A stretch of DNA of 64,000 nt from Nitrosomonas marina (lineage in GTDB: Bacteria > Pseudomonadota > Gammaproteobacteria > Burkholderiales > Nitrosomonadaceae): positions 1-64,000 of the forward strand of contig NZ_FOIA01000019.1 in assembly GCF_900111605.1 (NCBI RefSeq), in the 5' to 3' direction. Shown one piece after another: positions 1 to 64,000 of the stretch (the first letter of the stretch is position 1; each line of letters opens with the position of its first letter). The notes beneath the pieces are model-generated. The model was given only the letters and a program-made list of their open reading frames with translations, searched no databases and was not told where the DNA came from. The position numbers and the translations under genes were made by a program.

Positions 1-241
1 CCGATGTCAGCATGTGCTGCATCGCCTGATGATCAACTTCGTTGACCTCTCCCATGCGCAGCATATTCGCCCGCTCAGACTGAAACAATCCGCGCAAATA
101 GCCGCAGAACGTCGCTGTCGCATCGCGTGTCGAGGACACGAAAAATGATGAAAATGACGATAAATGCGCGCTAAGCGCTTCTGGAAGCCCCTGAAGGGCA
201 AATTGGAGTGACCGTTTAGTATTTTCACGACATGATCGTGA
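1..241 (-). pseudogene. DDE transposase fragment, N-terminal part (IS701/IS4-like)
   Basis: Reading the minus strand from 241 to the left edge gives an open frame with FALQGLPEALSAHL, then FFVSSTRDATATFCGYLRG, then LFQSERANMLRM and DHQAMQHMLTS. I recognise this as the N-terminal region of IS701/IS4-type DDE transposases, where a YLRGLxxxERxNM segment precedes the catalytic core. The frame begins just after a TAA at 242-244 and has no ATG, GTG or TTG before the conserved block, so the natural start seems lost. The rest of the gene lies outside the window. The fragment abuts the truncated end of the integrase at 301. The family name comes from memory of the motif; being a transposase is more certain than which family. 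Confidence 0.6.
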
Positions 242-300
242 TTAATAGTTATTAAACAAAGTGTTACTATACAATAAATCATTGCCGCAGAGAAGGCCTT

Positions 301-1398
301 CTAATCTGACAAAGTAGAATTAATATGAGCCAATTGAAGTTCGATATGATCATGATTGTAATCAAGTTCATGTAGAATCGTAGATGCTACTCCTCTGAAA
401 CCATGACCTGTCATGCGTGAGTGATAGCCAAGCCTATAAAGCGCGAACAGAATAGTATTGTTTGACATTGTTTTACCGTTCCTGCGCTCGCTTGGAAATA
501 GCAAGGCATTATCACCAGAAAGCACTTTTATCTGTTCCAGTACATTAATAGTCTGGTTGGATAAAGGCACTATATGCGGCGTTCTCATTTTCATGCGCTC
601 TTCTGGAATGCGCCATTGACGTTTACTAAAATCAAATTCATCCCATCTAGCACCGATCAACTCACTGGTACGAACAAAAGTTAATGTCATTAACTGCAAA
701 GCTAATTTAGTCAAAGGTTGTCCGTCATAACCATCAATCTTGCGTAATAATTCAGGCACATCTTTTTCATCTAATCGGGCATAATTGCTTTTTTTTGTTG
801 GTTTTAATACATCAGAAGGCTTTATATCAGCTGCCGGATTACGTTCAGCCAATCCGTGCGCTACAGCGTAGCGCATTACTTGACTAATGGTATTTAATGC
901 GCGTTTAGCTATATCAAACGCGCCGCGCGATTCAATTCGCTTTATAACCATTACGAGGGTGGGTGCAGTTAAATCTTTAACAGCTTTATTTCCTATTACC
1001 GGAAAAACATCCGACTCCAATCTGCGTAAAACATATTTGGCGTGTCTTTCTGTACGAATATCTTTCCAGTTATTCCACCAAAGGCGGGCTACGGACTCAA
1101 AGTTATTTTCTGCTGAGATTACTGCCTGTTGTTTTTGTTCTTGCCTGTGAAAAGATGGATCAGCGCCTTGAGCTAGCATTGCCCTGAGTTCAACATGTTC
1201 TTTTCTTGCTTTGGCCAGCGATACAGTGGGATATGTACCTAAGGAGAGCATTTTGGCCTTTCCGTTATGACGATAGCGGAAACGCCACCATTTGGCCCCC
1301 GAGGGCTGTATATATAACACAAGCCCTTTCCCATCAGGCAGTGAATAGGCTTTATCTTTGGGTTTTGCTGCTTTGAGGATTGAGTCTGTCAGTTTCAT
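301..1398 (-). pseudogene. Tyrosine recombinase/integrase of the P4 type, C-terminally truncated
   Basis: A 365-residue site-specific recombinase of the kind that inserts genomic islands at tRNA genes. The N-terminus (MKLTDSILKAAKPKDKAY, then DGKGLVLYIQPSG) is the DUF4102 arm-binding domain. A core-binding domain follows at about residues 100-190, then the catalytic domain with the first arginine in FVRTSELIGARW and the HxxR box in TGHGFRGVAST. The protein stops at ELQLAHINSTLSD, exactly where family members continue past LAH into the segment carrying the nucleophilic tyrosine. That tyrosine is absent, so the enzyme should be dead. The gene starts 228 bases from the 3' end of tRNA-Ser and points away from it, the usual island layout. 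The transposase fragment at 1-241 may mark what truncated it. Confidence 0.85.
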
Positions 1399-1531
1399 GT
1401 GAGTAAATTAGTAAAAAGATATAAACCTTCAAAACCATTTTATAATCGGTTTATATCAATAATGTGAGTAACTATTAGGCCATCATTATAGTTACTCACG
1501 TTATTACTCACAAACTTTGATTGTTACTCAC
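1399..1531. repeat. Five copies of GTGAGTAA/TTACTCAC, putative integrase arm sites
   Basis: Two copies of GTGAGTAA (1399-1406, 1464-1471) and three of its complement TTACTCAC (1492-1499, 1504-1511, 1524-1531) lie between the integrase start and tRNA-Ser. The second and third form a perfect 12-bp inverted repeat (1464-1475 with 1488-1499). Short repeated sites between a tRNA-borne att core and an integrase gene are typical of arm-type integrase or excisionase sites. They could also regulate the integrase promoter. Function is inferred. Confidence 0.6.
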
Positions 1532-1626
1532 GTTTGCAATGATTGCCAATTGTTGGCAATTTTAAAGCAATTTCGTTGTTTTTATTGAATAGTTTTGTCA
1601 ATACTGGGAAATAATTGGAATATCTG

Positions 1627-1718
1627 TGGCGGAGAAGGCGGGATTCGAACCCGCGGTACGGTACAAACCGTACACACGCTTTCCAGGCGTGCACCTTCGA
1701 CCGCTCGGTCACTTCTCC
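1627..1718 (-). tRNA. tRNA-Ser(GGA)
   Basis: The minus strand begins GGAGAAGTGACCGAGCGG and ends with TTCGAATCCC, CTTCTCC, discriminator G and an encoded CCA. The anticodon stem CACGC/GCGTG encloses loop CTGGAAA, giving anticodon GGA, which reads UCC and UCU serine codons. A long variable arm, as in all class II tRNAs, is present, and the length is 92 nt with CCA. Its 3' end faces the truncated integrase, so it probably served as the attachment site of an integrated element. Confidence 0.95.
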
Positions 1719-1828
1719 GTAAATAATTCCGCGTCAGTTATTCTGACCGGTTGCTTTAAAAAGGTGGCACAGGATAAACCAGTTCAAGTCTAAGAGCAAC
1801 TGATACGCCGCAGTGATCTGCAATACCG

Positions 1829-2413
1829 CTACTCGTATGTGTACCTTATCCCGAATGCTGAACTCGAGTCGGTAGCGCTCAATTGCACCGCCCATTGATC
1901 GTCAATATCGATAAAACGCCCCTGTCCGGCGTATATACGCGTCTGTTCAGTCGCTTCACAAGATCGCTCGGTTTTAACAGCTTCGGTTACATTTGCACAG
2001 ATGATCTGATAGAGTTGTTGTGCGGTATCAATCTCAAATGCAGGTATTGGCTTTTCCTCGACAGACGATTTGACACGTCCACCGCTCAGGCTTCTGTGAT
2101 AAGTAATCTGGCGATATGCTGCCGTGTTTTCAACTTCGATCCTGAAAATCGTCTTACGTCTATTGTCCAGTTGCTCCTGTTTGGTAAACAGCGAACTGTT
2201 GACCTGTGTATAACCTTGCCCATCAAGTATATCCGCAATTTCTTCCATCGGTGTCGAAATAGAGATTCCAGAGATTTCGACAGCATTCAATAGTTCGTCA
2301 TTTTGGCTGGTTCGGTTTTCGCCTGTTACAGCCGACATACTGGAGAGCATCAACAGCAAACCAACTAGCGGATTGATAGCATGATTGCTATCAGTTTGAT
2401 TTCGAGAATTCAT
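1829..2413 (-). CDS. Hypothetical exported protein
   Basis: A 194-residue protein I cannot assign to a family. A charged N-terminus is followed by a hydrophobic stretch (PLVGLLLMLSSMSAVTG, about residues 15-31) that looks like a signal peptide, so the product is probably periplasmic or secreted. Two cysteines lie in the second half (IICANV and RSCEATEQ) and might form a disulfide. It lies 30 bases downstream of dcd in the same direction, so it could be the last gene of the apbC-dcd transcript. No function can be inferred from this context. Confidence 0.6.
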   Translation of the reverse strand: MNSRNQTDSNHAINPLVGLLLMLSSMSAVTGENRTSQNDELLNAVEISGISISTPMEEIADILDGQGYTQVNSSLFTKQEQLDNRRKTIFRIEVENTAAYRQITYHRSLSGGRVKSSVEEKPIPAFEIDTAQQLYQIICANVTEAVKTERSCEATEQTRIYAGQGRFIDIDDQWAVQLSATDSSSAFGIRYTYE

Positions 2414-2443
2414 CTGCCGGGTACCTCTATCATTTGAGTTTAG

Positions 2444-3010
2444 TCACATTTTCGGGAGTGTTACACCGTTCTGCCGTTGATATTTGCCGCCACGATCTTT
2501 GTAGGATGTCTCGCATGCTTCGTCAGATTCGAAAAAAATGACCTGGGCGACACCTTCGTTGGCATAGATTTTTGCCGGCAGCGGCGTTGTATTGGAAAAC
2601 TCCAACGTCACATACCCCTCCCATTCTGGCTCAAACGGGGTCACGTTCACGATAATACCACAGCGGGCATAGGTGGATTTTCCAAGACAAATGGTAAGCA
2701 CATTGCGCGGTATGCGGAAATATTCAACTGTTCGCGCCAGCGCGAATGAATTGGGCGGGATGATGCAGATATCGTTTTTTACGTCAACAAACGAGTTGGA
2801 ATCGAAATTCTTTGGATCGACAATTGTGGTATTTATATTGGTAAAGAGCTTGAATTCATCTGAGCAGCGAATATCGTAGCCGTAGCTTGACGTACCATAG
2901 GAGACAATCGAGTGGTTGTCTTTCTGCCGGATCTGTCCGGGTTCGAAAGGCTCGATCATGCCATGCTCCAGCGCCATACGCCGAATCCATTTATCTGATT
3001 TTATTGTCAT
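2444..3010 (-). CDS. dcd: dCTP deaminase
   Basis: Converts dCTP to dUTP plus ammonia, feeding thymidylate synthesis through dUTPase. The 188-residue length is close to the 193 of E. coli Dcd. Family signatures are present: [11 protein letters not shown] near residue 40, [11 protein letters not shown] with the nucleotide-binding serine and arginine near residue 110, and the catalytic glutamate in [19 protein letters not shown]. The C-terminal [12 protein letters not shown] is typical. It lies 25 bases downstream of apbC and was probably co-transcribed with it, an arrangement often seen in proteobacteria. The start MTIKSDKWI matches the family. Confidence 0.96.
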
Positions 3011-3035
3011 TTCTGTTTAGTGCCGTCGGATAGAA

Positions 3036-4124
3036 TCAGTCATTTTCCATGATGATTTTGGCAAACAATTCCGAGTGGTCCTCAGCGGATTCTGCTATTT
3101 TCACAGCAATTTTACGTGCAATCGTGCGATAGGTTTCCGCTATTTTACCCGAAGGGTCCGCAATGACGCTGGGTTTGCCGCTATCTGTATGTTCGCGTAT
3201 CTGAATGTCCAGCGGCAGTGCACCGAGAAAATCCACTTCATAATCCCTGCACATTTTTTCACCACCACCGGTACCGAATATCGATTCGGCATGTCCGCAA
3301 TTTGAGCAAATGTGCGTACTCATATTCTCGACAATCCCGAATATCGGTATACCGACTTTCTCAAACATTTTGAGTCCCTTGCGTGCGTCAAGCAAGGCAA
3401 TGTCCTGCGGAGTAGTAACAATCACTGCACCGGTAACCGGAATTTTCTGCGCCAGTGTCAGCTGTATGTCACCGGTACCAGGTGGCATGTCCACAATCAG
3501 ATAATCCACATCCTTCCAGTTGGTATCATTCAGCAGCTGCTGCAATGCCTGGGTTACCATCGGACCACGCCATACCATCGGCGTTTCAATATCGATCAGT
3601 AATCCTATCGACATCGCCTGCAACCCATGCGCGATGACAGGTTCCATCGATTTGCCATCAAGGGACTCCGGCTGCTGGGTAATACCAAGCATTTGCGGTT
3701 GAGATGGGCCGTAAATATCGGCATCGAGTATGCCGACACTGGCGCCTTCTGCTGCCAGTGCCAGCGCTATATTGACCGCAGTGGCTGATTTACCAACGCC
3801 ACCTTTGCCAGATGCCACTGCGATAATATTCTTGATACCGGGTATCAACTTGACCCCACCCTGCACGCCATGCGGTGCTATTTTGCTGGAAACAGTCACA
3901 CTGATTTTGTCAATGCCTGGAATTGCCTGCAACGCGGAAATTATCTGCTGCTGCACAGCTGCCTTGACGCTGTTGCCCGGATAGCCCAGCTCAACATCCA
4001 GTGTCACATTAGCGCCGTCAATGCGAATATTTTGTATGGAGCCGGTGGCGATATAAGATTTTCCAGTCGTCGAGTCTATGACATTATCAAGCGCGGATTG
4101 AATGTGTTGTTCAGATATGGTCAC
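3036..4124 (-). CDS. apbC: Mrp/ApbC-family iron-sulfur cluster carrier ATPase
   Basis: A cytosolic P-loop ATPase that carries Fe-S clusters to apo-proteins. Residues 1-85 form the MIP18-like DUF59 domain. The deviant Walker A motif GKGGVGKSATAVN starts near residue 106 and is followed by DADIYGPSQP. VDMPPGTGD is the Walker B/switch region. ENMSTHICSNCG holds the CxxC pair that binds the bridging cluster in the dimer. Length (362) is normal. The gene is transcribed away from metG, as in many beta- and gammaproteobacteria where mrp and metG are divergent neighbours, and leads into dcd. Confidence 0.95.
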   Translation of the reverse strand: MTISEQHIQSALDNVIDSTTGKSYIATGSIQNIRIDGANVTLDVELGYPGNSVKAAVQQQIISALQAIPGIDKISVTVSSKIAPHGVQGGVKLIPGIKNIIAVASGKGGVGKSATAVNIALALAAEGASVGILDADIYGPSQPQMLGITQQPESLDGKSMEPVIAHGLQAMSIGLLIDIETPMVWRGPMVTQALQQLLNDTNWKDVDYLIVDMPPGTGDIQLTLAQKIPVTGAVIVTTPQDIALLDARKGLKMFEKVGIPIFGIVENMSTHICSNCGHAESIFGTGGGEKMCRDYEVDFLGALPLDIQIREHTDSGKPSVIADPSGKIAETYRTIARKIAVKIAESAEDHSELFAKIIMEND

Positions 4125-4426
4125 TCAAAAACTCCTCAATACTGCAGCCACTGGTTGATCATGGCGCAGAAATGCAATCAGTTGAAATTGGCATGGTAAC
4201 AAATATCAGGTCATTGACACAATTTGTTAGAATACCCCTTTGGCAGTCCGTTGAATAACATGGAATGTTATTGATGCCGCGTCAGACACAGATACCAGAT
4301 GATTATTTATTACCCATAAATACTGTTTTATCTCTGTTTTCGTTTTACGTCGGATGCCACAAAAAATCGGCTTTCAGCTTTCTGCCCAACTATTTAACGA
4401 ACATTTATCGATAACTCTACAAACGA
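4125..4426. other. Divergent intergenic region apbC/metG
   Basis: 302 bases that must hold promoters for both apbC and metG. A TTGACA is present at 4214-4219 and a TAGAAT at 4228-4233, but their spacing does not make one promoter. No RNA gene or convincing reading frame is visible. Confidence 0.4.
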
Positions 4427-6526
4427 ATGACTACACGAAGAATTCTGGTGACTTCTGCACTGCCCTATGCGAATGGCAGCATCCATCTGGGCCATCTGGT
4501 GGAATATATCCAGACGGATATCTGGGTGCGTTTTCAGAAAATGCGCGGCCATGAGATTTATTATGTCTGCGCCGATGACACACACGGCACCCCAATTATG
4601 CTGCGTGCCGAAAAAGAGGGTATCACCCCTGAAGCGCTGATTGCCCGCGTACACGACGAGCATTTCGAAGATTTCACCGGCTTTCATATTCATTTTGACA
4701 GCTATTACAGCACGCATTCCGACGAAACGCGTCACTACTCCGAGGACATTTACCACAAACTGAAAGCAGCCGGATTGATACAGGTGCGCGGTATTGAGCA
4801 ATTGTACGATCCGCAGAAACACATGTTTCTGCCAGATCGTTTTGTCAAAGGAGAATGCCCCAAGTGCTCTGCCAGGGACCAGTACGGCGATTCCTGTGAA
4901 GTCTGCGGCGCCGCCTACGCCCCGACTGAACTAAAAAACCCGTATTCCGCTGTTTCCGGCGCAATTCCTATCAAAAAATCATCCGAACATTATTTTTTCA
5001 GCCTTTCGGATCAGCGATGCGTGGATTTTTTGCGCCGCTGGACGCGCGCAGGGCATCTGCAGCCGGAAGCGGCCAATAAAATGCATGAATGGCTTGGTGA
5101 TGCCGGTGAAATCAAACTCTCGGATTGGGATATTTCGCGCGACGCACCCTACTTCGGGTTTGAAATCCCGGATGCACCCGGAAAATATTTTTATGTCTGG
5201 CTTGATGCGCCGATCGGTTACATGGGCAGCTTTAAGCACTTGTGCACGCGTGAAAATCTTGATTTTGATGCTTACTGGCACAAGGACTCGGATACCGAGC
5301 TGTACCATTTTATTGGTAAGGATATCCTGTATTTCCATGCATTGTTCTGGCCCGCAATGCTCGAACACTCCGGTTACCGCACACCAACACGCATTTTTGC
5401 ACACGGTTTTTTGACAGTTAACGGCGAAAAAATGAGCAAATCGCGTGGAACGTTCATTACAGCAGCCAGCTATCTGAAACAAGGGCTGAATCCGGAATGG
5501 CTGCGTTATTACTACGCTGCGAAACTTAACGGTACGATGGAAGATATCGATCTTAATCTGGACGATTTTATTGTACGCGTCAATTCCGACCTGGTTGGCA
5601 AGTTCATCAATATTGCCAGTCGCTGCGCCGGCTTTATCACCAAGCGGTTTGACGGCAGATTGGTCGATGCAGACAACTATATCAGCATGCAGCAACTGAT
5701 CGATGCACGATTTACAAGCTGGCGTCCGGACACAATCGAAAAAGCGTATGAGGAGCGCGATTATTCGCAAGCCGTTCGGCAGATGATGAAATTTGCTGAC
5801 GAAGCCAATGAATTTATTCACGAGATGGCGCCCTGGGAAATTGCCAAAGATGCAAGCAGGAATGCCGAATTGCAACGTATTTGCAGCCTGGGCATTCAAC
5901 TTTTTTACCTGCTGTCACGTTATCTGAAGCCGATCCTGCCGGAAACCATTCGCCAGGTTGAAACATTCCTCAACTGCCAGCCACTCACATGGCCGCGACT
6001 GGCTGACAGCGAGCCGGTTTCACAGTTGCTGCTTCCGCCTGGACACACCATTAACGCATACCAGCATTTGATGATACGTATTGACAGCAAACAGGTTGAT
6101 GCATTGGTGGCAGCGAATCGGGAAAGCCTGACGGCAGATCCGGCAGGTTCAACCAAAACCGCTGCTGCAACAAAGCAGGCAACGGTTGCACCGATTGCAG
6201 ACACGGTTTCAATCGACGATTTCAGTAAAATCGACTTGCGCGTGGCTAAGATTATGAATGCGGAACATGTCGAAGGCGCAGACAAGCTATTGAAATTGAC
6301 GCTCGATATTGGCGGCGAACAGCGCACGGTATTTGCCGGAATCAAATCGGCATACAGTCCAGACCAGTTAAAAGGCAGAATGACCGTGATGGTCGCGAAT
6401 CTTGCTCCACGCAAGATGAAGTTCGGCATGTCCGAAGGCATGGTGCTTGCTGCCGGCAGTGGCGGTAGCGAGCTGTTTATTCTGGGCCCCGATTCGGGCG
6501 CGCAACCAGGCATGCGCATCAAATAA
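4427..6526 (+). CDS. metG: Methionyl-tRNA synthetase
   Basis: Charges tRNA-Met with methionine in the cytosol. The HIGH motif is HLGH at residues 20-23 (SIHLGHLVE). Zinc-binding cysteine knuckles appear as [18 protein letters not shown], and KMSKSRG lies at about residues 336-342. From about residue 595 to the end there is an EMAP/Trbp111-like tRNA-binding domain ([11 protein letters not shown], then [19 protein letters not shown]), the dimerisation and tRNA-binding module of the 699-residue E. coli-type enzyme. A variable Ala/Thr-rich linker separates the two parts. The start [17 protein letters not shown] matches the family. Confidence 0.98.
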
Positions 6527-6552
6527 ACCGGCCAACAAAAGCTATCCTTCGT

Positions 6553-6930
6553 ATGGAGACGATTGCGGCACAAATCAAGCAACTCGAGTTGAAACTGCTG
6601 CATACAGACATGCAGGCCAATCCGACGGTCATTGATGAACTGCTCGACAGCACATTTGAAGAAATTGACAATAACGGGCAGATCAATACTAGACAACAGG
6701 TGGTATCATGGCTGCTGAGCAAGGACAACGCGCAGCAATGGTCGCTGCAGGATTTTCGTATTAAACGATTATCAAATAATACGGTCATAGCAATTTACCG
6801 CGCGGTAAAACACGAACAGGCAATAAAAACATTGAATCCAGTAAATCCTGGATCTATTCGAAGCTCGATCTGGCAACGATACGGCAATCAATGGAAAATG
6901 GTTTTTCATCAGGCAACACGCAGTATTTAG
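6553..6930 (+). CDS. NTF2-like (DUF4440/SnoaL-type) protein
   Basis: A 125-residue protein with the pattern of small NTF2-like cone-fold proteins. An N-terminal helix is followed by LLDSTFEEIDNNGQINTRQQVVSWL, strands around LSNNTVIAIYRAV, and the closing SSIWQRYGNQWKMVFHQAT with the conserved W-x-x-x-x-G-x-W. Members are either small enzymes or ligand-binding domains, and this sequence gives no catalytic clue. It begins 26 bases after metG and ends 9 bases before yggS, so it likely belongs to their transcript. The fold call is fairly firm; the role is unknown. Confidence 0.7.
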   Translation: METIAAQIKQLELKLLHTDMQANPTVIDELLDSTFEEIDNNGQINTRQQVVSWLLSKDNAQQWSLQDFRIKRLSNNTVIAIYRAVKHEQAIKTLNPVNPGSIRSSIWQRYGNQWKMVFHQATRSI

Positions 6931-6939
6931 GAGAACAAA

Positions 6940-7698
6940 TTGGAAGCAGCAACACCAACGGCGGAACAGCAATTAAACGAAATCAAAACCAATCTTGCAG
7001 TCATTCGACAAAAAATAGCCGACGCATGCGTCAAAGCCGGTCGTGAGCCATCGTCCGTGCGCCTGCTGCCTGTTACCAAAACCGTTCCAGCCGAGCGGCT
7101 GCGCATCGCATATGCAGCCGGGTGCCATGAAATGGGTGAAAATAAGGTGCAGGAAGCACGTGAAAAATCTGAAGTGCTTAGCGATCTTGATATCAAATGG
7201 AGTGTCATCGGCCATCTGCAGACTAATAAAGTCAAATACATTACACGCTTCGCAAATGAGTTCCAGGCACTTGACAGTCTGAAAGTCGCCGCCGAGCTTG
7301 ACAAGCGCCTGCAGTCTGCAGGCCGCGGCATGGACGTCTATGTTCAGGTCAACAGTTCTGGAGAAGCCAGTAAATTTGGCCTGCCACCGGAAGATGTAGA
7401 GGATTTCATCCGGCAGCTTCCAAATTATTCATCACTGCAGATCAAGGGACTGATGACACTGGCAATCTTTTCGACCGATCATGACCGTGTACGCACCTGT
7501 TTCGTCCGTATGCGTGAGTTGCAGGAACGGCTGCGCCAGATTGCGCCAGCAGGTTTGTCGTTCGATGAACTTTCGATGGGCATGTCCGGTGATTTCGAAC
7601 TGGCGATAGAAGAAGGTGCTACCGTCGTGCGTGTAGGTCAGGCAATATTTGGTAAGCGGCCCCTGCCGGATAGCCACTACTGGCCCGGTTTTGGATAA
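6940..7698 (+). CDS. yggS: YggS/PROSC-family pyridoxal-phosphate homeostasis protein
   Basis: A single-domain alanine-racemase-fold PLP carrier that keeps cellular pyridoxal phosphate balanced. The PLP lysine is in LLPVTKTVPAERL. Other family blocks are GENKVQEARE, WSVIGHLQTNK, VNSSGEASKFG, GLMTLAI and LSMGMSGDFELAIEEGATVVRVG, which closes the phosphate site. The start is TTG at 6940, supported by AGGAG at 6929-6933, which overlaps the stop of the previous gene. Length 252 is slightly above the usual ~230 because of a short N-terminal extension. It is often clustered with proC or pil genes elsewhere, but here it follows an NTF2-like gene. Confidence 0.93.
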   Translation: MEAATPTAEQQLNEIKTNLAVIRQKIADACVKAGREPSSVRLLPVTKTVPAERLRIAYAAGCHEMGENKVQEAREKSEVLSDLDIKWSVIGHLQTNKVKYITRFANEFQALDSLKVAAELDKRLQSAGRGMDVYVQVNSSGEASKFGLPPEDVEDFIRQLPNYSSLQIKGLMTLAIFSTDHDRVRTCFVRMRELQERLRQIAPAGLSFDELSMGMSGDFELAIEEGATVVRVGQAIFGKRPLPDSHYWPGFG

Positions 7699-7852
7699 AC
7701 CACTATTGCGTTAGTTTTACCAACGCTGAGAAAAAGGCTGTGGCTGGCATTTGCAGCCTGAAGTTTTGCTTGCGCCAGTAGTTCTATTTCCAGCGCGTTG
7801 CGTTCAGGTTGAATTTTGTTTTCACGGCGTGCAGTAATAAATCCGAGACGGA

Positions 7853-8221
7853 TTACAGTATAATCGCCGCTGCTACCTGGCGATCTTCTTCGACGAGAAT
7901 ATTGTATGTACGGCAGGCAGCCTGCGTATCCATGACTTCAAATCCGATACCAGTCTGAATGATTCTGGCCATCAAGGCATAATCGGGAAATTTGAGCTCC
8001 GTACCGGTACCCAGCAGAATAATCTCCGGTTTGCGTGGCAAGACACTGTCGAAATGTTCTAAACTAAGTCCACCAACAGAATCCACAGGCCAATGGTCGA
8101 TAATCTCATCGGGAAAAACGATCAGATTCTGCTCGTGGCGAACTCGATTGATCATGACATAGCCATCACCATAACCGGAAAACACATTCTGCTGATCAAA
8201 ATTGGCGAGATGTAATTTCAA
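7853..8221 (-). CDS. Mth938-like domain protein (DUF498/NDUFAF3 family)
   Basis: A 122-residue single-domain protein. It opens with MKLHLANFDQQNVFSGYGDGYV and carries the family core PEIILLGTGTELKFPD and the segment GIGFEVMDTQAACRTYNILVEEDRQVAAAI. Mitochondrial NDUFAF3 helps assemble complex I. Bacterial members are uncharacterised and often sit near secDF or membrane-complex genes, which is not the case here. Convergent with yggS. An ATTATA at 8296-8301 is a -10-like TATAAT on the minus strand about 75 bases upstream. Family call confident, role unknown. Confidence 0.82.
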   Translation of the reverse strand: MKLHLANFDQQNVFSGYGDGYVMINRVRHEQNLIVFPDEIIDHWPVDSVGGLSLEHFDSVLPRKPEIILLGTGTELKFPDYALMARIIQTGIGFEVMDTQAACRTYNILVEEDRQVAAAIIL

Positions 8222-8608
8222 AAGAAGCTCCTGTGGTTTGATGAATTGGAATTGCTGAGAAAAAACGGTATCACTTCAAATTATGAATGGCTTTAATTAT
8301 AACGCGGACAATTCATCCAGGTAAAACCAATATAAGTGCTTTGGTTTAAGCCTTGAACGCACCACTCTTGCATATCTGACATGAAATAGCTGGATGTGTT
8401 TCATGTTCGTGCTACGTTATTAAAATTCTTTTGCTTCCTTGTCATGTTTTAACGAGCGGCATCCGGTACTGTCCGGTCCGGTCGGTCAGCAACCTCGCAA
8501 TACGGTCAATAATAGTTTCACTGAGAAAAAAACAATGGTTTCCCCAATTTAATTCCAGTATCGACTTGCATACGATACAAGCTCGCCAATTTACATGGAG
8601 TAGATAGT
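8222..8608. other. Intergenic region
   Basis: 387 bases between two divergent genes. A TATAAT-like hexamer on the minus strand (8296-8301) may drive the Mth938-like gene. Otherwise nothing is recognisable: no RNA gene, no repeat and no convincing small reading frame. Confidence 0.4.
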
Positions 8609-8995
8609 ATGAAAACTGGTAAATTAGTTGTGTTAATGTCTTTTTTTGCGATTCTGATTTTAGATATTTCAGTGAATTCTTTTGCATCTGCTCACAATGA
8701 TGAGGATTGCCTCGGTCACGATATTCTGGCCCGTCAGTATGAAAATATGGCCAGGGACATGCAGGACCGAATACAGGAACAAATGGAGATACTGGAGGTG
8801 CTAAACCGCAAGCCGCATTTCAGTTTCTTTGAAGCAAACGGACGCAATCTGAAGAACTATGTTGCAAATAAAATTCGTGGCTGCGAATCAGCAGCAACGG
8901 CTTATCTGGATAAGGCTGCTTATCACCAGACAATGGCATCACAGGATTTAGTGTCCGACCATACGGCAGAAGCAGAGCAAACCGGTCACCATTAA
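8609..8995 (+). CDS. Hypothetical secreted protein
   Basis: A 128-residue protein with a clear signal peptide: KTGKL, then a hydrophobic stretch to residue ~26 and cleavage near NSFASA. The mature part is helical and charged, begins with HNDEDCLGHDILARQYE and ends in a His-containing tail (AEQTGHH). Two mature cysteines (DEDCLG and IRGCES) could pair. The ordered Glu/Gln/Met-rich middle (MQDRIQEQMEILEVL) looks like an amphipathic helix, reminiscent of small periplasmic metal- or stress-related proteins, but I cannot name a family. A GGAG ribosome site precedes the ATG. It is flanked by long non-coding stretches, so it is probably transcribed alone. Confidence 0.65.
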   Translation: MKTGKLVVLMSFFAILILDISVNSFASAHNDEDCLGHDILARQYENMARDMQDRIQEQMEILEVLNRKPHFSFFEANGRNLKNYVANKIRGCESAATAYLDKAAYHQTMASQDLVSDHTAEAEQTGHH

Positions 8996-9412
8996 CCCGG
9001 GAAACCGCGACACTGTTCGATCTGATCCAGCTCTAGCACTCTTGGTAATGAGGATTTGGGTTGCCCGGATTGCATGAGTTGGATCTGACTGGATAGCCTG
9101 TTGATTTATAGACCACCAGCTTCTGGCAACACCCAGAAACTTTTTACATAGCCACTCCAGATCTAATGTAAAAAATAATATTTTCCAATAATCCGGTTGG
9201 TTGAAGAGATCCCGTACATACCATACCCGTTATGGTTGTTGACGGGATTTTAACGTTATAGATTGATGGTAACAGACCCGCGCGAACCGGTCATTAAGCC
9301 AGGAATGCTGCCTGAAAGTTGCTTAAGATCAAAACGCATATCCGTTTTACGACGGCCCCGAACCAACTGGAAACCAGCCAATTGATTTATTGTTGTTAGA
9401 AAGGTAATCACA
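8996..9412. other. Intergenic region with a possible decayed reading frame
   Basis: 417 bases. On the minus strand, 9256 to about 9400 encodes a protein-like stretch (GRRKTDMRFDLKQL, then SGSIPGLMTGSRG, ending SVTINL-stop) that runs into the 5' end of rnk. It may be the C-terminal relic of a deleted gene. I could not assign it, and no start or upstream domain remains. The rest shows nothing recognisable. Confidence 0.35.
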
Positions 9413-9826
9413 TTGAGTAACAAACCCAAAATCATCATTTCATCGCTGGACGCAGAGCGGCTGTACGCACTGCTTGAAACATATTCCGGCAATACTTTTC
9501 CCGGCAGCAACGCCTTGGAAGCCGAGCTATCACGGGCGGATATTGTCGAGCCGAATGCTATTCCACCCACTGTGGTGACCATGAATTCCACTGTCAGGTT
9601 CACAGTGGAATCCTCATCAGAAGAATTTTGTATGACACTGGTTTATCCCGGTGATATTGATAGCAGCGGCGATAAAATTTCCGTGCTTGCGCCGGTCGGT
9701 AGCGCACTGCTCGGTCTCTCCCAGGGAGACACCATCGATTGGCCCAAACCGGGGGGCGGCATTCTGCGCGTTAACTTGAGTGAAATTACCTACCAGCCTG
9801 AGCGCACAGGAATATACCATCGCTGA
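9413..9826 (+). CDS. rnk: Rnk-family nucleoside diphosphate kinase regulator (GreA/B C-terminal fold)
   Basis: A 137-residue RNA-polymerase-secondary-channel-type protein. The short N-terminal coiled part begins SNKPKIIISSLDAERLYALLE, the Rnk signature. The C-terminal FKBP-like domain carries the GreA/GreB features VTMNSTVRFT, LVYPGDID and VLAPVGSALLGLSQGD. In E. coli Rnk affects NDP kinase levels and binds RNA polymerase without rescuing stalled complexes. The best start is TTG at 9413 because translation from it gives the conserved N-terminus, with AAAGG upstream. It is separate from its neighbours. Confidence 0.9.
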   Translation: MSNKPKIIISSLDAERLYALLETYSGNTFPGSNALEAELSRADIVEPNAIPPTVVTMNSTVRFTVESSSEEFCMTLVYPGDIDSSGDKISVLAPVGSALLGLSQGDTIDWPKPGGGILRVNLSEITYQPERTGIYHR

Positions 9827-9857
9827 TTTTGGATAAATTCCAGATGCCGGGTAACAG

Positions 9858-10154
9858 TTATTCCCACATCACGTCACACCCAGCAGCTACCGCGTCAGTC
9901 AACAGATTTACCAGTGGCAACCCTCTGTGCGCGGTACTGACTATAGGCTCATTCTCATCGTCGTCTTCATCGGATGGCGGGACATTTTTTTCCTTACTCA
10001 ACGCTACTTTCAAGCGGCTTAGCGCCTGCGGTACGTCATCAGCCAGAATAGCGCCGGGTACGGTTTCGCTGTGCCCCATCATCTTGATCATTTGAAGCGC
10101 GTCATTACCAAACATGGTTATGTTGCCTACATCTGTTTTGAAAGTCACGAGCAT
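9858..10154 (-). CDS. DUF1840 family protein
   Basis: A 98-residue cytosolic protein typical of betaproteobacteria. It starts MLVTFKTDVGNITMFGNDALQMIKMMGHSE, the conserved DUF1840 opening. A linker containing KNVPPSDEDDDENEP follows, then the helical tail RGLPLVNLLTDAVAAGCDVMWE. The function of the family is unknown. Convergent with rnk with 31 bases between the stops. The 297 bases upstream, to 10451, show no gene or recognisable signal apart from an A-rich tract around 10367-10377. Confidence 0.85.
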   Translation of the reverse strand: MLVTFKTDVGNITMFGNDALQMIKMMGHSETVPGAILADDVPQALSRLKVALSKEKNVPPSDEDDDENEPIVSTAHRGLPLVNLLTDAVAAGCDVMWE

Positions 10155-10451
10155 TAAATACCTCCATTAATATTGCGATCGCATTTAATACACCAAATAG
10201 CAGCTTACAGCTGCAGCAATGCCTACTGCAAAGACTGGTTACGCCAAATCAACACTTTTTGTGAATTTAGCAAATGTTCGTTTCACACTCACAATCCGAT
10301 CAATCCACTTTTACACTCCATCATTGATCATATCGATAGCGTCAATTCCCCTGGCTTTAATTTAAGAAAAAAATTTTCAAACACACCAGTATCAAAATTT
10401 ACAGGTAAATTACATTCGTAGCAGGCTGGTAAAACTTTCAATATTGTTAAG

Positions 10452-11351
10452 TTACCGCATGACTCGATAATCCGCCACCAGCCTGAATTCCTCACCTGGT
10501 GCGATTCCGATCACATCTTCTGCAGCATTCGTTGTTTCCACACAGATAAAGCGCTGATAATCGGCGTCTTCGAGATCGGCCATTTCTTTGGAGATTTTTT
10601 CCCATGGATTCCATACAACAGCGGTCTTGTTGCCTTGTGAGAGAATCTGGATGCAGCGGTCAAGCGCCTTGTCGTCGATGATCTGTGTATTGCTGACACG
10701 CCGATAGATGCGATCGACCTCGCTGGCTACAGTGACTTCACCAGTCTGATGTTTTTCTGCACTGTCATCGGTTTTATCAATATAGCTACAATCCTGAAGT
10801 CCGAGTATGCTGGTCTGATGGATATCGCCGACTTTGAAATAAGTATGAAAACCCTGAGTGATGGTGAATAAATCGGTACCGGTGTTGCGCGTGCACAGGG
10901 CAAGGTTGAGTGAATCACCGATGACGATTTCCTGAGTCAACTCGAACGCATGTGGCCAGATTTCCATGGTATCCGGTGTCTCCGACAGTCCGAGCGTAAT
11001 CTTGACGGCGCCATTGGCAATGACTTGCGTATTGTTCACATTCCACGCACGGTTACGGACGAAGCCATGACCTGGCCGTCCCTTGCCTTCCGGATCAGGC
11101 CCGAACCACGGCCAGCAGATAGGCGTGCCGCCTTTGATCGCCTTGCCGTCCTGATAATAGGCCTTTTCGCTTAGAAACAGCAGGTCCTCTTCACCCGTCG
11201 GTTGAAACGATAACACCTGTCCGGCATGGGTTGAAATCAGCGCTCTGGCTTTGGGCGTGTCGACCCTGATCATAGTCAGTCCGCCACTGCCTTCAATAAA
11301 TTCAACTGATTGTGCTATGCCGTGTGCGGCGTTGAGTTGTGCAATATTCAT
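10452..11351 (-). CDS. yeaD: D-hexose-6-phosphate mutarotase (aldose-1-epimerase family)
   Basis: Interconverts alpha and beta anomers of glucose-6-phosphate and related sugars. The 299-residue length matches YeaD. Visible signatures are GGTPICWPWFGPDPEGKG (substrate pocket), GHGFVRNRAW with the catalytic histidine, ITQGFHTYFKVGD with the second histidine, and CVETTNAAEDVIGIAPGE with the glutamate base. The gene is followed by an intergenic stretch and preceded 29 bases upstream by purT on the same strand. Co-transcription with purT and queG is likely from spacing but carries no obvious metabolic logic. Confidence 0.93.
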   Translation of the reverse strand: MNIAQLNAAHGIAQSVEFIEGSGGLTMIRVDTPKARALISTHAGQVLSFQPTGEEDLLFLSEKAYYQDGKAIKGGTPICWPWFGPDPEGKGRPGHGFVRNRAWNVNNTQVIANGAVKITLGLSETPDTMEIWPHAFELTQEIVIGDSLNLALCTRNTGTDLFTITQGFHTYFKVGDIHQTSILGLQDCSYIDKTDDSAEKHQTGEVTVASEVDRIYRRVSNTQIIDDKALDRCIQILSQGNKTAVVWNPWEKISKEMADLEDADYQRFICVETTNAAEDVIGIAPGEEFRLVADYRVMR

Positions 11352-11380
11352 TATCTGTTTCCTGTTGATTTGTTTTTGGT

Positions 11381-12595
11381 TTACGGATTCTTTACGGGTA
11401 TGATTTTACTGGCGGCCAGTTTAGCACGCTCACGGGCTTCGTCGGTGTTGCTGCCGCATGCAAGCGCTACGCCCATGCGGCGGCGTTTGAATGCCTCGGG
11501 CTTGCCGAACAGCCTCAGATCGCTCTGAGGTACGTTCAATGCATCCTGAACACCTTTATACGCGATGTTCTTTGCGTCCATACCGCCATATATTACAGCG
11601 CTGGCTCCGGGTGTTCGCAGCGTGACATCGGCTGACAGTCCAAGAATCGCACGTGCATGCAGTTCGAATTCACTCTGAACCTGGCTGCACAACGTGACCA
11701 GGCCGGTATCATGTGGTCGCGGACTGACTTCGCTGAACCAGGCTTCATCGCCTTTGATAAATAACTCCACTCCAAAAATTCCAAGCCCACCGAGATTATC
11801 GGTAATTTTTTTAGCAAATTCGCGCGCTTGTTGTAGCGCAGTTCGCGACATTGCCTGTGGTTGCCAGCTTTCGACATAGTCGCCATGCATCTGCACATGA
11901 CCAATCGGTTCGCAAAAATATGTCTCTGTCTCACCCGCTGCATTTCTTGCGCGCACCGTTAATTGCGTGATTTCGTAGTCGAATTGAATAACGCCTTCGA
12001 CAATAACCCGGCCCTGGTCAACTCTTCCACCGCTTGCAGCATAATTCCAGGCCGCCTCTACCTTTGCAGCGGATTCCACTTTGGATTGACCTTTGCCCGA
12101 AGACGACATAACGGGCTTGACAATACAGGGATAACCGATGGTTTCGTCAATCGCTGTCTTGAGCTCTTCCAGGCTGTCGGCAAATACATACGGCGATGTG
12201 GGCAACAGCAGCGTCTCCGCCGCCAGACGGCGGATACCTTCGCGGTTCATGGTCAGCTGAGCAGCGCGGGCCGTCGGGATGACGGTTGCCAGCCCTTCCT
12301 TTTCGATCTCTGCAAGCATGCCGGTTGCAATGGCTTCTATTTCAGGAACGATAATATGCGGCCGTTCCTGTTCAACCAGTGTACGCAACGCATGACCGTC
12401 AGCCATATTGATGACATGCGCCCGATGCGCGACCTGATGCCCCGGCGCATTCGCATAACGGTCTACCGCAATGGTTTCAACGCCAAGTCGCTGCAAAGCA
12501 ATAATCACTTCTTTGCCCAGCTCACCGCTGCCAAGCAACATAACCCGAATTGCATTCGGACTTAGCGGCGTACCCAGTATCCGTGGCTGATTCAT
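11381..12595 (-). CDS. purT: Formate-dependent phosphoribosylglycinamide formyltransferase
   Basis: Third step of purine synthesis: uses ATP and formate directly to formylate GAR, as an alternative to folate-dependent PurN. An ATP-grasp enzyme of 404 residues (E. coli 392). The N-terminal [19 protein letters not shown] nucleotide-like fold is followed by [13 protein letters not shown], the ATP-grasp lysine/glycine loop [15 protein letters not shown], and [13 protein letters not shown] with metal ligands. The gene lies 5 bases after queG. Start [22 protein letters not shown] fits the family. Confidence 0.96.
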
Positions 12596-12600
12596 TAAAA

Positions 12601-13728
12601 TTACTCCGTTTCCTTTTTTGTATGTTGTTGTTCAAGTGCCCACTGCACATGTTCGCGCACCATTTCAGACGGGTCGTTCAGCCGGGATTGCAAGGCCGCG
12701 ATGACAGTATCCGAGAAAGGAGCGTTACCAAGTCCGACAGCAATATTGCGCAACCACTGCTGATACCCGATTCGACGAATCGGACTACCCGCCAGTCTGG
12801 TTTCGAATTCCTGCTGATTCCAGCGGAACAGATCCACCAGCGTAACATCATCGAGTCCATGGCGCACATGAAAATCCGATTCACCGGTCAGGTGTGAAAA
12901 TTTGTTCCAGGGGCATACCAGCTGGCAATCATCGCAACCGTAAATACGATTGCCTATCAATGGCCGCAACGATTCGGGAATACTGCTTTTCAACTCAATC
13001 GTCAGATAAGAAATACAGCGTCGCGCGTCAACTTTGAACGGCGCAACAATAGCCTGTGTCGGACAGATATCGATACACTTGGTGCAACTGCCGCAAAAAC
13101 TCCCTTTGGTACCAACAGGTTCATCAACGGGCAGCAACAGATCGGTATAGATTTCACCCAGAAAGAAGTACGAACCTGCCTGCCGCGATAGCAATAGCGT
13201 ATGCTTACCGCGCCAGCCAAGACCTGATTTCTGTGCCCATTCGACTTCCATGACAGGTGCGCTGTCGGAAAAAACGCGATAGTTAAACGAACCGATGGCT
13301 TGCTGAATTTTGTCAGCCAGTTTTTGCATGCGCGAACGCAGTACCTTATGATAATCGCGCCCGAGCGCATAGCGTGATATAAATGCTTTATCACCCTGAT
13401 TGATCACAGCCCAGCTTTCCGCCGCATTCGGCGGATAATAATTCATGCGCACGGATATAACCCGTTGTGTACCTGGCACCAGTTCAGCAGGACGGGAGCG
13501 TTTAGTGCCATGTTTTGCCATATAATCCATCTCGCCGTGATTTTCATCTTCAAGCCATGCAAACATACCTGCTTCCGCTTCGGACATATCGGTATTGGCA
13601 TTGCCAATACGCACGTCCTGAAAACCGAGCTCTCTGCCCCATGTCTTGATCTCTGACGCCAGGCGGACATAATCAGGTTTACAATCAGAGGAATTGTTAT
13701 AGGAGGTTTTCTGTTGCGCCGTATCCAT
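12601..13728 (-). CDS. queG: Epoxyqueuosine reductase
   Basis: Last step of queuosine synthesis: a cobalamin and two [4Fe-4S]-cluster enzyme that reduces epoxyqueuosine in tRNA. The N-terminal DUF1730 domain ([20 protein letters not shown]) is followed by two ferredoxin motifs, [12 protein letters not shown] and [13 protein letters not shown], and a C-terminal HEAT-like segment ([20 protein letters not shown]). 375 residues against 379 in E. coli. Its 5' end overlaps tsaE head to head by 15 bases. QueA and Tgt, which act earlier in the same pathway, are encoded at 50.9-53.0 kb in this window. Confidence 0.95.
13701..13716 (+). promoter_or_regulatory. Strong Shine-Dalgarno fixing the TTG start of tsaE
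   Basis: AGGAGG at 13701-13706, seven bases before TTG at 13714. The site lies inside the antisense of the queG coding region and is the argument for placing the tsaE start there, since no ATG occurs in frame before the conserved domain. Confidence 0.75.
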
Positions 13729-14217
13729 GATTCAAATCTAAAATCAAATGTTTCATTTTACCTTGCCGACGAGGCCGCAACCCTGTCTCTCGGAAAAAAA
13801 ATAGCCACGGTGATCAAGCCGGGTCTGGTTATTTTCCTGAACGGGAACCTGGGTGCCGGTAAAACAACACTGGTACGGGGTATTCTACATGGACTCGGCC
13901 ACCAGCACGCGGTCAAAAGTCCGACATATAATTTAGTTGAAATCTATAATTTTTCTAGGTTATACTTGTATCACTTTGATTTATATCGATTCAACGATCC
14001 TTATGAATGGGAGGAGGCAGGTTTCCGGGACTACTTCAATTCCGACTCAATCTGCCTGATCGAATGGCCGGAAAACGCTGTTGGATTATTACCCGCCGCC
14101 GACTTGCGGGTTGATTTTCAAATACTTGATACCGGCCGAGATATCGTCATTCACGCTGATACGGAAGCAGGAGAACAATGTTTGAAGCATTGGCCAGATA
14201 CAGAACCCCCTCATTGA
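13714..14217 (+). CDS. tsaE: tRNA threonylcarbamoyladenosine biosynthesis ATPase TsaE
   Basis: The ATPase that, with TsaB and TsaD, makes t6A37 on ANN-decoding tRNAs. The Walker A motif is GNLGAGKTT near residue 48. The family block SPTYNLVEIY and the Walker B-like segment LYHFDLYRF follow, then EEAGFRDYF and ICLIEWPENA. 167 residues is the normal size. Translation starts at TTG 13714 next to an ideal AGGAGG, so its first codons overlap the start of queG on the other strand. Its 3' end overlaps amiC by 40 bases, and the tsaE-amidase pair is conserved in proteobacteria. Confidence 0.93.
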   Translation: MRRIHDSNLKSNVSFYLADEAATLSLGKKIATVIKPGLVIFLNGNLGAGKTTLVRGILHGLGHQHAVKSPTYNLVEIYNFSRLYLYHFDLYRFNDPYEWEEAGFRDYFNSDSICLIEWPENAVGLLPAADLRVDFQILDTGRDIVIHADTEAGEQCLKHWPDTEPPH

Positions 14218-15611
14218 CGGCGGTTTTCATACATTCTTCGTCTATTCGCACAATTGAACATACGAAGCGTCAATGGTCGTATTCGATGATTCTGGCAACG
14301 CTTTTAATCTGCCTGACTGTTTTTTTGTTCAGCAAGCCCGCCCAGGCGGCGGATATCATAATTAACTCAGCCCGGCTGGCCCTGTCAGATTATTATTCGC
14401 GCATTACGCTGGAATCCGACCAGCCTATCCAGTATGAATTAAGCATGCTGGAACATCCCGGACGGGTTGTCGTCGACCTGGAAAACGCCACCCTGAACCG
14501 GGTCATCAAGGACCTGCCGGGCAAGCTCGATCCAGCTGACCCTTTTGTTGAAAGAATCCGCTTTGGACAGTTCAAGCCGCATGTCGTCCGCCTTGTGTTT
14601 GATCTTAAAATAAATGTCGTCCCACGTACTTTTATTCTGAAGCCGGAAGGTCAACACGGTTACCGGCTGGTGCTGGACATTTATTACCCGGACAAGGCGG
14701 CTCTTGCAGAAACCAGTATGGGTGGCACAAATCCGACATTCGGATTACAGGATGATACTGATGACAGTCTCGGCGAACTTGTTGCCTCATTGGTGAAGAA
14801 GAAGCCCACGGGTCCGGATAATCTGAGTACAGCGCAACCGCCTCGCAGTTTTCATGTTGCGCAATACCACAAACCGTCACCACCAAGAACCATCATCGTT
14901 GCCATTGATCCTGGTCATGGCGGCAGAGATCCAGGTGCAGTGGGCGACGGCGGCACTCGGGAAAAGGATATTACACTGGCAATCTCGCGCAAACTCAAAG
15001 CGCTGATAGACAGAGAACCGTATATGCGCGCTATATTAACGCGTAACGATGATTTCGATCTTCCGCTCAAACGCAGACAGGCAATTGCGCGCAAGCATAA
15101 TGCTGATTTGTTTGTTTCCATCCATGCTGACGGCAGCCCCAGACCACATGCACACGGTTCATCGGTGTATACCCTGTCGGAACATGGAGCGACTTCGACC
15201 GCAGCAAGCTGGCTGGCGCAAAAAGAAAACAGCGTTGACAGCAAACTGGTTGGCGGTGTGGATATTACCGACAAAACGGGCAATATGCGCGAGATCATAC
15301 TGGATTTGTCGATGAGTGCCACAATTAACGACAGCGTCAAAGTCGCCGAATTCGTTCTAAACGAACTTGGACAGATCAACCGGTTACATAAAAAAACGGT
15401 TGAACAGGCCGGATTCGTTGTACTCAAATCACCGGATATTCCCTCTATTCTGGTTGAAACAGCCTTCATTACCAATCCTAGCGAAGAAAAGAAACTCAGA
15501 AACAAGACCTATCAGAAAAAAATGGCGCATGCAATCTTTGGCGGCATCAAAAAATACTTCGACACCAATCCAGCCCTTGCTGCGCGCACCGATGTTGCGC
15601 GGGCACCCTGA
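14178..15611 (+). CDS. amiC: N-acetylmuramoyl-L-alanine amidase AmiC-type
   Basis: Cleaves the peptide from muramic acid in septal peptidoglycan, acting in the periplasm. After a hydrophobic export segment (MILATLLICLTVFLF, about residues 37-51, ending KPAQA), an AMIN domain spans about 57-155. A linker leads to an Amidase_3 domain (about 235-460) with zinc ligands in AIDPGHGGRDPG, REKDITLA and FVSIHADGS, and the catalytic glutamate in ILVETAFITNP. The start at 14178 has AGGAG at 14169-14173. The internal ATG at 14286 would give a conventional signal peptide but lacks a ribosome site. It overlaps tsaE by 40 bases, so coupled translation is likely. Confidence 0.94.
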   Translation: MFEALARYRTPSLTAVFIHSSSIRTIEHTKRQWSYSMILATLLICLTVFLFSKPAQAADIIINSARLALSDYYSRITLESDQPIQYELSMLEHPGRVVVDLENATLNRVIKDLPGKLDPADPFVERIRFGQFKPHVVRLVFDLKINVVPRTFILKPEGQHGYRLVLDIYYPDKAALAETSMGGTNPTFGLQDDTDDSLGELVASLVKKKPTGPDNLSTAQPPRSFHVAQYHKPSPPRTIIVAIDPGHGGRDPGAVGDGGTREKDITLAISRKLKALIDREPYMRAILTRNDDFDLPLKRRQAIARKHNADLFVSIHADGSPRPHAHGSSVYTLSEHGATSTAASWLAQKENSVDSKLVGGVDITDKTGNMREIILDLSMSATINDSVKVAEFVLNELGQINRLHKKTVEQAGFVVLKSPDIPSILVETAFITNPSEEKKLRNKTYQKKMAHAIFGGIKKYFDTNPALAARTDVARAP

Positions 15612-15699
15612 GTTGCTCGAGTATTCTCCATCCACGTCCTGAAATAATTACAGCAGAAATTTACTTTTTTTTCCGATCCCGCCATAATGCAAAAACCAG

Positions 15700-16926
15700 T
15701 TGTTTGACGTAATATACAGTCAGTCAACCGGTTTTAATTTTTATCCTGAGCCGATATCTAACTCGAAGCAGACATTCGATTTGAAGCCAACCAACACACA
15801 AAATCCAAGTTTCACCGCGGAGTGGTATCAGCTTATCGACGATGGAAAGTCGCGCCGTATCGCTTTAACTGGTAATTTCACCCTTGCCGCTTTAAATAAA
15901 AGGTCCAGGGCATTGTCTGCCGAACTTGCCAAACATGCGAAGAATCCCGATCTATGCTGGGATTTAAGCAATATCAAATACATGGACAATGCAGGCATCG
16001 TCATGCTGTGGAAAGCCTGGGATACACAACGCCCAGCCCAGCTTATCCTGCGTGACGAACACGACAAGATGCTCCAGCGCATCGAGCACCTGCCGGCAGA
16101 GACACCTGAACCCGATCAAAAAAAATTTTTATGGCCGGTTTATGCGGCCGGCAGACTGGCCATGCTGATGTGGGACAACCTGACCGGCATAATCAGAATG
16201 ATCGGTCAGTTACTGCTCGATACTGTATTTTTTCTGCGTAATCCAGCCTACATCCCCTGGCGTGAGATCTCTGCAAACCTCTTTCGCACCGGTGCGCAGG
16301 CGCTCGGAATTACAGCATTGGTCGGATTTTTGATCGGAATCGTTTTGAGTTACCTGTCTTCTGAGCAATTACAGATGTTTGGCGCCGATATTTTCATTGT
16401 CAATATTCTTGGTATCAGTATTATCCGCGAACTTGGGCCCCTGCTGGCCGCCATTCTGGTTGCTGGCCGTTCCGGCTCGTCGATGACTGCTCAATTAGGG
16501 GTAATGCGTGTCACTCAAGAACTGGACGCACTCACCGTCATGGGTATTTCCCACAGTCAGCGGTTAATCTTTCCTAAAATTATCGGTCTGGGCCTCGCGA
16601 TGCCCCTGCTGGTACTGTGGACCAGCGCCATCGCACTGCTGGGAGGTATTATTGCCGCTGAAATCCAGCTTGGCCTGAATTATTACTATTTTATTTATTC
16701 CTTACCGGATGCAGTACCGATCGCCAATTTGTGGCTTGGCCTCGGAAAAGGCATAGTTTGCGGCATGGTGATTGCTGTCATCGCTTGTCATTTCGGTCTC
16801 AGGGTTAAACCAAACACAGAGAGTCTCGGAGAAGGCACGACAACATCGGTAGTGACGGCAATTACAGTAGTTATCATTATCGATGCGATTTTCGCGGTTG
16901 TCTTTTCAGATGTCGGAATTATATAA
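15700..16926 (+). CDS. mlaE: MlaE-type ABC permease fused to an N-terminal STAS domain
   Basis: Inner-membrane permease of the Mla-type phospholipid transporter. Residues about 40-140 form a STAS (MlaB-like) domain: RRIALTGNFTLAALNKR, then LCWDLSNIKYMDNAGIVML with the conserved DNAG loop. The rest is the MlaE permease with about five membrane helices and the signatures IIRELGPLLAAILVAGRSGSSMTAQLG and RVTQELDALTVMGI. In E. coli MlaB and MlaE are separate proteins, so here the regulator is fused. The start is uncertain: TTG at 15700 or TTG at 15781, neither with a strong ribosome site. It begins the operon mlaE-mlaF-mlaD-lipoprotein. Confidence 0.92.
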   Translation: MFDVIYSQSTGFNFYPEPISNSKQTFDLKPTNTQNPSFTAEWYQLIDDGKSRRIALTGNFTLAALNKRSRALSAELAKHAKNPDLCWDLSNIKYMDNAGIVMLWKAWDTQRPAQLILRDEHDKMLQRIEHLPAETPEPDQKKFLWPVYAAGRLAMLMWDNLTGIIRMIGQLLLDTVFFLRNPAYIPWREISANLFRTGAQALGITALVGFLIGIVLSYLSSEQLQMFGADIFIVNILGISIIRELGPLLAAILVAGRSGSSMTAQLGVMRVTQELDALTVMGISHSQRLIFPKIIGLGLAMPLLVLWTSAIALLGGIIAAEIQLGLNYYYFIYSLPDAVPIANLWLGLGKGIVCGMVIAVIACHFGLRVKPNTESLGEGTTTSVVTAITVVIIIDAIFAVVFSDVGII

Positions 16927-16934
16927 ACTGCCAT

Positions 16935-17741
16935 ATGGAACACGTGCCGGATATAATCGAAATCCACGGACTGGATACCCGGTTCGGTCGCCACGTCGTT
17001 CATCAGGACCTGAATCTGAGTGTTAAAAAAGGCGAGATCCTGACGCTGGTCGGCGGCTCAGGGAGTGGGAAAACAACGCTGCTTCGCCAGATGCTGGGTC
17101 TTGAGCAGCCCGCAAAAGGGGAAGTCAGAATTTTTGGCAGATCACGTTATAATTGTAATTTCGCGCTGCTAAGAAACATTCGAAACCGTACTGGCGTTTT
17201 ATTTCAACAGGGTGCATTATTCAGTGCGTTGACCGTCTTTGACAATATTGCGTTGCCATTGCGTGAACTGCGCACGTTAAACGAACAAATCATTCATGAT
17301 CTGGTTATGATCAAACTAAATATGGTTGCTATCGAACCGGAACATGCGTATAAGATGCCGGCTAATCTGTCTGGAGGCATGATCAAGCGCGTCTCTCTGG
17401 CACGCGCGCTGGCACTCGATCCGGAATTGCTGTTTTTGGATGAACCTACAGCGGGCCTGGATCCCGAGCTGAGTGAAAGTTTTGTGCGTTTGATTCTGAA
17501 CATGCGTAAAGAACTGGATTTAACAATTGTCATGGTCACGCATGACGTCGACACACTCGTCAGTCTGTCTGACCGTATCGCGGTTTTAGCCGATAAAAAG
17601 GTCATCGCAACAGGAACGCTTGATCAAGTATGCACCCATCCTCATCCATTTGTAGAAAGTTTTTTTAAAAGCATACGAAAAAATCTTCAACATACCGACA
17701 ATAGGGAATTATCATGGAAAACCGGGCCCATGCCCTCATAG
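16935..17741 (+). CDS. mlaF: MlaF-type ABC transporter ATP-binding protein
   Basis: Cytosolic ATPase that powers lipid movement through MlaE. 268 residues. Walker A is VGGSGSGKTTLLRQ, the Q-loop region is GVLFQQGALFSALTVFDN, the ABC signature is NLSGGMIKRVSLARALA, and Walker B is PELLFLDEPTAGLDP, followed by the H-loop in MVTHDVDTL. GALF-SALTVFDN and LSGGMxKR are typical of the Mla/Mce branch. It starts 8 bases after mlaE and overlaps mlaD by 28 bases. Confidence 0.95.
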   Translation: MEHVPDIIEIHGLDTRFGRHVVHQDLNLSVKKGEILTLVGGSGSGKTTLLRQMLGLEQPAKGEVRIFGRSRYNCNFALLRNIRNRTGVLFQQGALFSALTVFDNIALPLRELRTLNEQIIHDLVMIKLNMVAIEPEHAYKMPANLSGGMIKRVSLARALALDPELLFLDEPTAGLDPELSESFVRLILNMRKELDLTIVMVTHDVDTLVSLSDRIAVLADKKVIATGTLDQVCTHPHPFVESFFKSIRKNLQHTDNRELSWKTGPMPS

Positions 17742-18601
17742 CGGGTTTATTTGTTATCGGCCTTGGGATCGCGCTGATTATCGTAGCGGAATGGTTCAAA
17801 GGCGATTCTATTGAGCATGACCATTATCAGGTTGTTTCGCGGGAATCCGTGACCGGTTTAAGCGTGCAGGCGTCAGTGTATTATCGCGGCGTTAACATCG
17901 GCAAAGTTAACCGGATTTATTTCGACCCGGAAAACATGCAACAGATTCTTATCGATATCGCCATCGACGGAAATATTCAATTACCCAAAAATATTTATGC
18001 TCAATTGGGGTATCAGGGCATAACTGGCCTGGCTTATGTCCAGCTCAGAAATGAATCAGTCATTTCTCCAGAAATCCTGCCCGAAGATGCACGCATAACG
18101 ATGCGCCCGTCTCTACTTGATGAAGTTACTGGATACGGTCAGAACATTCTCAACAATGTCAATGAATTGATTATTCAGGTACACCAGCTGCTTAACGATG
18201 AAAATCAGGAGCGCATAGCCAATATATTGAAAAATATTGACAAGGCCATGAACAATTTCAACAATGTAACCGGACATTTGCAGCCTATTCTTGATTCAAT
18301 GACGCATTTGACCACGGAATCCGGTGTTCTCGTCCGGCACCTTGATGAATTGCTTACCGAAATCAATCAATCGATTCGCAACGTAAACCAACAGGGTGGA
18401 ATTATAGACAGCCTGTCTACCAGCGCACAGGAAATGGCAACCACGATTCCAGAGCTACGCAAGGTCAGTAACGGTCTGGTACGCAACTCTCAGAATCTGG
18501 ACCGTGTTTTGCAGCAACTGGAAGAAAATCCACAAATGCTTATTTTCGGACGACCATCGTCGCAGCCTGGCCCCGGCGAAGACGGCTTTACAACGCCATA
18601 A
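17714..18601 (+). CDS. mlaD: MlaD-type MCE-domain substrate-binding protein
   Basis: A membrane-anchored periplasmic lipid-binding protein. One N-terminal helix (ALIAGLFVIGLGIALIIVAEWF, residues 6-27) is followed by a single MCE domain at about residues 38-120 (VTGLSVQASVYYRGVNIGKV, then YAQLGYQGITGLAYVQL). The long C-terminal part (about 130-290) is helical and Asn/Gln-rich (NNVNELIIQVHQLLNDE, LQQLEENPQMLIFG). E. coli MlaD is 183 residues; the longer helical tail here resembles PqiB/LetB-like or other MCE proteins that build tunnels. It overlaps mlaF and is followed 12 bases later by the auxiliary lipoprotein gene. Confidence 0.92.
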   Translation: MENRAHALIAGLFVIGLGIALIIVAEWFKGDSIEHDHYQVVSRESVTGLSVQASVYYRGVNIGKVNRIYFDPENMQQILIDIAIDGNIQLPKNIYAQLGYQGITGLAYVQLRNESVISPEILPEDARITMRPSLLDEVTGYGQNILNNVNELIIQVHQLLNDENQERIANILKNIDKAMNNFNNVTGHLQPILDSMTHLTTESGVLVRHLDELLTEINQSIRNVNQQGGIIDSLSTSAQEMATTIPELRKVSNGLVRNSQNLDRVLQQLEENPQMLIFGRPSSQPGPGEDGFTTP

Positions 18602-18613
18602 CGATACAATCCA

Positions 18614-19234
18614 ATGAGAAACTTGATATTATTTTTGAGTATGCTGTTTGTTTCGGGCTGCACAATCCTGCCCGAGACTTCCAAAGACATAGCTACCTAC
18701 AATTTTGCAGCTGACGATACGGACGAGTCCGGGTCCGACAGTCAGCATTCCGGCAAAGATGGCCGGAAAATACTTGTTGCTCCAATAACCGCGCCATTAT
18801 GGCTCGATAACCGTGGTATCAACTATCGCCTCAAATATCATAACCGAGCCCAGTCATACACCTACGCGAACAGCCGCTGGTCATCACCCCCCGCTTTCCT
18901 GTTAGCGCAGCAGATCAAACGCAAAATTACAACAGCCACACGTCACCTGGTCATCAAAGACTCAAGCATGGCGATTGCTGAAAATGAACTGCATGTAGAA
19001 CTTGAAGAGTTCTCCCAGGTTTTTGACACCTTGAATGACAGTCATGTCATTATTCGATTTCGTGCAAGCCTGGTCAACAATACACACCGGCTGATCGCCC
19101 AGAAAATATTCAGTATCAAGCAAATTGCGCCAACAGCCGATGCAGCTGGGGCAGTTGAGGCGTTTTCCATTGCCAGCAACAAACTGGCCGATGGATTGGT
19201 TGAATGGTTGCAGTCAGAAATACGTACGGACTGA
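18614..19234 (+). CDS. ABC-type transport auxiliary lipoprotein (PqiC-like)
   Basis: A 206-residue lipoprotein with lipobox LFVSGC (Cys about residue 16). The mature domain has the ABC_trans_aux pattern ILVAPITAPLWLDNRGINYRL, then AQSYTYANSRWSSPPAFLLAQQ and the strand-rich HVIIRFRASLVNN. In E. coli the PqiC relative is an outer-membrane lipoprotein that bridges MCE machinery. Here it completes an Mla/Pqi hybrid operon (STAS-permease, ATPase, MCE protein, auxiliary lipoprotein). No mlaC or mlaA homologue is visible nearby. Confidence 0.88.
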   Translation: MRNLILFLSMLFVSGCTILPETSKDIATYNFAADDTDESGSDSQHSGKDGRKILVAPITAPLWLDNRGINYRLKYHNRAQSYTYANSRWSSPPAFLLAQQIKRKITTATRHLVIKDSSMAIAENELHVELEEFSQVFDTLNDSHVIIRFRASLVNNTHRLIAQKIFSIKQIAPTADAAGAVEAFSIASNKLADGLVEWLQSEIRTD

Positions 19235-19343
19235 ACAGCAGCGTGGCACAGATACTCAGTACCAATCGAAAACCATGATCGCACCGATATTATTCCACCT
19301 TTATGGTAGTATCCCGTACTCGAAATTTTAATGGAGAACGATT

Positions 19344-19523
19344 GTGCACAAATTGAAATATTTTATATTTATCCTGACCTGTTCCATCGTGACACTGTTC
19401 GTTTTTACCGCATGTGGCAACAAAGGGCCGCTCTACCTGCCGGAGAGCGAAGCGCAGCCAATAAACATGTCGCCGACCACGCCGCCTGCAGCCGCTACTA
19501 TCAAAGATGACACTGAAGAATGA
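19344..19523 (+). CDS. lptM: LptM-like small lipoprotein
   Basis: A 59-residue lipoprotein starting at GTG 19344 (AUGGAGAAC stretch upstream supplies GGAG). A short signal peptide ends at lipobox FTACG, with the conserved CGNKGPLYLPE after the lipidated cysteine, the hallmark of LptM (YifL). LptM helps oxidative maturation of the LptD outer-membrane translocon. The stop overlaps the lysA start by 4 bases, and lptM-lysA is a conserved proteobacterial pair. It is too short to stand out by length but is well supported by motif and synteny. Confidence 0.9.
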   Translation: MHKLKYFIFILTCSIVTLFVFTACGNKGPLYLPESEAQPINMSPTTPPAAATIKDDTEE

Positions 19524-20776
19524 GTAATTTTCCCCATTTTGAATATAAGCAGGATATCCTGCACGCTGAACAGGTGCCTCTGGAAACCATTGCCCAGAAA
19601 TTCGGCACCCCTTGCTATGTCTATTCGCGCGCAGCCATATCAGCAACCTATCATGAATTTCAGCAGGCTTTTGCAGACGATGACTATTTAGTCTGTTATG
19701 CAGTAAAAGCCAACTCCAATCTTGCCATTCTCAATCTGCTCGCAAAGCTTGGCTGCGGATTTGATATCGTTTCCGGCGGCGAACTCCAGCGTGCTTTGAA
19801 AGCCGGCGGTGATCCGCAAAAAATTGTGTTTTCTGGCGTAGGAAAGCTTGCGGACGAAATGCGCATGGCTCTGGCCGCAAATATTCTTTGTTTTAACGTC
19901 GAATCCATCGGCGAACTGCAACTACTCAATCAGATTGCAGCGGCAATGAACATGACTGCTCCAGTCAGCCTGAGAGTGAATCCCGATGTAGATGCCAGAA
20001 CGCACCCCTACATCTCGACCGGGCTGAAAGAAAACAAATTCGGCATACCGATTGAAGAAGCTGAGCATATTTATTTATCGACCGATATTTTTTCAAATAT
20101 CCGTTTCATCGGTCTGGATTGTCATATCGGATCACAGCTGACCGAGCTTGATCCATTCGTACAGGCCGGCGAGAGGCTAATGAGCCTGCTGCATCGACTG
20201 CAATCGCATAACCTGAAAATCAACCATCTGGATCTCGGCGGTGGCCTGGGTATACGTTACACAAACGAAGCGCTGCCATCAATTCAGGATTATGTTACGG
20301 CGTTGCGTAAAACACTTGGGCCCATGAAACTACGCCTGGTCATCGAACCGGGCCGCTCCTTGATTGGCAATGCGGGCCTGCTATTAACCCGTACGGCTTA
20401 TATCAAGCACACTCCGGAACGTCATTTCGCGATCGTGGATGCTGCCATGAATGACCTGATGCGACCATCCCTGTACAAGGCTTATCATCAGATTCTGCCG
20501 ATCAATAAAAGATCCGGGGGATCATGCAACTATCAGATTGTCGGTCCGGTCTGCGAAACCGGCGATTTTCTAGGACATGATCGCAAACTCAACCTTGAAG
20601 CCGGCGATTTACTCGCTGTCATGTCCGCAGGTGCTTACGGTATGAGCATGAGCTCCAACTATAACAGTCGTCCACGCGCAGCCGAGGTCATGGTTGACGG
20701 GCAAACCGTACACCTGATCAGGGCACGTGAAACTATTGATCAAATGATTGCTCCAGAGGCAATTCTGCCGTCGTAA
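19520..20776 (+). CDS. lysA: Diaminopimelate decarboxylase
   Basis: Final step of lysine synthesis, decarboxylating meso-diaminopimelate with PLP. The PLP lysine is K63 in YAVKANSN. Other fold-III signatures are GCGFDIVSGGEL, SLRVNPDVDARTHPYISTG, DCHIGSQ, the phosphate loop LDLGGGLGIRY, EPGRSLIGNAG, and the active-site cysteine in GPVCETGDFLG. 418 residues is normal. Translation is probably coupled to lptM by the ATGA overlap. Confidence 0.97.
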   Translation: MSNFPHFEYKQDILHAEQVPLETIAQKFGTPCYVYSRAAISATYHEFQQAFADDDYLVCYAVKANSNLAILNLLAKLGCGFDIVSGGELQRALKAGGDPQKIVFSGVGKLADEMRMALAANILCFNVESIGELQLLNQIAAAMNMTAPVSLRVNPDVDARTHPYISTGLKENKFGIPIEEAEHIYLSTDIFSNIRFIGLDCHIGSQLTELDPFVQAGERLMSLLHRLQSHNLKINHLDLGGGLGIRYTNEALPSIQDYVTALRKTLGPMKLRLVIEPGRSLIGNAGLLLTRTAYIKHTPERHFAIVDAAMNDLMRPSLYKAYHQILPINKRSGGSCNYQIVGPVCETGDFLGHDRKLNLEAGDLLAVMSAGAYGMSMSSNYNSRPRAAEVMVDGQTVHLIRARETIDQMIAPEAILPS

Positions 20777-20827
20777 ACAACGGCTGCTATGTAGTAATAT
20801 GTGGTTTTTCCGCTCAACTAATCCACT

Positions 20828-21886
20828 ATGATCAGCCAACCGCCGACTTTAGACGACGCGCAATATCAGGATGAAATATTAAAAGGCGTTTCACGCACCT
20901 TTGCATTGACGATTCCCCAACTTCCTGAAATGCTGCGGCATGTGATCGGCAATGCCTATCTGCTCTGCCGGATTACGGACACCATCGAAGATGACAACGC
21001 GTTGACAACAAAGCAGACACGCTACTTGTCTGACATGTTTTCTGAAGTCGTTTGCGGTCATGTCGCTGCAGAGCGGTTTGTCGATGAACTGTATCCCCTG
21101 CTGTCAGATCACACCATCCCGGCCGAGCATGATCTGATCAAACATACACCGGCTGTCATCCGGGTCACGCACAGTTTCAATCCGGTACAGCGCAAGGCCC
21201 TCGAACGATGTGTGCGGATCATGAGCCGCGGCATGGCCGATTATCAGGAAACTGAAACACTAGACGGCCTGAAGGATTTGCCTGCCATGAACCTGTATTG
21301 CTATTACGTTGCGGGCGTGGTGGGCGAAATGCTGACAGAGCTGTTTTGCGATTATTCACCCGAAATCAATCGTAACAAATCCGAGCTGATGAAACTGTCA
21401 GTCTCGTTTGGCCAGGGCCTGCAGATGACTAATATTCTTAAAGATATCTGGGACGACAGAAAACGAGGTGCCTGCTGGTTGCCGCAGGATATTTTCCTGA
21501 AAAAGGGCATTGTCCTACGAGAATTACAATCTGGTCATTCGAAGCCCGGTTTCCAGGAGGGGTTGGCCGAATTAATCGGCGTAGCCAAGAAACATTTATG
21601 CAATGCCCTCATCTACACCTGTCTGATTCCACCACAGGAAAAAGGCATACGCAGGTTTTGCCTGTGGGCACTGGGTATGGCGATTCTGACACTGAGAAAA
21701 ATTAACCGACATCGCGATTTCCACGACGGCCAACAAGTTAAGATTACCCGCCGTACCGTAAAGACAACCGTCCTGACTACGAGTATTTTTGCAGGAAACG
21801 ACTGGGTACTGAACCAGCTCTTCAAAATTATTTCACAACAACTTCCGGATACAGCAATTTCAGATGAGTTATTCTACAGGCGATAG
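20828..21886 (+). CDS. Squalene/phytoene synthase family (squalene synthase-like)
   Basis: Head-to-head condensation of two farnesyl diphosphates. 352 residues. The two Mg-binding aspartate motifs are CRITDTIEDD (residues ~48-57) and NILKDIWDD (~204-212), and the membrane-facing helices VSRTFALTIPQLPEM and MNLYCYYVAGVVGEM are typical. The single-protein, long form with a hydrophobic C-terminal region is nearer to eukaryote-type squalene synthase than to the HpnC/HpnD pair. hpnA follows 42 bases later, so the product is probably a hopanoid precursor. No squalene-hopene cyclase is in the window. Confidence 0.9.
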   Translation: MISQPPTLDDAQYQDEILKGVSRTFALTIPQLPEMLRHVIGNAYLLCRITDTIEDDNALTTKQTRYLSDMFSEVVCGHVAAERFVDELYPLLSDHTIPAEHDLIKHTPAVIRVTHSFNPVQRKALERCVRIMSRGMADYQETETLDGLKDLPAMNLYCYYVAGVVGEMLTELFCDYSPEINRNKSELMKLSVSFGQGLQMTNILKDIWDDRKRGACWLPQDIFLKKGIVLRELQSGHSKPGFQEGLAELIGVAKKHLCNALIYTCLIPPQEKGIRRFCLWALGMAILTLRKINRHRDFHDGQQVKITRRTVKTTVLTTSIFAGNDWVLNQLFKIISQQLPDTAISDELFYRR

Positions 21887-21928
21887 CTTTTTAAGTCTTA
21901 CCACAATCCATAGCAAAGCAGCATTGAT

Positions 21929-22915
21929 ATGAAATCATTGGTTACAGGTGCCACAGGTTTTCTTGGCTCCGCAGTCATGCACTGCTTACTTAAAGCTGGC
22001 CACGATGTGCGCCTGCTGGTCAGAGCCAACAGCGACCGGCGCAATATTGAAAATTTGCCCGTCGAAGTCACTGAAGGCGATTTGCGCGACCACCAGTCGC
22101 TTGAAGCAGCAGTTAAAGGTTGTGACTATCTCTTTCACGTTGCCGCTGATTACCGGTTATGGGTACCCGACCCGCAAACGATGTATGCGATCAATGTCCA
22201 GGGCACCAAGGCACTGATCATCGCTGCCGCCAATGCAGGCTTGAAACGAATTATTTATACCAGCAGCGTTGCCGCTTTGGGATTAACTGCAGACGGTACG
22301 CCCGCCAATGAAACAACACCATCGAGCCTGGACTGCATCACCGGGCACTACAAACGATCAAAATACATCGCCGAGCAGGCAGTCAAAGAACTGACGGACC
22401 AGCATCGGCTGCCACTCGTCATCGTCAATCCTTCTGCACCGATCGGCCCACGGGACATACGCCCGACGCCCACTGGACGTATTGTCCTTGATGTAATGCA
22501 CAACAGAATGCCGGCCTATGTCAATACCGGTCTGAATATCGCACATGTCGATGATATCGCCTACGGCCATTGGCTCGCCTGCGAACATGGCAAAACGGGA
22601 GAACGCTATATTCTGGGCGGTGATAATATGACGCTGCTGGAAATTCTGGAAACTCTTGACGATATCCTGGGAAAGCGCAGGAAACGTGCCGCCCTGCCTA
22701 TCGGTCTCATGTTTCCCGTCGCCTGGATCATGGAAAAAATTGCATTAATCACACACAAGGAGCCACGCGCAACACTGGACAGTCTCCGCATGGCCAGAAA
22801 GCTGATGTTTTTCACCAGCGACAAGGCAGCTCGTGAACTGGGCTATCGGTTCCGCCCGGCCAGAATGGCGCTTGAGGATGCCGTCAAGTGGTACCGGGGA
22901 AACGGCTATGACTGA
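21929..22915 (+). CDS. hpnA: Hopanoid-associated NAD-dependent sugar epimerase
   Basis: A 328-residue extended short-chain dehydrogenase. The Rossmann motif is VTGATGFLGSAV at the N-terminus, followed by FHVAADYRLWVPDP and the catalytic YxxxK in HYKRSKYIAEQ. The serine partner is in YTSSVAALG. The ADYRLWVPDP segment is characteristic of HpnA in hopanoid gene sets. Its exact reaction is unsettled. Next to squalene synthase and same strand, so it is likely co-transcribed. The stop is 20 bases from the convergent receptor gene. Confidence 0.92.
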   Translation: MKSLVTGATGFLGSAVMHCLLKAGHDVRLLVRANSDRRNIENLPVEVTEGDLRDHQSLEAAVKGCDYLFHVAADYRLWVPDPQTMYAINVQGTKALIIAAANAGLKRIIYTSSVAALGLTADGTPANETTPSSLDCITGHYKRSKYIAEQAVKELTDQHRLPLVIVNPSAPIGPRDIRPTPTGRIVLDVMHNRMPAYVNTGLNIAHVDDIAYGHWLACEHGKTGERYILGGDNMTLLEILETLDDILGKRRKRAALPIGLMFPVAWIMEKIALITHKEPRATLDSLRMARKLMFFTSDKAARELGYRFRPARMALEDAVKWYRGNGYD

Positions 22916-22935
22916 TGATTTATCATCCGCTTCAA

Positions 22936-25900
22936 TCAGAAATTGATACGTACGCCCAGATTAAACTGACGCCCCCTGCGGAATTGCCGTGTCAATTCGC
23001 CGCCTTGCAAAATCAGCACATCATCATCCAGTAGATTCTGCATATTCAGCCGTACAGACAACCATTTATTTACGGTCTGGTTAAAGACGAAATCGAGCTG
23101 GTGAAACGGCTGTTCAAATTTGTCGGGTGCACCGAGCAGGCCTGCTGACACAATACGTTTGCTGGCTATATTATAGAGCAGTGTGGCCTGCGTTTTCCAT
23201 GCGGGGTTTTCGTAACCGATCTGGAAATTGAAAATTTGTGAAGAATGCCCCTGCAGCGCGCGGTTATTCGTGGTCTGTGCACCCAGATTTTCTTCATTCA
23301 ATTTCACATTGGAATCCGACCAGGTATAGTTGCCACCGGCAAAGAAATTCTCCAGTAACGGATGCAAAAAACCCAGTCCTTTCAGTAATTCCACCTCAAA
23401 TCCGAAAACCCTTGCTTTATCGGCATTCTGATATGTCTGGAGGCCGGCCGTTCCCGGTAGTGTAACGAGTTCAATCGGTTGTGTCAGATCTTTCCAGAAA
23501 AAGCTTGCCATAATCAATTCGCTTGTGGACAGAAAATACTCCCACCGAACATCGAAATTGGTGATATCCGTCTGCTGCAAATTCGGGTTACCGGTCGTTT
23601 CCTGGTTGGTATTAAGATCAGTAAACGGTGCTGGCGACAGTTCCCGGAAATCCGGCCGTGAAATTGTTTGACTGAAACCGGCGCGTAACTGTTGCTTTTC
23701 CGATATGAACCAGGTGGCTGTTGCGGATGGCAGCATATCCGTGCGGTTGATTTCGCTCGTTACCGACTGGTTTGAATTGGCGACAGACTGGAATGTCTCC
23801 ACAAACTGGTCATTCTTCTCCCAGCGTGCGCCACCGGTGATATTAAACCGTTCATAGAGTGCAAGGTCCATTTTTCCGTAATAGGAAAACAGTTTCTGGG
23901 ATGCGTTATAACTGTCCGTCGGACGCGTGGTATCGCGCAGCTGAAACCCGTTTGCGCCGATATTGGAAGGCTGTAAAATCGACTCCAGCGATGACAACCC
24001 AAGAATTGCGGGGTTTGTCCCGATGGATCCTACAGGAAAAAAAGCAAACCGGTTTATTCCGGAATCACGGGTTTTACTCTGATCAATAAATCCGCCATGC
24101 AGATTCAACTTGTAATCCGGCGTTATTTCCAGCGGCAGTTTGGCATCCATGCGCCAACTTTCATCTTTATCGACAAGATCGGCATATAGGATCTGATTGC
24201 TGTCAGCACGCCTTGAAAATGCAAAGCTGCCGTCCGTCATTTCATCATACCGATAATCACGTGTTTTGGGCTCATCTCGTTTGGCAGTTGCATTGGTATA
24301 CAGCCAGTGGATCGACAGATCCTTGGCCCAGTCAAACTGATGATCGCCGCCGACCTGCTGCATGAATAACTGATTGGAAAAGAACCTCAGCTTGGTACGG
24401 CGCACATCGGTCACTTCTGCGTCAGTGAATCCCTGGCTGATACGCGCTTCGTCGACTGCCTGGCGCAAAAACATGGTGCGTGAAAAAATGCGGTGTTTAT
24501 CTTTATATTCGATATCCGCCCCCAGATATCCGTTGAGCTCCATTGTTCGCAGTGACCGTTTGGTATCGAAATCCTGGATCAGCCGCAGGGTATCGCTGCC
24601 GGTCGTAGGGGTAAATTCACGATTGATCTCGTTCTGATTCCTGAACTGCTGACTCCACCCGCCAGCAGCAATAAACCCTGTTCTGAAGTTCCCGATATCA
24701 AATACGTTGCCCATCGCGACATCAAAACCTCTGTCCGGTCCGGGCGTTTTGGTCGATACGTCCCACACATCGGACAGATCTTCGCCAAACGTTTCAAACT
24801 CTTCAGGTGTAAACCCATCCGGGTTAAAAAGAGTCTTCGGCTGCAGCGTACCGCCACCGCTGATAGCATTCGCAATTGAATTCGGCAGGCTGCGCGCGCC
24901 ATCATCAAAACTCAAAAAATCAGTTCCTCCGCCTTTATAGGACAGATTATCAGAAAAAGACGCATTGTCGTTAATCCCGGTACTCGTGCTGAAATTGAAG
25001 AAGAACTCATCCGGTATTCCGCGTGTACGCATTTCCAGCGTACCCCCAGCAAACTCGCCAGGCCTGTCCGACGAATAGGTTTTTTGCACCAGTACGCTGT
25101 CCAGAAAATTAGTGGGAAACAGATCCAGCGGAACGACACGGCGGGTAGCATCCGGGCTCGGGATTGCCGCGCCGTTGATCAGCGTCGAAGAAAACCGTTC
25201 GCCCAGACCGCGAATGAAAATAAACTGGCCACCCACCAGCGTCAACCCGGAAGCTCGCCGCAGTGCGCTGGCCACATCGGAGTCGCCGCTACGGCTGAAC
25301 TGCTCGGCGCCGAGCACTGTCGTCACTTCTGAAGAAGCTTTTTGTTCCTCAATTACCGATGCCAGGGTGCCTGCAAGATGCGGCTCCAGCACGACGTACT
25401 CTGCAAGTTCCACACCAGCAGGTGTGAGTGTAAAAGACAGATCGGTCGTCTGATCCAGGGAAATCTCAACTTCGTCCTGTGTCTGGCTGCTATACGCCGG
25501 ATGCAGTAAAGAAACGCTGTAATTCCCGGCCGGTATTGTAGCTTCCATATTTCCCTTTTCATCGGTTCGAAACTGTTGCCGCAATCCACTGATAAACACC
25601 TGTACATCCTTGACCGGCCGGCTGGTTTCTGCGGAAAGGACTTGTACGCTGATCATGCCGTCGCCTTCTGCCTGCTGTTTTTCGACTATCGCATCGGCAC
25701 CTGCCATCGTTCCAGTCGCAGAACTTTCAATATTCAGTAAAGGCTCGCGCCCGTCGGGAAAAAAAGTAAGCAGAATCTGTGCATTCTCGCCGGGATGCAA
25801 CGGCAGATCAAAGGCATACGACTGATCGCCCGATGACAGCGTCATATGATATTTGCCCGGCGGCAGTTTTGCTGCAATACTGCCGCTGGTATTAGTTTTA

Positions 25901-26154
25901 AGCGCCGCCTGATCATCCCCTCCCCAGCTGTACACAGGCATTTCGTTGATCGATTGACCCTCGGTTACTTCATAATCCAGGCTGAGAATGATCAACTCCG
26001 CCCCTGCAACAGGCATTCCTTCCTGAAACAGATGAATTGAAAACTCGGCCAGTTCAGGATTTTCCGCTTCACTCCAGGCGGAAACAGGGAATAAACAGGC
26101 CGCAAGCAGCGCAAACAGTTGAAACAGACTTTTTATTATATTGTTTTCAGTCAT
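22936..26154 (-). CDS. Large TonB-dependent outer-membrane receptor with two N-terminal carboxypeptidase-regulatory-like domains
   Basis: About 1072 residues from ATG 26154 (a TTG 18 bases upstream is also possible). A signal peptide ends near AWSEAEN. Two Ig-like domains follow at about residues 30-135 and 165-245 (GMPVAGAELIIL with LPPGKYHMTL; SRPVKDVQVFISG with IPAGNYSVSL). A TonB-box-like AEYVVLEP leads to a plug (about 265-385: ALRRASGLTLVGG, FIRGLGERFSS). The rest is a 22-strand-type barrel ending RRGRQFNLGVRINF with terminal phenylalanine. Its ligand is unknown. It is last in an operon with its own TonB/ExbB/ExbD. Confidence 0.93.
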   Translation of the reverse strand: MTENNIIKSLFQLFALLAACLFPVSAWSEAENPELAEFSIHLFQEGMPVAGAELIILSLDYEVTEGQSINEMPVYSWGGDDQAALKTNTSGSIAAKLPPGKYHMTLSSGDQSYAFDLPLHPGENAQILLTFFPDGREPLLNIESSATGTMAGADAIVEKQQAEGDGMISVQVLSAETSRPVKDVQVFISGLRQQFRTDEKGNMEATIPAGNYSVSLLHPAYSSQTQDEVEISLDQTTDLSFTLTPAGVELAEYVVLEPHLAGTLASVIEEQKASSEVTTVLGAEQFSRSGDSDVASALRRASGLTLVGGQFIFIRGLGERFSSTLINGAAIPSPDATRRVVPLDLFPTNFLDSVLVQKTYSSDRPGEFAGGTLEMRTRGIPDEFFFNFSTSTGINDNASFSDNLSYKGGGTDFLSFDDGARSLPNSIANAISGGGTLQPKTLFNPDGFTPEEFETFGEDLSDVWDVSTKTPGPDRGFDVAMGNVFDIGNFRTGFIAAGGWSQQFRNQNEINREFTPTTGSDTLRLIQDFDTKRSLRTMELNGYLGADIEYKDKHRIFSRTMFLRQAVDEARISQGFTDAEVTDVRRTKLRFFSNQLFMQQVGGDHQFDWAKDLSIHWLYTNATAKRDEPKTRDYRYDEMTDGSFAFSRRADSNQILYADLVDKDESWRMDAKLPLEITPDYKLNLHGGFIDQSKTRDSGINRFAFFPVGSIGTNPAILGLSSLESILQPSNIGANGFQLRDTTRPTDSYNASQKLFSYYGKMDLALYERFNITGGARWEKNDQFVETFQSVANSNQSVTSEINRTDMLPSATATWFISEKQQLRAGFSQTISRPDFRELSPAPFTDLNTNQETTGNPNLQQTDITNFDVRWEYFLSTSELIMASFFWKDLTQPIELVTLPGTAGLQTYQNADKARVFGFEVELLKGLGFLHPLLENFFAGGNYTWSDSNVKLNEENLGAQTTNNRALQGHSSQIFNFQIGYENPAWKTQATLLYNIASKRIVSAGLLGAPDKFEQPFHQLDFVFNQTVNKWLSVRLNMQNLLDDDVLILQGGELTRQFRRGRQFNLGVRINF

Positions 26155-26196
26155 TTTTCTGGTATCCGTCAAGCCGGATATTGTGTTTTCATAGCG

Positions 26197-27369
26197 CTAC
26201 ATGCATTTCCAGGGTTCTTCTTTGCACACCTGCATCAACCTGCGTAACTCGACGCCCTTCCTGAACAGTTCGCTCTCGGATAAATGATCCAGGTGTTGAC
26301 TGGCCTGCTCAAACCGGCCACTGGAAAAATAGGCATACGCCAATGCGTATCGAACATGCTGGTCTGTCAAAAGACCAACACGGTACAGACCGGATTCCAT
26401 ATTGGCAGCACGTTCAAATTGCTTGAGTGCCAGCAGAATTGACAAACGCTGTTTGAGTTTGACTTGCTGGTCCTGTATACCCTCGTTCAGTGTCAGTGCT
26501 TTATGAAAACGGTTTGCACGCCGATAAACCTCTGCGGCTTCCGACAACAACTCCGGATTCAGCAATGCTGCCTGCTCCAGAATAAAAGCCGCTGCGTTCA
26601 GCTGTCCCAGATCCAGATAGGTATGAGCAAGCAGCTTTGCTACGGTTTCATGATCAGGAAACTGCAAGCGGGCAATTTCCAGAATATCCAGCGCCTCCTG
26701 GTATTGCTTACTGAGGCGCAGTGCATTACCGATAGCGATATAATCCTCAGCGGCGGCTTGTGACTGGTCAAGATATTCCCTGCCAAGCTTCACCGCTTCA
26801 TGAAACAGCTCCAGCTCGACAAAATAAAACACCTTGCGTCTGAGAAAACTGTAGTCCTGTGGATATAACTGCTGACCCTTGTTCAGAGCGAGAATCGCCG
26901 CCTCTGGTTCTTCCATATGCCAGTAAGACTGCGCTTTCAAAGTGATTAAATTGGCTTTCTGCGCATGTTCGCCTGATTGATCGATCGCCTGAACAGCGTT
27001 TTTATACTCCTTGAGTGCATAGTGCGTCTGCGCGAGATAGGTATAGATCACCGCGTCCGTCTGGCCGTTCGCGATCGCATCCAGCAGACTGTCTTTTGCT
27101 GCGACAAAATCGTTCAGATTGATATATGCGAGTCCCTGCAACGTATAAAAGCGCGCCAGATCGGTATCTTCATCCTCAAGATCGACGCTTTGCAGGGCCA
27201 ATAGTGCGCGATCGCTGTGTCCGTCCCTGAGCATGACCGCAGCCAGTTCAAGAAAATCAACCGGTTGCGATTTATCTTCGGAGCAGGCGTAGGTAGCGGT
27301 AAAACCCAGTAACAGAGCGACACAGAGAATCCCGATTCGCCTGATAAATGCAGTGATATGTGTGCGCAT
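26197..27369 (-). CDS. Periplasmic TPR protein of the TonB cluster
   Basis: A 390-residue protein with a signal peptide ending near FTATYAC, then about ten tetratricopeptide-like repeats (for example ARFYTLQGLAYINLNDFVAAK and VIYTYLAQTHYALKEYKNAV) covering nearly the whole length. TPR arrays act as protein-docking scaffolds. Genes like this follow tonB in TonB2-type clusters of Vibrio and relatives and probably assist the receptor or TonB complex. It lies 15 bases downstream of tonB and 42 bases upstream of the receptor gene, so it is part of the operon. Confidence 0.88.
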   Translation of the reverse strand: MRTHITAFIRRIGILCVALLLGFTATYACSEDKSQPVDFLELAAVMLRDGHSDRALLALQSVDLEDEDTDLARFYTLQGLAYINLNDFVAAKDSLLDAIANGQTDAVIYTYLAQTHYALKEYKNAVQAIDQSGEHAQKANLITLKAQSYWHMEEPEAAILALNKGQQLYPQDYSFLRRKVFYFVELELFHEAVKLGREYLDQSQAAAEDYIAIGNALRLSKQYQEALDILEIARLQFPDHETVAKLLAHTYLDLGQLNAAAFILEQAALLNPELLSEAAEVYRRANRFHKALTLNEGIQDQQVKLKQRLSILLALKQFERAANMESGLYRVGLLTDQHVRYALAYAYFSSGRFEQASQHLDHLSESELFRKGVELRRLMQVCKEEPWKCM

Positions 27370-27383
27370 TCAATGAAACCTGA

Positions 27384-28037
27384 TCACGACAAATCAAATC
27401 GAATTCGCTGCTTTGCCCATACCCTGACTACTTCACCCTTGTATTTTGCCGGTTCGAATTGCCAGGCACGGATACCCTGCAGTGCCGCGGCATCAAAAAC
27501 ACCGTTTGGCTGAGATTCCAGTACCTGGACCTGGCTTACAGACCCATCTTCTGTAACCAGTATCGATAGCACAACATAGCCCTTGATACCGTTTTTCTTT
27601 GCCGAAGGCGGATACCTGAACGAACCTGTCGAAACAGCGCGAGGCGGCTCATCGACCAGTTCGGCAGTCATCACGGCATTGCTCGTATCGCCTATCAAAG
27701 ATTCATCCAGCTCACCTAACTGACCGGCATTGAAACCGAGCATTCCCAAATCGATGCCGGACAATGCCGTGTCAAGCCCAGTAAACGGTGCTGGCGCCTG
27801 ATTGGGTGTCGTACGCCGCGGCGGCGGTGTTTTTTTCACTTCCTGTTTGGGCTCCTCCTTGATCTGTTTGACCATCGCGATCTCGGTAACTTCCTGCGGT
27901 GGTGTTTGTTCGATCTGTCCCAGAAAGTGGTTCATGGCCAGTATCATATTGAAAATCAAGATCGGTCCAAACAGCATTGTAAGTGCTGCAATTCTGTGTT
28001 TATTACTGAAAATTGTTTTTTGTGATGTTGACATCAT
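27384..28037 (-). CDS. tonB: TonB-like energy transducer
   Basis: A 217-residue TonB2-type protein. One N-terminal membrane helix (ALTMLFGPILIFNMILAMNHF) is followed by a short Pro/Lys-rich spacer (EEPKQEVKKTPPPRR) and the C-terminal TonB domain (about 140-215) with GSFRYPPSAKKNGIKGYVVL and AALQGIRAWQFEPAKYKGE. The YP box contacts receptor TonB boxes. It is shorter than E. coli TonB (239) and like Vibrio TonB2. It follows exbD by 16 bases. With its own motor genes it likely serves the receptor two genes downstream. Confidence 0.92.
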   Translation of the reverse strand: MMSTSQKTIFSNKHRIAALTMLFGPILIFNMILAMNHFLGQIEQTPPQEVTEIAMVKQIKEEPKQEVKKTPPPRRTTPNQAPAPFTGLDTALSGIDLGMLGFNAGQLGELDESLIGDTSNAVMTAELVDEPPRAVSTGSFRYPPSAKKNGIKGYVVLSILVTEDGSVSQVQVLESQPNGVFDAAALQGIRAWQFEPAKYKGEVVRVWAKQRIRFDLS

Positions 28038-28053
28038 CGTTTACCCCCATGAT

Positions 28054-28458
28054 TTATCCCGCTTCTTTTTTGGTCGCCACGCCGACACTTTCCGCACCGG
28101 ACAAACGTGCCTGATCGACGACTTCAACCAGTTTTCCTGCTGGAACGCCTTCGTCAGTGACTACCAGAACTACTTTATTGGTGGATGTACTCAGCAGATC
28201 GCGCAATTTGCTTTGTATTAACCAGACCCGGATTGGCTCGCCATCAAGATAGGTATCGCCATGCTGATCCACAAACAAACGAATGGCTTTACTCGATACA
28301 GCGACAGAACTGCTCGCCTTGGGTCGCTCCAGTTCCAGTTGCATGTCTTTAACAAACGTAGTGGTGACCATAAAAAAAATCAGTAATATAAATACGATAT
28401 CAATCAGTGGCGCGATATCGATTGATGCTTCCGTCTCATCTGAATTGTCGATGTTCAT
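28054..28458 (-). CDS. exbD: ExbD-type biopolymer transport protein
   Basis: A 134-residue motor subunit with one N-terminal membrane helix carrying the essential aspartate in IDIAPLIDIVFILLIFFMV. The periplasmic domain follows with the conserved RLFVDQHGDTYLDGE and VVLVVTDEGVPAGKLVEVVDQ. It works with ExbB to turn proton-motive force into TonB movement. It starts 6 bases after the small exbB gene ends. Confidence 0.94.
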   Translation of the reverse strand: MNIDNSDETEASIDIAPLIDIVFILLIFFMVTTTFVKDMQLELERPKASSSVAVSSKAIRLFVDQHGDTYLDGEPIRVWLIQSKLRDLLSTSTNKVVLVVTDEGVPAGKLVEVVDQARLSGAESVGVATKKEAG

Positions 28459-28464
28459 TTTGAA

Positions 28465-29085
28465 TTATCCTGTTGTCTGGCCTGTTGCAGCCTGTGTACA
28501 CATCAATTCCTTGAGTTGCGTTAACTCCCGCTCAATCTTCTGTTGCTTCTTGTGGAGAAATCCATGCAGGAACAATCCTGGAATAGCTACGGACAAGCCC
28601 ATCTGCGTGGTAATCAGTGCCTGAGATATTCCACCCGCGATACCGCCCGACTGGGTAAACAGGGACATGGAGCCCAGTGAATCGAATGTTTCGATCATGC
28701 CCATTACAGTTCCCAGCAATCCCAGCAAAGGCGCGATAACAACGGTTGTTTTGACCAGCACCGAAAATTTTCGGGCTTCTTTGAAATAGTCATAAAAAGC
28801 TTCGTCAAGAATTCGACGTAAATGCTTCCGGTCAGGTGCATTCAACGAAACAGCCCTTTGCGCTGCCTGCTCCACAATACTTTTTGCCAATTGATCCGGT
28901 TGCTTGCTGTATAGAACCAGCATGTCATGAATCGTTTTTTTTCTCGGTGTTCTCAATGCCCAGCAGCGATAGCCCAGCCCATACCACAACAGCAGCGCGC
29001 AAAAAATCAACGGCAACATGACATAACCGCCGGCATTGAATAAGTCCTTGGACATCAGGATGTACTCATGCATATTCATGGACAT
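28465..29085 (-). CDS. exbB: ExbB-type proton channel protein
   Basis: About 206 residues from ATG 29085, which has AGGA a few bases upstream; further in-frame ATGs at 29079 and 29073 are possible. Three membrane helices: GGYVMLPLIFCALLLWYGLG, then the MotA/TolQ/ExbB core with FSVLVKTTVVIAPLLGLLG and MGMIETFDSLG, and GGISQALITTQMGLSVAIPG with the conserved threonine. It is the smaller of two ExbB homologues in this operon and the one whose length matches Vibrio ExbB2. It starts 7 bases after the larger one stops. Confidence 0.9.
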   Translation of the reverse strand: MSMNMHEYILMSKDLFNAGGYVMLPLIFCALLLWYGLGYRCWALRTPRKKTIHDMLVLYSKQPDQLAKSIVEQAAQRAVSLNAPDRKHLRRILDEAFYDYFKEARKFSVLVKTTVVIAPLLGLLGTVMGMIETFDSLGSMSLFTQSGGIAGGISQALITTQMGLSVAIPGLFLHGFLHKKQQKIERELTQLKELMCTQAATGQTTG

Positions 29086-29092
29086 TCTTTTC

Positions 29093-30607
29093 CTAGCCCG
29101 CCGGATTACTCGATACCCTGATGGAACTATCGCCGGATCCAGCGTCAACACGTTCCATTTGCACATTGCTAAGGAAAGCGTTTGTGACTCTGAGTGCAGC
29201 ATGTTCCATATCACGTTTGATATTTCTTGCCCAGGCTGCCAGCAGGGAACCGATCAGCAAGGTTGGTATGGCGACTGACAGACCCAGTTCAGTCGTAACC
29301 AGGGCAATTGAAATGCCGCCCGAGAGCAGTTTTGGATCGCCGGTTCCGAATTCCGTTATGACATCGAAAGTGGCTATCATCCCCGTCACCGTACCCAGCA
29401 GTCCAAGCAACGGTGAAACGGAGGCAATGACAATAATTGCCGAACCGAAGCGCTCCAGCGTACCGGACTCCCGCAGAATGGCTTCGTGCACAACGCTTTC
29501 CATGTGATCCCTGTCATCTTTCAAATGAGTCAGCGTATTGGCCAGAACACGAGTCATGGCTGTCGACCCATTCTCACAACGCTGTTTTGCGGCATCAAAA
29601 TCTCCGCTTGACACCTGCTGTATGACTTCTTCGGAAATTTGCTGCGTGTTGGCGCTGTTGGTTCGCAGCAGATAAACCCGGAATATTGCCAGCAACACAG
29701 CCAATAAGCCGAGCGCGACTATGATCCAGCCGATAATACCGCCTGAATTGATAATACTGAGCAGTGTTTTCTCAGCTGCTTCATCAATGGATGCTGTTCG
29801 CGATTCAAACAGAAAGAGTCTTAAAATTTCGGGTTGCTGATTGTTGTTTAACGCAAGTGCTGAATCTTCAGCGCTGGGCTCTTTCCACATTTTAAGATCG
29901 CCACCACCGGCCGGTACCAGACTGCCGCTGCCTTCCTCGCTGATGCCATATGCGGCAATATTGCCCAAGCGAATGATATCGCCTTGTATCTGTTTGCCGG
30001 TCTCCAGAAAAAATTTACCGGACTCTGTTTTGACCAATCCGAGATCACGAATCAATGAAAGCGCCTGATCAAAAATGAAACCCACTTTGGTCGGGTCATT
30101 TCCCTTGGAATCCATCAGCGATGCCGGTAACTGTATCTCGTGATTTTTCAGCGTTGAGTCGGCCTGTGCGTATGTTGCCTCCAATGCATCGTTGCGCTCG
30201 AATATCGCAGCCTCTTTTCGTTCTGCATCTGCCAGTAACGCATTCAACTGATCGATTCTGGCAGAACGTTCGATTGACTTCTGCTCCAGTCCATTAATTT
30301 TCTGGCTCAGCGCCTGTGCTTCCTTTGAAGCGCTGGCCTGATAATTCCTCAGCCGTTCGGTCAGTTCTCTTTTTTGTGCTTCCAGAAATGCATGCTCACG
30401 CTTGTATGCTGTTTCGAGACTGATTTTTTCCCGTTCTGGCGCTGGCTGATTCTGCTTGGCACTGGGTTTCGCTGCTGCACTGTCACCCTGATCAGCTGCC
30501 TCTACTGTTGTCTCGTTGGTTTTTTTCTCCTGAGCACTGGCCAAACCGGCCGTAATGATCAGATTGACACATAATGCCAGGGCCAAAATCAAGTAATTTT
30601 TTTTCAT
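29093..30607 (-). CDS. TtpC-like large ExbB/TolQ protein with periplasmic coiled coil
   Basis: 504 residues. A signal peptide (ALALCVNLIITAGLASAQ) is followed by a long charged coiled-coil region (about 50-150, EREKISLETAYKREHAFLEA, AEALSQ-type heptads) and a small periplasmic domain. A membrane helix (GGIIGWIIVALGLLAVLLAIF) leads to a C-terminal ExbB/MotA domain (VSPLLGLLGTVTGMIATFD, GGISIALVTTELGLSVAIP). This is the architecture of TtpC, the fourth subunit needed with TonB2-ExbB2-ExbD2 in Vibrio. The ATG overlaps the DUF3450 stop by 4 bases. Confidence 0.9.
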   Translation of the reverse strand: MKKNYLILALALCVNLIITAGLASAQEKKTNETTVEAADQGDSAAAKPSAKQNQPAPEREKISLETAYKREHAFLEAQKRELTERLRNYQASASKEAQALSQKINGLEQKSIERSARIDQLNALLADAERKEAAIFERNDALEATYAQADSTLKNHEIQLPASLMDSKGNDPTKVGFIFDQALSLIRDLGLVKTESGKFFLETGKQIQGDIIRLGNIAAYGISEEGSGSLVPAGGGDLKMWKEPSAEDSALALNNNQQPEILRLFLFESRTASIDEAAEKTLLSIINSGGIIGWIIVALGLLAVLLAIFRVYLLRTNSANTQQISEEVIQQVSSGDFDAAKQRCENGSTAMTRVLANTLTHLKDDRDHMESVVHEAILRESGTLERFGSAIIVIASVSPLLGLLGTVTGMIATFDVITEFGTGDPKLLSGGISIALVTTELGLSVAIPTLLIGSLLAAWARNIKRDMEHAALRVTNAFLSNVQMERVDAGSGDSSIRVSSNPAG

Positions 30608-31389
30608 TTTCTTAAGGGATTGGGTAATTCAAAATAGCCCTGGCGAATCTGTTTCTTCAGGGAATCAAACAATGTCGCAATACGACTAATATCGCCGGTA
30701 CTGCTTACCGCTTCAAACCGCCACTCGCCGTTTTCGGCCTGCTTTGCCATTCCGGCCCTGTTGTCCCTTGTTTGAAAGAAAAGAAATACCGTTCCCAGTT
30801 TTGCGATATCCGCAAGCACTTTTTCACCATCAAGCAGAATGGCCTGTTGGTAAATTCCGTTTTCCTTGCTCAGGCGGATTTCATCTTCAATCAAAGCCCA
30901 TGCCTGGTTGACTGCCTTATTCGGATCGACGAGATCATTGATGATATTGTCTTCCAGCGTCTCAATGGCCTTGACACGGTCGTCAATTTTGAATGGAAAT
31001 CCTGTCAGCACATACTGCCTGTAACGTGCCAGTACCTTGAGCAAAACCGGTTTTAGCTGCTCACCTGACTGTTCAGCCTGCGCGGAGGCCTCAGTCAGCT
31101 TCTCCAGCGAATGCTCGAGTTTTTCAATCGCAGTGTTTTGTCGTCTCTCCTCTACGCTAAGATCAGCCAGCTGAGAAGACAAGGAAGTGATTTTACTTTT
31201 GTGTTTGTCTTTTTCCAGATCAAGCTCTGTTTGGAGCGCTTCAACTTCTCCACGAAGTTTTGCCAGCGAACGTGCCAGATTTTCAATATTATTTGCTTTT
31301 GCCATCGATACTGGCGCCAGCCAGAACACCCAGAACATCATGAACAGAAGCAAAGGGGCTTTCCACCAACCTGCATTCATTTTTCTCAA
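30604..31389 (-). CDS. DUF3450 periplasmic coiled-coil protein
   Basis: A 261-residue exported protein and first gene of the TonB operon. A signal peptide (LLLFMMFWVFWLAPVSMAKA) is followed by a coiled coil at about residues 33-110 (NIENLARSLAKLRGEVEALQ, then KITSLSSQLADLSVEERRQN). The conserved DUF3450 region follows (RYRQYVLTGFPFKIDDRVKA, AWALIEDEIRLSKENG, LGTVFLFFQTRD). Such genes regularly precede ttpC-like genes in TonB2-type clusters; their biochemical role is unknown. The paired coiled coils of this protein and its neighbour suggest a periplasmic complex. ATG 31389 or 31380 are both usable. Confidence 0.88.
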   Translation of the reverse strand: MRKMNAGWWKAPLLLFMMFWVFWLAPVSMAKANNIENLARSLAKLRGEVEALQTELDLEKDKHKSKITSLSSQLADLSVEERRQNTAIEKLEHSLEKLTEASAQAEQSGEQLKPVLLKVLARYRQYVLTGFPFKIDDRVKAIETLEDNIINDLVDPNKAVNQAWALIEDEIRLSKENGIYQQAILLDGEKVLADIAKLGTVFLFFQTRDNRAGMAKQAENGEWRFEAVSSTGDISRIATLFDSLKKQIRQGYFELPNPLRK

Positions 31390-31562
31390 ACCTTTGATAT
31401 ATGTTGCTTTCAGAAAAATTCCGAGACCATTCCTTATGCAACATTATTAAAATTATTTTACGAGCGCATGCTACTAAGCGAATGTTTCATTTTCATGACA
31501 CTTTGGTGAATTTATTCAATAACCCCACTATCTTTATAAATGCAGCCGCAGTATTTCGTGTA

Positions 31563-31580
31563 ATGTCACAAAACTGTCAT
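31563..31580 (+). promoter_or_regulatory. PHO box (PhoB binding site)
   Basis: Two direct 7-base repeats, ATGTCAC and CTGTCAT, separated by AAAA, match the E. coli PHO-box consensus (CTGTCAT, four A/T bases, CTGTCAY) at 16 or so of 18 positions. TGTCA occurs at 31564-31568 and 31575-31579, an 11-base period. Orientation is towards phoB. Confidence 0.8.
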
Positions 31581-31590
31581 CTAATCTTTG

Positions 31591-31596
31591 TAATAT
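31591..31596 (+). promoter_or_regulatory. -10 element TAATAT downstream of the PHO box
   Basis: TAATAT begins 11 bases after the end of the PHO box, the distance at which PhoB replaces a -35 element in Pho promoters. It predicts a phoB transcript with an untranslated leader of roughly 260 bases. Confidence 0.6.
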
Positions 31597-31865
31597 TTTT
31601 GCAACTTGTCATGCGTTGAATAGATACGATTGGCGTATTGCACGGTCTAAACACATAGCCGGATAACAGGAAAGAGGCTGAATACAAAGCCTACACCCCG
31701 TTGTCGATAGTTATTTTGTATGTATTTTTATGTATGTTTATGCAACGGCTGTAATGAAAACAGCAATACATCCGTAAAATAGGCTGTTCTACCGGCATTT
31801 ACAGACATAGTGTTCAGCAGTGAATATTTTTGAATAAACGTCATATATTAGATGGAGCTTCTCTA

Positions 31866-32612
31866 ATGTCTATAACCGTACTGGTCGTGGAAGATGAACC
31901 GGCAATACAGGAATTGATTTCCTATAATCTGAAAAAATCGGGACTGACGCCTGTCTGCGCGATGGATGCCGAACAGGCGACTGTAATGGTCAATAACGTA
32001 TTACCCGACCTGGTATTGCTTGACTGGATGTTACCCAAATCCAGCGGAATCGAGTTCGCCCGCCAGTTAAGACGCAATACGCGGACGCAGTCAATCCCGA
32101 TCATCATGCTAACTGCAAGAATCGATCTGGATGACAAAGTGACCGGACTCGAAGCCGGTGCAGATGACTATATCACCAAACCGTTTTCACCCCGCGAATT
32201 GATAGCGCGCATCAAAGCTGTGTTACGCCGGCGCGTGCCAGAGATATCGGAAGAAATCATCGAAGCCGGCGGCCTGAGAATCGACCCGACAACGCACCGT
32301 GTTTTCGCCTATCACGACGATAATGCAGCTGCTGAACCCACCGAGGTTAAACTCGGCCCCACCGAATTTCGTCTGCTACATTTTCTCATGGCGCACAAGG
32401 AGCGCGTCTATACGCGCACGCAACTGCTCGACCGCATCTGGGGCGACCATGTATTTATCGAAGACCGAACCGTCGACGTTCATATTCGCCGTCTGCGCAA
32501 GGTGCTGGAAAAAATCGGCAAGGATTATCTGGTGCAGACCGTGCGAGGCACGGGATACCGGTTTTCGAGTGATTACGAAACAGACTCAGGGGAACAGCAG
32601 CAACAATCGTAG
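31866..32612 (+). CDS. phoB: PhoB-type response regulator
   Basis: OmpR/PhoB-family transcription factor, 248 residues from ATG 31866 (GGAG upstream; an upstream ATG at 31830 would add 12 unconserved residues). The receiver domain has VVEDEPAI, phospho-acceptor D53 in [15 protein letters not shown] and the lysine of [10 protein letters not shown]. The C-terminal winged helix ends [35 protein letters not shown] is PhoB-like. A PHO box upstream supports identity and autoregulation. No phoR kinase gene follows: the next gene is convergent hypX. Confidence 0.92.
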
Positions 32613-32736
32613 GACAGACAGATACAAACCTTAAATCACCATTGTTTCAAAGCTTTTCCAAGAAACTGTTTCAACATCTGGAATATACTCAAAGGGATAA
32701 AACCTGGCAAAGTTGTCCGGTGATCTCGGCCTATAA

Positions 32737-34473
32737 TTAGTGCTTAATCCACCGGTGTCGCGCAAGATACAGCGGCGTCCAGGCATGCGGGATTTTGTAT
32801 ACGAAATGATAACGCGCGACATGGTAACTCGGATCGAAGCCGTAAAAATTAAGCTGCATTTGCTGCAGCTCTTCATCGCGGTACTGCTGCAACGGTTTTA
32901 GCCGCTCATCCTGGCAGCGCTGCTGCACTTTTTGCTGTAATCGTGCTGTATAGTCTGCTGCATGCGCCAGCTGTTCCGCTCGCCGTTCGATTTCACGAAC
33001 AAATCCTTGCCGGTCCATTGCAATGCAATCGTCTATCAGTCCCAGATCACGGGCCTCACTGGCACCGATTGGCAAGCGGTTTTGTGTGAGCGACACAGCT
33101 TTGTCCGGGTCAACACGTTTAGGCAACAGATATGTCCAGTACTCCGAACCGTACAGATTGCCCATGCTCTTGTAATGCGGATTTAGAACCACGCTTTTCC
33201 GCGCAAAAACGAAATCAGCCGCCAGCGACAGGAAAACACCGCCCGCCCCTGCATTGCCCTGTAACGCAGCGATGGTGAATTGCTGCTCGTTGGTGATAAT
33301 CGCCAGCACCAGGTCGTTCATTGCGTTGATATTGCGCCAGGATTCATCCGCAGGACTGCCAGCAAATTCGATATGATTCAAATGTATACCGTTCGACCAG
33401 AAATCCGCACCGCCCATCAACACGATCACTTTAATATTTTGTTGCGTCGCCTTCAAATACGCCTGCCGCAGTCGTTGGCACTGCCCGGTGTCCATGGCGC
33501 CGTTATAAAATGCGAAATGCAGATAACCCACGTCATTTTTTTGCTCGAACCAGATATCGCGGTATGTGTCATAACGCACCGGCACGAACGGATCATAGTC
33601 CACTTCAGGCACACCATCCAATCGATCAGCACAGTAAGACTCCAACGCTGTTGTCGCCGCCAGCTTGAGCGTTAACGGCGCTGTCGCATTGTCTGGTTTG
33701 CGTTTCAGATGACCGATCCACACCGCACCGTCGATAGTCGCGCGACAAATGGCGTTATGGCGTTTCGCGATGATTTTTCCGGGCGCCCCCGTCAATCGTG
33801 CTTCAGAATGTGCATCATACACATACCAGTCCACGTCCGATATTTTGTCAAGTACGCCCGGAAAGCCATCTGCCGCATTGATTTTTTTCAGAACTGTATG
33901 GGTATTGTCCTGTTGCCAGTCGATTGCACGATCACTCTGGTAAATGGGCGTGTGCTTGCGTCCGCGCATCTCTGGCCGGGAATAGTCCTGCGGTTCCGGT
34001 CGATAGCCGCCTGTGGAATAACGCTCGATTGCGGTCAATACTGCCCGGACCGCAGATTCAACGACCTGATCGCGATACAAACTGCTTTTTTTGGTTAAAT
34101 GTACAGGCGGCATTTGAAAATTTTCAAACGCCCATATATCGCCGGCATCCATCTCACCATTTGCCTGCAACACGGTTACACCCCATTCTGCCTGTTCCTG
34201 CATCATGGCCCAGTCGAGGGCAGATGGTCCCCGATCGCCGACTATGCCGGGATGGACGATCAGGCAAGGCACATTACGCCAGATCGATTCGGGAATCGCA
34301 CGTTTCAGAAATGGCGCGACAATGAGCTCGGGCTGAAACAGTGCTACCGCCTGTTCACTCACGGTATCATTGATATCGAACTCAATCGACACTGCATGGC
34401 GGAGCTGCGTCAGTTCAACGTACAACCGCTGCGCCAGACTGTTGAAACTGTGCGTCAAAAACAGGATTTTCAT
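32737..34473 (-). CDS. hypX: HypX/HoxX, CO-ligand biosynthesis for NiFe hydrogenase
   Basis: 578 residues. Under aerobic conditions HypX makes the active-site carbon monoxide of NiFe hydrogenase from a formyl-tetrahydrofolate-derived formyl group. The N-terminal part (1 to about 260) is a formyltransferase-like module (VPCLIVHPGIVGDRGPSALD, GEMDAGDIWAF). The C-terminal part (about 285-540) is a crotonase/enoyl-CoA hydratase module (IKVIVLMGGADFWSNGIHLN, ALQGNAGAGGVFLSLAADF), ending in the family tail. It follows hypE after 133 bases on the same strand. Convergent with phoB, with no clear terminator in between. Confidence 0.94.
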   Translation of the reverse strand: MKILFLTHSFNSLAQRLYVELTQLRHAVSIEFDINDTVSEQAVALFQPELIVAPFLKRAIPESIWRNVPCLIVHPGIVGDRGPSALDWAMMQEQAEWGVTVLQANGEMDAGDIWAFENFQMPPVHLTKKSSLYRDQVVESAVRAVLTAIERYSTGGYRPEPQDYSRPEMRGRKHTPIYQSDRAIDWQQDNTHTVLKKINAADGFPGVLDKISDVDWYVYDAHSEARLTGAPGKIIAKRHNAICRATIDGAVWIGHLKRKPDNATAPLTLKLAATTALESYCADRLDGVPEVDYDPFVPVRYDTYRDIWFEQKNDVGYLHFAFYNGAMDTGQCQRLRQAYLKATQQNIKVIVLMGGADFWSNGIHLNHIEFAGSPADESWRNINAMNDLVLAIITNEQQFTIAALQGNAGAGGVFLSLAADFVFARKSVVLNPHYKSMGNLYGSEYWTYLLPKRVDPDKAVSLTQNRLPIGASEARDLGLIDDCIAMDRQGFVREIERRAEQLAHAADYTARLQQKVQQRCQDERLKPLQQYRDEELQQMQLNFYGFDPSYHVARYHFVYKIPHAWTPLYLARHRWIKH

Positions 34474-34606
34474 AAAATTGTAACCGGACTGTTTCTAATA
34501 TCATTCAGAATCAGGTTGATCCGCAAAGCAGGCATATGGCTAACACATACGCGTCAAAGTCGCACAAAAAAGTATTTGATTTGGGCTGGTGAAAAACGAC
34601 GCTTCT

Positions 34607-35665
34607 TCAGCAGATGCGCGGCAACTGGTCCCCACTCAGCCAGTCCACTACATGTGTGCCGCCAAAGCGGGTTTTCATCTGCACAAAGGAATGACTGTCG
34701 GCTATGATTTCACCAATAACAGCAGCATTGCATCCCAAAGGATGCGCACGCATCGTATCAAGCAATTTGTCCGTATCTTCGGGTGCACAAACGGCAATCA
34801 GCTTGCCCTCATTGGCCACATACATCGGGTCGAAACCCAGAAATTCGCATGCCGCGCTCACTGCCGGTTTCACCGGTATCCGCTCTTCAAACAGCATCAT
34901 CCCTGTGCCGGACTGCTGAGCAATTTCATTCAAAGCCGCAGCAACCCCGCCTCGTGTCGGATCTCGCAACACGTGAATACCAGGCACTGCTTCCACCATG
35001 ACGGAGACCAGATCGTGCAGTGAAGCCGTGTCGGATTCGAGCGAACTTTGAAACGCAAAGTCCTCGCGTGCCAGCATGACGGCAATGCCATGGTCGCCGA
35101 TCGTTCCGGAAATCAATATATTGTCGCCGGGTTTTGCACGCTCGCTAGAAATAAAAACATTCTCAGGTATCATGCCGATACCCGTGGTTGTGATAAAGAC
35201 ACCGTCGCCACTGCCCCGCTCCACGACTTTGGTGTCGCCGGTAATGATCGGAACCGGTATTACCCGCGCTGCTGCAGCCATCGATTCAACGATACGTTTA
35301 AGATCGCCCAGAGGAAGACCTTCCTCCAGTATAAATCCGGCTGACAAATACAAAGGCTTTGCACCGGCCATGACGACGTCATTAATCGTGCCATGCACGG
35401 ACAGGCAGCCAATATCACCGCCTGGAAAAAAAAGCGGCGTAATTACATGACTGTCGGTCGCCATCACCATCCGCCCGCCGGAGCTTGTAAAGCTCGCCTG
35501 GTCGTTCATCTGACGCAGAAAGTCATTATCAAACGCCGTCATGAAAAGCTGATCGATCAGCTGCGCCATGGCGCGTCCGCCGCTGCCATGCATCATCTCA
35601 ACACAGCCGGTTTTAAAATCAAGCGTGCGTGTATACGCATGCTTTTTATTTGCCGATGACTGCAT
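34607..35665 (-). CDS. hypE: Hydrogenase maturation protein HypE
   Basis: Carries and dehydrates the thiocarboxamide that becomes cyanide ligands of the NiFe centre. 352 residues, AIR-synthase/PurM fold. MMHGSGGRAMAQLIDQLF and TDSHVITPLFFPGGDIGCLSVHGT form the N-terminal core, and GTIGDHGIAVML, RDPTRGGVAAALNEI follow. The C-terminus ends PRIC, with the essential terminal cysteine that bears the ligand. The start codon overlaps the hypD stop (TAATG), so translation is coupled. Confidence 0.96.
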   Translation of the reverse strand: MQSSANKKHAYTRTLDFKTGCVEMMHGSGGRAMAQLIDQLFMTAFDNDFLRQMNDQASFTSSGGRMVMATDSHVITPLFFPGGDIGCLSVHGTINDVVMAGAKPLYLSAGFILEEGLPLGDLKRIVESMAAAARVIPVPIITGDTKVVERGSGDGVFITTTGIGMIPENVFISSERAKPGDNILISGTIGDHGIAVMLAREDFAFQSSLESDTASLHDLVSVMVEAVPGIHVLRDPTRGGVAAALNEIAQQSGTGMMLFEERIPVKPAVSAACEFLGFDPMYVANEGKLIAVCAPEDTDKLLDTMRAHPLGCNAAVIGEIIADSHSFVQMKTRFGGTHVVDWLSGDQLPRIC

Positions 35666-36816
35666 TAATGCCCTGCCATTTCGTGCTGGCTTTGATTGTC
35701 TCGAAACCGGCCGTATCGGAAATAGGCGGCGCAGGCACCCTCCGACGATACCATGCAGGATCCGATCGGATTGTCCGGTGTACAGACAGTGCCGAAAATC
35801 TTACAGTCACGCGGGTGTTTAACCCCGCGCAGAATCGCGCCACATTCGCATGCCTTGTGATCTGGAAGCGACAAAGCAGGAATCTCGAAACGCTGCTCTG
35901 CATCGAAATCTGCAAAACAGGATTTGATACGCAGCGCGCTGTACGGCACATGCCCCAGACCACGCCATTCGAAAGAGCGGCGCAATTCAAATACGTCGGC
36001 GACCAGCTTCTGCGCCTTGATATTTCCGTGCGGCAATACCGCGCGGGTAAATTCGTTTTCCACTTCAGCGCGACCTTCGTTTATCTGCCGGACCAGCATC
36101 AGGATCGCCTGTATCACGTCGAGCGGCTCAAATCCGGCTATCACGACAGGCTTTTGAAATTCTTCTACAAAATATTCGTACGGCCGGGAGCCGATTACGG
36201 TGGACACATGCGCTGGACCAATGAAACCATCCAGTCGCACCAGGCCAAGCTGCCGTATTTCCGGCGACAAAAGAATATGCGAGATTGCTGAAGGCGTGAG
36301 CACATGATTGCAGAATACGGTAAAATTAGACAGGCCAAGCTTCTGGGCCTGTTTGATCACAACGGCTGTTGGCGGCGTAGTGGTTTCAAAGCCGATGGCC
36401 AGAAAAACGATACACTTGTCCGGGTTCTGCCGGGCTATATCCAGTGCTTCCGAACTGGAATAGATCATGCGTATATCAGCACCCCGGCTCTTTACTTTCA
36501 GCAGGCTGTTGCCTTTTGCCGTCGGTATGCGCAGCATATCACCGTAGCTGCATAAAATGACACCGGGTGTTTGCGCAAGTTGAATTGCGTTCTCCAGTCG
36601 CCCCATCGGCAGCACACAGACCGGACAACCCGGTCCATGGATCATGTGAATATGTGCCGGGAGCAGATCGGCTATGCCGTATCTGGAAATTGCATGGGTA
36701 TGACCGCCGCAGAATTCCATCAGATAGTAATGGCGGCGCGGATCGGCTTCTTTGGCAGTCTGCCCGGCGATTTTACGCGCCAGTCTGCCGTCTCGGAAGG
36801 CTTCAATATACTTCAT
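35665..36816 (-). CDS. hypD: Hydrogenase maturation protein HypD
   Basis: Iron-sulfur scaffold on which Fe(CN)2CO is built with HypC. 383 residues. Conserved cysteine motifs are present: FCGGHTH (C36), HGPGCPVCVLP, and the C-terminal cluster ligands in KACECGAILRGVKHPRDCKIFGTVCTPDNP and GSCMVSSEGACAAYF. FLAIGFETTTPPTA and GFIGPAHVSTVIGS are family blocks. It overlaps hypC by 4 bases and hypE by 3. All ligand residues that I know of are intact. Confidence 0.96.
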   Translation of the reverse strand: MKYIEAFRDGRLARKIAGQTAKEADPRRHYYLMEFCGGHTHAISRYGIADLLPAHIHMIHGPGCPVCVLPMGRLENAIQLAQTPGVILCSYGDMLRIPTAKGNSLLKVKSRGADIRMIYSSSEALDIARQNPDKCIVFLAIGFETTTPPTAVVIKQAQKLGLSNFTVFCNHVLTPSAISHILLSPEIRQLGLVRLDGFIGPAHVSTVIGSRPYEYFVEEFQKPVVIAGFEPLDVIQAILMLVRQINEGRAEVENEFTRAVLPHGNIKAQKLVADVFELRRSFEWRGLGHVPYSALRIKSCFADFDAEQRFEIPALSLPDHKACECGAILRGVKHPRDCKIFGTVCTPDNPIGSCMVSSEGACAAYFRYGRFRDNQSQHEMAGH

Positions 36817-37070
36817 GTGGTACCGGTTTGCGGAAAATCCGGAAAGTTGCCTGTTTGCGCGTACAGTTCTTCAAACAGCGCGAGCGTTCGCTCCGCTTCC
36901 TCGACATCAAGTTTCTGTATTGCATATCCGGCGTGCACGATCACGTAATCACCCGGACTGACCTCGTCAACCAGTGCCAAAGAAATTTCCTTGCGTATTC
37001 CGGATAACTCGACAATCGCGTTATCATCAGCAGTGAATTGCTCAACCTTTGCAGGGATAGCCAGGCACAT
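36813..37070 (-). CDS. hypC: Hydrogenase maturation chaperone HypC
   Basis: An 85-residue chaperone starting MCLAIPAKVEQF at 37070; the second-position cysteine, which binds the iron fragment, fixes this start over longer upstream frames. GDYVIVHAGYAIQKLDVEEA is the family core. It hands the Fe(CN)2CO group from HypD/HypE to the hydrogenase large subunit. It opens the hypCDEX operon and overlaps hypD by 4 bases. hypA, hypB and hypF are not adjacent. Confidence 0.94.
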   Translation of the reverse strand: MCLAIPAKVEQFTADDNAIVELSGIRKEISLALVDEVSPGDYVIVHAGYAIQKLDVEEAERTLALFEELYAQTGNFPDFPQTGTT

Positions 37071-37174
37071 AAAAAATTTCAACAAATAAATCCTCAACGC
37101 GTAAATTATGACATAATCGCTGAGTACATTGATACATGTGTTTATCGTCAAGTCAATACGGTTGGATAGTACTT

Positions 37175-37732
37175 ATGCATACACCTGGGTTTTTGAGTAA
37201 GGTTCTTGGCCTGTTTTTTTTCTCTTTCCTGGCTTGCGGCGCAAAAGCCAATGATGTATGGATAGACGTAAACACGATCGATCATACCCTTACAGTCATG
37301 CAAGGCGATAAAATTCAGGATGTTTTCGAAAACATCGCCATCGGTCGCTTTGGCACAACCTGGCACAAGGTAACGAAAGACGATAAAACACCCCTGGGCG
37401 ATTTCAGAATCGGATGGATCAATGAGAAAAGCCAGTACTATCGGTTTTTCGGCCTGGACTATCCTGACCGTGAAACAGCGCGGCGCGCTCTCGAAGAAAA
37501 CCGGATTGACCAGGATACCTGGCTGACAATCCTGAAAGCAACCAATCAGGAAAGGACACCGCCGCAAAATACCGTTTTAGGTGGCTATATCGGAATTCAT
37601 GGCATTGGTCGTGGCGATCCGGAAGTCCATGACCAGTTTCACTGGACCAATGGCTGTATTGCATTAACCAATGAGCAAATTGATCTGCTTGGAAAATGGC
37701 TTAAACCCGGGGTTATGGTCAAAATCCGTTAA
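37175..37732 (+). CDS. L,D-transpeptidase family protein (YkuD domain)
   Basis: 185 residues from ATG 37175 (an upstream in-frame ATG at 37136 is less likely). A signal peptide (VLGLFFFSFLACGAKA) leads to a YkuD domain with the catalytic block GIHGIGRGDPEVHDQFHWTNGC, containing the histidine and nucleophilic cysteine, and GDFRIGWINEKSQYYRFFGLDYP before it. Such enzymes make 3-3 cross-links or attach Lpp to peptidoglycan. An Lpp-like lipoprotein gene follows 185 bases downstream, so an attachment role is tempting but unproven. Confidence 0.9.
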   Translation: MHTPGFLSKVLGLFFFSFLACGAKANDVWIDVNTIDHTLTVMQGDKIQDVFENIAIGRFGTTWHKVTKDDKTPLGDFRIGWINEKSQYYRFFGLDYPDRETARRALEENRIDQDTWLTILKATNQERTPPQNTVLGGYIGIHGIGRGDPEVHDQFHWTNGCIALTNEQIDLLGKWLKPGVMVKIR

Positions 37733-37917
37733 CGGATTATAAAAATTCACACCGTAAAAAAAAGATTTATATATTCACCGTGGAAGCCATTTATTTTACT
37801 GAATAAATCAGCTAATATTCCTAATCACTGCTGATATTAAAAAATCAGAAGTGCCTCGTAACAAGGTTGGATTCATTATTGAAAAAATCGTTAAAATGAA
37901 AGAGGAGTTAAATTAGC

Positions 37918-38199
37918 ATGACTAGAGATATTAAACGCACACTGGCATTAGTCGTAACAACAGGCGCATTTATTGGTGTAACCGGCTGCGCAACCACAGG
38001 CGATTTGGATTCAACAAGAGCCGATTTGCAAACTCAAATCGACAGACTGTCAGCCGATGTAGCTGCAGCAAAATCAGATGCTGCGGCAGCCAATGCAAAA
38101 GCCAATGATGCCGTCAATATTGCTAATGAAGCGAATAGACGTTCAATGGATACAGCAGAAAAAATCGATCGTATGTTCAAAAAGTCAATGCAAAAATAA
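37918..38199 (+). CDS. Lpp/OprI-type murein lipoprotein
   Basis: A 93-residue lipoprotein. Signal peptide with lipobox GVTGC, then a heptad-repeat helix (STRADLQTQIDRLSADVAAA, Ala-rich KSDAAAANAKANDAVNIANE) and the end RMFKKSMQK. The Ala-rich helix and terminal lysine are those of Lpp and OprI, which trimerise and tie the outer membrane to peptidoglycan. AGAGGAG precedes the ATG. It has its own strong terminator (38228-38250), as expected for an abundant single-gene transcript. Confidence 0.92.
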   Translation: MTRDIKRTLALVVTTGAFIGVTGCATTGDLDSTRADLQTQIDRLSADVAAAKSDAAAANAKANDAVNIANEANRRSMDTAEKIDRMFKKSMQK

Positions 38200-38227
38200 T
38201 TAAGTTCATGTGATTTGATATGCTGAG

Positions 38228-38250
38228 CCCCTCGCTACGAGGGGTTTTTT
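38228..38250 (+). terminator. Rho-independent terminator after the murein lipoprotein gene
   Basis: CCCCTCG (38228-38234) pairs perfectly with CGAGGGG (38238-38244) around a CTA loop, followed by six T (38245-38250). Confidence 0.95.
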
Positions 38251-38306
38251 GTTTATGGGCTCTTTGGCCGCTTTTCCTGTAATACCGGCGCTGAACCGGA
38301 ATCTGT

Positions 38307-38783
38307 TCAGTCTTTTCTATCCACGACCACATGCTCTTTTTGCGCACTCAGCGTACCGTGGTCAATGATCGCCAGTGTCAGCCTGGAAATCGCCACGCGC
38401 TTGCCCGTGGCTTCTTCGGTAATATCGGTCTGCCAGACCTGCGTGCGTCTCCCCGTATGCAACGGCGTGCAGGTTCCGATGACATGCCCCTTGGTCACTG
38501 CGCGGATATGATTGATGTTGAGCTCGAGACCAACCGCACGGTATTTGTCCGGATCAATCGTCATCCATCCTGAAACGCTACCCAGCGATTCAGACAACAC
38601 ACAGCTGGCACCGCCGTGCATAATGCCAAATGGCTGTGTTGTACGTTTGTCTACCGGCATGCGTGCTTTCAGAAAATCAGGGCCGACTTCGGTAAAATGT
38701 ATACCAATATGTTCACCCATGTTGGCATTGCGCAAACCTTCCAGATATTCAACTGTATAATCCTTAAACCAGATACTGCTCAT
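38307..38783 (-). CDS. Hotdog-fold thioesterase (PaaI/YdiI-like)
   Basis: A 158-residue hotdog-fold acyl-CoA thioesterase-type protein. The active-site region is FGIMHGGASCVLSESLGSVSG with the conserved HGG and catalytic glutamate, and GTCTPLHTGRRTQVWQTDI is the central strand region typical of YdiI/MenI. Substrate cannot be read from sequence; YdiI hydrolyses 1,4-dihydroxy-2-naphthoyl-CoA and other aromatic acyl-CoAs. It is convergent with the lipoprotein gene and separated by 37 bases from the DsbA-like gene upstream. Confidence 0.85.
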   Translation of the reverse strand: MSSIWFKDYTVEYLEGLRNANMGEHIGIHFTEVGPDFLKARMPVDKRTTQPFGIMHGGASCVLSESLGSVSGWMTIDPDKYRAVGLELNINHIRAVTKGHVIGTCTPLHTGRRTQVWQTDITEEATGKRVAISRLTLAIIDHGTLSAQKEHVVVDRKD

Positions 38784-38820
38784 GAAAATTCCCTGTTGAT
38801 ATAAACGTTTTTAAAAACCA

Positions 38821-39483
38821 TTATTTGCCATTGATCACTGCATCGATTTCCTTCAGCATGGCAAGATGATCACGGTAATCGACCGCGATCGAATAAACCG
38901 CGCCCTGATGCATCAGCCGCAGCGAAGGAAATGAAAATGCGTTCAGTTCGGCCGCCAGTTGAAGCTCCTGATGCAGTACCGCATCGGTATTATCACTGGT
39001 CAGATCCGATCTGAATGCGGCGCCATTCAGGCCGATCGCTTCGGCACATTCCTGCAGCGTCTCTAACAGCGACGGATTCCTGGCGAACTGATAATAGGCA
39101 TGCTGAATCGCCCGCAGCATTTCCACGCCGGCAGCAGGATTCTGTTTTCCGGCCGCCAGAACTGCTCTGCACGCCGGATAAGTCGATCGTACCGGCGTGT
39201 TAAGCGTCCAGAAATCAAAATTGAAATGCACGCCCGGCACCGTTTCTTCAATTTTCCGCCATGTTTGCCGAATCATATTGCGCATGGCTTCCGGCATGGG
39301 TTCCGTTGTATCCGGCGCAAGACCACCCAGCACATAAACCACTTCGACATCCTCAGGCAACACCCGTTGCAGCGCTGTCCAGCTATTGACGAACGCATAG
39401 CACCAACTGCACATTGGATCGTAGACATAATAAAGTCGGGTTGACTCTGGCATCGTTGAGAAATTTACAGACACTGGTGCCAC
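38821..39483 (-). CDS. DsbA-family (FrnE-like) oxidoreductase
   Basis: A 220-residue thioredoxin-fold protein without a signal peptide. The active-site motif is CSWC in YYVYDPMCSWCYAF, followed by the helical insertion typical of the DsbA/FrnE/HCCA-isomerase group, and the cis-proline-side segment FSFPSLRLMHQGAVYSI. CxxC is intact, so redox activity is plausible; FrnE-type proteins are cytosolic. The exact substrate is unknown. Upstream lies the 118-base gap before the restriction-modification operon. Confidence 0.83.
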   Translation of the reverse strand: MAPVSVNFSTMPESTRLYYVYDPMCSWCYAFVNSWTALQRVLPEDVEVVYVLGGLAPDTTEPMPEAMRNMIRQTWRKIEETVPGVHFNFDFWTLNTPVRSTYPACRAVLAAGKQNPAAGVEMLRAIQHAYYQFARNPSLLETLQECAEAIGLNGAAFRSDLTSDNTDAVLHQELQLAAELNAFSFPSLRLMHQGAVYSIAVDYRDHLAMLKEIDAVINGK

Positions 39484-39601
39484 ATTTAGAATCGATAAAA
39501 ATAAACCGTTCAGATGATATCAAATGCCGGAAGATATTTCAGCCGACGCACGACAATCATTCAGTTCCACGTAATGTTAAATCACCCTGCAAGCGCAAGA
39601 C

Positions 39602-41092
39602 TTAAGATGCATTTCCCAAACCAGACAATACTTCGCGAAAGCTGTTTAGGCCCGCCTCCAGGTTTTCGATGATTTCTTCCGCCAACTCATCCGGTTCGGG
39701 CAGATTTTCCAGGTCTGTGAGACTCTTGTCCTTCAGCCAGAACAGATCAAGACTGGTTTTGTCCCGTGCCATAAGCGCTTCATAGGTAAATTTTCGCCAG
39801 CGTCCTTCTGGATTCTTTTCCTCATCCCATGTCGCCTTGCGTTCGTGACGGTTGTGGGGGTTATAACAATCAATGAATTCCGCCAAATCTTCAAACCGTA
39901 AGGGTTTCTTTTTCAACGTATGGTGAATGTTCGTGCGGTAATCGTAGTACCAGACTTCTTTTGTCCACGGGTTCGGACTGGCTTCGCGGTTATCGAAAAA
40001 GATTACGTTCGCTTTTACGCCGTTCGCATAGAAAATCCCGGTAGGCAATCTCAAGATCGTATGCAGATCAGTGTTCTCTAACAATTTACGCCGGATTGTT
40101 TCACCTGCACCGCCTTCAAACAGCACATTGTCAGGTACAACCACAGCAGCACGGCCTGTGGTCTTAAGCATGGTACGGATATGCTGAACAAAATTAAGCT
40201 GTTTGTTTGAGGTCGTTGCCCAGAAGTCCTGCCGGTTATAGGTGAGGTCTTCCCTGTCCTGTTCGCCTTCCTCATTGGTAAAACTCATTGAGCTTTTCTT
40301 TCCAAAAGGCGGATTCGCCAGCACGTAATCAAACCGTTTCCCTTCATCCGCTACCAGCGCGTCATTGGGGGAAACCACGCTTTCACCGTCAATTTCACCG
40401 ATATTGTGCAGAAACATATTCATAAGACACAGGCGGCGTGTGTTGGCTACAATCTCATTTCCAGAAAAGGTTTCATGTTTTAAGAAGGCTTTCTGATCTT
40501 TGTCGAGTGCAGAGTTATCCGGGTTCGTGATGAAATCATAAGCCGTCAGAAAAAAACCACCGGTACCGCAAGCGGGGTCGGCAATCGTCTTGCCCGGTTC
40601 GGGCCGCACACACTCCACCATAGCCTTGATAAGCGAGCGCGGTGTGAAGTACTGGCCAGCGCCGGACTTGGTATCCTCAGCGTTCTTTTCCAACAATCCT
40701 TCGTAAATATCTCCTTTAGTGTCTGCGCCCATTGTTACCCATTCTGTACCGTCAATCATGTCAATGAGGCGGAACAGTTTTGCCGGGTCCTGGATTTTGT
40801 TTTGTGATTTGGTGAATATCTGGCCAAGCATGCCTTTTTTGGTGCTGAGTTCACGCAGCAAGGTAATGTAATGGCCTTCCAGCTCCGCGCCTTTCTTTGA
40901 TTTAAGGCTTTGCCAGTTATATTCGGCAGGAATACCCACATCGCGGTTATAGGGCGGCTTGGTATATTCATCGGCCATCTTCAGAAAGATCAGATAAGTC
41001 AGCTGCTCCAGATAATCGCCATAGCCCACGCCATCATCCCGCAGGGTGGTACAGAAACTCCAGACTTTAGATACGATTGATGCTGTATTCAT
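39602..41092 (-). CDS. hsdM: Type I restriction-modification system, methyltransferase subunit HsdM
   Basis: N6-adenine methyltransferase of a type I system, 496 residues. The N-terminal HsdM_N domain (VWSFCTTLRDDGVGYGDYLE) is followed by the SAM-binding motif I ADPACGTGGFFLTAYD, the catalytic motif NPPFGKKSS, and VVVPDNVLFEGGAGETIRRK. Two copies with one HsdS make the modification enzyme. It is the last gene of the operon, beginning one base after the GIY-YIG gene ends. All catalytic motifs are intact. Confidence 0.96.
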   Translation of the reverse strand: MNTASIVSKVWSFCTTLRDDGVGYGDYLEQLTYLIFLKMADEYTKPPYNRDVGIPAEYNWQSLKSKKGAELEGHYITLLRELSTKKGMLGQIFTKSQNKIQDPAKLFRLIDMIDGTEWVTMGADTKGDIYEGLLEKNAEDTKSGAGQYFTPRSLIKAMVECVRPEPGKTIADPACGTGGFFLTAYDFITNPDNSALDKDQKAFLKHETFSGNEIVANTRRLCLMNMFLHNIGEIDGESVVSPNDALVADEGKRFDYVLANPPFGKKSSMSFTNEEGEQDREDLTYNRQDFWATTSNKQLNFVQHIRTMLKTTGRAAVVVPDNVLFEGGAGETIRRKLLENTDLHTILRLPTGIFYANGVKANVIFFDNREASPNPWTKEVWYYDYRTNIHHTLKKKPLRFEDLAEFIDCYNPHNRHERKATWDEEKNPEGRWRKFTYEALMARDKTSLDLFWLKDKSLTDLENLPEPDELAEEIIENLEAGLNSFREVLSGLGNAS

Positions 41093-41093
41093 G

Positions 41094-42005
41094 CTATACG
41101 TGACCTTCTTTCATGATTTCTTCAGCTTCCCATTCCTTATAATTTTTACGGGTGCCTTCCACTTTCCACTCCATAGGCCCGGATGCAGGTCTTCCATAGA
41201 CGACTGCCGCTGCCGCACTGGGACTGTTGAATGCATAATTTTGAGTAAAAACACGGTTCTTTCCATCTACGGCCAAAACACCCTGATCGACCAGTTCATC
41301 AAAAAGCTTGCCATAGCTGCTGTTTTTAGCCGTAGCGCTCGTCCATTCCATTTTTGCTTTTGATCCGGCTTCGACAATGAAGTGACTGTCTTCAATTGTG
41401 GCGCGTGCTGTCAGTCCGTGCTTGGGTGTGTTCAATACAAAAATCGGTTTGTCACTGTTGGTGTTGGCTGCTTCCAGCCGTTCTGTGGCTCTCGTGTTCT
41501 GGATAAAGAAATCAAATTTCAGCGCAGGTAAGACAAGGTAAATATTATCCAGAAAATCTGCCATATGCGCCTCGGCAGCTTCACTCAGCGCAGATATAGA
41601 AGGGCTGTTTCCATTATCCAGCGATATTTTATTCGCCTGTCTTGCTTTCTCAACCAACCGGCTTTCAAGGTATCGTATGTGGGCTTTGTTGAGTTGTTCG
41701 CCGCTTGATGTGATAAAAATTGCCGTAGACCACCAATCCTTAAGTGCATCATGATTTTTGATGCGTTTGCCAATATCGTCACTTTCACCAATATACAATA
41801 ATGGCCCATCATCATTTTCACCGAGCAGAAGATACACACCCGGTCTGCTGGCTTCTTCACGTTTAAGGGCGTCTTTAAGCTGCGTGCGGCTGGTCACAAG
41901 CACATGACCCGTCCATTGAAACGGAATGGTTGCCGTCAGCATGCCATCGGGATTACCATTTACAAAAAACAACTCAATAGAGCGTCCTTTTTTATTAGGC
42001 ATCAT
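41094..42005 (-). CDS. GIY-YIG nuclease-fold protein with DUF4357, inside the hsd operon
   Basis: 303 residues. The N-terminal half has a GIY-YIG domain: GVYLLLGENDDGPLL, the YIG in LLYIGESDDIGKRIKNH with the arginine, then ALKDWWSTAIFITSS. The glutamate expected late in the domain may be that of HIRYLESRLVEKA. The C-terminal part is DUF4357-like (GLTARATIEDSHFIVEAGS, SPSAAAAVVYGRPASGP), a fold often attached to DNA-modification genes. It overlaps the hsdS stop and abuts hsdM, so it is made with the RM proteins. Whether it cuts DNA, or what it targets, is unknown. Confidence 0.85.
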   Translation of the reverse strand: MMPNKKGRSIELFFVNGNPDGMLTATIPFQWTGHVLVTSRTQLKDALKREEASRPGVYLLLGENDDGPLLYIGESDDIGKRIKNHDALKDWWSTAIFITSSGEQLNKAHIRYLESRLVEKARQANKISLDNGNSPSISALSEAAEAHMADFLDNIYLVLPALKFDFFIQNTRATERLEAANTNSDKPIFVLNTPKHGLTARATIEDSHFIVEAGSKAKMEWTSATAKNSSYGKLFDELVDQGVLAVDGKNRVFTQNYAFNSPSAAAAVVYGRPASGPMEWKVEGTRKNYKEWEAEEIMKEGHV

Positions 42006-43492
42006 GCCGCATTCCTTTTCTTTTTATTACCTTCTTTCTCGGTCTTAATACGTTCGAGCAGAACAGAGGCGGGTTCATCATTCGGGTCTTGAGTAACCAA
42101 TTTGCCCGAGAAGGCTTGTTTTAGAATGGATTGGCGCAGAATTTCTGTCCTCTTGAGATTACTATTAATCTCAGCTTCTAATTTTTCTATTGAGGTGAAT
42201 TTTTGATCCAATTCTTCACATATAGCTAATTGTTCCGCTTTTGACGGAATAGGAAATATTACTTGGTTTAATCCCTTGCCCGTTAAATGCTTGATCGTAG
42301 TTCCAGTAAATAAACGTTTAAGTAAACCAGAACTCGTTGCATAAACCATAAAATGATAGGCAAAATTGGAATCGTAACTTATGGTAAACCTTACCCTGTG
42401 AAGTGCCTTTTGTATAAAAATGCTATCGTCGTCACCATCCCAAATAGCGCAACGCCCAGGCTCTCCGCCTTCACAAATCACCAAATCTCCTTTTTTTAGG
42501 CTGTATCGTTCTGTTTCCCCATCTTCTATTTTCATTGTTTTGAGGTTGCTTAGATCAAAATTTCCCCAGCGTAGATTGATGTTCCCTAAATAAGGACGAG
42601 CAACACCTTTGTTCTTTTTTTTATCCAGCATTTTTCCCAATACTGCTTCTACCGCTAAATATTCAAGCGGTAGCGTGGCCCATTCATGCGGAATAACTTT
42701 GTATTGCGTGTCGCCCATAGCCTTTGTATTGGCTGGTGTCTTGGGTTTAGTCGGTTTCTTACTTATTTTTCCTTTTTGTTCCCAATTTTCGAGCTGTTGT
42801 TGGTAATGAGCTTCGCGTTCTTGTTGGATACGCTCTAGCAACTCATCGGCGGTTTCGAGTTTGTCTTTGTTTTCCTCACGCCAGTCGGCGGTGAGTTTTC
42901 CTTCAAAGGCATGCTTGAGGACGGCTTGGCGGTAGACTCTGAGCTGTTCACGGGCGGTTTTGAGGCTTTCTATCCCCTTATCCAGTTCGGAAAACAGCGC
43001 TTCAATCTTGGCTACAATCCGCTTTTGTTCGTTGAGCGGAGGCAACAAAAAAGGTATTGTTTCAATTTTATTTGCGGAGATATTAGGCTGCGCTCCACCG
43101 TAAGCTCTTTTTTCTATTTCCCGCTTAGCCGAAAACAAAAAATAGAAAATAAACTTTTTGTTTATAATCTCCTCAGAATAAGGTCTGATATTTCCTACTC
43201 GTTGATTTTGGAGTGCAATTTTGGAAGAATTATAAACACCAAATTTTCCAGTTGTTGCGCCGGACATTGCTATCAGAATATCTCCTTTGCTAACATGGAA
43301 ACCATCAAAATCATTTGTGTAATCAACTCTTACAGAGTTTTTAGAAGACACTTCACCATCTGAAATATCTGATATTCTTATTACTGGCGTACCCTCATGA
43401 AGATAAGCGTTGCTTTTAAAGGCATAGCCATTTTTTAGATAAGCGACATCACCAAAATCACATTTCTCCCAATTTTCAGGTAATTCACTCAC
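42002..43492 (-). CDS. hsdS: Type I restriction-modification system, specificity subunit HsdS
   Basis: 496 residues with the two-fold HsdS layout. The first target-recognition domain (1 to about 150) leads to a central conserved helix region (LPPLNEQKRIVAKIEALFSE, LRVYRQAVLKHAFEGKL). The second recognition domain (about 255-410) is followed by a second conserved region (KAEQLAICEELDQKFTSIEK, LRQSILKQAFSGKL). It sets the two half-sites of the recognition sequence, which cannot be read from sequence. Local base composition is AT-richer than the flanking hsd genes, common in HsdS. It overlaps hsdR by 4 bases. Confidence 0.95.
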   Translation of the reverse strand: MSELPENWEKCDFGDVAYLKNGYAFKSNAYLHEGTPVIRISDISDGEVSSKNSVRVDYTNDFDGFHVSKGDILIAMSGATTGKFGVYNSSKIALQNQRVGNIRPYSEEIINKKFIFYFLFSAKREIEKRAYGGAQPNISANKIETIPFLLPPLNEQKRIVAKIEALFSELDKGIESLKTAREQLRVYRQAVLKHAFEGKLTADWREENKDKLETADELLERIQQEREAHYQQQLENWEQKGKISKKPTKPKTPANTKAMGDTQYKVIPHEWATLPLEYLAVEAVLGKMLDKKKNKGVARPYLGNINLRWGNFDLSNLKTMKIEDGETERYSLKKGDLVICEGGEPGRCAIWDGDDDSIFIQKALHRVRFTISYDSNFAYHFMVYATSSGLLKRLFTGTTIKHLTGKGLNQVIFPIPSKAEQLAICEELDQKFTSIEKLEAEINSNLKRTEILRQSILKQAFSGKLVTQDPNDEPASVLLERIKTEKEGNKKKRNAA

Positions 43493-46260
43493 GCCACCAG
43501 CGCCTCATTCAATTCGTTAATGAGCCTGTCCATATCATCCCCGAACAGCTTATACATTTTTCCCAAGCCGCCCTTGGCATCGAAGGGGTTTGATTCCAGA
43601 TCATCACGCTCAATATGAAACGAGTTGATGACATGATCACGGATCATATGCAGCCATTCCATCTGTTCTTCGTTAAATTTCGTACTGCCGCCACTGTGAT
43701 GTTTCATGATCCAGTCTTGAAAATTTTTCCGTACCGTCTCACTGTGCCGGGACACAGTTTTATCAATGCCGCAGGCCCGGCGGATGAGGGAAATGAGTGC
43801 AGTTAGTTCATTGACCGGATTCTCACCCCGATAGCCGTCAAGGTTGGCATAGGCTTTCCATACACGAAGCGGAGCCAGCATCGGCTTATCTTCGTGAAGT
43901 CTTGCCTTGACCATTTTAATCATGGCTAGCGTTATATCCTGACGCCGATGCGGGATTTTATAAAATATGGTCAACGCTTCGATTTCATCCCGATTTTCTT
44001 CCAGGTAGGCTTCAAAATCCTGCACCATCGATCTCGCATTTTCTACTGCGTCCCCAGCCCAACCCACATTTGTCGGTTTATCAATCACGCCGTGATCAAT
44101 AATCTGTTCTTTGTCCCGCCGGATGCTATCGAGCAACTCGATCAGCTCCCCGGTAAAAACATTTGCGGCGTTACTGACCAGTTCGCTTTGCGCTTTTGTA
44201 CGGGTTTCGGGTTGCGGCTCCTGATCTGCCGGTGTTTTATCAATTTCTCGCGCTTTTTTCTCGATATTGTCCGGGTCAATGGCGGCGAGCAGGTTGCCAA
44301 CAATATCGGTTAGTTCCAGTCCGCCGGATTTTTCTTTGATACGTTCGAGGTCTTTATCGTTGAGCTGTTTATTCAGGCGCGACAGGCGGCCCGCAAGGGA
44401 ACTGACGGTATCTTCATCCGTCGCGCCCATCATCACGCCCATGGCCAGGCACTTGAGTGACACAGAAGGTTTCGTGATTAGCGGCTGGCTGGCCGTTTTC
44501 AGGGATTTGGTGACGCCGATAGCATCCACGATCACATAATGGGTCTTGGCGCTGGTCGCCGAGGGTGTGACTTTCCTAAGATCGTCATAACCCAGCGTTC
44601 TTGTGCCGCGTCCTTTCATTTGCTCAAAGTAATTGCGGCTTTTGACATCGCGCATGAAAAGCAAACACTCCAGCGGTTTTACGTCCGTGCCGGTGGCAAT
44701 CATGTCAACCGTCACAGCAATGCGCGGATAATAATCATTGCGAAACTGTGCCAGTACGGATTTTGGGTCTTCCTTCGACTGGTAAGTGACTTTCTTGCAA
44801 AACTCGTTTCCTTCGCCGAATTCCTTGCGTACCGTCTGGATGATGTCGTCGGCGTGACTGTCGGTTTTGGCGAATATCAGGGTCTTCGGTACTTCGTTCC
44901 GTCCGGGGAATATATTCGGTAGTTGTTCCTTGAAGGTACGAATGACGGTGCGGATTTGATCCGGAAGAACGATATCCTTATCAAGCTGGGTCGCTGCATA
45001 AACTTCATCTTCGTCTTGTGTTTCCCAGCGTTTTTTGCGTGTGAGCTTTTCCCGGCGTTCGACTTGCTGGTTGGCCTTGATGGTACCGCCACTATTGGTT
45101 TTCTCGGTTTCGATCACATAAATTTCGTTGCCAACATTCACACCGTCGGCTACGGCTTTTTCGTGATCGTATTCACTGACCACGTTCTTATCAAAAAAAC
45201 CGTAGGTGCGGTTGTCCGGCGTGGCGGTCAGACCGATCAGGTAAGCATCAAAATATTCCAGTACCTGCCGCCACAGGTTATAAATTGAACGGTGGCATTC
45301 GTCGATGATGATGAAATCGAAAAACTCAGGCGGGACTTTCTCGTTATAGCCGACAGGCACAGGCTCTTTCGGCTTGGTTAACTGCTCGGCCAGTGGAATT
45401 TCTTCTGCCGCCTCGTCCAGCTCTTCATCCTTCAGGATCGAGTACATGCGCTGGATGGTACTGATACAGACCTGAACATTCGGTACGTGGCGCGAGGATA
45501 ATCGCCGTGCATTGTACAATTCCGTAAATTTGCGGTTATCGTCGTTTGGTACGAACTTCATGAATTCCTGCTCGGCCTGCTCTCCGAGGTTCTTGGTATC
45601 AACCAGAAACAGGATACGCTTGGCATCGGCATGTTTTAAAAGACGGTAAGCTGACGTAATAGCGGTAAAGGTTTTGCCTGAACCTGTAGCCATCTGCACC
45701 AAGGCGCGGGGGCGGTCTTCCTTGAACGATTGCTCGAGGTTTTCAATGGCTGTGATCTGGCAATCCCGTAGCCCATCACGGTTAAGTGGAGGCATATGCT
45801 GCAATCGTCTTCGCAACGATTTGAGCTGTTCAAACCATTCTTTAAGCGTTTCCGGTCTGTGGAAGGAAAAAATTTCCCGTGATCGCGGTTTCGGGTCTTT
45901 GCTGTTGGTAAAGCGGGTGATGACCCCGGTGCTTTCATAAACAAACGGCAGCGGTTCGCTGTTCTTGATCCATTTCAGTCTGGACACGGCGTAAATGCCG
46001 GATTGCTCTTCGACGACCGTAATATTTTGCGCCTCTTCTTCTCGTTTGGCTTCGATAATGCCAACGGCTCGCTTGTCTACGAACAACACATAGTCAGCTG
46101 GGCCAACATCGGATTGATACTCACGGACGGCAATACCCGGTCCTGCCGTGAAATTAATCTTGTCCTTGTCCTGAACCCGCCAGCCAGCCTGGCGCAACAT
46201 TTTATCAATGTTGTCCCGGGCCTTTTGTTCAGGATTCCGGTATTTATCGGTCATTGCCAT
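43489..46260 (-). CDS. hsdR: Type I restriction-modification system, restriction subunit HsdR
   Basis: 923-residue motor and nuclease subunit, first gene of the operon. The N-terminal PD-(D/E)xK nuclease region contains GPADYVLFVDKRAVGIIEAKRE. The SF2 helicase core follows with Walker A QMATGSGKTFTA, DEAH-like IIDECHRSIYN, LIGLTATPDN, and motif VI in QMKGRGTRTLG. A C-terminal EcoEI_R-type domain closes the protein. No frameshift or stop is visible, so the whole system appears functional. ATG 46260; MTDK three codons on is an alternative. Confidence 0.96.
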   Translation of the reverse strand: MAMTDKYRNPEQKARDNIDKMLRQAGWRVQDKDKINFTAGPGIAVREYQSDVGPADYVLFVDKRAVGIIEAKREEEAQNITVVEEQSGIYAVSRLKWIKNSEPLPFVYESTGVITRFTNSKDPKPRSREIFSFHRPETLKEWFEQLKSLRRRLQHMPPLNRDGLRDCQITAIENLEQSFKEDRPRALVQMATGSGKTFTAITSAYRLLKHADAKRILFLVDTKNLGEQAEQEFMKFVPNDDNRKFTELYNARRLSSRHVPNVQVCISTIQRMYSILKDEELDEAAEEIPLAEQLTKPKEPVPVGYNEKVPPEFFDFIIIDECHRSIYNLWRQVLEYFDAYLIGLTATPDNRTYGFFDKNVVSEYDHEKAVADGVNVGNEIYVIETEKTNSGGTIKANQQVERREKLTRKKRWETQDEDEVYAATQLDKDIVLPDQIRTVIRTFKEQLPNIFPGRNEVPKTLIFAKTDSHADDIIQTVRKEFGEGNEFCKKVTYQSKEDPKSVLAQFRNDYYPRIAVTVDMIATGTDVKPLECLLFMRDVKSRNYFEQMKGRGTRTLGYDDLRKVTPSATSAKTHYVIVDAIGVTKSLKTASQPLITKPSVSLKCLAMGVMMGATDEDTVSSLAGRLSRLNKQLNDKDLERIKEKSGGLELTDIVGNLLAAIDPDNIEKKAREIDKTPADQEPQPETRTKAQSELVSNAANVFTGELIELLDSIRRDKEQIIDHGVIDKPTNVGWAGDAVENARSMVQDFEAYLEENRDEIEALTIFYKIPHRRQDITLAMIKMVKARLHEDKPMLAPLRVWKAYANLDGYRGENPVNELTALISLIRRACGIDKTVSRHSETVRKNFQDWIMKHHSGGSTKFNEEQMEWLHMIRDHVINSFHIERDDLESNPFDAKGGLGKMYKLFGDDMDRLINELNEALVA

Positions 46261-46547
46261 CCATTAATTTTTTTTCAGCGTACATTTCAATCAGTTCAAT
46301 TAACTCAATATACTATTTCGGATTACTGCATTAAAACCTGATTATATCCGCTTAGGCAACAGATTGAAGCGTACGAAAAAAGGAAGCATACACGAGGTAT
46401 ATGAGGCATCCTGAGTTCGATTTAAGTGCCACGATGTGTTTTTCAGTGTGGTTTTGAACAAGTTTTACACAGTTGCCACTTTATCGGTTTTAAATTGACC
46501 CATACAATATCAATGAATTTGTCTGCAAAAAACTGAAGGAGGCCGCA

Positions 46548-47549
46548 ATGACAGGAAAATATGAAAAAACACAGCAAGCAGTTGAAGAATTGGATGAATT
46601 ACAGTTCCAGGTCACTCAGCACGGCGATACCGAACCGCCCTTTCGCAATACTTTCTGGGACCATAAAGAAGAAGGACTGTATGTGGATGTCGTTTCCGGG
46701 GAGCCCCTGTTTTCCTCGACAGACAAATATGACTCCCACTCCGGCTGGCCGAGTTTTACCAGACCAGTACGTGACGAATATGTGACTGAGCATTCGGATA
46801 GCAGCCACGGCATGATCCGTACGGAAGTAAAATCGCGCCACGGCGGATCGCATCTCGGCCATGTTTTTCCTGACGGCCCCCGCGACAAGGGCGGTTTGCG
46901 CTATTGCATCAATTCGGCATCACTGCGGTTTGTCCCCAAAAACAGGCTTGAAGAAGAAGGCTACGGCGAATATCTTGATCTGTTTGAAAACAGCGGAAAG
47001 AACACTGGAAAGTGTGTTCAATCTGACAGCCAGGAAGAAACCGCCATCCTTGCCGGCGGATGTTTCTGGGGTATGCAGGATTTGTTCCGCAAGCAACCGG
47101 GCGTCCTGCGTACGCGCGCTGGTTATACCGGCGGTCACACGCCGCACGTTACATACCGGGATATCAAAAAAGGCGACACCGGTCACGCGGAAGCCATTGA
47201 AGTGGTATTCGACCCCCGTCTGACATCGTACCGAAAACTGCTGGAGTTTTTCTTCACCATGCATGATCCGACGACAAAAAACCGCCAGGGAAACGATATC
47301 GGCGACAGCTATCGCTCGGCGATTTTTTTTATTGACGAAGCGCAGGAAAAAACGGCCCGGGATCTGATCGCTGAAATCGAAGCAAGCGGCGTTCTGCCCG
47401 GCAGCATTCAAACCGAGGTGGTTAAAGCTTCACAATTTCACGAGGCAGAAGAAGAACACCAGGATTATCTGGAAAAACACCCTTGGGGATACACCTGTCA
47501 CTGGGTCCGCCCGGAATGGGCATTGAAAAACCGAGTTACAGAGAATTAA
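46548..47549 (+). CDS. msrAB: Bifunctional peptide methionine sulfoxide reductase MsrB-MsrA
   Basis: Repairs both S- and R-methionine sulfoxide. Residues about 10-145 are MsrB ([25 protein letters not shown], catalytic cysteine in [11 protein letters not shown]). Residues about 160-325 are MsrA ([20 protein letters not shown] with catalytic cysteine, [15 protein letters not shown]). The MsrB-first order is the reverse of the Neisseria PilB order. The MsrB part lacks the two CxxC zinc knuckles of the common form. No signal peptide, so it is cytosolic. AAGGAGG lies just upstream of the ATG. Stands alone between the hsd operon and the mobile remnants. Confidence 0.94.
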
Positions 47550-47736
47550 GCCGCAAAATGGACAGAAAGGCATTATCATTTAAAAGCTAAAACGATCGCC
47601 CGAATACGGCCTGATTGGTATAACCGGTTCAATTCATTAACCGGCTGATTTCGTTGAAATCTAAAATAGCCCATGGCGCCCGATACGAGAACAATATCGA
47701 ACTCCGAAAACCGGAATCCAACACAGTGCAATCAGA

Positions 47737-47880
47737 ATGATAAGGCATCTGCATCAACTAAATTCAGCATTCAGTGCAGAAGCTTGCGGAGAACTCTTAG
47801 AAACGATGGCGCAATGGAACACGTATCTTGAAGATCATGCTCCATACTTTCAAAGTCAAACACAGGAGCCGACACCATGA
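47737..47880 (+). pseudogene. Probable mobilisation-gene remnant upstream of the relaxase tail
   Basis: A 47-codon frame (MIRHLHQLNSAFSAEACGE, then LLETMAQWNTYLEDHAPYF) whose stop overlaps an ATG at 47877 in ATGA fashion. Its position directly before relaxase sequence and helical character fit the C-terminus of a small MobC-like accessory protein. The identification is by context; the N-terminal part is missing. Confidence 0.4.
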
Positions 47881-48402
47881 GCGGCTCTTGATGCATTTTC
47901 ATTCAGCGCTGCCACCCCCGAAAATAATCGAAACGATGTCATACCCCGCCGTTTTCAAGTGCATTTGCATCTGCATTGAAAGAACATGGCCATGTCCTCG
48001 CCCGAGGTGATCCGCGCGGCTTTGTCCCGCTGGATCACCGGGGCGAAGTGTTTGCCGTATCCGTATCCAAATGGGTCGGAATCAAAACCAAAGAAGTCCA
48101 TACCCAGTTAACTGATGAACAAAACCTGCCCGTTGGTCGATGAGGCCAGAATCCAGATTGACCAAGATATGACCGTGCGGCTGGATGCGCTGTTCCAAGA
48201 ACAAGAAAATGCATTTGAAACACGGATGGCACCGTCGAAAGAAAAGAAACACGCCCTGACGCGCCAGCACAAGGCCGAGCGCCAAAAACTACGTGAGGCA
48301 CAGCATTTGCACTGGCAACACAAACAGCAGGAATGGCGCAATAATCTTAAGAAGGGTTTTTGCGGTCTGTTTGACCGCGTTACTGGAAACGTCGTAGAAT
48401 AG
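47877..48402 (+). pseudogene. Relaxase/mobilisation nuclease remnant, frameshifted C-terminal part
   Basis: Two adjoining frames encode the tail of a MobA-type relaxase. The first reads ASALKEHGHVLARGDPRGFV, then PLDHRGEVFAVSVSKWVGIK and TKEVHTQLTDEQNLP, and runs to a stop at about 48140. The second, one frame off and open from 48115, continues with VDEARIQIDQDMTVRLDAL, a Lys/Gln-rich coiled helix, and KKGFCGLFDRVTGNVVE. Together they match the conserved C-terminal segment of plasmid relaxases, with the break at the NLP/VDE junction. The catalytic N-terminal domain is absent; an ATG at 47877 followed quickly by a stop may be the old start. A GTATCC duplication (VSVS) is a second blemish. Confidence 0.7.
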
Positions 48403-48554
48403 AAGTACACAAGAAACAAGACGCTTGACAAGTCAAATCAGTCAAACCTGAAAAAGTTTCTGTTGAAAATTTTCAGCACTTCGATGCAGTCAGCAACTGG
48501 AACTGGATTTAATTCCTGTCTTTTTTTCAGTCTGAAATGTTGGCACACATCGCT

Positions 48555-48790
<236 letters not shown>

Positions 48791-48923
48791 CCAGCACCGC
48801 ACTTGACCAAATCACACATTCCGGACTAAGATTTTCAGGTGTGACTTGTGGCTAATGAAGTTTCAACGTGACATTAAATTTTTGATCAACACCTTATTTT
48901 ATTAACAAAGAAAGGAGATTTTC

Positions 48924-49082
48924 ATGAAATACACGTTCTTAGTTACTATCCTGTTTGTTTTAACTGGTACAGCCCTATTATCCGGATGCGGCGAGCCTAA
49001 GCCCTATAATAAACCACCAAGCTTATATGAGGATCCAGAATCAGGTGAAAGACTGGGTGCCCCTGCTGGTAAACAAGAATAG
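48924..49082 (+). CDS. Small lipoprotein, intact
   Basis: A 52-residue protein with an AAAGGAGA ribosome site seven bases before the ATG. The signal peptide (YTFLVTILFVLTGTALL) ends in lipobox LSGC, giving a mature lipoprotein of about 31 residues: CGEPKPYNKPPSLYEDPESG, ending APAGKQE. Followed by a stable hairpin terminator. Family unknown. Its clean signals contrast with the decayed mobile genes on both sides, which suggests that it is still expressed and is either cargo of the old island or a resident gene. Confidence 0.75.
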   Translation: MKYTFLVTILFVLTGTALLSGCGEPKPYNKPPSLYEDPESGERLGAPAGKQE

Positions 49083-49096
49083 GTTGATTGATTCTC

Positions 49097-49128
49097 AAAC
49101 GGCCCCTGTCAGTTTTCAGGGGCTGTTT
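49097..49128. terminator. Bidirectional hairpin terminator
   Basis: A 12-base stem with one G-T pair: 49097-49108 pairs with 49117-49128 around an 8-base loop. The stem starts AAAC and ends GTTT, so either strand gives a short T-run. It lies 14 bases after the small lipoprotein stop. Confidence 0.8.
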
Positions 49129-49215
49129 GCTGCTTACTAAAGTTGTACGCTTTCAACGAGGTCCTCATTAACAGGTTACCCCGTTTCCTTCTCTTTTGTC
49201 ATACACAAGAAATAA

Positions 49216-49522
49216 TCATAGCTCGCCACGGAAAAAATCCTTTTCCAAATAACATTTGATGCTGTGTGCAGTGGAAGCCGCCCAGGCATGGACATTTTTA
49301 GCAAGATGACTTTTGGCTTCAACGCGTTTTTTTCTGGCTTCTTTCAGGCTGACATCAGGATATAAGCCAAAAGCTAACGTCTTTTGCTTACCAGCAAAGC
49401 GGTAATTCATTCGCCGGTATTTACCATTAATTTTTGATCAGTAAATATAATCCACCGCTGCCACCTATTTTGTAAGGTTTATTCTTAGGCTTAGCCTGAC
49501 GTATAGCGGTATCTGTCAGCAT
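49216..49522 (-). pseudogene. Integrase remnant, N-terminal arm-binding domain only
   Basis: From ATG 49522 the minus strand gives MLTDTAIRQAKPKNKPYKI, GGSGGLYLLIKN, then a stop. After a frameshift the protein continues as YRRMNYRFAGKQKTLAFG, LYPDVSLKEARKKRVEAKSH and LAKNV. This is the DUF4102 arm-binding domain of P4-type integrases, like that of the gene at 301-1398. Core-binding and catalytic domains are gone; the last residues are unrelated. It points away from the 3' end of tRNA-Leu about 1 kb upstream, the usual island geometry. Confidence 0.82.
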
Positions 49523-49878
49523 TTAATAGTATCTCACTTGCTGGTATCAAAAAATACCGTCATTCCGCTGATATGTCAAAAGATGTTATGCGATTTTACG
49601 AGTTAATCAGTTTTTAAAAACCGAATAAATACAATGAATTTTGTGTGATATGAGACTTTATGAAAGCCTTGCTTGGTGCGCCAAGACATAGTATTGTCGA
49701 ACCAAATTTTCAGCATATTAGAGGAATGGGAGCGTGTATTGCAAGGGCTTAGTGGGGATATTTTTATAGATATGCCTGAGCCAGAATTCTGAAACTTTCT
49801 AATATCTATTCCATCTATTGTATACTTTTGATATATTGATATTTGTTATATATGAATACTATAGGGGTTTGATCAAAA
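49523..49878. other. Intergenic relic sequence upstream of parD
   Basis: 356 bases, AT-rich. A 30-codon protein-like frame on the plus strand ending at 49792 (FSILEEWERVLQGL, then SGDIFIDMPEPEF-stop) resembles the tail of a small antitoxin or similar protein but has no start. Nothing else is recognisable. The parD promoter must lie at its right end. Confidence 0.35.
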
Positions 49879-50127
49879 ATGGCAACGACGAGTTTGAGTT
49901 TAGGCGAACATTGGGAAACATTTATCAAAAATGAGATTGCAAGCGGACGATATGGTTCGGCAAGTGAAGTCGTCCGTGATGCATTACGCGGGATGGAAGA
50001 ACGCAAGAGTAAGCTGGAAGCTCTTCGCGTATATTTAAAAGAAGGCGCAGAACAAGCAGAGCGTGGTGAGTTCGTGAAAGATTATTCTATTGATAAGATC
50101 ATTGAGGAACTGGATACTGAGGAATGA
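49879..50127 (+). CDS. parD: ParD-family antitoxin
   Basis: An 82-residue antitoxin with the N-terminal ribbon-helix-helix that binds its own operator (MATTSLSLGEHWETFIKNEI, GRYGSASEVVRDALRGMEER) and a C-terminal acidic tail (SIDKIIEELDTEE) that would wrap around the ParE toxin. SASEVVRxALR is the family signature. The stop overlaps the toxin start by 4 bases (ATGA). The reading frame is intact although its partner is broken. Confidence 0.93.
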   Translation: MATTSLSLGEHWETFIKNEIASGRYGSASEVVRDALRGMEERKSKLEALRVYLKEGAEQAERGEFVKDYSIDKIIEELDTEE

Positions 50128-50425
50128 CATTCACCGTCAAAATTACGCCACGCGCACAACAAGAGCTCAAAAATATCGGGCGTTACACGTTGCAAAAATG
50201 GGGTAAAAAGAAACGAGACAGCTATTTGCGTAATCTTGACCGACGTTTCAGGTGGTTAGCCGAAAATCCTAAATAGGTAAGCGTAGAATTGATATCGAAG
50301 AAGGCTATTACTGCTATTTACAAGGGTCGCACTTGATATTCTACACAATTGGTGAGAATTGTATTCACATTATCGGCATACCGCACCAAGCCATGGATGT
50401 ATTAAACTACTTTGATCCAGATTAG
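50124..50425 (+). pseudogene. parE: ParE-family toxin, frameshifted
   Basis: ATG 50124 opens MTFTVKITPRAQQELKNIGR, then LQKWGKKKRDSYLRNLDRRF and RWLAENPK, and hits TAG at 50274-50276. One base off, the frame resumes GKRRIDIEEGYYCYLQGSHL, then IFYTIGENCIHIIGIPH and LNYFDPD with stop at 50423-50425. Joined, the two halves are a complete ~100-residue RelE/ParE-fold gyrase toxin with LGKxR-like and HxxMD features. A single lost base near 50274 explains everything, so it is either a recent inactivation or a sequencing error. Confidence 0.88.
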
Positions 50426-50557
50426 CTCTTCATATAAAAATAGCCCACGGGAATCGAACCAATAATTTCATTATTTTTCAAAATGTTGGATAATATAAAT
50501 TTTCCTCTTTCCCAAAATATCAGGAAAATAATCCAATTAGAACAACTGTTTGATGAT

Positions 50558-50646
<89 letters not shown>

Positions 50647-50878
50647 GTGCCAGTTGATTTTTTTTTGCAGCAGCAAAAGATGGCAATTATTACTGAAATT
50701 ACCCGCTTCAGCAAGCCGCGCCGGTAAAAATACGACCTTCAGTATATAATTGCGCATTTTCGATGAATTTGAGCCCTGTCTTCTCCCCAATGTATAGAAT
50801 GCAGAATCACACGTTTTCAATACGTTCAATAAGCAGCATACGCCGACGAATTTTTATCAGCGCTGATCTGCCAATTAA

Positions 50879-53004
<2,126 letters not shown>

Positions 53005-53065
53005 TAAGCCTGCATCATGCTAATATGTGCACTTTTTTGATTAACCGTTAACCTGGAGAAATATC

Positions 53066-53548
53066 ATGCTGATTAGTGAAGCATACGCGCAGGCAGCCGA
53101 ATCCGGACAGGCAGAAGCAGGCTGGGCAAACCTCATTTTGTTGATAGGTATTTTTGTTATTTTCTGGCTGCTGCTTATTCGTCCACAGGCGAAACGCGCC
53201 AAAGAACACAAGCAGATGGTTGAAAACCTGCAAAGAGGCGATGAAGTTATCACCAATGGCGGCATATTGGGTTTAATACTTAATGTCAGTGAAAGCTATG
53301 TTGTCGTTGAAATAGCGCCCAGTCTTGAAGTCATTGTGCTGAAATCCTCCGTCCAGACGCTGTTGCCAAAAGGTACGTTAAAGAGCATCGAACCTTCCAA
53401 AGGCGGCAAACCAGCAAAAAAATCAGTTAAAGCCTCTCCCGCAGCGACAGGAGCGGAAACCAAAAAAACAGACGATGCCACCGATTCATCGGATAACGCG
53501 CCTGAGAGCAGTAACGAGGATACATCCAAGCCGGGCGATAAAAATTAA
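53066..53548 (+). CDS. yajC: YajC subunit of the Sec translocon
   Basis: Small inner-membrane partner of SecDF. One helix (WANLILLIGIFVIFWLLLI) is followed by RPQAKRAKEHKQMVENLQRG and the SH3-like EVITNGGILGLILNV. At 160 residues it is longer than E. coli YajC (110): the extra 50 residues are a Lys/Ser/Asp-rich tail (KGGKPAKKSVKASPAATGAE, TSKPGDKN) likely disordered. A similar tail is found on SecD downstream. Confidence 0.95.
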   Translation: MLISEAYAQAAESGQAEAGWANLILLIGIFVIFWLLLIRPQAKRAKEHKQMVENLQRGDEVITNGGILGLILNVSESYVVVEIAPSLEVIVLKSSVQTLLPKGTLKSIEPSKGGKPAKKSVKASPAATGAETKKTDDATDSSDNAPESSNEDTSKPGDKN

Positions 53549-53645
53549 CCTTTTTTATCAATCCGACCGGGCTACCTGATCAACCGGTCATGGTCTGCTG
53601 AACAGCTTTTTTCGATATATAACAACACACACTAACTGAATACTC

Positions 53646-55787
53646 ATGAACCGCTACCCGCTTTGGAAATACCTGATTATTGCGGTTTCCTTGTTGCTCG
53701 GACTGCTCTATACCCTGCCAAATTTCTTTGGCGAATCTCCCGCTGTACAAATTTCACCATTGAGAATGGCAACCCAGGCAGACACTGGTCTGCTGCAACG
53801 GGTTGAGACCACCCTGGCCAATGCCGGCATCGATAACGACGGACTATTTCTGGAAGAAGGCAGTATCAAGGTCCGTTTTGAAGATACCGACACACAAATC
53901 AAAGCCAAGGATCTACTCCAATCGACGCTGGGTGACGACTATATGGTCGCGCTCAATCTGCTGCCCAATTCACCCCAGTGGCTAACCGAACTGGGGGCGC
54001 TGCCTATGTATCTCGGTCTCGATCTGCGTGGTGGCGTTCATTTCATGCTCGAGGTCGATATGGAAGGCGCTGTCAGCAAAACGCTTGACCGGCACAGCAA
54101 CGATATCCGTTCGACTTTACGCGAAAAAAAAATTTCTTATGCCGGCGTTGAAAGACTGGGTGATACATTAACAGTCAAGTTTCGCGACGCCGAATCGCGA
54201 TCACAGGCACTTGATGAATTGCGATCGACCTACGAAGACCTGCTATTCAAAGAGGAACAGGCGAACAATCGTTTTAATCTGATTGCCTCTATCAGGCCGG
54301 AAGCGCTGATCCAGATGCAGGACTCTACCGTGCAGCAGAATATTACGACACTTCGAAATCGTGTCAATGAACTGGGTGTAGCCGAACCGATTATTCAGAA
54401 AGCAGGCGCTGACCGTGTCATTGTTCAGCTGCCAGGTGTTCAGGATACCGCCAAGGCCAAGGAAATCCTGGGTCGAACAGCCACACTGGAAATACGTATG
54501 GTCGACGAGGAACGCGATCTCGATGCAGCGTTGCAGGGCCGCATTCCATTTGGTACCGAACTTTACGAAGAGCGCGGCAGTGGCCCCATACTGGTCAAAA
54601 AACAGGTATTGCTGACCGGTGATCGCATTACCGACGCACAGCCCGGCTTCAATGAGGACAATCAGCCAGCCGTCCATATTCGGCTTGATAATAATGGAGC
54701 GCAGATCTTCAAAAAACTGACACGCGAAAATGTCGGCAGACGTATGGCAATCCTGTTAATCGAACGCAATCAGGCTGAAGTTGTCACGGCACCCGTTATT
54801 CGTGAAGAAATCGGCGGCGGACGGGTTCAGATCAGCGGCCGTATGACAACGATGGAAGCGCGCGATGTTTCGTTGCTGCTGCGCGCCGGTGCACTGGCCG
54901 CTCCCATGGATATTATCGAGGAGCGCACCGTCGGTCCGAGCCTCGGAGCAGACAATATTGCCAGAGGATTTAATTCAACGCTTTATGGCTTTGTGGCAGT
55001 TGCCATCTTCATAATGGTGTATTACATGGCATTCGGTGTCATTTCTGTACTGGCGCTGAGTCTCAATCTGCTGTTACTGGTCGGCCTGTTGTCCATTCTG
55101 CAGGCCACACTGACACTTCCCGGCATGGCCGCGTTAGCATTGACCGTCGGTATGGCTATCGATGCCAACGTACTGATTAATGAACGGATACGCGATGAAT
55201 TGCGTGCCGGTGTCTCGCCGCAGCTTGCGATAAGTGCCGGATACGAACGTGCCACCGGAACGATTCTCGACTCGAATATCACGACGTTGATAGCCGGTAT
55301 TGCACTGTTTGCCTTCGGTTCCGGACCGGTAAAAGGATTCGCGGTAGTGCTTTGCCTCGGCATCCTGACATCCGTGTTTACTGCTATCTTTGTATCACGT
55401 GGTATGGTCAACTATATGTACGGCAGCCGCCGAAAACTGGAAGTTGTCCCCATCGGCAAGATCTGGATTCCCAAAACTGATAACACCAGGAAGCGGTTTA
55501 AATACAATTTTTCGCAAGAATCTATTGCTGCAGCAACTGAATCTGCAGCCCCGTCACAAACGCAAAACGATAAATCAGCTGCTGTCAAAGCTGAGCCGGT
55601 GACAGGAAATACGGCAGGAAAGGCTACTGAAACGGATGCTTCATCTGAAACCGGGGCGATACCGGAAGAGTCTCAATCGTCTGAAGCAAGTGAAAGCAAA
55701 CCGGAAGCAACCACTAGCCAGCCCCAGAAATCGGCGCGGGCTCGTGGAAAACGAAAGCAGGCAGCCCGCAAAAGCAAGAAAAAATAA
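53646..55787 (+). CDS. secD: Protein translocase subunit SecD
   Basis: Uses proton-motive force to pull proteins through SecYEG. 713 residues. First membrane helix near 10-27, the large P1 periplasmic domain with LGLDLRGGVHFMLEVDME, then five more helices with the signature VGMAIDANVLINERIRDELR and GSGPVKGFAVVLCLGILTSVFTA. The core ends near residue 610. The remaining ~100 residues are low-complexity Ser/Glu/Ala then Lys/Arg-rich (KSARARGKRKQAARKSKKK), absent from E. coli SecD (615). secF follows after 43 bases. Confidence 0.97.
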   Translation: MNRYPLWKYLIIAVSLLLGLLYTLPNFFGESPAVQISPLRMATQADTGLLQRVETTLANAGIDNDGLFLEEGSIKVRFEDTDTQIKAKDLLQSTLGDDYMVALNLLPNSPQWLTELGALPMYLGLDLRGGVHFMLEVDMEGAVSKTLDRHSNDIRSTLREKKISYAGVERLGDTLTVKFRDAESRSQALDELRSTYEDLLFKEEQANNRFNLIASIRPEALIQMQDSTVQQNITTLRNRVNELGVAEPIIQKAGADRVIVQLPGVQDTAKAKEILGRTATLEIRMVDEERDLDAALQGRIPFGTELYEERGSGPILVKKQVLLTGDRITDAQPGFNEDNQPAVHIRLDNNGAQIFKKLTRENVGRRMAILLIERNQAEVVTAPVIREEIGGGRVQISGRMTTMEARDVSLLLRAGALAAPMDIIEERTVGPSLGADNIARGFNSTLYGFVAVAIFIMVYYMAFGVISVLALSLNLLLLVGLLSILQATLTLPGMAALALTVGMAIDANVLINERIRDELRAGVSPQLAISAGYERATGTILDSNITTLIAGIALFAFGSGPVKGFAVVLCLGILTSVFTAIFVSRGMVNYMYGSRRKLEVVPIGKIWIPKTDNTRKRFKYNFSQESIAAATESAAPSQTQNDKSAAVKAEPVTGNTAGKATETDASSETGAIPEESQSSEASESKPEATTSQPQKSARARGKRKQAARKSKKK

Positions 55788-55830
55788 TCCGCAAAACGTG
55801 ATTCAAACAGGTTTTTTAAAGGAATAATCA

Positions 55831-56769
55831 ATGGAATTTTTCAGATTCAGCCGCGACATCCCATTTATGAGCTGGCGGCGCGTTGCGGCGGTGATCTCTA
55901 TCTCGACATTTATTCTATCCGTATTTTTTATCGCGACCAGAGGATTGAATTTTGGTGTAGATTTTACAGGAGGAACGGTACTTGAAGTCAGTTACGAACA
56001 GACAGCCGATCTGAATAGAATCAGAGAAATACTGGCGGGTATGAATATGACGGATGTGACTGTACAGAATTTCGGTACTTCCCGTGATGTAATGATTCGT
56101 CTGCCGGTGATACCCGAATACTCCAGTGCGCAACTGTCGGAAACGGTGTTGGATGCATTGCGCGAGGCTGACAGAACGGTTGAAATGCGCCGCGTTGAGT
56201 TTGTCGGGCCGCAAGTCGGCCAGGAACTGTTGGAGAATGGAGCGCTGGCCCTGCTATTTGTTTCGCTCGGCATCGTGGCCTATCTCGCGGTTCGTTTTGA
56301 ATGGAAATTCGGTATAGCCGGAATTATCGCCAACCTGCACGATGTCATCATCATTTTGGGCTTCTTTGCATTCTTCCAGTGGGAATTTTCACTGACCGTA
56401 CTGGCAGCGGTTCTCGCAGTACTGGGTTATTCCGTCAACGAATCCGTGGTCATTTTTGACCGCATACGTGAAAACTTCCGCAAGCTTCGGAAAATACCAG
56501 TCAAAGATGTCATCAACAATGCCATTACCCGAACCATGGCACGCACAATCATGACACACGGTAGCACGCAAATGGTGATCATCTCCATGCTGTTATTCGG
56601 TGGCGAAGTTTTATATTACTTCGCACTGGCGTTAACCATAGGTATCTGGTTTGGCATCTATTCCTCTATCATGGTAGCCAGCTCGATTTTAATCCTGTTG
56701 GGCGTCAAACGTGAAGACCTGCTGCAACCGGAAGAAAAGAAACCGGAAAATGACGGTGCCGTCGTATGA
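55831..56769 (+). CDS. secF: Protein translocase subunit SecF
   Basis: Partner of SecD. 312 residues, six membrane helices. Signatures: GLNFGVDFTGGTVLEVSYEQ in the periplasmic part, LALLFVSLGIVAYLAVRFEW, the proton-path block LGYSVNESVVIFDRIRENFR, and AITRTMARTIMTHGSTQMVI. The C-terminus is cytosolic and charged (EEKKPENDGAVV). GGAATAATC upstream gives a modest ribosome site. Confidence 0.97.
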   Translation: MEFFRFSRDIPFMSWRRVAAVISISTFILSVFFIATRGLNFGVDFTGGTVLEVSYEQTADLNRIREILAGMNMTDVTVQNFGTSRDVMIRLPVIPEYSSAQLSETVLDALREADRTVEMRRVEFVGPQVGQELLENGALALLFVSLGIVAYLAVRFEWKFGIAGIIANLHDVIIILGFFAFFQWEFSLTVLAAVLAVLGYSVNESVVIFDRIRENFRKLRKIPVKDVINNAITRTMARTIMTHGSTQMVIISMLLFGGEVLYYFALALTIGIWFGIYSSIMVASSILILLGVKREDLLQPEEKKPENDGAVV

Positions 56770-56802
56770 CGCCGAACAGCATCGTTTAATATCTGAACGG
56801 GA

Positions 56803-57423
56803 TTGACCAGATTGATAGCAGAAATAATTGAATGGATTGTCAATACCGTCGGCAGTCTCGGCTATCCGGGTATATTTATCCTGATGCTGCTTGAATCGAG
56901 TTTCGTGCCTTTTCCGAGTGAAGTCATCATGATCCCGGCCGGATACCTTGCTTCAAAAGGTGAAATGCAGATCCTGGCTGTTATATTGTGTGGAATTGCC
57001 GGCAGCCTTATTGGCGCGCTCGTCAACTACTATCTGGCTGTGTGGCTTGGTCGGCCATTCTTACTGCATTACGGCAAGTATGTCATGTTTAACGAGGCGC
57101 ATCTCCAGAAAATGGAAGTCTTTTTTCAACGTCATGGACATATCTCCACTTTTACCGGCCGTCTGATTCCAATGGTCCGCCAGTATATCTCGATACCGGC
57201 TGGTCTGGCACGCATGCATTTGCCGATATTTTGTTTTTACACCAGTCTTGGCGCCGGTATCTGGGTAATCATACTGACACTGCTCGGTTTTTTTATAGGC
57301 GAGAACGAAGCACTGATTAAAGATTACCTGCGCGATATCATGATTATGCTGTTTATCGCTTGTACCCTCGGCGTTGTCATATACTGGCAACGGCAACGCA
57401 GATCAAACCGTCCACATTCGTAA
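56803..57423 (+). CDS. DedA-family inner-membrane protein
   Basis: A 206-residue DedA/SNARE-associated protein of the kind now linked to undecaprenyl-phosphate or phospholipid recycling. [22 protein letters not shown] carries the conserved acidic and proline residues. [22 protein letters not shown] and the [22 protein letters not shown] block (the GR and R motifs) follow, then two C-terminal helices. The start is TTG at 56803 or TTG at 56812; neither has a strong ribosome site. It lies 33 bases after secF and 5 before the next gene. Confidence 0.9.
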
Positions 57424-57428
57424 CGGTC

Positions 57429-59012
57429 ATGAAATCCGCAAATCCTGGATCAAAAATCAATAAAAAATCCGGCCGTCTGACAGTACGTAATGCGACCTTG
57501 AAAGATGTACCCGCACTGGTTGAACTCGTTGCGCGGGTGTATCGGAACACTAGTATTCCAGCCTATACTGAAGGCGCATTGAACGGCCAGATAAACAATT
57601 TTTCCGAAGGTCAGCTCGTGGCCGTTTATGATGAAGAGCTGGTTGGCTATTGCGCCAGTTTCAGAATTTCTGGAAAGATCGCACTGCGGCCGCATACCTG
57701 GGTTGAAATTACCGGTAATGGTTACGCCTCGCGGCATAATCCCGATGGCGAATATCTGTACGGAATGGAAGTCTGCGTAGATCCAAATTTTCGCGGCTAT
57801 CGGATCGGCCAGCGGTTTTATAATGCCCGCAAACAGCTCTGCCAGGACCTCGGTCTAAAAGGCATTATTTTTGCAGGCAGGCTGCCCAGCTATGCCAAAA
57901 GAGCCAGACGCTACCCGGATGTCGAATCATACGTGCAGCAGATTGTACAAAAAACACTGCGCGACCCGGTACTTTCGTTCCAGTTGCACAATAACTTCGA
58001 AGTTCTCGGCGTCATCAAAGATTATTTGCCTGAAGATCGTGATTCACTGGGCTACGGCGTACACCTGATCTGGTACAATCCTGGCGTACCGGAAGAATCA
58101 GAGATCAAACGCCACAAAAACTTCGGTGGCCGCATGCAGGAAACGGTTCGCATTGGCACTGTACAGTACATGATGCGAAAAGTAAGCTCGTTTGACGAAT
58201 TTATCAGCTTTATCGAGTATTTTGTCGACGTTATTGCTGATTACAACGGCGACTTCGTGGTTTTCCCTGAACTGTTCACACTGCAGTTACTCTCGATTGA
58301 AGACCAGCGTCTGTCTCCGGCAGAATCGATTGCGGCACTGACCAAATATACTGAACGTTTTACCAAAGCGATGCGCGATATGGCGCTACGCTACAACATA
58401 AACATCATAGCCGGCACGCATCCGACGCACATGCCGTCCGGTCGTGTTGAAAATATTTCATATATTTTTTTACGCGATGGCTCCATCCATCAACAACCGA
58501 AAATTCACCCGACACCCGACGAAGTGTACTGGTGGAATATTGAAGGCGGAAACACGTTGAAAGCCATTGAAACGGACTGCGGTTCGATTGGTGTTTTGAT
58601 TTGCTATGATGCCGAATTTCCGGAACTGGCGCGACATCTTGTCGACCAGGGTGTTTTTCTGATTTTTGTGCCGTTCTGTACTGCGGAACGACTGGGATAT
58701 TTGCGCGTGCGCTATTGTAGCCAGGCACGCGCTGTGGAAAATCAGGTCTATGTAGTAATGTCGGGCAACGTGGGCAACTTGCCGAATGTGGCAAACATGG
58801 ATGTCCAGTATGCGCAAAGCTGTATCCTGACGCCCTGTGATTTCCCATTTTCCCGGGATGGTATTGCTGCGGATACAACCCCGAATGTAGAAACCATCGC
58901 ACTGGCTGATGTGCGTCCGGATTCGTTACGTACGGCGCGCAATGCAGGTACCGTACAGAATCTCAAGGACAGGCGCCACGACCTGTATTCTGTACATTGG
59001 CGCGGCAAGTAA
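57429..59012 (+). CDS. GNAT acetyltransferase fused to a nitrilase/carbon-nitrogen hydrolase
   Basis: 527 residues from ATG 57429, two enzymes in one chain. Residues about 15-215 form a GNAT domain (RNATLKDVPALVELVARVYR, YLYGMEVCVDPNFRGYRIGQ with the acetyl-CoA R/Q-x-x-G-x-G/A loop). Residues about 235-520 form a nitrilase-superfamily hydrolase with the E-K-C triad: glutamate in FVVFPELFTLQ, lysine in QQPKIHPTPDE, and cysteine in IGVLICYDAEFPE. The same fusion is found across bacteria and its substrate is unknown; an amidase on an acyl- or amino-modified metabolite is a guess. A DUF1499 gene follows. Confidence 0.9.
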   Translation: MKSANPGSKINKKSGRLTVRNATLKDVPALVELVARVYRNTSIPAYTEGALNGQINNFSEGQLVAVYDEELVGYCASFRISGKIALRPHTWVEITGNGYASRHNPDGEYLYGMEVCVDPNFRGYRIGQRFYNARKQLCQDLGLKGIIFAGRLPSYAKRARRYPDVESYVQQIVQKTLRDPVLSFQLHNNFEVLGVIKDYLPEDRDSLGYGVHLIWYNPGVPEESEIKRHKNFGGRMQETVRIGTVQYMMRKVSSFDEFISFIEYFVDVIADYNGDFVVFPELFTLQLLSIEDQRLSPAESIAALTKYTERFTKAMRDMALRYNINIIAGTHPTHMPSGRVENISYIFLRDGSIHQQPKIHPTPDEVYWWNIEGGNTLKAIETDCGSIGVLICYDAEFPELARHLVDQGVFLIFVPFCTAERLGYLRVRYCSQARAVENQVYVVMSGNVGNLPNVANMDVQYAQSCILTPCDFPFSRDGIAADTTPNVETIALADVRPDSLRTARNAGTVQNLKDRRHDLYSVHWRGK

Positions 59013-59032
59013 TTTCTGGCTTTAAACATAAT

Positions 59033-59767
59033 ATGCTCAAACACATAAATCTTGGCAAATTCAGCACCTGGCTGGCGCTTTTCTCGGGATTACTTGCAGT
59101 CGCTGCTGTTATTCTTCACCGTATGGAAACTGTCAGCTTTCAGATTGCGCTGCCCGGACTGGCAATTTCAGCCTTCACTGGATTAATAGCAGCTCTTTCG
59201 GGTATTGTTGGACTGTTTATCGCCATGTACCAACGAAGAAGCGCTCTTTCATCTCTAACCGGTTCATTATTGGGTTTTATCGTGGCCATGCCGACAGTGT
59301 TTACAATACTGGCCGCATCAGACCTGCCCCGCATTCATGATATCAGCACGGATCTCAATAATCCGCCGCAATTTACTGCAATACCGTCGTTACGCAAAGC
59401 CACCGATAACCCGCTGGACCGCCTGAAACCGGACAATCTTGCCCAACTACAACGATCAGGCTATCCAGACCTGAAACCACTGCAGCTCGACCGGCCTGCG
59501 TCTGTTGTATTTGAACAATCCCTGCAATTGGTCAAATCACATGGCTGGCGTATTGCAACTGCTTCTGCTGATCAGGGTAAAATCGAGGCAACTGCCACCA
59601 CGCCCGTCATGGCGTTTAAAGACGATATAGTCATACGAGTACAACGTAACGGAGAACTTACACAAGTGGACATGCGCTCAGTTTCGCGCGTTGGAGTCAG
59701 CGATCTCGGAGCAAATGCAGCGCGTATACATGATTTTTTAAATAACTTGAAGGAATTAAACAACTAA
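59033..59767 (+). CDS. DUF1499 membrane protein
   Basis: 244 residues from ATG 59033, which begins MLKHINLGKFSTWLALFSG. Three N-terminal membrane helices (LALFSGLLAVAAVIL, LAISAFTGLIAALSGIVGLFI, LLGFIVAMPTVFTILAA) precede a C-terminal DUF1499 domain with PPQFTAIPSLRKATDNPLDR, SHGWRIATASADQGKIEATA and VDMRSVSRVGVSDLGANAAR. The family is uncharacterised and often has such a membrane anchor. It starts 20 bases after the GNAT-nitrilase gene and is convergent with ftsH. Confidence 0.85.
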   Translation: MLKHINLGKFSTWLALFSGLLAVAAVILHRMETVSFQIALPGLAISAFTGLIAALSGIVGLFIAMYQRRSALSSLTGSLLGFIVAMPTVFTILAASDLPRIHDISTDLNNPPQFTAIPSLRKATDNPLDRLKPDNLAQLQRSGYPDLKPLQLDRPASVVFEQSLQLVKSHGWRIATASADQGKIEATATTPVMAFKDDIVIRVQRNGELTQVDMRSVSRVGVSDLGANAARIHDFLNNLKELNN

Positions 59768-59794
59768 ATCAGTAATCAGCAAGAACCCCTGTTT

Positions 59795-61618
59795 TCATTC
59801 TTCTTCTTTCCTCTGTATCTTCCGTTTTAACGCTTCAATCTCCGGCTGGTTAAGTGTTTCGGTTTTTAATAATTCTTCAGCTGTCTGGTCCAGCAAGGCT
59901 CTGTTGGTCTGCAATATATTAACAGCACGTTCCAATGCATGGTCAATCAACTCACGTACCGTAGCGTCAACACGGTTGGCAGTTTCTTCACTGTATGTAC
60001 GTGTCTGCGGCATGGGTATGTTCGGTTGCAAAAAGGCGGATTGCTCCCGGTCATAGGCCACATGCCCCAACGCACTACTCATGCCGTAACGCAAAACCAT
60101 AGCGCGTGCAACATCTGTTGCGCGCGCCAGATCATCAGCGGCGCCTGTCGATACCTCCTTAAAGACAACCTGCTCGGCGGCCCTGCCCCCAAGCAAAACC
60201 GCCATTTTGTTCTGTAGCTCAACCTGGGTCATCAGAAATCGGTCTTCTGTCGGTCGCTGGATGGTGTACCCAAGGGCTCCAATACCGCGTGGAATAATAG
60301 AAATCTTATGCACCTCGTCGGTGTTTGGCAGCGCCAGCGCAACCATGGCATGACCGAGTTCATGAAACGCCACGACTCGTCTTTCATTAGGGTTTAATAA
60401 CCGGTTACGCTTTTCAAGACCTGCAACAATACGCTCTATGGCATTGTTAAAATCATCCATCGTGACCGAGGTCGCATTCCGCCGTGTAGCAAGCAGGGCA
60501 GCTTCATTGATCAGATTGGCCAGATCCGCGCCTGTGAATCCGGGCGTCAAAGCCGCAATTTGATCGATTTGCACATCGGTATCCAGCATCACTTTCCGGA
60601 TATGAACCGCAAGTATTTGTTCACGCCCCAGTTTATCTGGCCTGTCAACCAGCACCTGGCGATCGAACCGTCCTGCGCGCAGCAGCGCCGGATCAAGAAT
60701 TTCCGGACGATTGGTCGCGCCCAACAGCACGATACCGCTGGTAGGATCAAAACCATCAAGCTCTGCCAGCAACTGATTCAACGTTTGTTCTTTTTCATCA
60801 TGCCCGCCACCAAGTCCGTAAGCGCCACGGGCACGGCCCAGTGCATCAAGTTCGTCAATAAAAATGATCGCGGGCGCCATCTGCCGCGCCTGTTCGAACA
60901 AGTCACGAACTCGTGCCGCACCCACTCCGACAAACATTTCGACAAACTCGGAACCGGAAATGGAGAAAAACGGCACGCCTGCTTCTCCAGCGACAGCGCG
61001 CGCCAGCAAGGTTTTGCCGGTACCGGGCGGCCCCACCAGCAAAATGCCCTTTGGCGCACGCCCACCCAGACGGCCGTAGCCTGAAGGGTCTTTCAGAAAA
61101 TTGATGATTTCAACCAGTTCATCCTTGGCCTCATCAACACCTGCAACATCGGCAAATGTTACTTTGGTTTCCTTCTCGACAAACACCTTGGCCCGGCTTT
61201 TACCGATTGACATCATGCCCTCACTGACACCACCGCCCATGCGGCGGATAATAAACAGCCAGATTCCGATAAAAATTGCCATTGGCAACAACCAGGACAG
61301 GATATCGCGTATCCAGGTACTTTTTACAATACCGCTGTATTCAACGTGATACTTTTCCAGCTCTTCGGCAAATTCCGGTTCTACCCGCGTAGTGACAAAC
61401 TCCTTGAAACCGTCAGCATGTCGTGTTTTAAGGGAACCGTATATATGCTGGTCGGTGATCGAGATCTTTTCGATCTGGCCCTGTTCAAGTAGATGCTGAA
61501 AACGGCTGTAAGGAATCGGTTCGATCTGTGTGTACTGGCTATAAAGACTTTGAAGAAACAGCACACCAAGCACTGCAGCAACAACATACCAGAAATTGAT
61601 TTGTTCTTTTTTGTCCAT
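59795..61618 (-). CDS. ftsH: FtsH-type ATP-dependent zinc metalloprotease
   Basis: 607 residues from ATG 61618 ([12 protein letters not shown]; an in-frame start 24 bases upstream adds unconserved residues). Two membrane helices ([39 protein letters not shown]) flank a periplasmic domain. The AAA module has Walker A GPPGTGKT (about 195-202), Walker [12 protein letters not shown] and the second region of homology [20 protein letters not shown]. The protease zinc site is HELGH (about 416). The MDKKxQxNFWYV start marks the FtsH2-type paralogue rather than the canonical ftsH beside rrmJ. Confidence 0.94.
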
Positions 61619-61874
61619 GAAGATCCAGATCGGTTTCGACAAACGAAATAATCAAGCAGTTTATGCTAGATCGCACCAAAATATGTATTACACAGCATTT
61701 ATTTCATTTTTGCTTCCGGTACGATCAATCGTTGGGGCTGCACGATCTCTACAGAAAATATCAGGTTCGCGCGTAAAAACCTTCGTTAATCTATATGAGA
61801 TGGTCTGAACAGTCGTAATGTTCATTGCTCGTCAATGTTTGACAGGCTGCATATTCAATTCATAAAGAGATATA

Positions 61875-62552
61875 TTATTGCGATCTGGCAGCCATGATAG
61901 CGTCTAGATTTTCTTTAGCTTCCTCATTACCCTGGGCTGCTGCCTTTTCAAACCATTCAATCGCTGTTTCTTCGTCGCGGGTAACGCCTTCGCCTACATA
62001 ATACATCGCACCCAGATTATTTTGTGCGTCAACATGACCTTGCTCAGCTGCTTGTTTGAACAATTCCACCGCTTGCTGCATATCCCGCTCGACGCCTTCA
62101 CCATTTGCATACAATAAGCCAAGATTAAACTGCGCATCAGCATATCCCTGTTCGGCGGAACGATAAAACCAGCCTGCAGCCAGTTCTGCATCATTATCCA
62201 GAACCTGACCGGTTACCGTTTTGGAAACCGCTTCGCCAGTATAGTACATAACACCAAGGCCGTTTTGTGCAACAGGATCACCAGCCTTTGCCTTTTCAAG
62301 CAGTTCCTGAAATTTCTCACCTGGTGTTTTGCCGTCTTCAGTACTGCCGGGCAGTATCTGTTCTCTAAGTTCGTTTATTTCCTCCTCTGACAATCCCTCA
62401 CTTAGAAAAGACGGTAACTCATCCATTGTTGTCACCTCGGTCATTGTCTGAGTCGCTGAATCACCGGCTGATTTATCACCTGATGATTCGCCTCCACAAC
62501 CAGACAATGCAATCAACGGTGCAACAAGTAATAAAACAGTCTTAATTTTCAT
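61875..62552 (-). CDS. Sel1-repeat lipoprotein
   Basis: 225 residues from ATG 62552, with AAAGGA upstream. Signal peptide with lipobox ALSGC, an acidic region, then four Sel1-like repeats of about 36 residues (VAQNGLGVMYYTGEAVSK, GYADAQFNLGLLYANGEGVE, GHVDAQNNLGAMYYVGEGVT, AIEWFEKAAAQGNEEAKENL). Sel1 solenoids bind partner proteins. It has a matching neighbour: the ankyrin-repeat gene upstream is also exported and of similar size. Function unknown. Confidence 0.88.
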   Translation of the reverse strand: MKIKTVLLLVAPLIALSGCGGESSGDKSAGDSATQTMTEVTTMDELPSFLSEGLSEEEINELREQILPGSTEDGKTPGEKFQELLEKAKAGDPVAQNGLGVMYYTGEAVSKTVTGQVLDNDAELAAGWFYRSAEQGYADAQFNLGLLYANGEGVERDMQQAVELFKQAAEQGHVDAQNNLGAMYYVGEGVTRDEETAIEWFEKAAAQGNEEAKENLDAIMAARSQ

Positions 62553-62732
62553 TTTGATATATCCTTTACTACTATGGTTGTTAATCAATTCTTGAACAAA
62601 AAATCAAGAATAGGTTTGTTAAAATATAATAATTATCCGCCAAAAGCGGTCTGCAGCCTTGAACGCTCAGTGGAATCATCGCGATTCATCAAAAAAAACA
62701 GCCATTGTGCATGATAAGCTGTTTAAAATATT

Positions 62733-63524
62733 TCATCGGGCACCCGCTTTTTTGAGCATTTCAGCAGCTTCACCATGGCGGTAAACATTTGCCAGTGTCA
62801 GGGCCGTGGCGCCATTCTCTGCTTTGATATTCACGTCCGCATTGGCCGCCAATAATACATAGATTACGCCGAGATGACCATGCTGCGCCGCCAGCATCAA
62901 TGCCGTGGCACCGTTCTCCAGCTGAAAATCCACATTGGCTCCGGCTTCGAGCAACATATGCGTTGCCTGTTGATGTCCACCACGAGCGGCGAGCATCAGC
63001 GCTGTCATGCCATCGCTGTTTCGCTGCACATTCAAATCAGCTCTGGCAGCCAGTAATTGTTGCATAACCTCCCTGCGGTCTCTTTTGGCAGCCAATATCA
63101 AAGCCGTTTCTCCCGTATCCGTCGCTGTGGCATTGACAGCCGCACCCAATGGTAATAGCAATTCGACCAAATGATTTCGCCCGTCCCGTGCAGCCTGAAT
63201 TAATGCAGTATAACCGTTGTCACCTCGGTATTCTATGTCGGCACCTCTATCAATCAGGCGCTGAACAATTGGTTTGCTTCCTTTTTGTATACCCGCAAAA
63301 AATGCTTTATTGATTGTGTCCTGAGATAAATCCTGTTCATCTTCGAGAATTTCTTTGACCAAAGGCACATTACCTTTTGCAGCAGCATTGATTAATACTT
63401 CGTCACTTGCTTCGGCCTCTGTTTCAGCTGCCTGCACCCATGCACATGTAAAGCAGATACACAGGCCAAAAATCCAATTAACCAATTGTATATATTGCGG
63501 TTTTTGTGTTTTGAAATCAGTCAT
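62733..63524 (-). CDS. Exported ankyrin-repeat protein
   Basis: 263 residues from ATG 63524 with AGGAG seven bases before it. A signal peptide (LVNWIFGLCICFTCAWVQA) is followed by about six ankyrin repeats (GDNGYTALIQAARDGRNHLV, TDTGETALILAAKRDRREVM, SDGMTALMLAARGGHQQATH, ENGATALMLAAQHGHLGVIY, ENGATALTLANVYRHGEAAE). Periplasmic ankyrin proteins occur as chaperone-like partners, for example near catalase in Pseudomonas; no such partner is visible here. Separated from the Sel1 gene by 180 bases. Confidence 0.9.
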   Translation of the reverse strand: MTDFKTQKPQYIQLVNWIFGLCICFTCAWVQAAETEAEASDEVLINAAAKGNVPLVKEILEDEQDLSQDTINKAFFAGIQKGSKPIVQRLIDRGADIEYRGDNGYTALIQAARDGRNHLVELLLPLGAAVNATATDTGETALILAAKRDRREVMQQLLAARADLNVQRNSDGMTALMLAARGGHQQATHMLLEAGANVDFQLENGATALMLAAQHGHLGVIYVLLAANADVNIKAENGATALTLANVYRHGEAAEMLKKAGAR

Positions 63525-63839
63525 ACAAATACTCCTAAATTTTTTATCTCTACACATCACAAATATTTAATCATTCAATTCATCAACTTACTGCAGATTG
63601 AGCGCAGTAGCCAATTAGAAGAACGAAGGAATGAATGACTCGAATTGAAAACCTGTCAAAATGTATATTTTCTTTTTGATTATGGCTTGCTTTTTTTTAA
63701 CTGTAAATCCATTGCCTTTTGGGAAAATCAGCTTTGTATCGCTTGCTGCCTGTCCTTACAAAAAACATACGCTGGCATTGATCGACGTTCGTGGTCTTAT
63801 ACTGCCGTTTATCTGCCTGACGCAGAAGTTGGTTGATAA
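63525..63839. other. Intergenic region at the right edge
   Basis: 315 bases between the ankyrin gene and the partial gene entering from the right. T-rich around 63661-63705. Short overlapping frames are present but have no ribosome site or conserved feature. Nothing recognised. Confidence 0.4.
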
Positions 63840-64000
63840 TCATTGAAACCGCTTGATCCATTTCTGTAATAGCTGGCGGTATCGCCAGTGTTCCACTTCC
63901 AGGTAATGGCGACTGGTATCTTTATAACAGATACCTCCGCCAAGATCGAGCTGCGACTCTGCTTTTTGACGTCGCAGCAGATCGGCTGCAGGTCGGCCGT
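63840..64000 (-). CDS. C-terminal part of an unidentified protein, cut by the window edge
   Basis: The minus strand from the right edge reads GRPAADLLRRQKAESQLDLG, GGICYKDTSRHYLEVEHWRY and RQLLQKWIKRFQ, with TGA at 63840-63842. It is protein-like: balanced composition, basic amphipathic C-terminal helix. I do not recognise the family from the last 52 residues. The start lies beyond 64000. Confidence 0.6.
   Translation of the reverse strand, partial: GRPAADLLRRQKAESQLDLGGGICYKDTSRHYLEVEHWRYRQLLQKWIKRFQ

Follow-up and report, generated by a model that had tools for sequence, protein, structure and literature searches.

The window analysed here, a 64,000-nucleotide stretch of the Nitrosomonas marina genome, carries a seven-gene TonB operon and a phoB gene that diverge from one intergenic region, and a promoter of the Pho type faces each of them. 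The best reading of the locus, which we regard as probable, is a PhoB-activated TonB-receptor-ElpS system that scavenges a phosphorus compound, and comparison of related sequences supports the regulation of the operon by PhoB and phosphate. A wider proposal, evenly balanced in our estimation, is that this represents a distinct and widespread PhoB-controlled TtpBC-ExbBD-TonB-TPR motor with a receptor and an ElpS-like partner scavenging phosphorus, and that in the N. marina lineage the TonB-linked phoB has displaced the canonical one and works with an orphaned phoR.

Pho-type promoters between the TonB operon and phoB

The initial annotation had described a seven-gene TonB operon divergent from phoB, and domain matches of all seven genes confirmed it. 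On the minus strand, the first gene encodes a DUF3450 protein (TtpB-like, 30604..31380, its start inferred from those of relatives), followed by a 504-aa ExbB-family protein with a long N-terminal part in the TtpC-like position (29093..30607), a second ExbB-family protein (28465..29085, start inferred), an ExbD-family protein (28054..28458), a TonB-family protein (27384..28037), a TPR protein in the TtpD-like position (26197..27369) and a TonB-dependent receptor with a carboxypeptidase-regulatory-like domain and a plug (22936..26172). The TonB2/Ttp gene order, namely DUF3450, TtpC-like ExbB, ExbB, ExbD, TonB and one further gene, is present. The intergenic space, earlier given as 476 bases, is rather 485, with the DUF3450 gene most likely starting at ATG 31380. 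Over 261 residues the DUF3450 protein shows no difference from its N. marina Nm22 counterpart (100% identity), and the two intergenic regions share 99.2% identity; the protein belongs to a divergent subgroup, scoring 115 bits against the Pfam model as compared to mostly 200-324 bits elsewhere in the class sample.

Facing phoB on the plus strand, a Pho box ATGTCACAAAACTGTCAT (ATGTCAC AAAA CTGTCAT) is present at 31563..31580, with TGTCA repeats at 31564 and 31575, 11 apart, followed by the spacer CTAATCTTTG (31581-31590) and by TAATAT at 31591..31596, whose role as a -10 element is deduced from the spacing. The repeats and the TAATAT had been read correctly in the initial annotation, but the gap between box and -10 is 10 bases and not 11. 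Among 2000 Markov shuffles generated from the 487-base region, none matched the score of this box (a simple two-half-site score). The Pho word by itself is little proof, as the exact word TGTCAY-N5-TGTCAY occurs 8 times without mismatch across the 3.49 Mb genome, the phoB-side box included, and at up to 2 mismatches it gave 412 and 412 sites as compared to 429 and 408 with a reversed-pattern control. Since these counts equalled the control, conservation and spacing were used in place of the word alone, and the case rests on spacing, -10 and conservation.

Each of the 19 phoB-operon regions (the window and 18 others, G006 contributing two) has a Pho promoter ahead of its TonB-linked phoB, with a score reached by no more than 2 of 300 shuffles, which supports, at the level of sequence, the phoB autoregulation that had been predicted. 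The promoter lies 64-141 nt from the phoB start codon in 18 of these regions and 303 nt away in the window. The predicted phoB leader of the window (31597..31865, plus strand), about 260 bases, exceeds those of relatives, and alignment of leaders placed about 150 extra bases at 31640-31850, common to N. marina Nm22 and missing from the three related leaders aligned. An RNA element in this leader was rejected, as no Rfam match was obtained up to E 1, and no second copy of the leader was found within the genome.

On the other side, a GTGTCAT half-site had been noticed earlier on the strand of the operon. It is indeed present at 31495..31501, but it is not a lone one, being the middle of three half-sites in the element AATTCAC-CAAA-GTGTCAT-GAAA-ATGAAAC-N10-TAGCAT (31512-31468, minus strand). 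The distal half-site AATTCAC (31506..31512) is ATGACAT in many relatives, the -10-proximal half-site ATGAAAC (31484..31490) is commonly NTGAAAT, and the operon -10 TAGCAT (31468..31473), commonly TAGTAT in relatives, follows 10 nt past the array. The layout of a Pho promoter, with TGTCA-type half-sites 11 bp apart, about 10 nt and a -10, was thus found on both sides of the intergenic region, the -10-proximal half-site on the operon side being degenerate, with TGAAA and not TGTCA in the window and most of the genus.

Scored singly, the operon-side promoter of the window is modest (reached by 2 of 100 shuffles). When 56 distinct operon upstreams were scored (the window, 54 of the Nitrosomonas type and one from Methylomonas), no more than 5 of 100 shuffles equalled the promoter score in 51, these being counts over related and so not independent sequences, and the weaker upstreams L070, L086, L090, L162 and L177 were reached by 6 to 24 of 100. 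The top-scoring pair is, in some upstreams, that of the two distal half-sites and not the -10-proximal pair. The Methylomonas operon promoter, TTGACATATAACTGTCAT-N10-TATAGT, was reached by none of 100 shuffles. We aligned 45 Nitrosomonas upstreams less than 80% identical to each other, among which L081, L088 and L092 were poorly anchored, the box being too near the end of the stretch. Conservation was 0.99 bits per base at the distal half-site, which lies outside the anchoring word, 1.60 at each of the other two half-sites and 1.46 at the -10, as compared to 0.08, 0.30-0.35 and 0.27, respectively, with the same alignment on shuffles; the flanks held 0.08 bits per base upstream and 0.17 downstream.

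For 22 of the 56 upstreams, no PhoB was found in the surrounding sequence that was read, several of these stretches being truncated at the end of a contig. In the one-contig genome G028 the operon lies at 2.6 Mb and the PhoB genes at 0.32 and 0.83 Mb, and despite this distance the operon promoter scored 26.75 (0 of 100 shuffles). Whether relatives that share the gene pair also conserve the Pho box had been proposed as a test of the phosphate reading; the Pho sites are kept there, and the reading was not refuted.

The TonB-linked phoB and a phoR without phoB

The phoB gene of the window (31866..32612, plus strand, ATG at 31866) encodes a protein that matches TIGR02154 at 348.8 bits over residues 1-234, above the equivalog cut-off of 296.2, and that falls short of the PRK10161 threshold (302 vs 471 bits). 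VEDE, LLDWMLP, LTAR and TKPF, which we take to be the receiver motifs, are all kept in its translation together with the phosphoacceptor aspartate, and solved PhoB chains were matched by the receiver (1b00, residues 3-125) as well as the DNA-binding domain (1gxp, 126-235). At E 1e-80 the N. marina genome has 1 PhoB gene, as compared to at least two in 24 of 37 Nitrosomonas genomes. After the window phoB, the next-best match in the genome was only 2.6e-34, and four other long PhoB-like matches show 35-37% identity.

A phoR gene was found on another contig (C90:91966-92952, 450 bits). The order on the phoR side in nine relatives, whose regions were picked through their phoB match, is ubiE-DUF971 / phoB-phoR; in the window genome phoB does not directly precede phoR, and DUF971 is followed by phoR with no phoB between. 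In a tree of 37 PhoB proteins, 9 phoR-linked proteins were separate from 19 TonB-linked ones (support 98/92), the remaining 9 rows lying outside both groups, and the window PhoB grouped with the TonB-linked set. Given the DUF971-phoR arrangement without phoB and this placement in the tree, this genome has apparently lost the canonical phoB, with the TonB-linked copy (phoB2) retained as the sole PhoB found. The gene had been called an orphan phoB, which holds in that no phoR adjoins it; the term needs the correction that it is an orphan at this locus because its likely partner phoR sits on a separate contig, itself without phoB. As in the canonical phoB-phoR pair, a TIGR02154 PhoB equivalog and phoR are both present in the window genome, whereas the pair is split and the remaining phoB is the TonB-linked paralogue.

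The LLDWMLP phosphoacceptor motif is missing from the TonB-linked PhoB of the L086, L162 and L181 lineage. The L086 protein is the longest branch of the PhoB tree, and no operon promoter among the 56 is weaker than those of L086 and L162; regulator and site are possibly decaying together in this lineage. Two genes, one for a receiver-TPR protein and a short one of the histidine-kinase-like type, are located between operon and phoB in N. aestuarii (L154:6352-8670), and also in G006, both pointing in the direction of phoB. Three genes, those for DUF3450, the TonB-linked PhoB and the ElpS-like protein, each occur twice in the one-contig genome G006 (C1). A gene for a matrixin/serralysin-like secreted peptidase (by Pfam) lies near phoB at L165:1758-3296, and peptidase genes resembling it, by the likeness of their starts, lie near phoB in L159, L160 and L177.

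Occurrence of the operon and its candidate phosphate-linked partners

The DUF3450 gene was found in 30 of the 61 genomes searched (37 of the genus and 24 from other families of the order), all 30 within Nitrosomonas and including G004, where it is a mere fragment at a contig end. Across the class, the DUF3450 profile at E 1e-25 recovered 12 of 369 genomes, two being Nitrosomonas. The order of the motor genes is unchanged in all ten non-Nitrosomonas loci. In nine of them the receptor is the last gene of the operon; the contig of the tenth stops ahead of the receptor. A Pho promoter was present at p<0.05 in 7 of 8 of these other-family loci, L220 and L224 having been omitted from the test for too little upstream sequence. 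Among 30 control loci, which were the best Pfam DUF3450 matches, a Pho-like promoter was present in 4 and a Fur-like site in 3, and the other-family operons differed from these controls with a Mann-Whitney p of about 1e-4. Two of the control positives, L247 and L254, include receptor and ElpS-like genes as well and are therefore not clean controls; the check for these genes among the 30 covered L247 and L254.

The gene after the receptor in many relatives encodes a secreted protein of about 530 aa with no Pfam family above cut-off. We named it ElpS-like on account of the order of receptor and T2SS genes in three loci, L303, L307 and L312, each of which has GspD by NCBIfam, with GspE confirmed for L307, and its identification rests on gene order shared with Caulobacter elpS; in Caulobacter crescentus the order is elpS (cc0170)-cc0171-gsp, according to excerpts of the report (PMC2996285). 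No solved relatives of the ElpS-like protein were found, and its AlphaFold2 model has a mean pLDDT of 39.7. In the window genome the gene is unlinked (C78:95539-97131, 75% identity) and sits behind ATGTAACACTCCTGTCAT-N10-TAAAGT, which was reached by none of 200 shuffles. For a scan of ElpS-like upstreams, rows identical over 200 bases were dropped first, and of the 36 that remained nine (L226-L234) were set aside, as the match starts within the protein and the stretch scanned could be coding sequence. A Pho site at 10 or fewer of 200 shuffles was present in 26 of the 27 Nitrosomonas and Methylomonas copies, the exception being L174 (22 of 200).

At E 1e-20 the ElpS-like family was found in 51 of 398 genomes across the phylum. 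The receptor adjoins the ElpS-like gene in all 12 loci read (11 from the phylum search and L310 from the DUF3450 class sample), and a Pho-like site (at most 15 of 300 shuffles) is present ahead of the ElpS-like gene in only 7 of the 12, the gene start used for L304 being a guess. A divergent phoR-phoB pair lies beside the ElpS-like/receptor pair in L302.

Other genes linked to phosphate accompany the operon. By reading, a PsiE-type gene is present between operon and phoB in 6 of 19 gaps; on the Pfam test (cut-off 23.9 bits) those of L162 (32.4) and L181 (25.3) passed, and a third protein was just short at 23.3. Candidate Pho-like sites (no shuffle comparison) stand ahead of several PsiE-type genes, and PsiE was not found in the window genome. 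A PstS-family gene is located one gene past the receptor in three distant loci, two called by Pfam and the third by a closely similar reading frame. A protein of about 360 aa that has no Pfam match is encoded between the receptor and the PstS-like gene at L231:2198-3280 and L230:3583-4662.

As a positive control, the three PBP_like_2 genes of the genome gave a Pho box at 0 of 300 shuffles, one at 2 of 300 and none (133 of 300); the pstS Pho box at 0 of 300 comes with a poor -10. Among the seven other exact Pho-word sites, only the one on C47 has, by eye, a fair -10 rightly placed before a gene. This site, CTGTCATTCCGGTGTCAC-N10-TAAAAT at G000 C47:39774-39790 (L152), precedes frames that were named by reading as glycosyltransferase-like, diacylglycerol-kinase-like and CHAD-like, and the cluster is a candidate for Pho-controlled lipid remodelling.

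Proposed mechanism, alternatives and known systems

The initial annotation had suggested a phosphate-starvation TonB operon. The suggestion gains support from the sequence comparisons, as the operon-side element keeps its sequence, its strand and its -10 spacing even without an adjacent phoB, recurs in other families, and is of the same box type as that of the unlinked ElpS-like gene. Under phosphate starvation, PhoR, encoded alone on the other contig, would phosphorylate the window PhoB. PhoB-P at the Pho box 31563-31580 would raise phoB transcription, and on the tandem array 31512-31484 it would activate the divergent seven-gene operon, which would yield a TonB2/Ttp-type energising complex together with its own outer-membrane receptor. 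The unlinked C78 gene, for a secreted ElpS-like and possibly beta-helical protein, would be turned on via its own Pho box. Motor, receptor and ElpS-like protein would scavenge a phosphorus compound, the receptor delivering it into the periplasm, from where Pst would take up phosphate. We infer the phosphorus substrate and the direction of transport, and likewise the binding of PhoB, activation by it and its partnership with PhoR.

It is rather unlikely that the operon is PhoB-controlled while its receptor imports a non-phosphorus cargo, for example a metal or vitamin for phosphate-starvation enzymes. The substrate is unreadable from sequence, and the best solved-structure match of the receptor is weak and distant (9gbc_A, E 0.0015). 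However, excerpts of the Caulobacter report propose that ElpS participates in phosphate mobilisation (PMC2996285), and the PstS-family gene one gene past the receptor in three loci likewise argues for a phosphorus compound.

We consider it improbable that the Pho box serves phoB alone and that the TonB operon is an ordinary Fur/iron or constitutive system, adjacent by chance. The closest characterised motor, TonB2 of Vibrio vulnificus, does have a Fur box and is iron-induced, as described in excerpts of the report (PMC6957404), and the operon-side site of the window is modest when scored singly; against this, the array is on the strand of the operon, is conserved and is independent of phoB adjacency. 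With a nearly palindromic Fur word, the best match on the operon strand was 12 of 19; 286 of 500 shuffles did at least as well, which places it at chance level, in agreement with the initial annotation, in which no Fur-box-like sequence had been noticed. None of the 8 other-family loci had a Fur-like site at p<0.05. Iron control was rejected on these grounds, the Fur control that is the regulatory trait of Vibrio TonB2 not being found in the window operon.

Slighter still is the likelihood that the sites bind a different OmpR-family regulator with similar tandem repeats, the adjacency of PhoB being incidental. Sites of the OmpR family are tandem repeats, and the four further long PhoB-like matches in the genome could supply such a regulator; but the half-site consensus and -10 spacing, which we take to be of the PhoB kind, the similar boxes at the pstS, phoB and ElpS-like genes of the genome, and the PsiE-type and PstS-family genes that accompany the operon in relatives speak for PhoB. 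That PhoB at the operon array represses the operon is very improbable, for although sequence does not reveal the direction of control, the array ends 10 nt ahead of a conserved -10, and a box ending 10 nt before the -10 is the layout of PhoB-activated promoters.

If the reading of a PhoB-activated TonB-receptor-ElpS system is true, a TonB2-type motor under phosphate control would provide a defined outer-membrane route for phosphorus compounds, in a system that spans ammonia oxidisers, a methanotroph and other Gammaproteobacteria. TonB motors have mostly been studied as iron machinery. The system would also hint at the role of the phosphate-starvation lipoprotein ElpS and its receptor, and would be a clear case in which a transport-system-borne regulator copy has assumed control of a global regulon, in organisms of importance to nitrification. 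Among openly licensed PubMed Central papers, we found no publication on this N. marina locus and no report that a Pho promoter drives a motor-receptor operon of the DUF3450/Ttp type or that such an operon is linked to a phoB paralogue.

The principle of a phosphate-linked TonB motor is not new, exbB2D2-tonB4 of P. aeruginosa being the precedent, which makes the idea likelier and slightly less new. As given in excerpts of the report, phdA-pdtB-exbB2D2-tonB4 (PUMA3) forms part of a regulon under the sigma factor VreI and PhoB in phosphate starvation (PMC4971064), and ExbB2/D2 are named among low-phosphate genes of P. aeruginosa in excerpts of another (PMC7480860). PUMA3 resembles the window operon in having the TonB motor genes exbB2, exbD2 and tonB4 in a PhoB-governed transcript, and differs in that VreI acts together with PhoB, in its location beside vreAIR and in the receptor-like VreA, which is without a barrel (PMC4971064). 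The excerpted text mentions neither DUF3450/TtpC/TPR genes nor a linkage to phoB (PMC4971064), the clusters being compared by description and not by sequence.

TonB2 of V. vulnificus, in the excerpted description (PMC6957404), has the order ttpB2-ttpC2-exbB2-exbD2-tonB2-ttpD2, and the likeness to the window operon lies in DUF3450 as the first gene, TtpC as the next and one gene past tonB. The TPR protein holds the last-gene position in the window, and the proteins are likened by gene order alone. In contrast to the six genes with a Fur box in Vibrio (PMC6957404), the window has the receptor as a seventh gene and a Pho array.

In Caulobacter, PhoB controls various TonB-dependent receptors that are thought to import phosphate donors, and the excerpted account mentions neither a TonB motor operon nor a phoB linked to one (PMC11208175). 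The elpS gene of that organism encodes a surface/secreted lipoprotein, is induced by phosphate starvation and adjoins the gene of receptor CC0171, which was reported as constitutive by RT-PCR (data not shown in the source; excerpts of PMC2996285). ElpS/CC0171 and the loci described here are alike in having a secreted-protein gene beside a TonB-dependent receptor gene, in the same order in L303, L307 and L312. Unlike in Caulobacter, as far as the excerpts describe it, these genes are accompanied in Nitrosomonas and the other-family loci by a TtpB/C-ExbB-ExbD-TonB-TPR operon; there the receptor operon carries a Pho promoter of its own.
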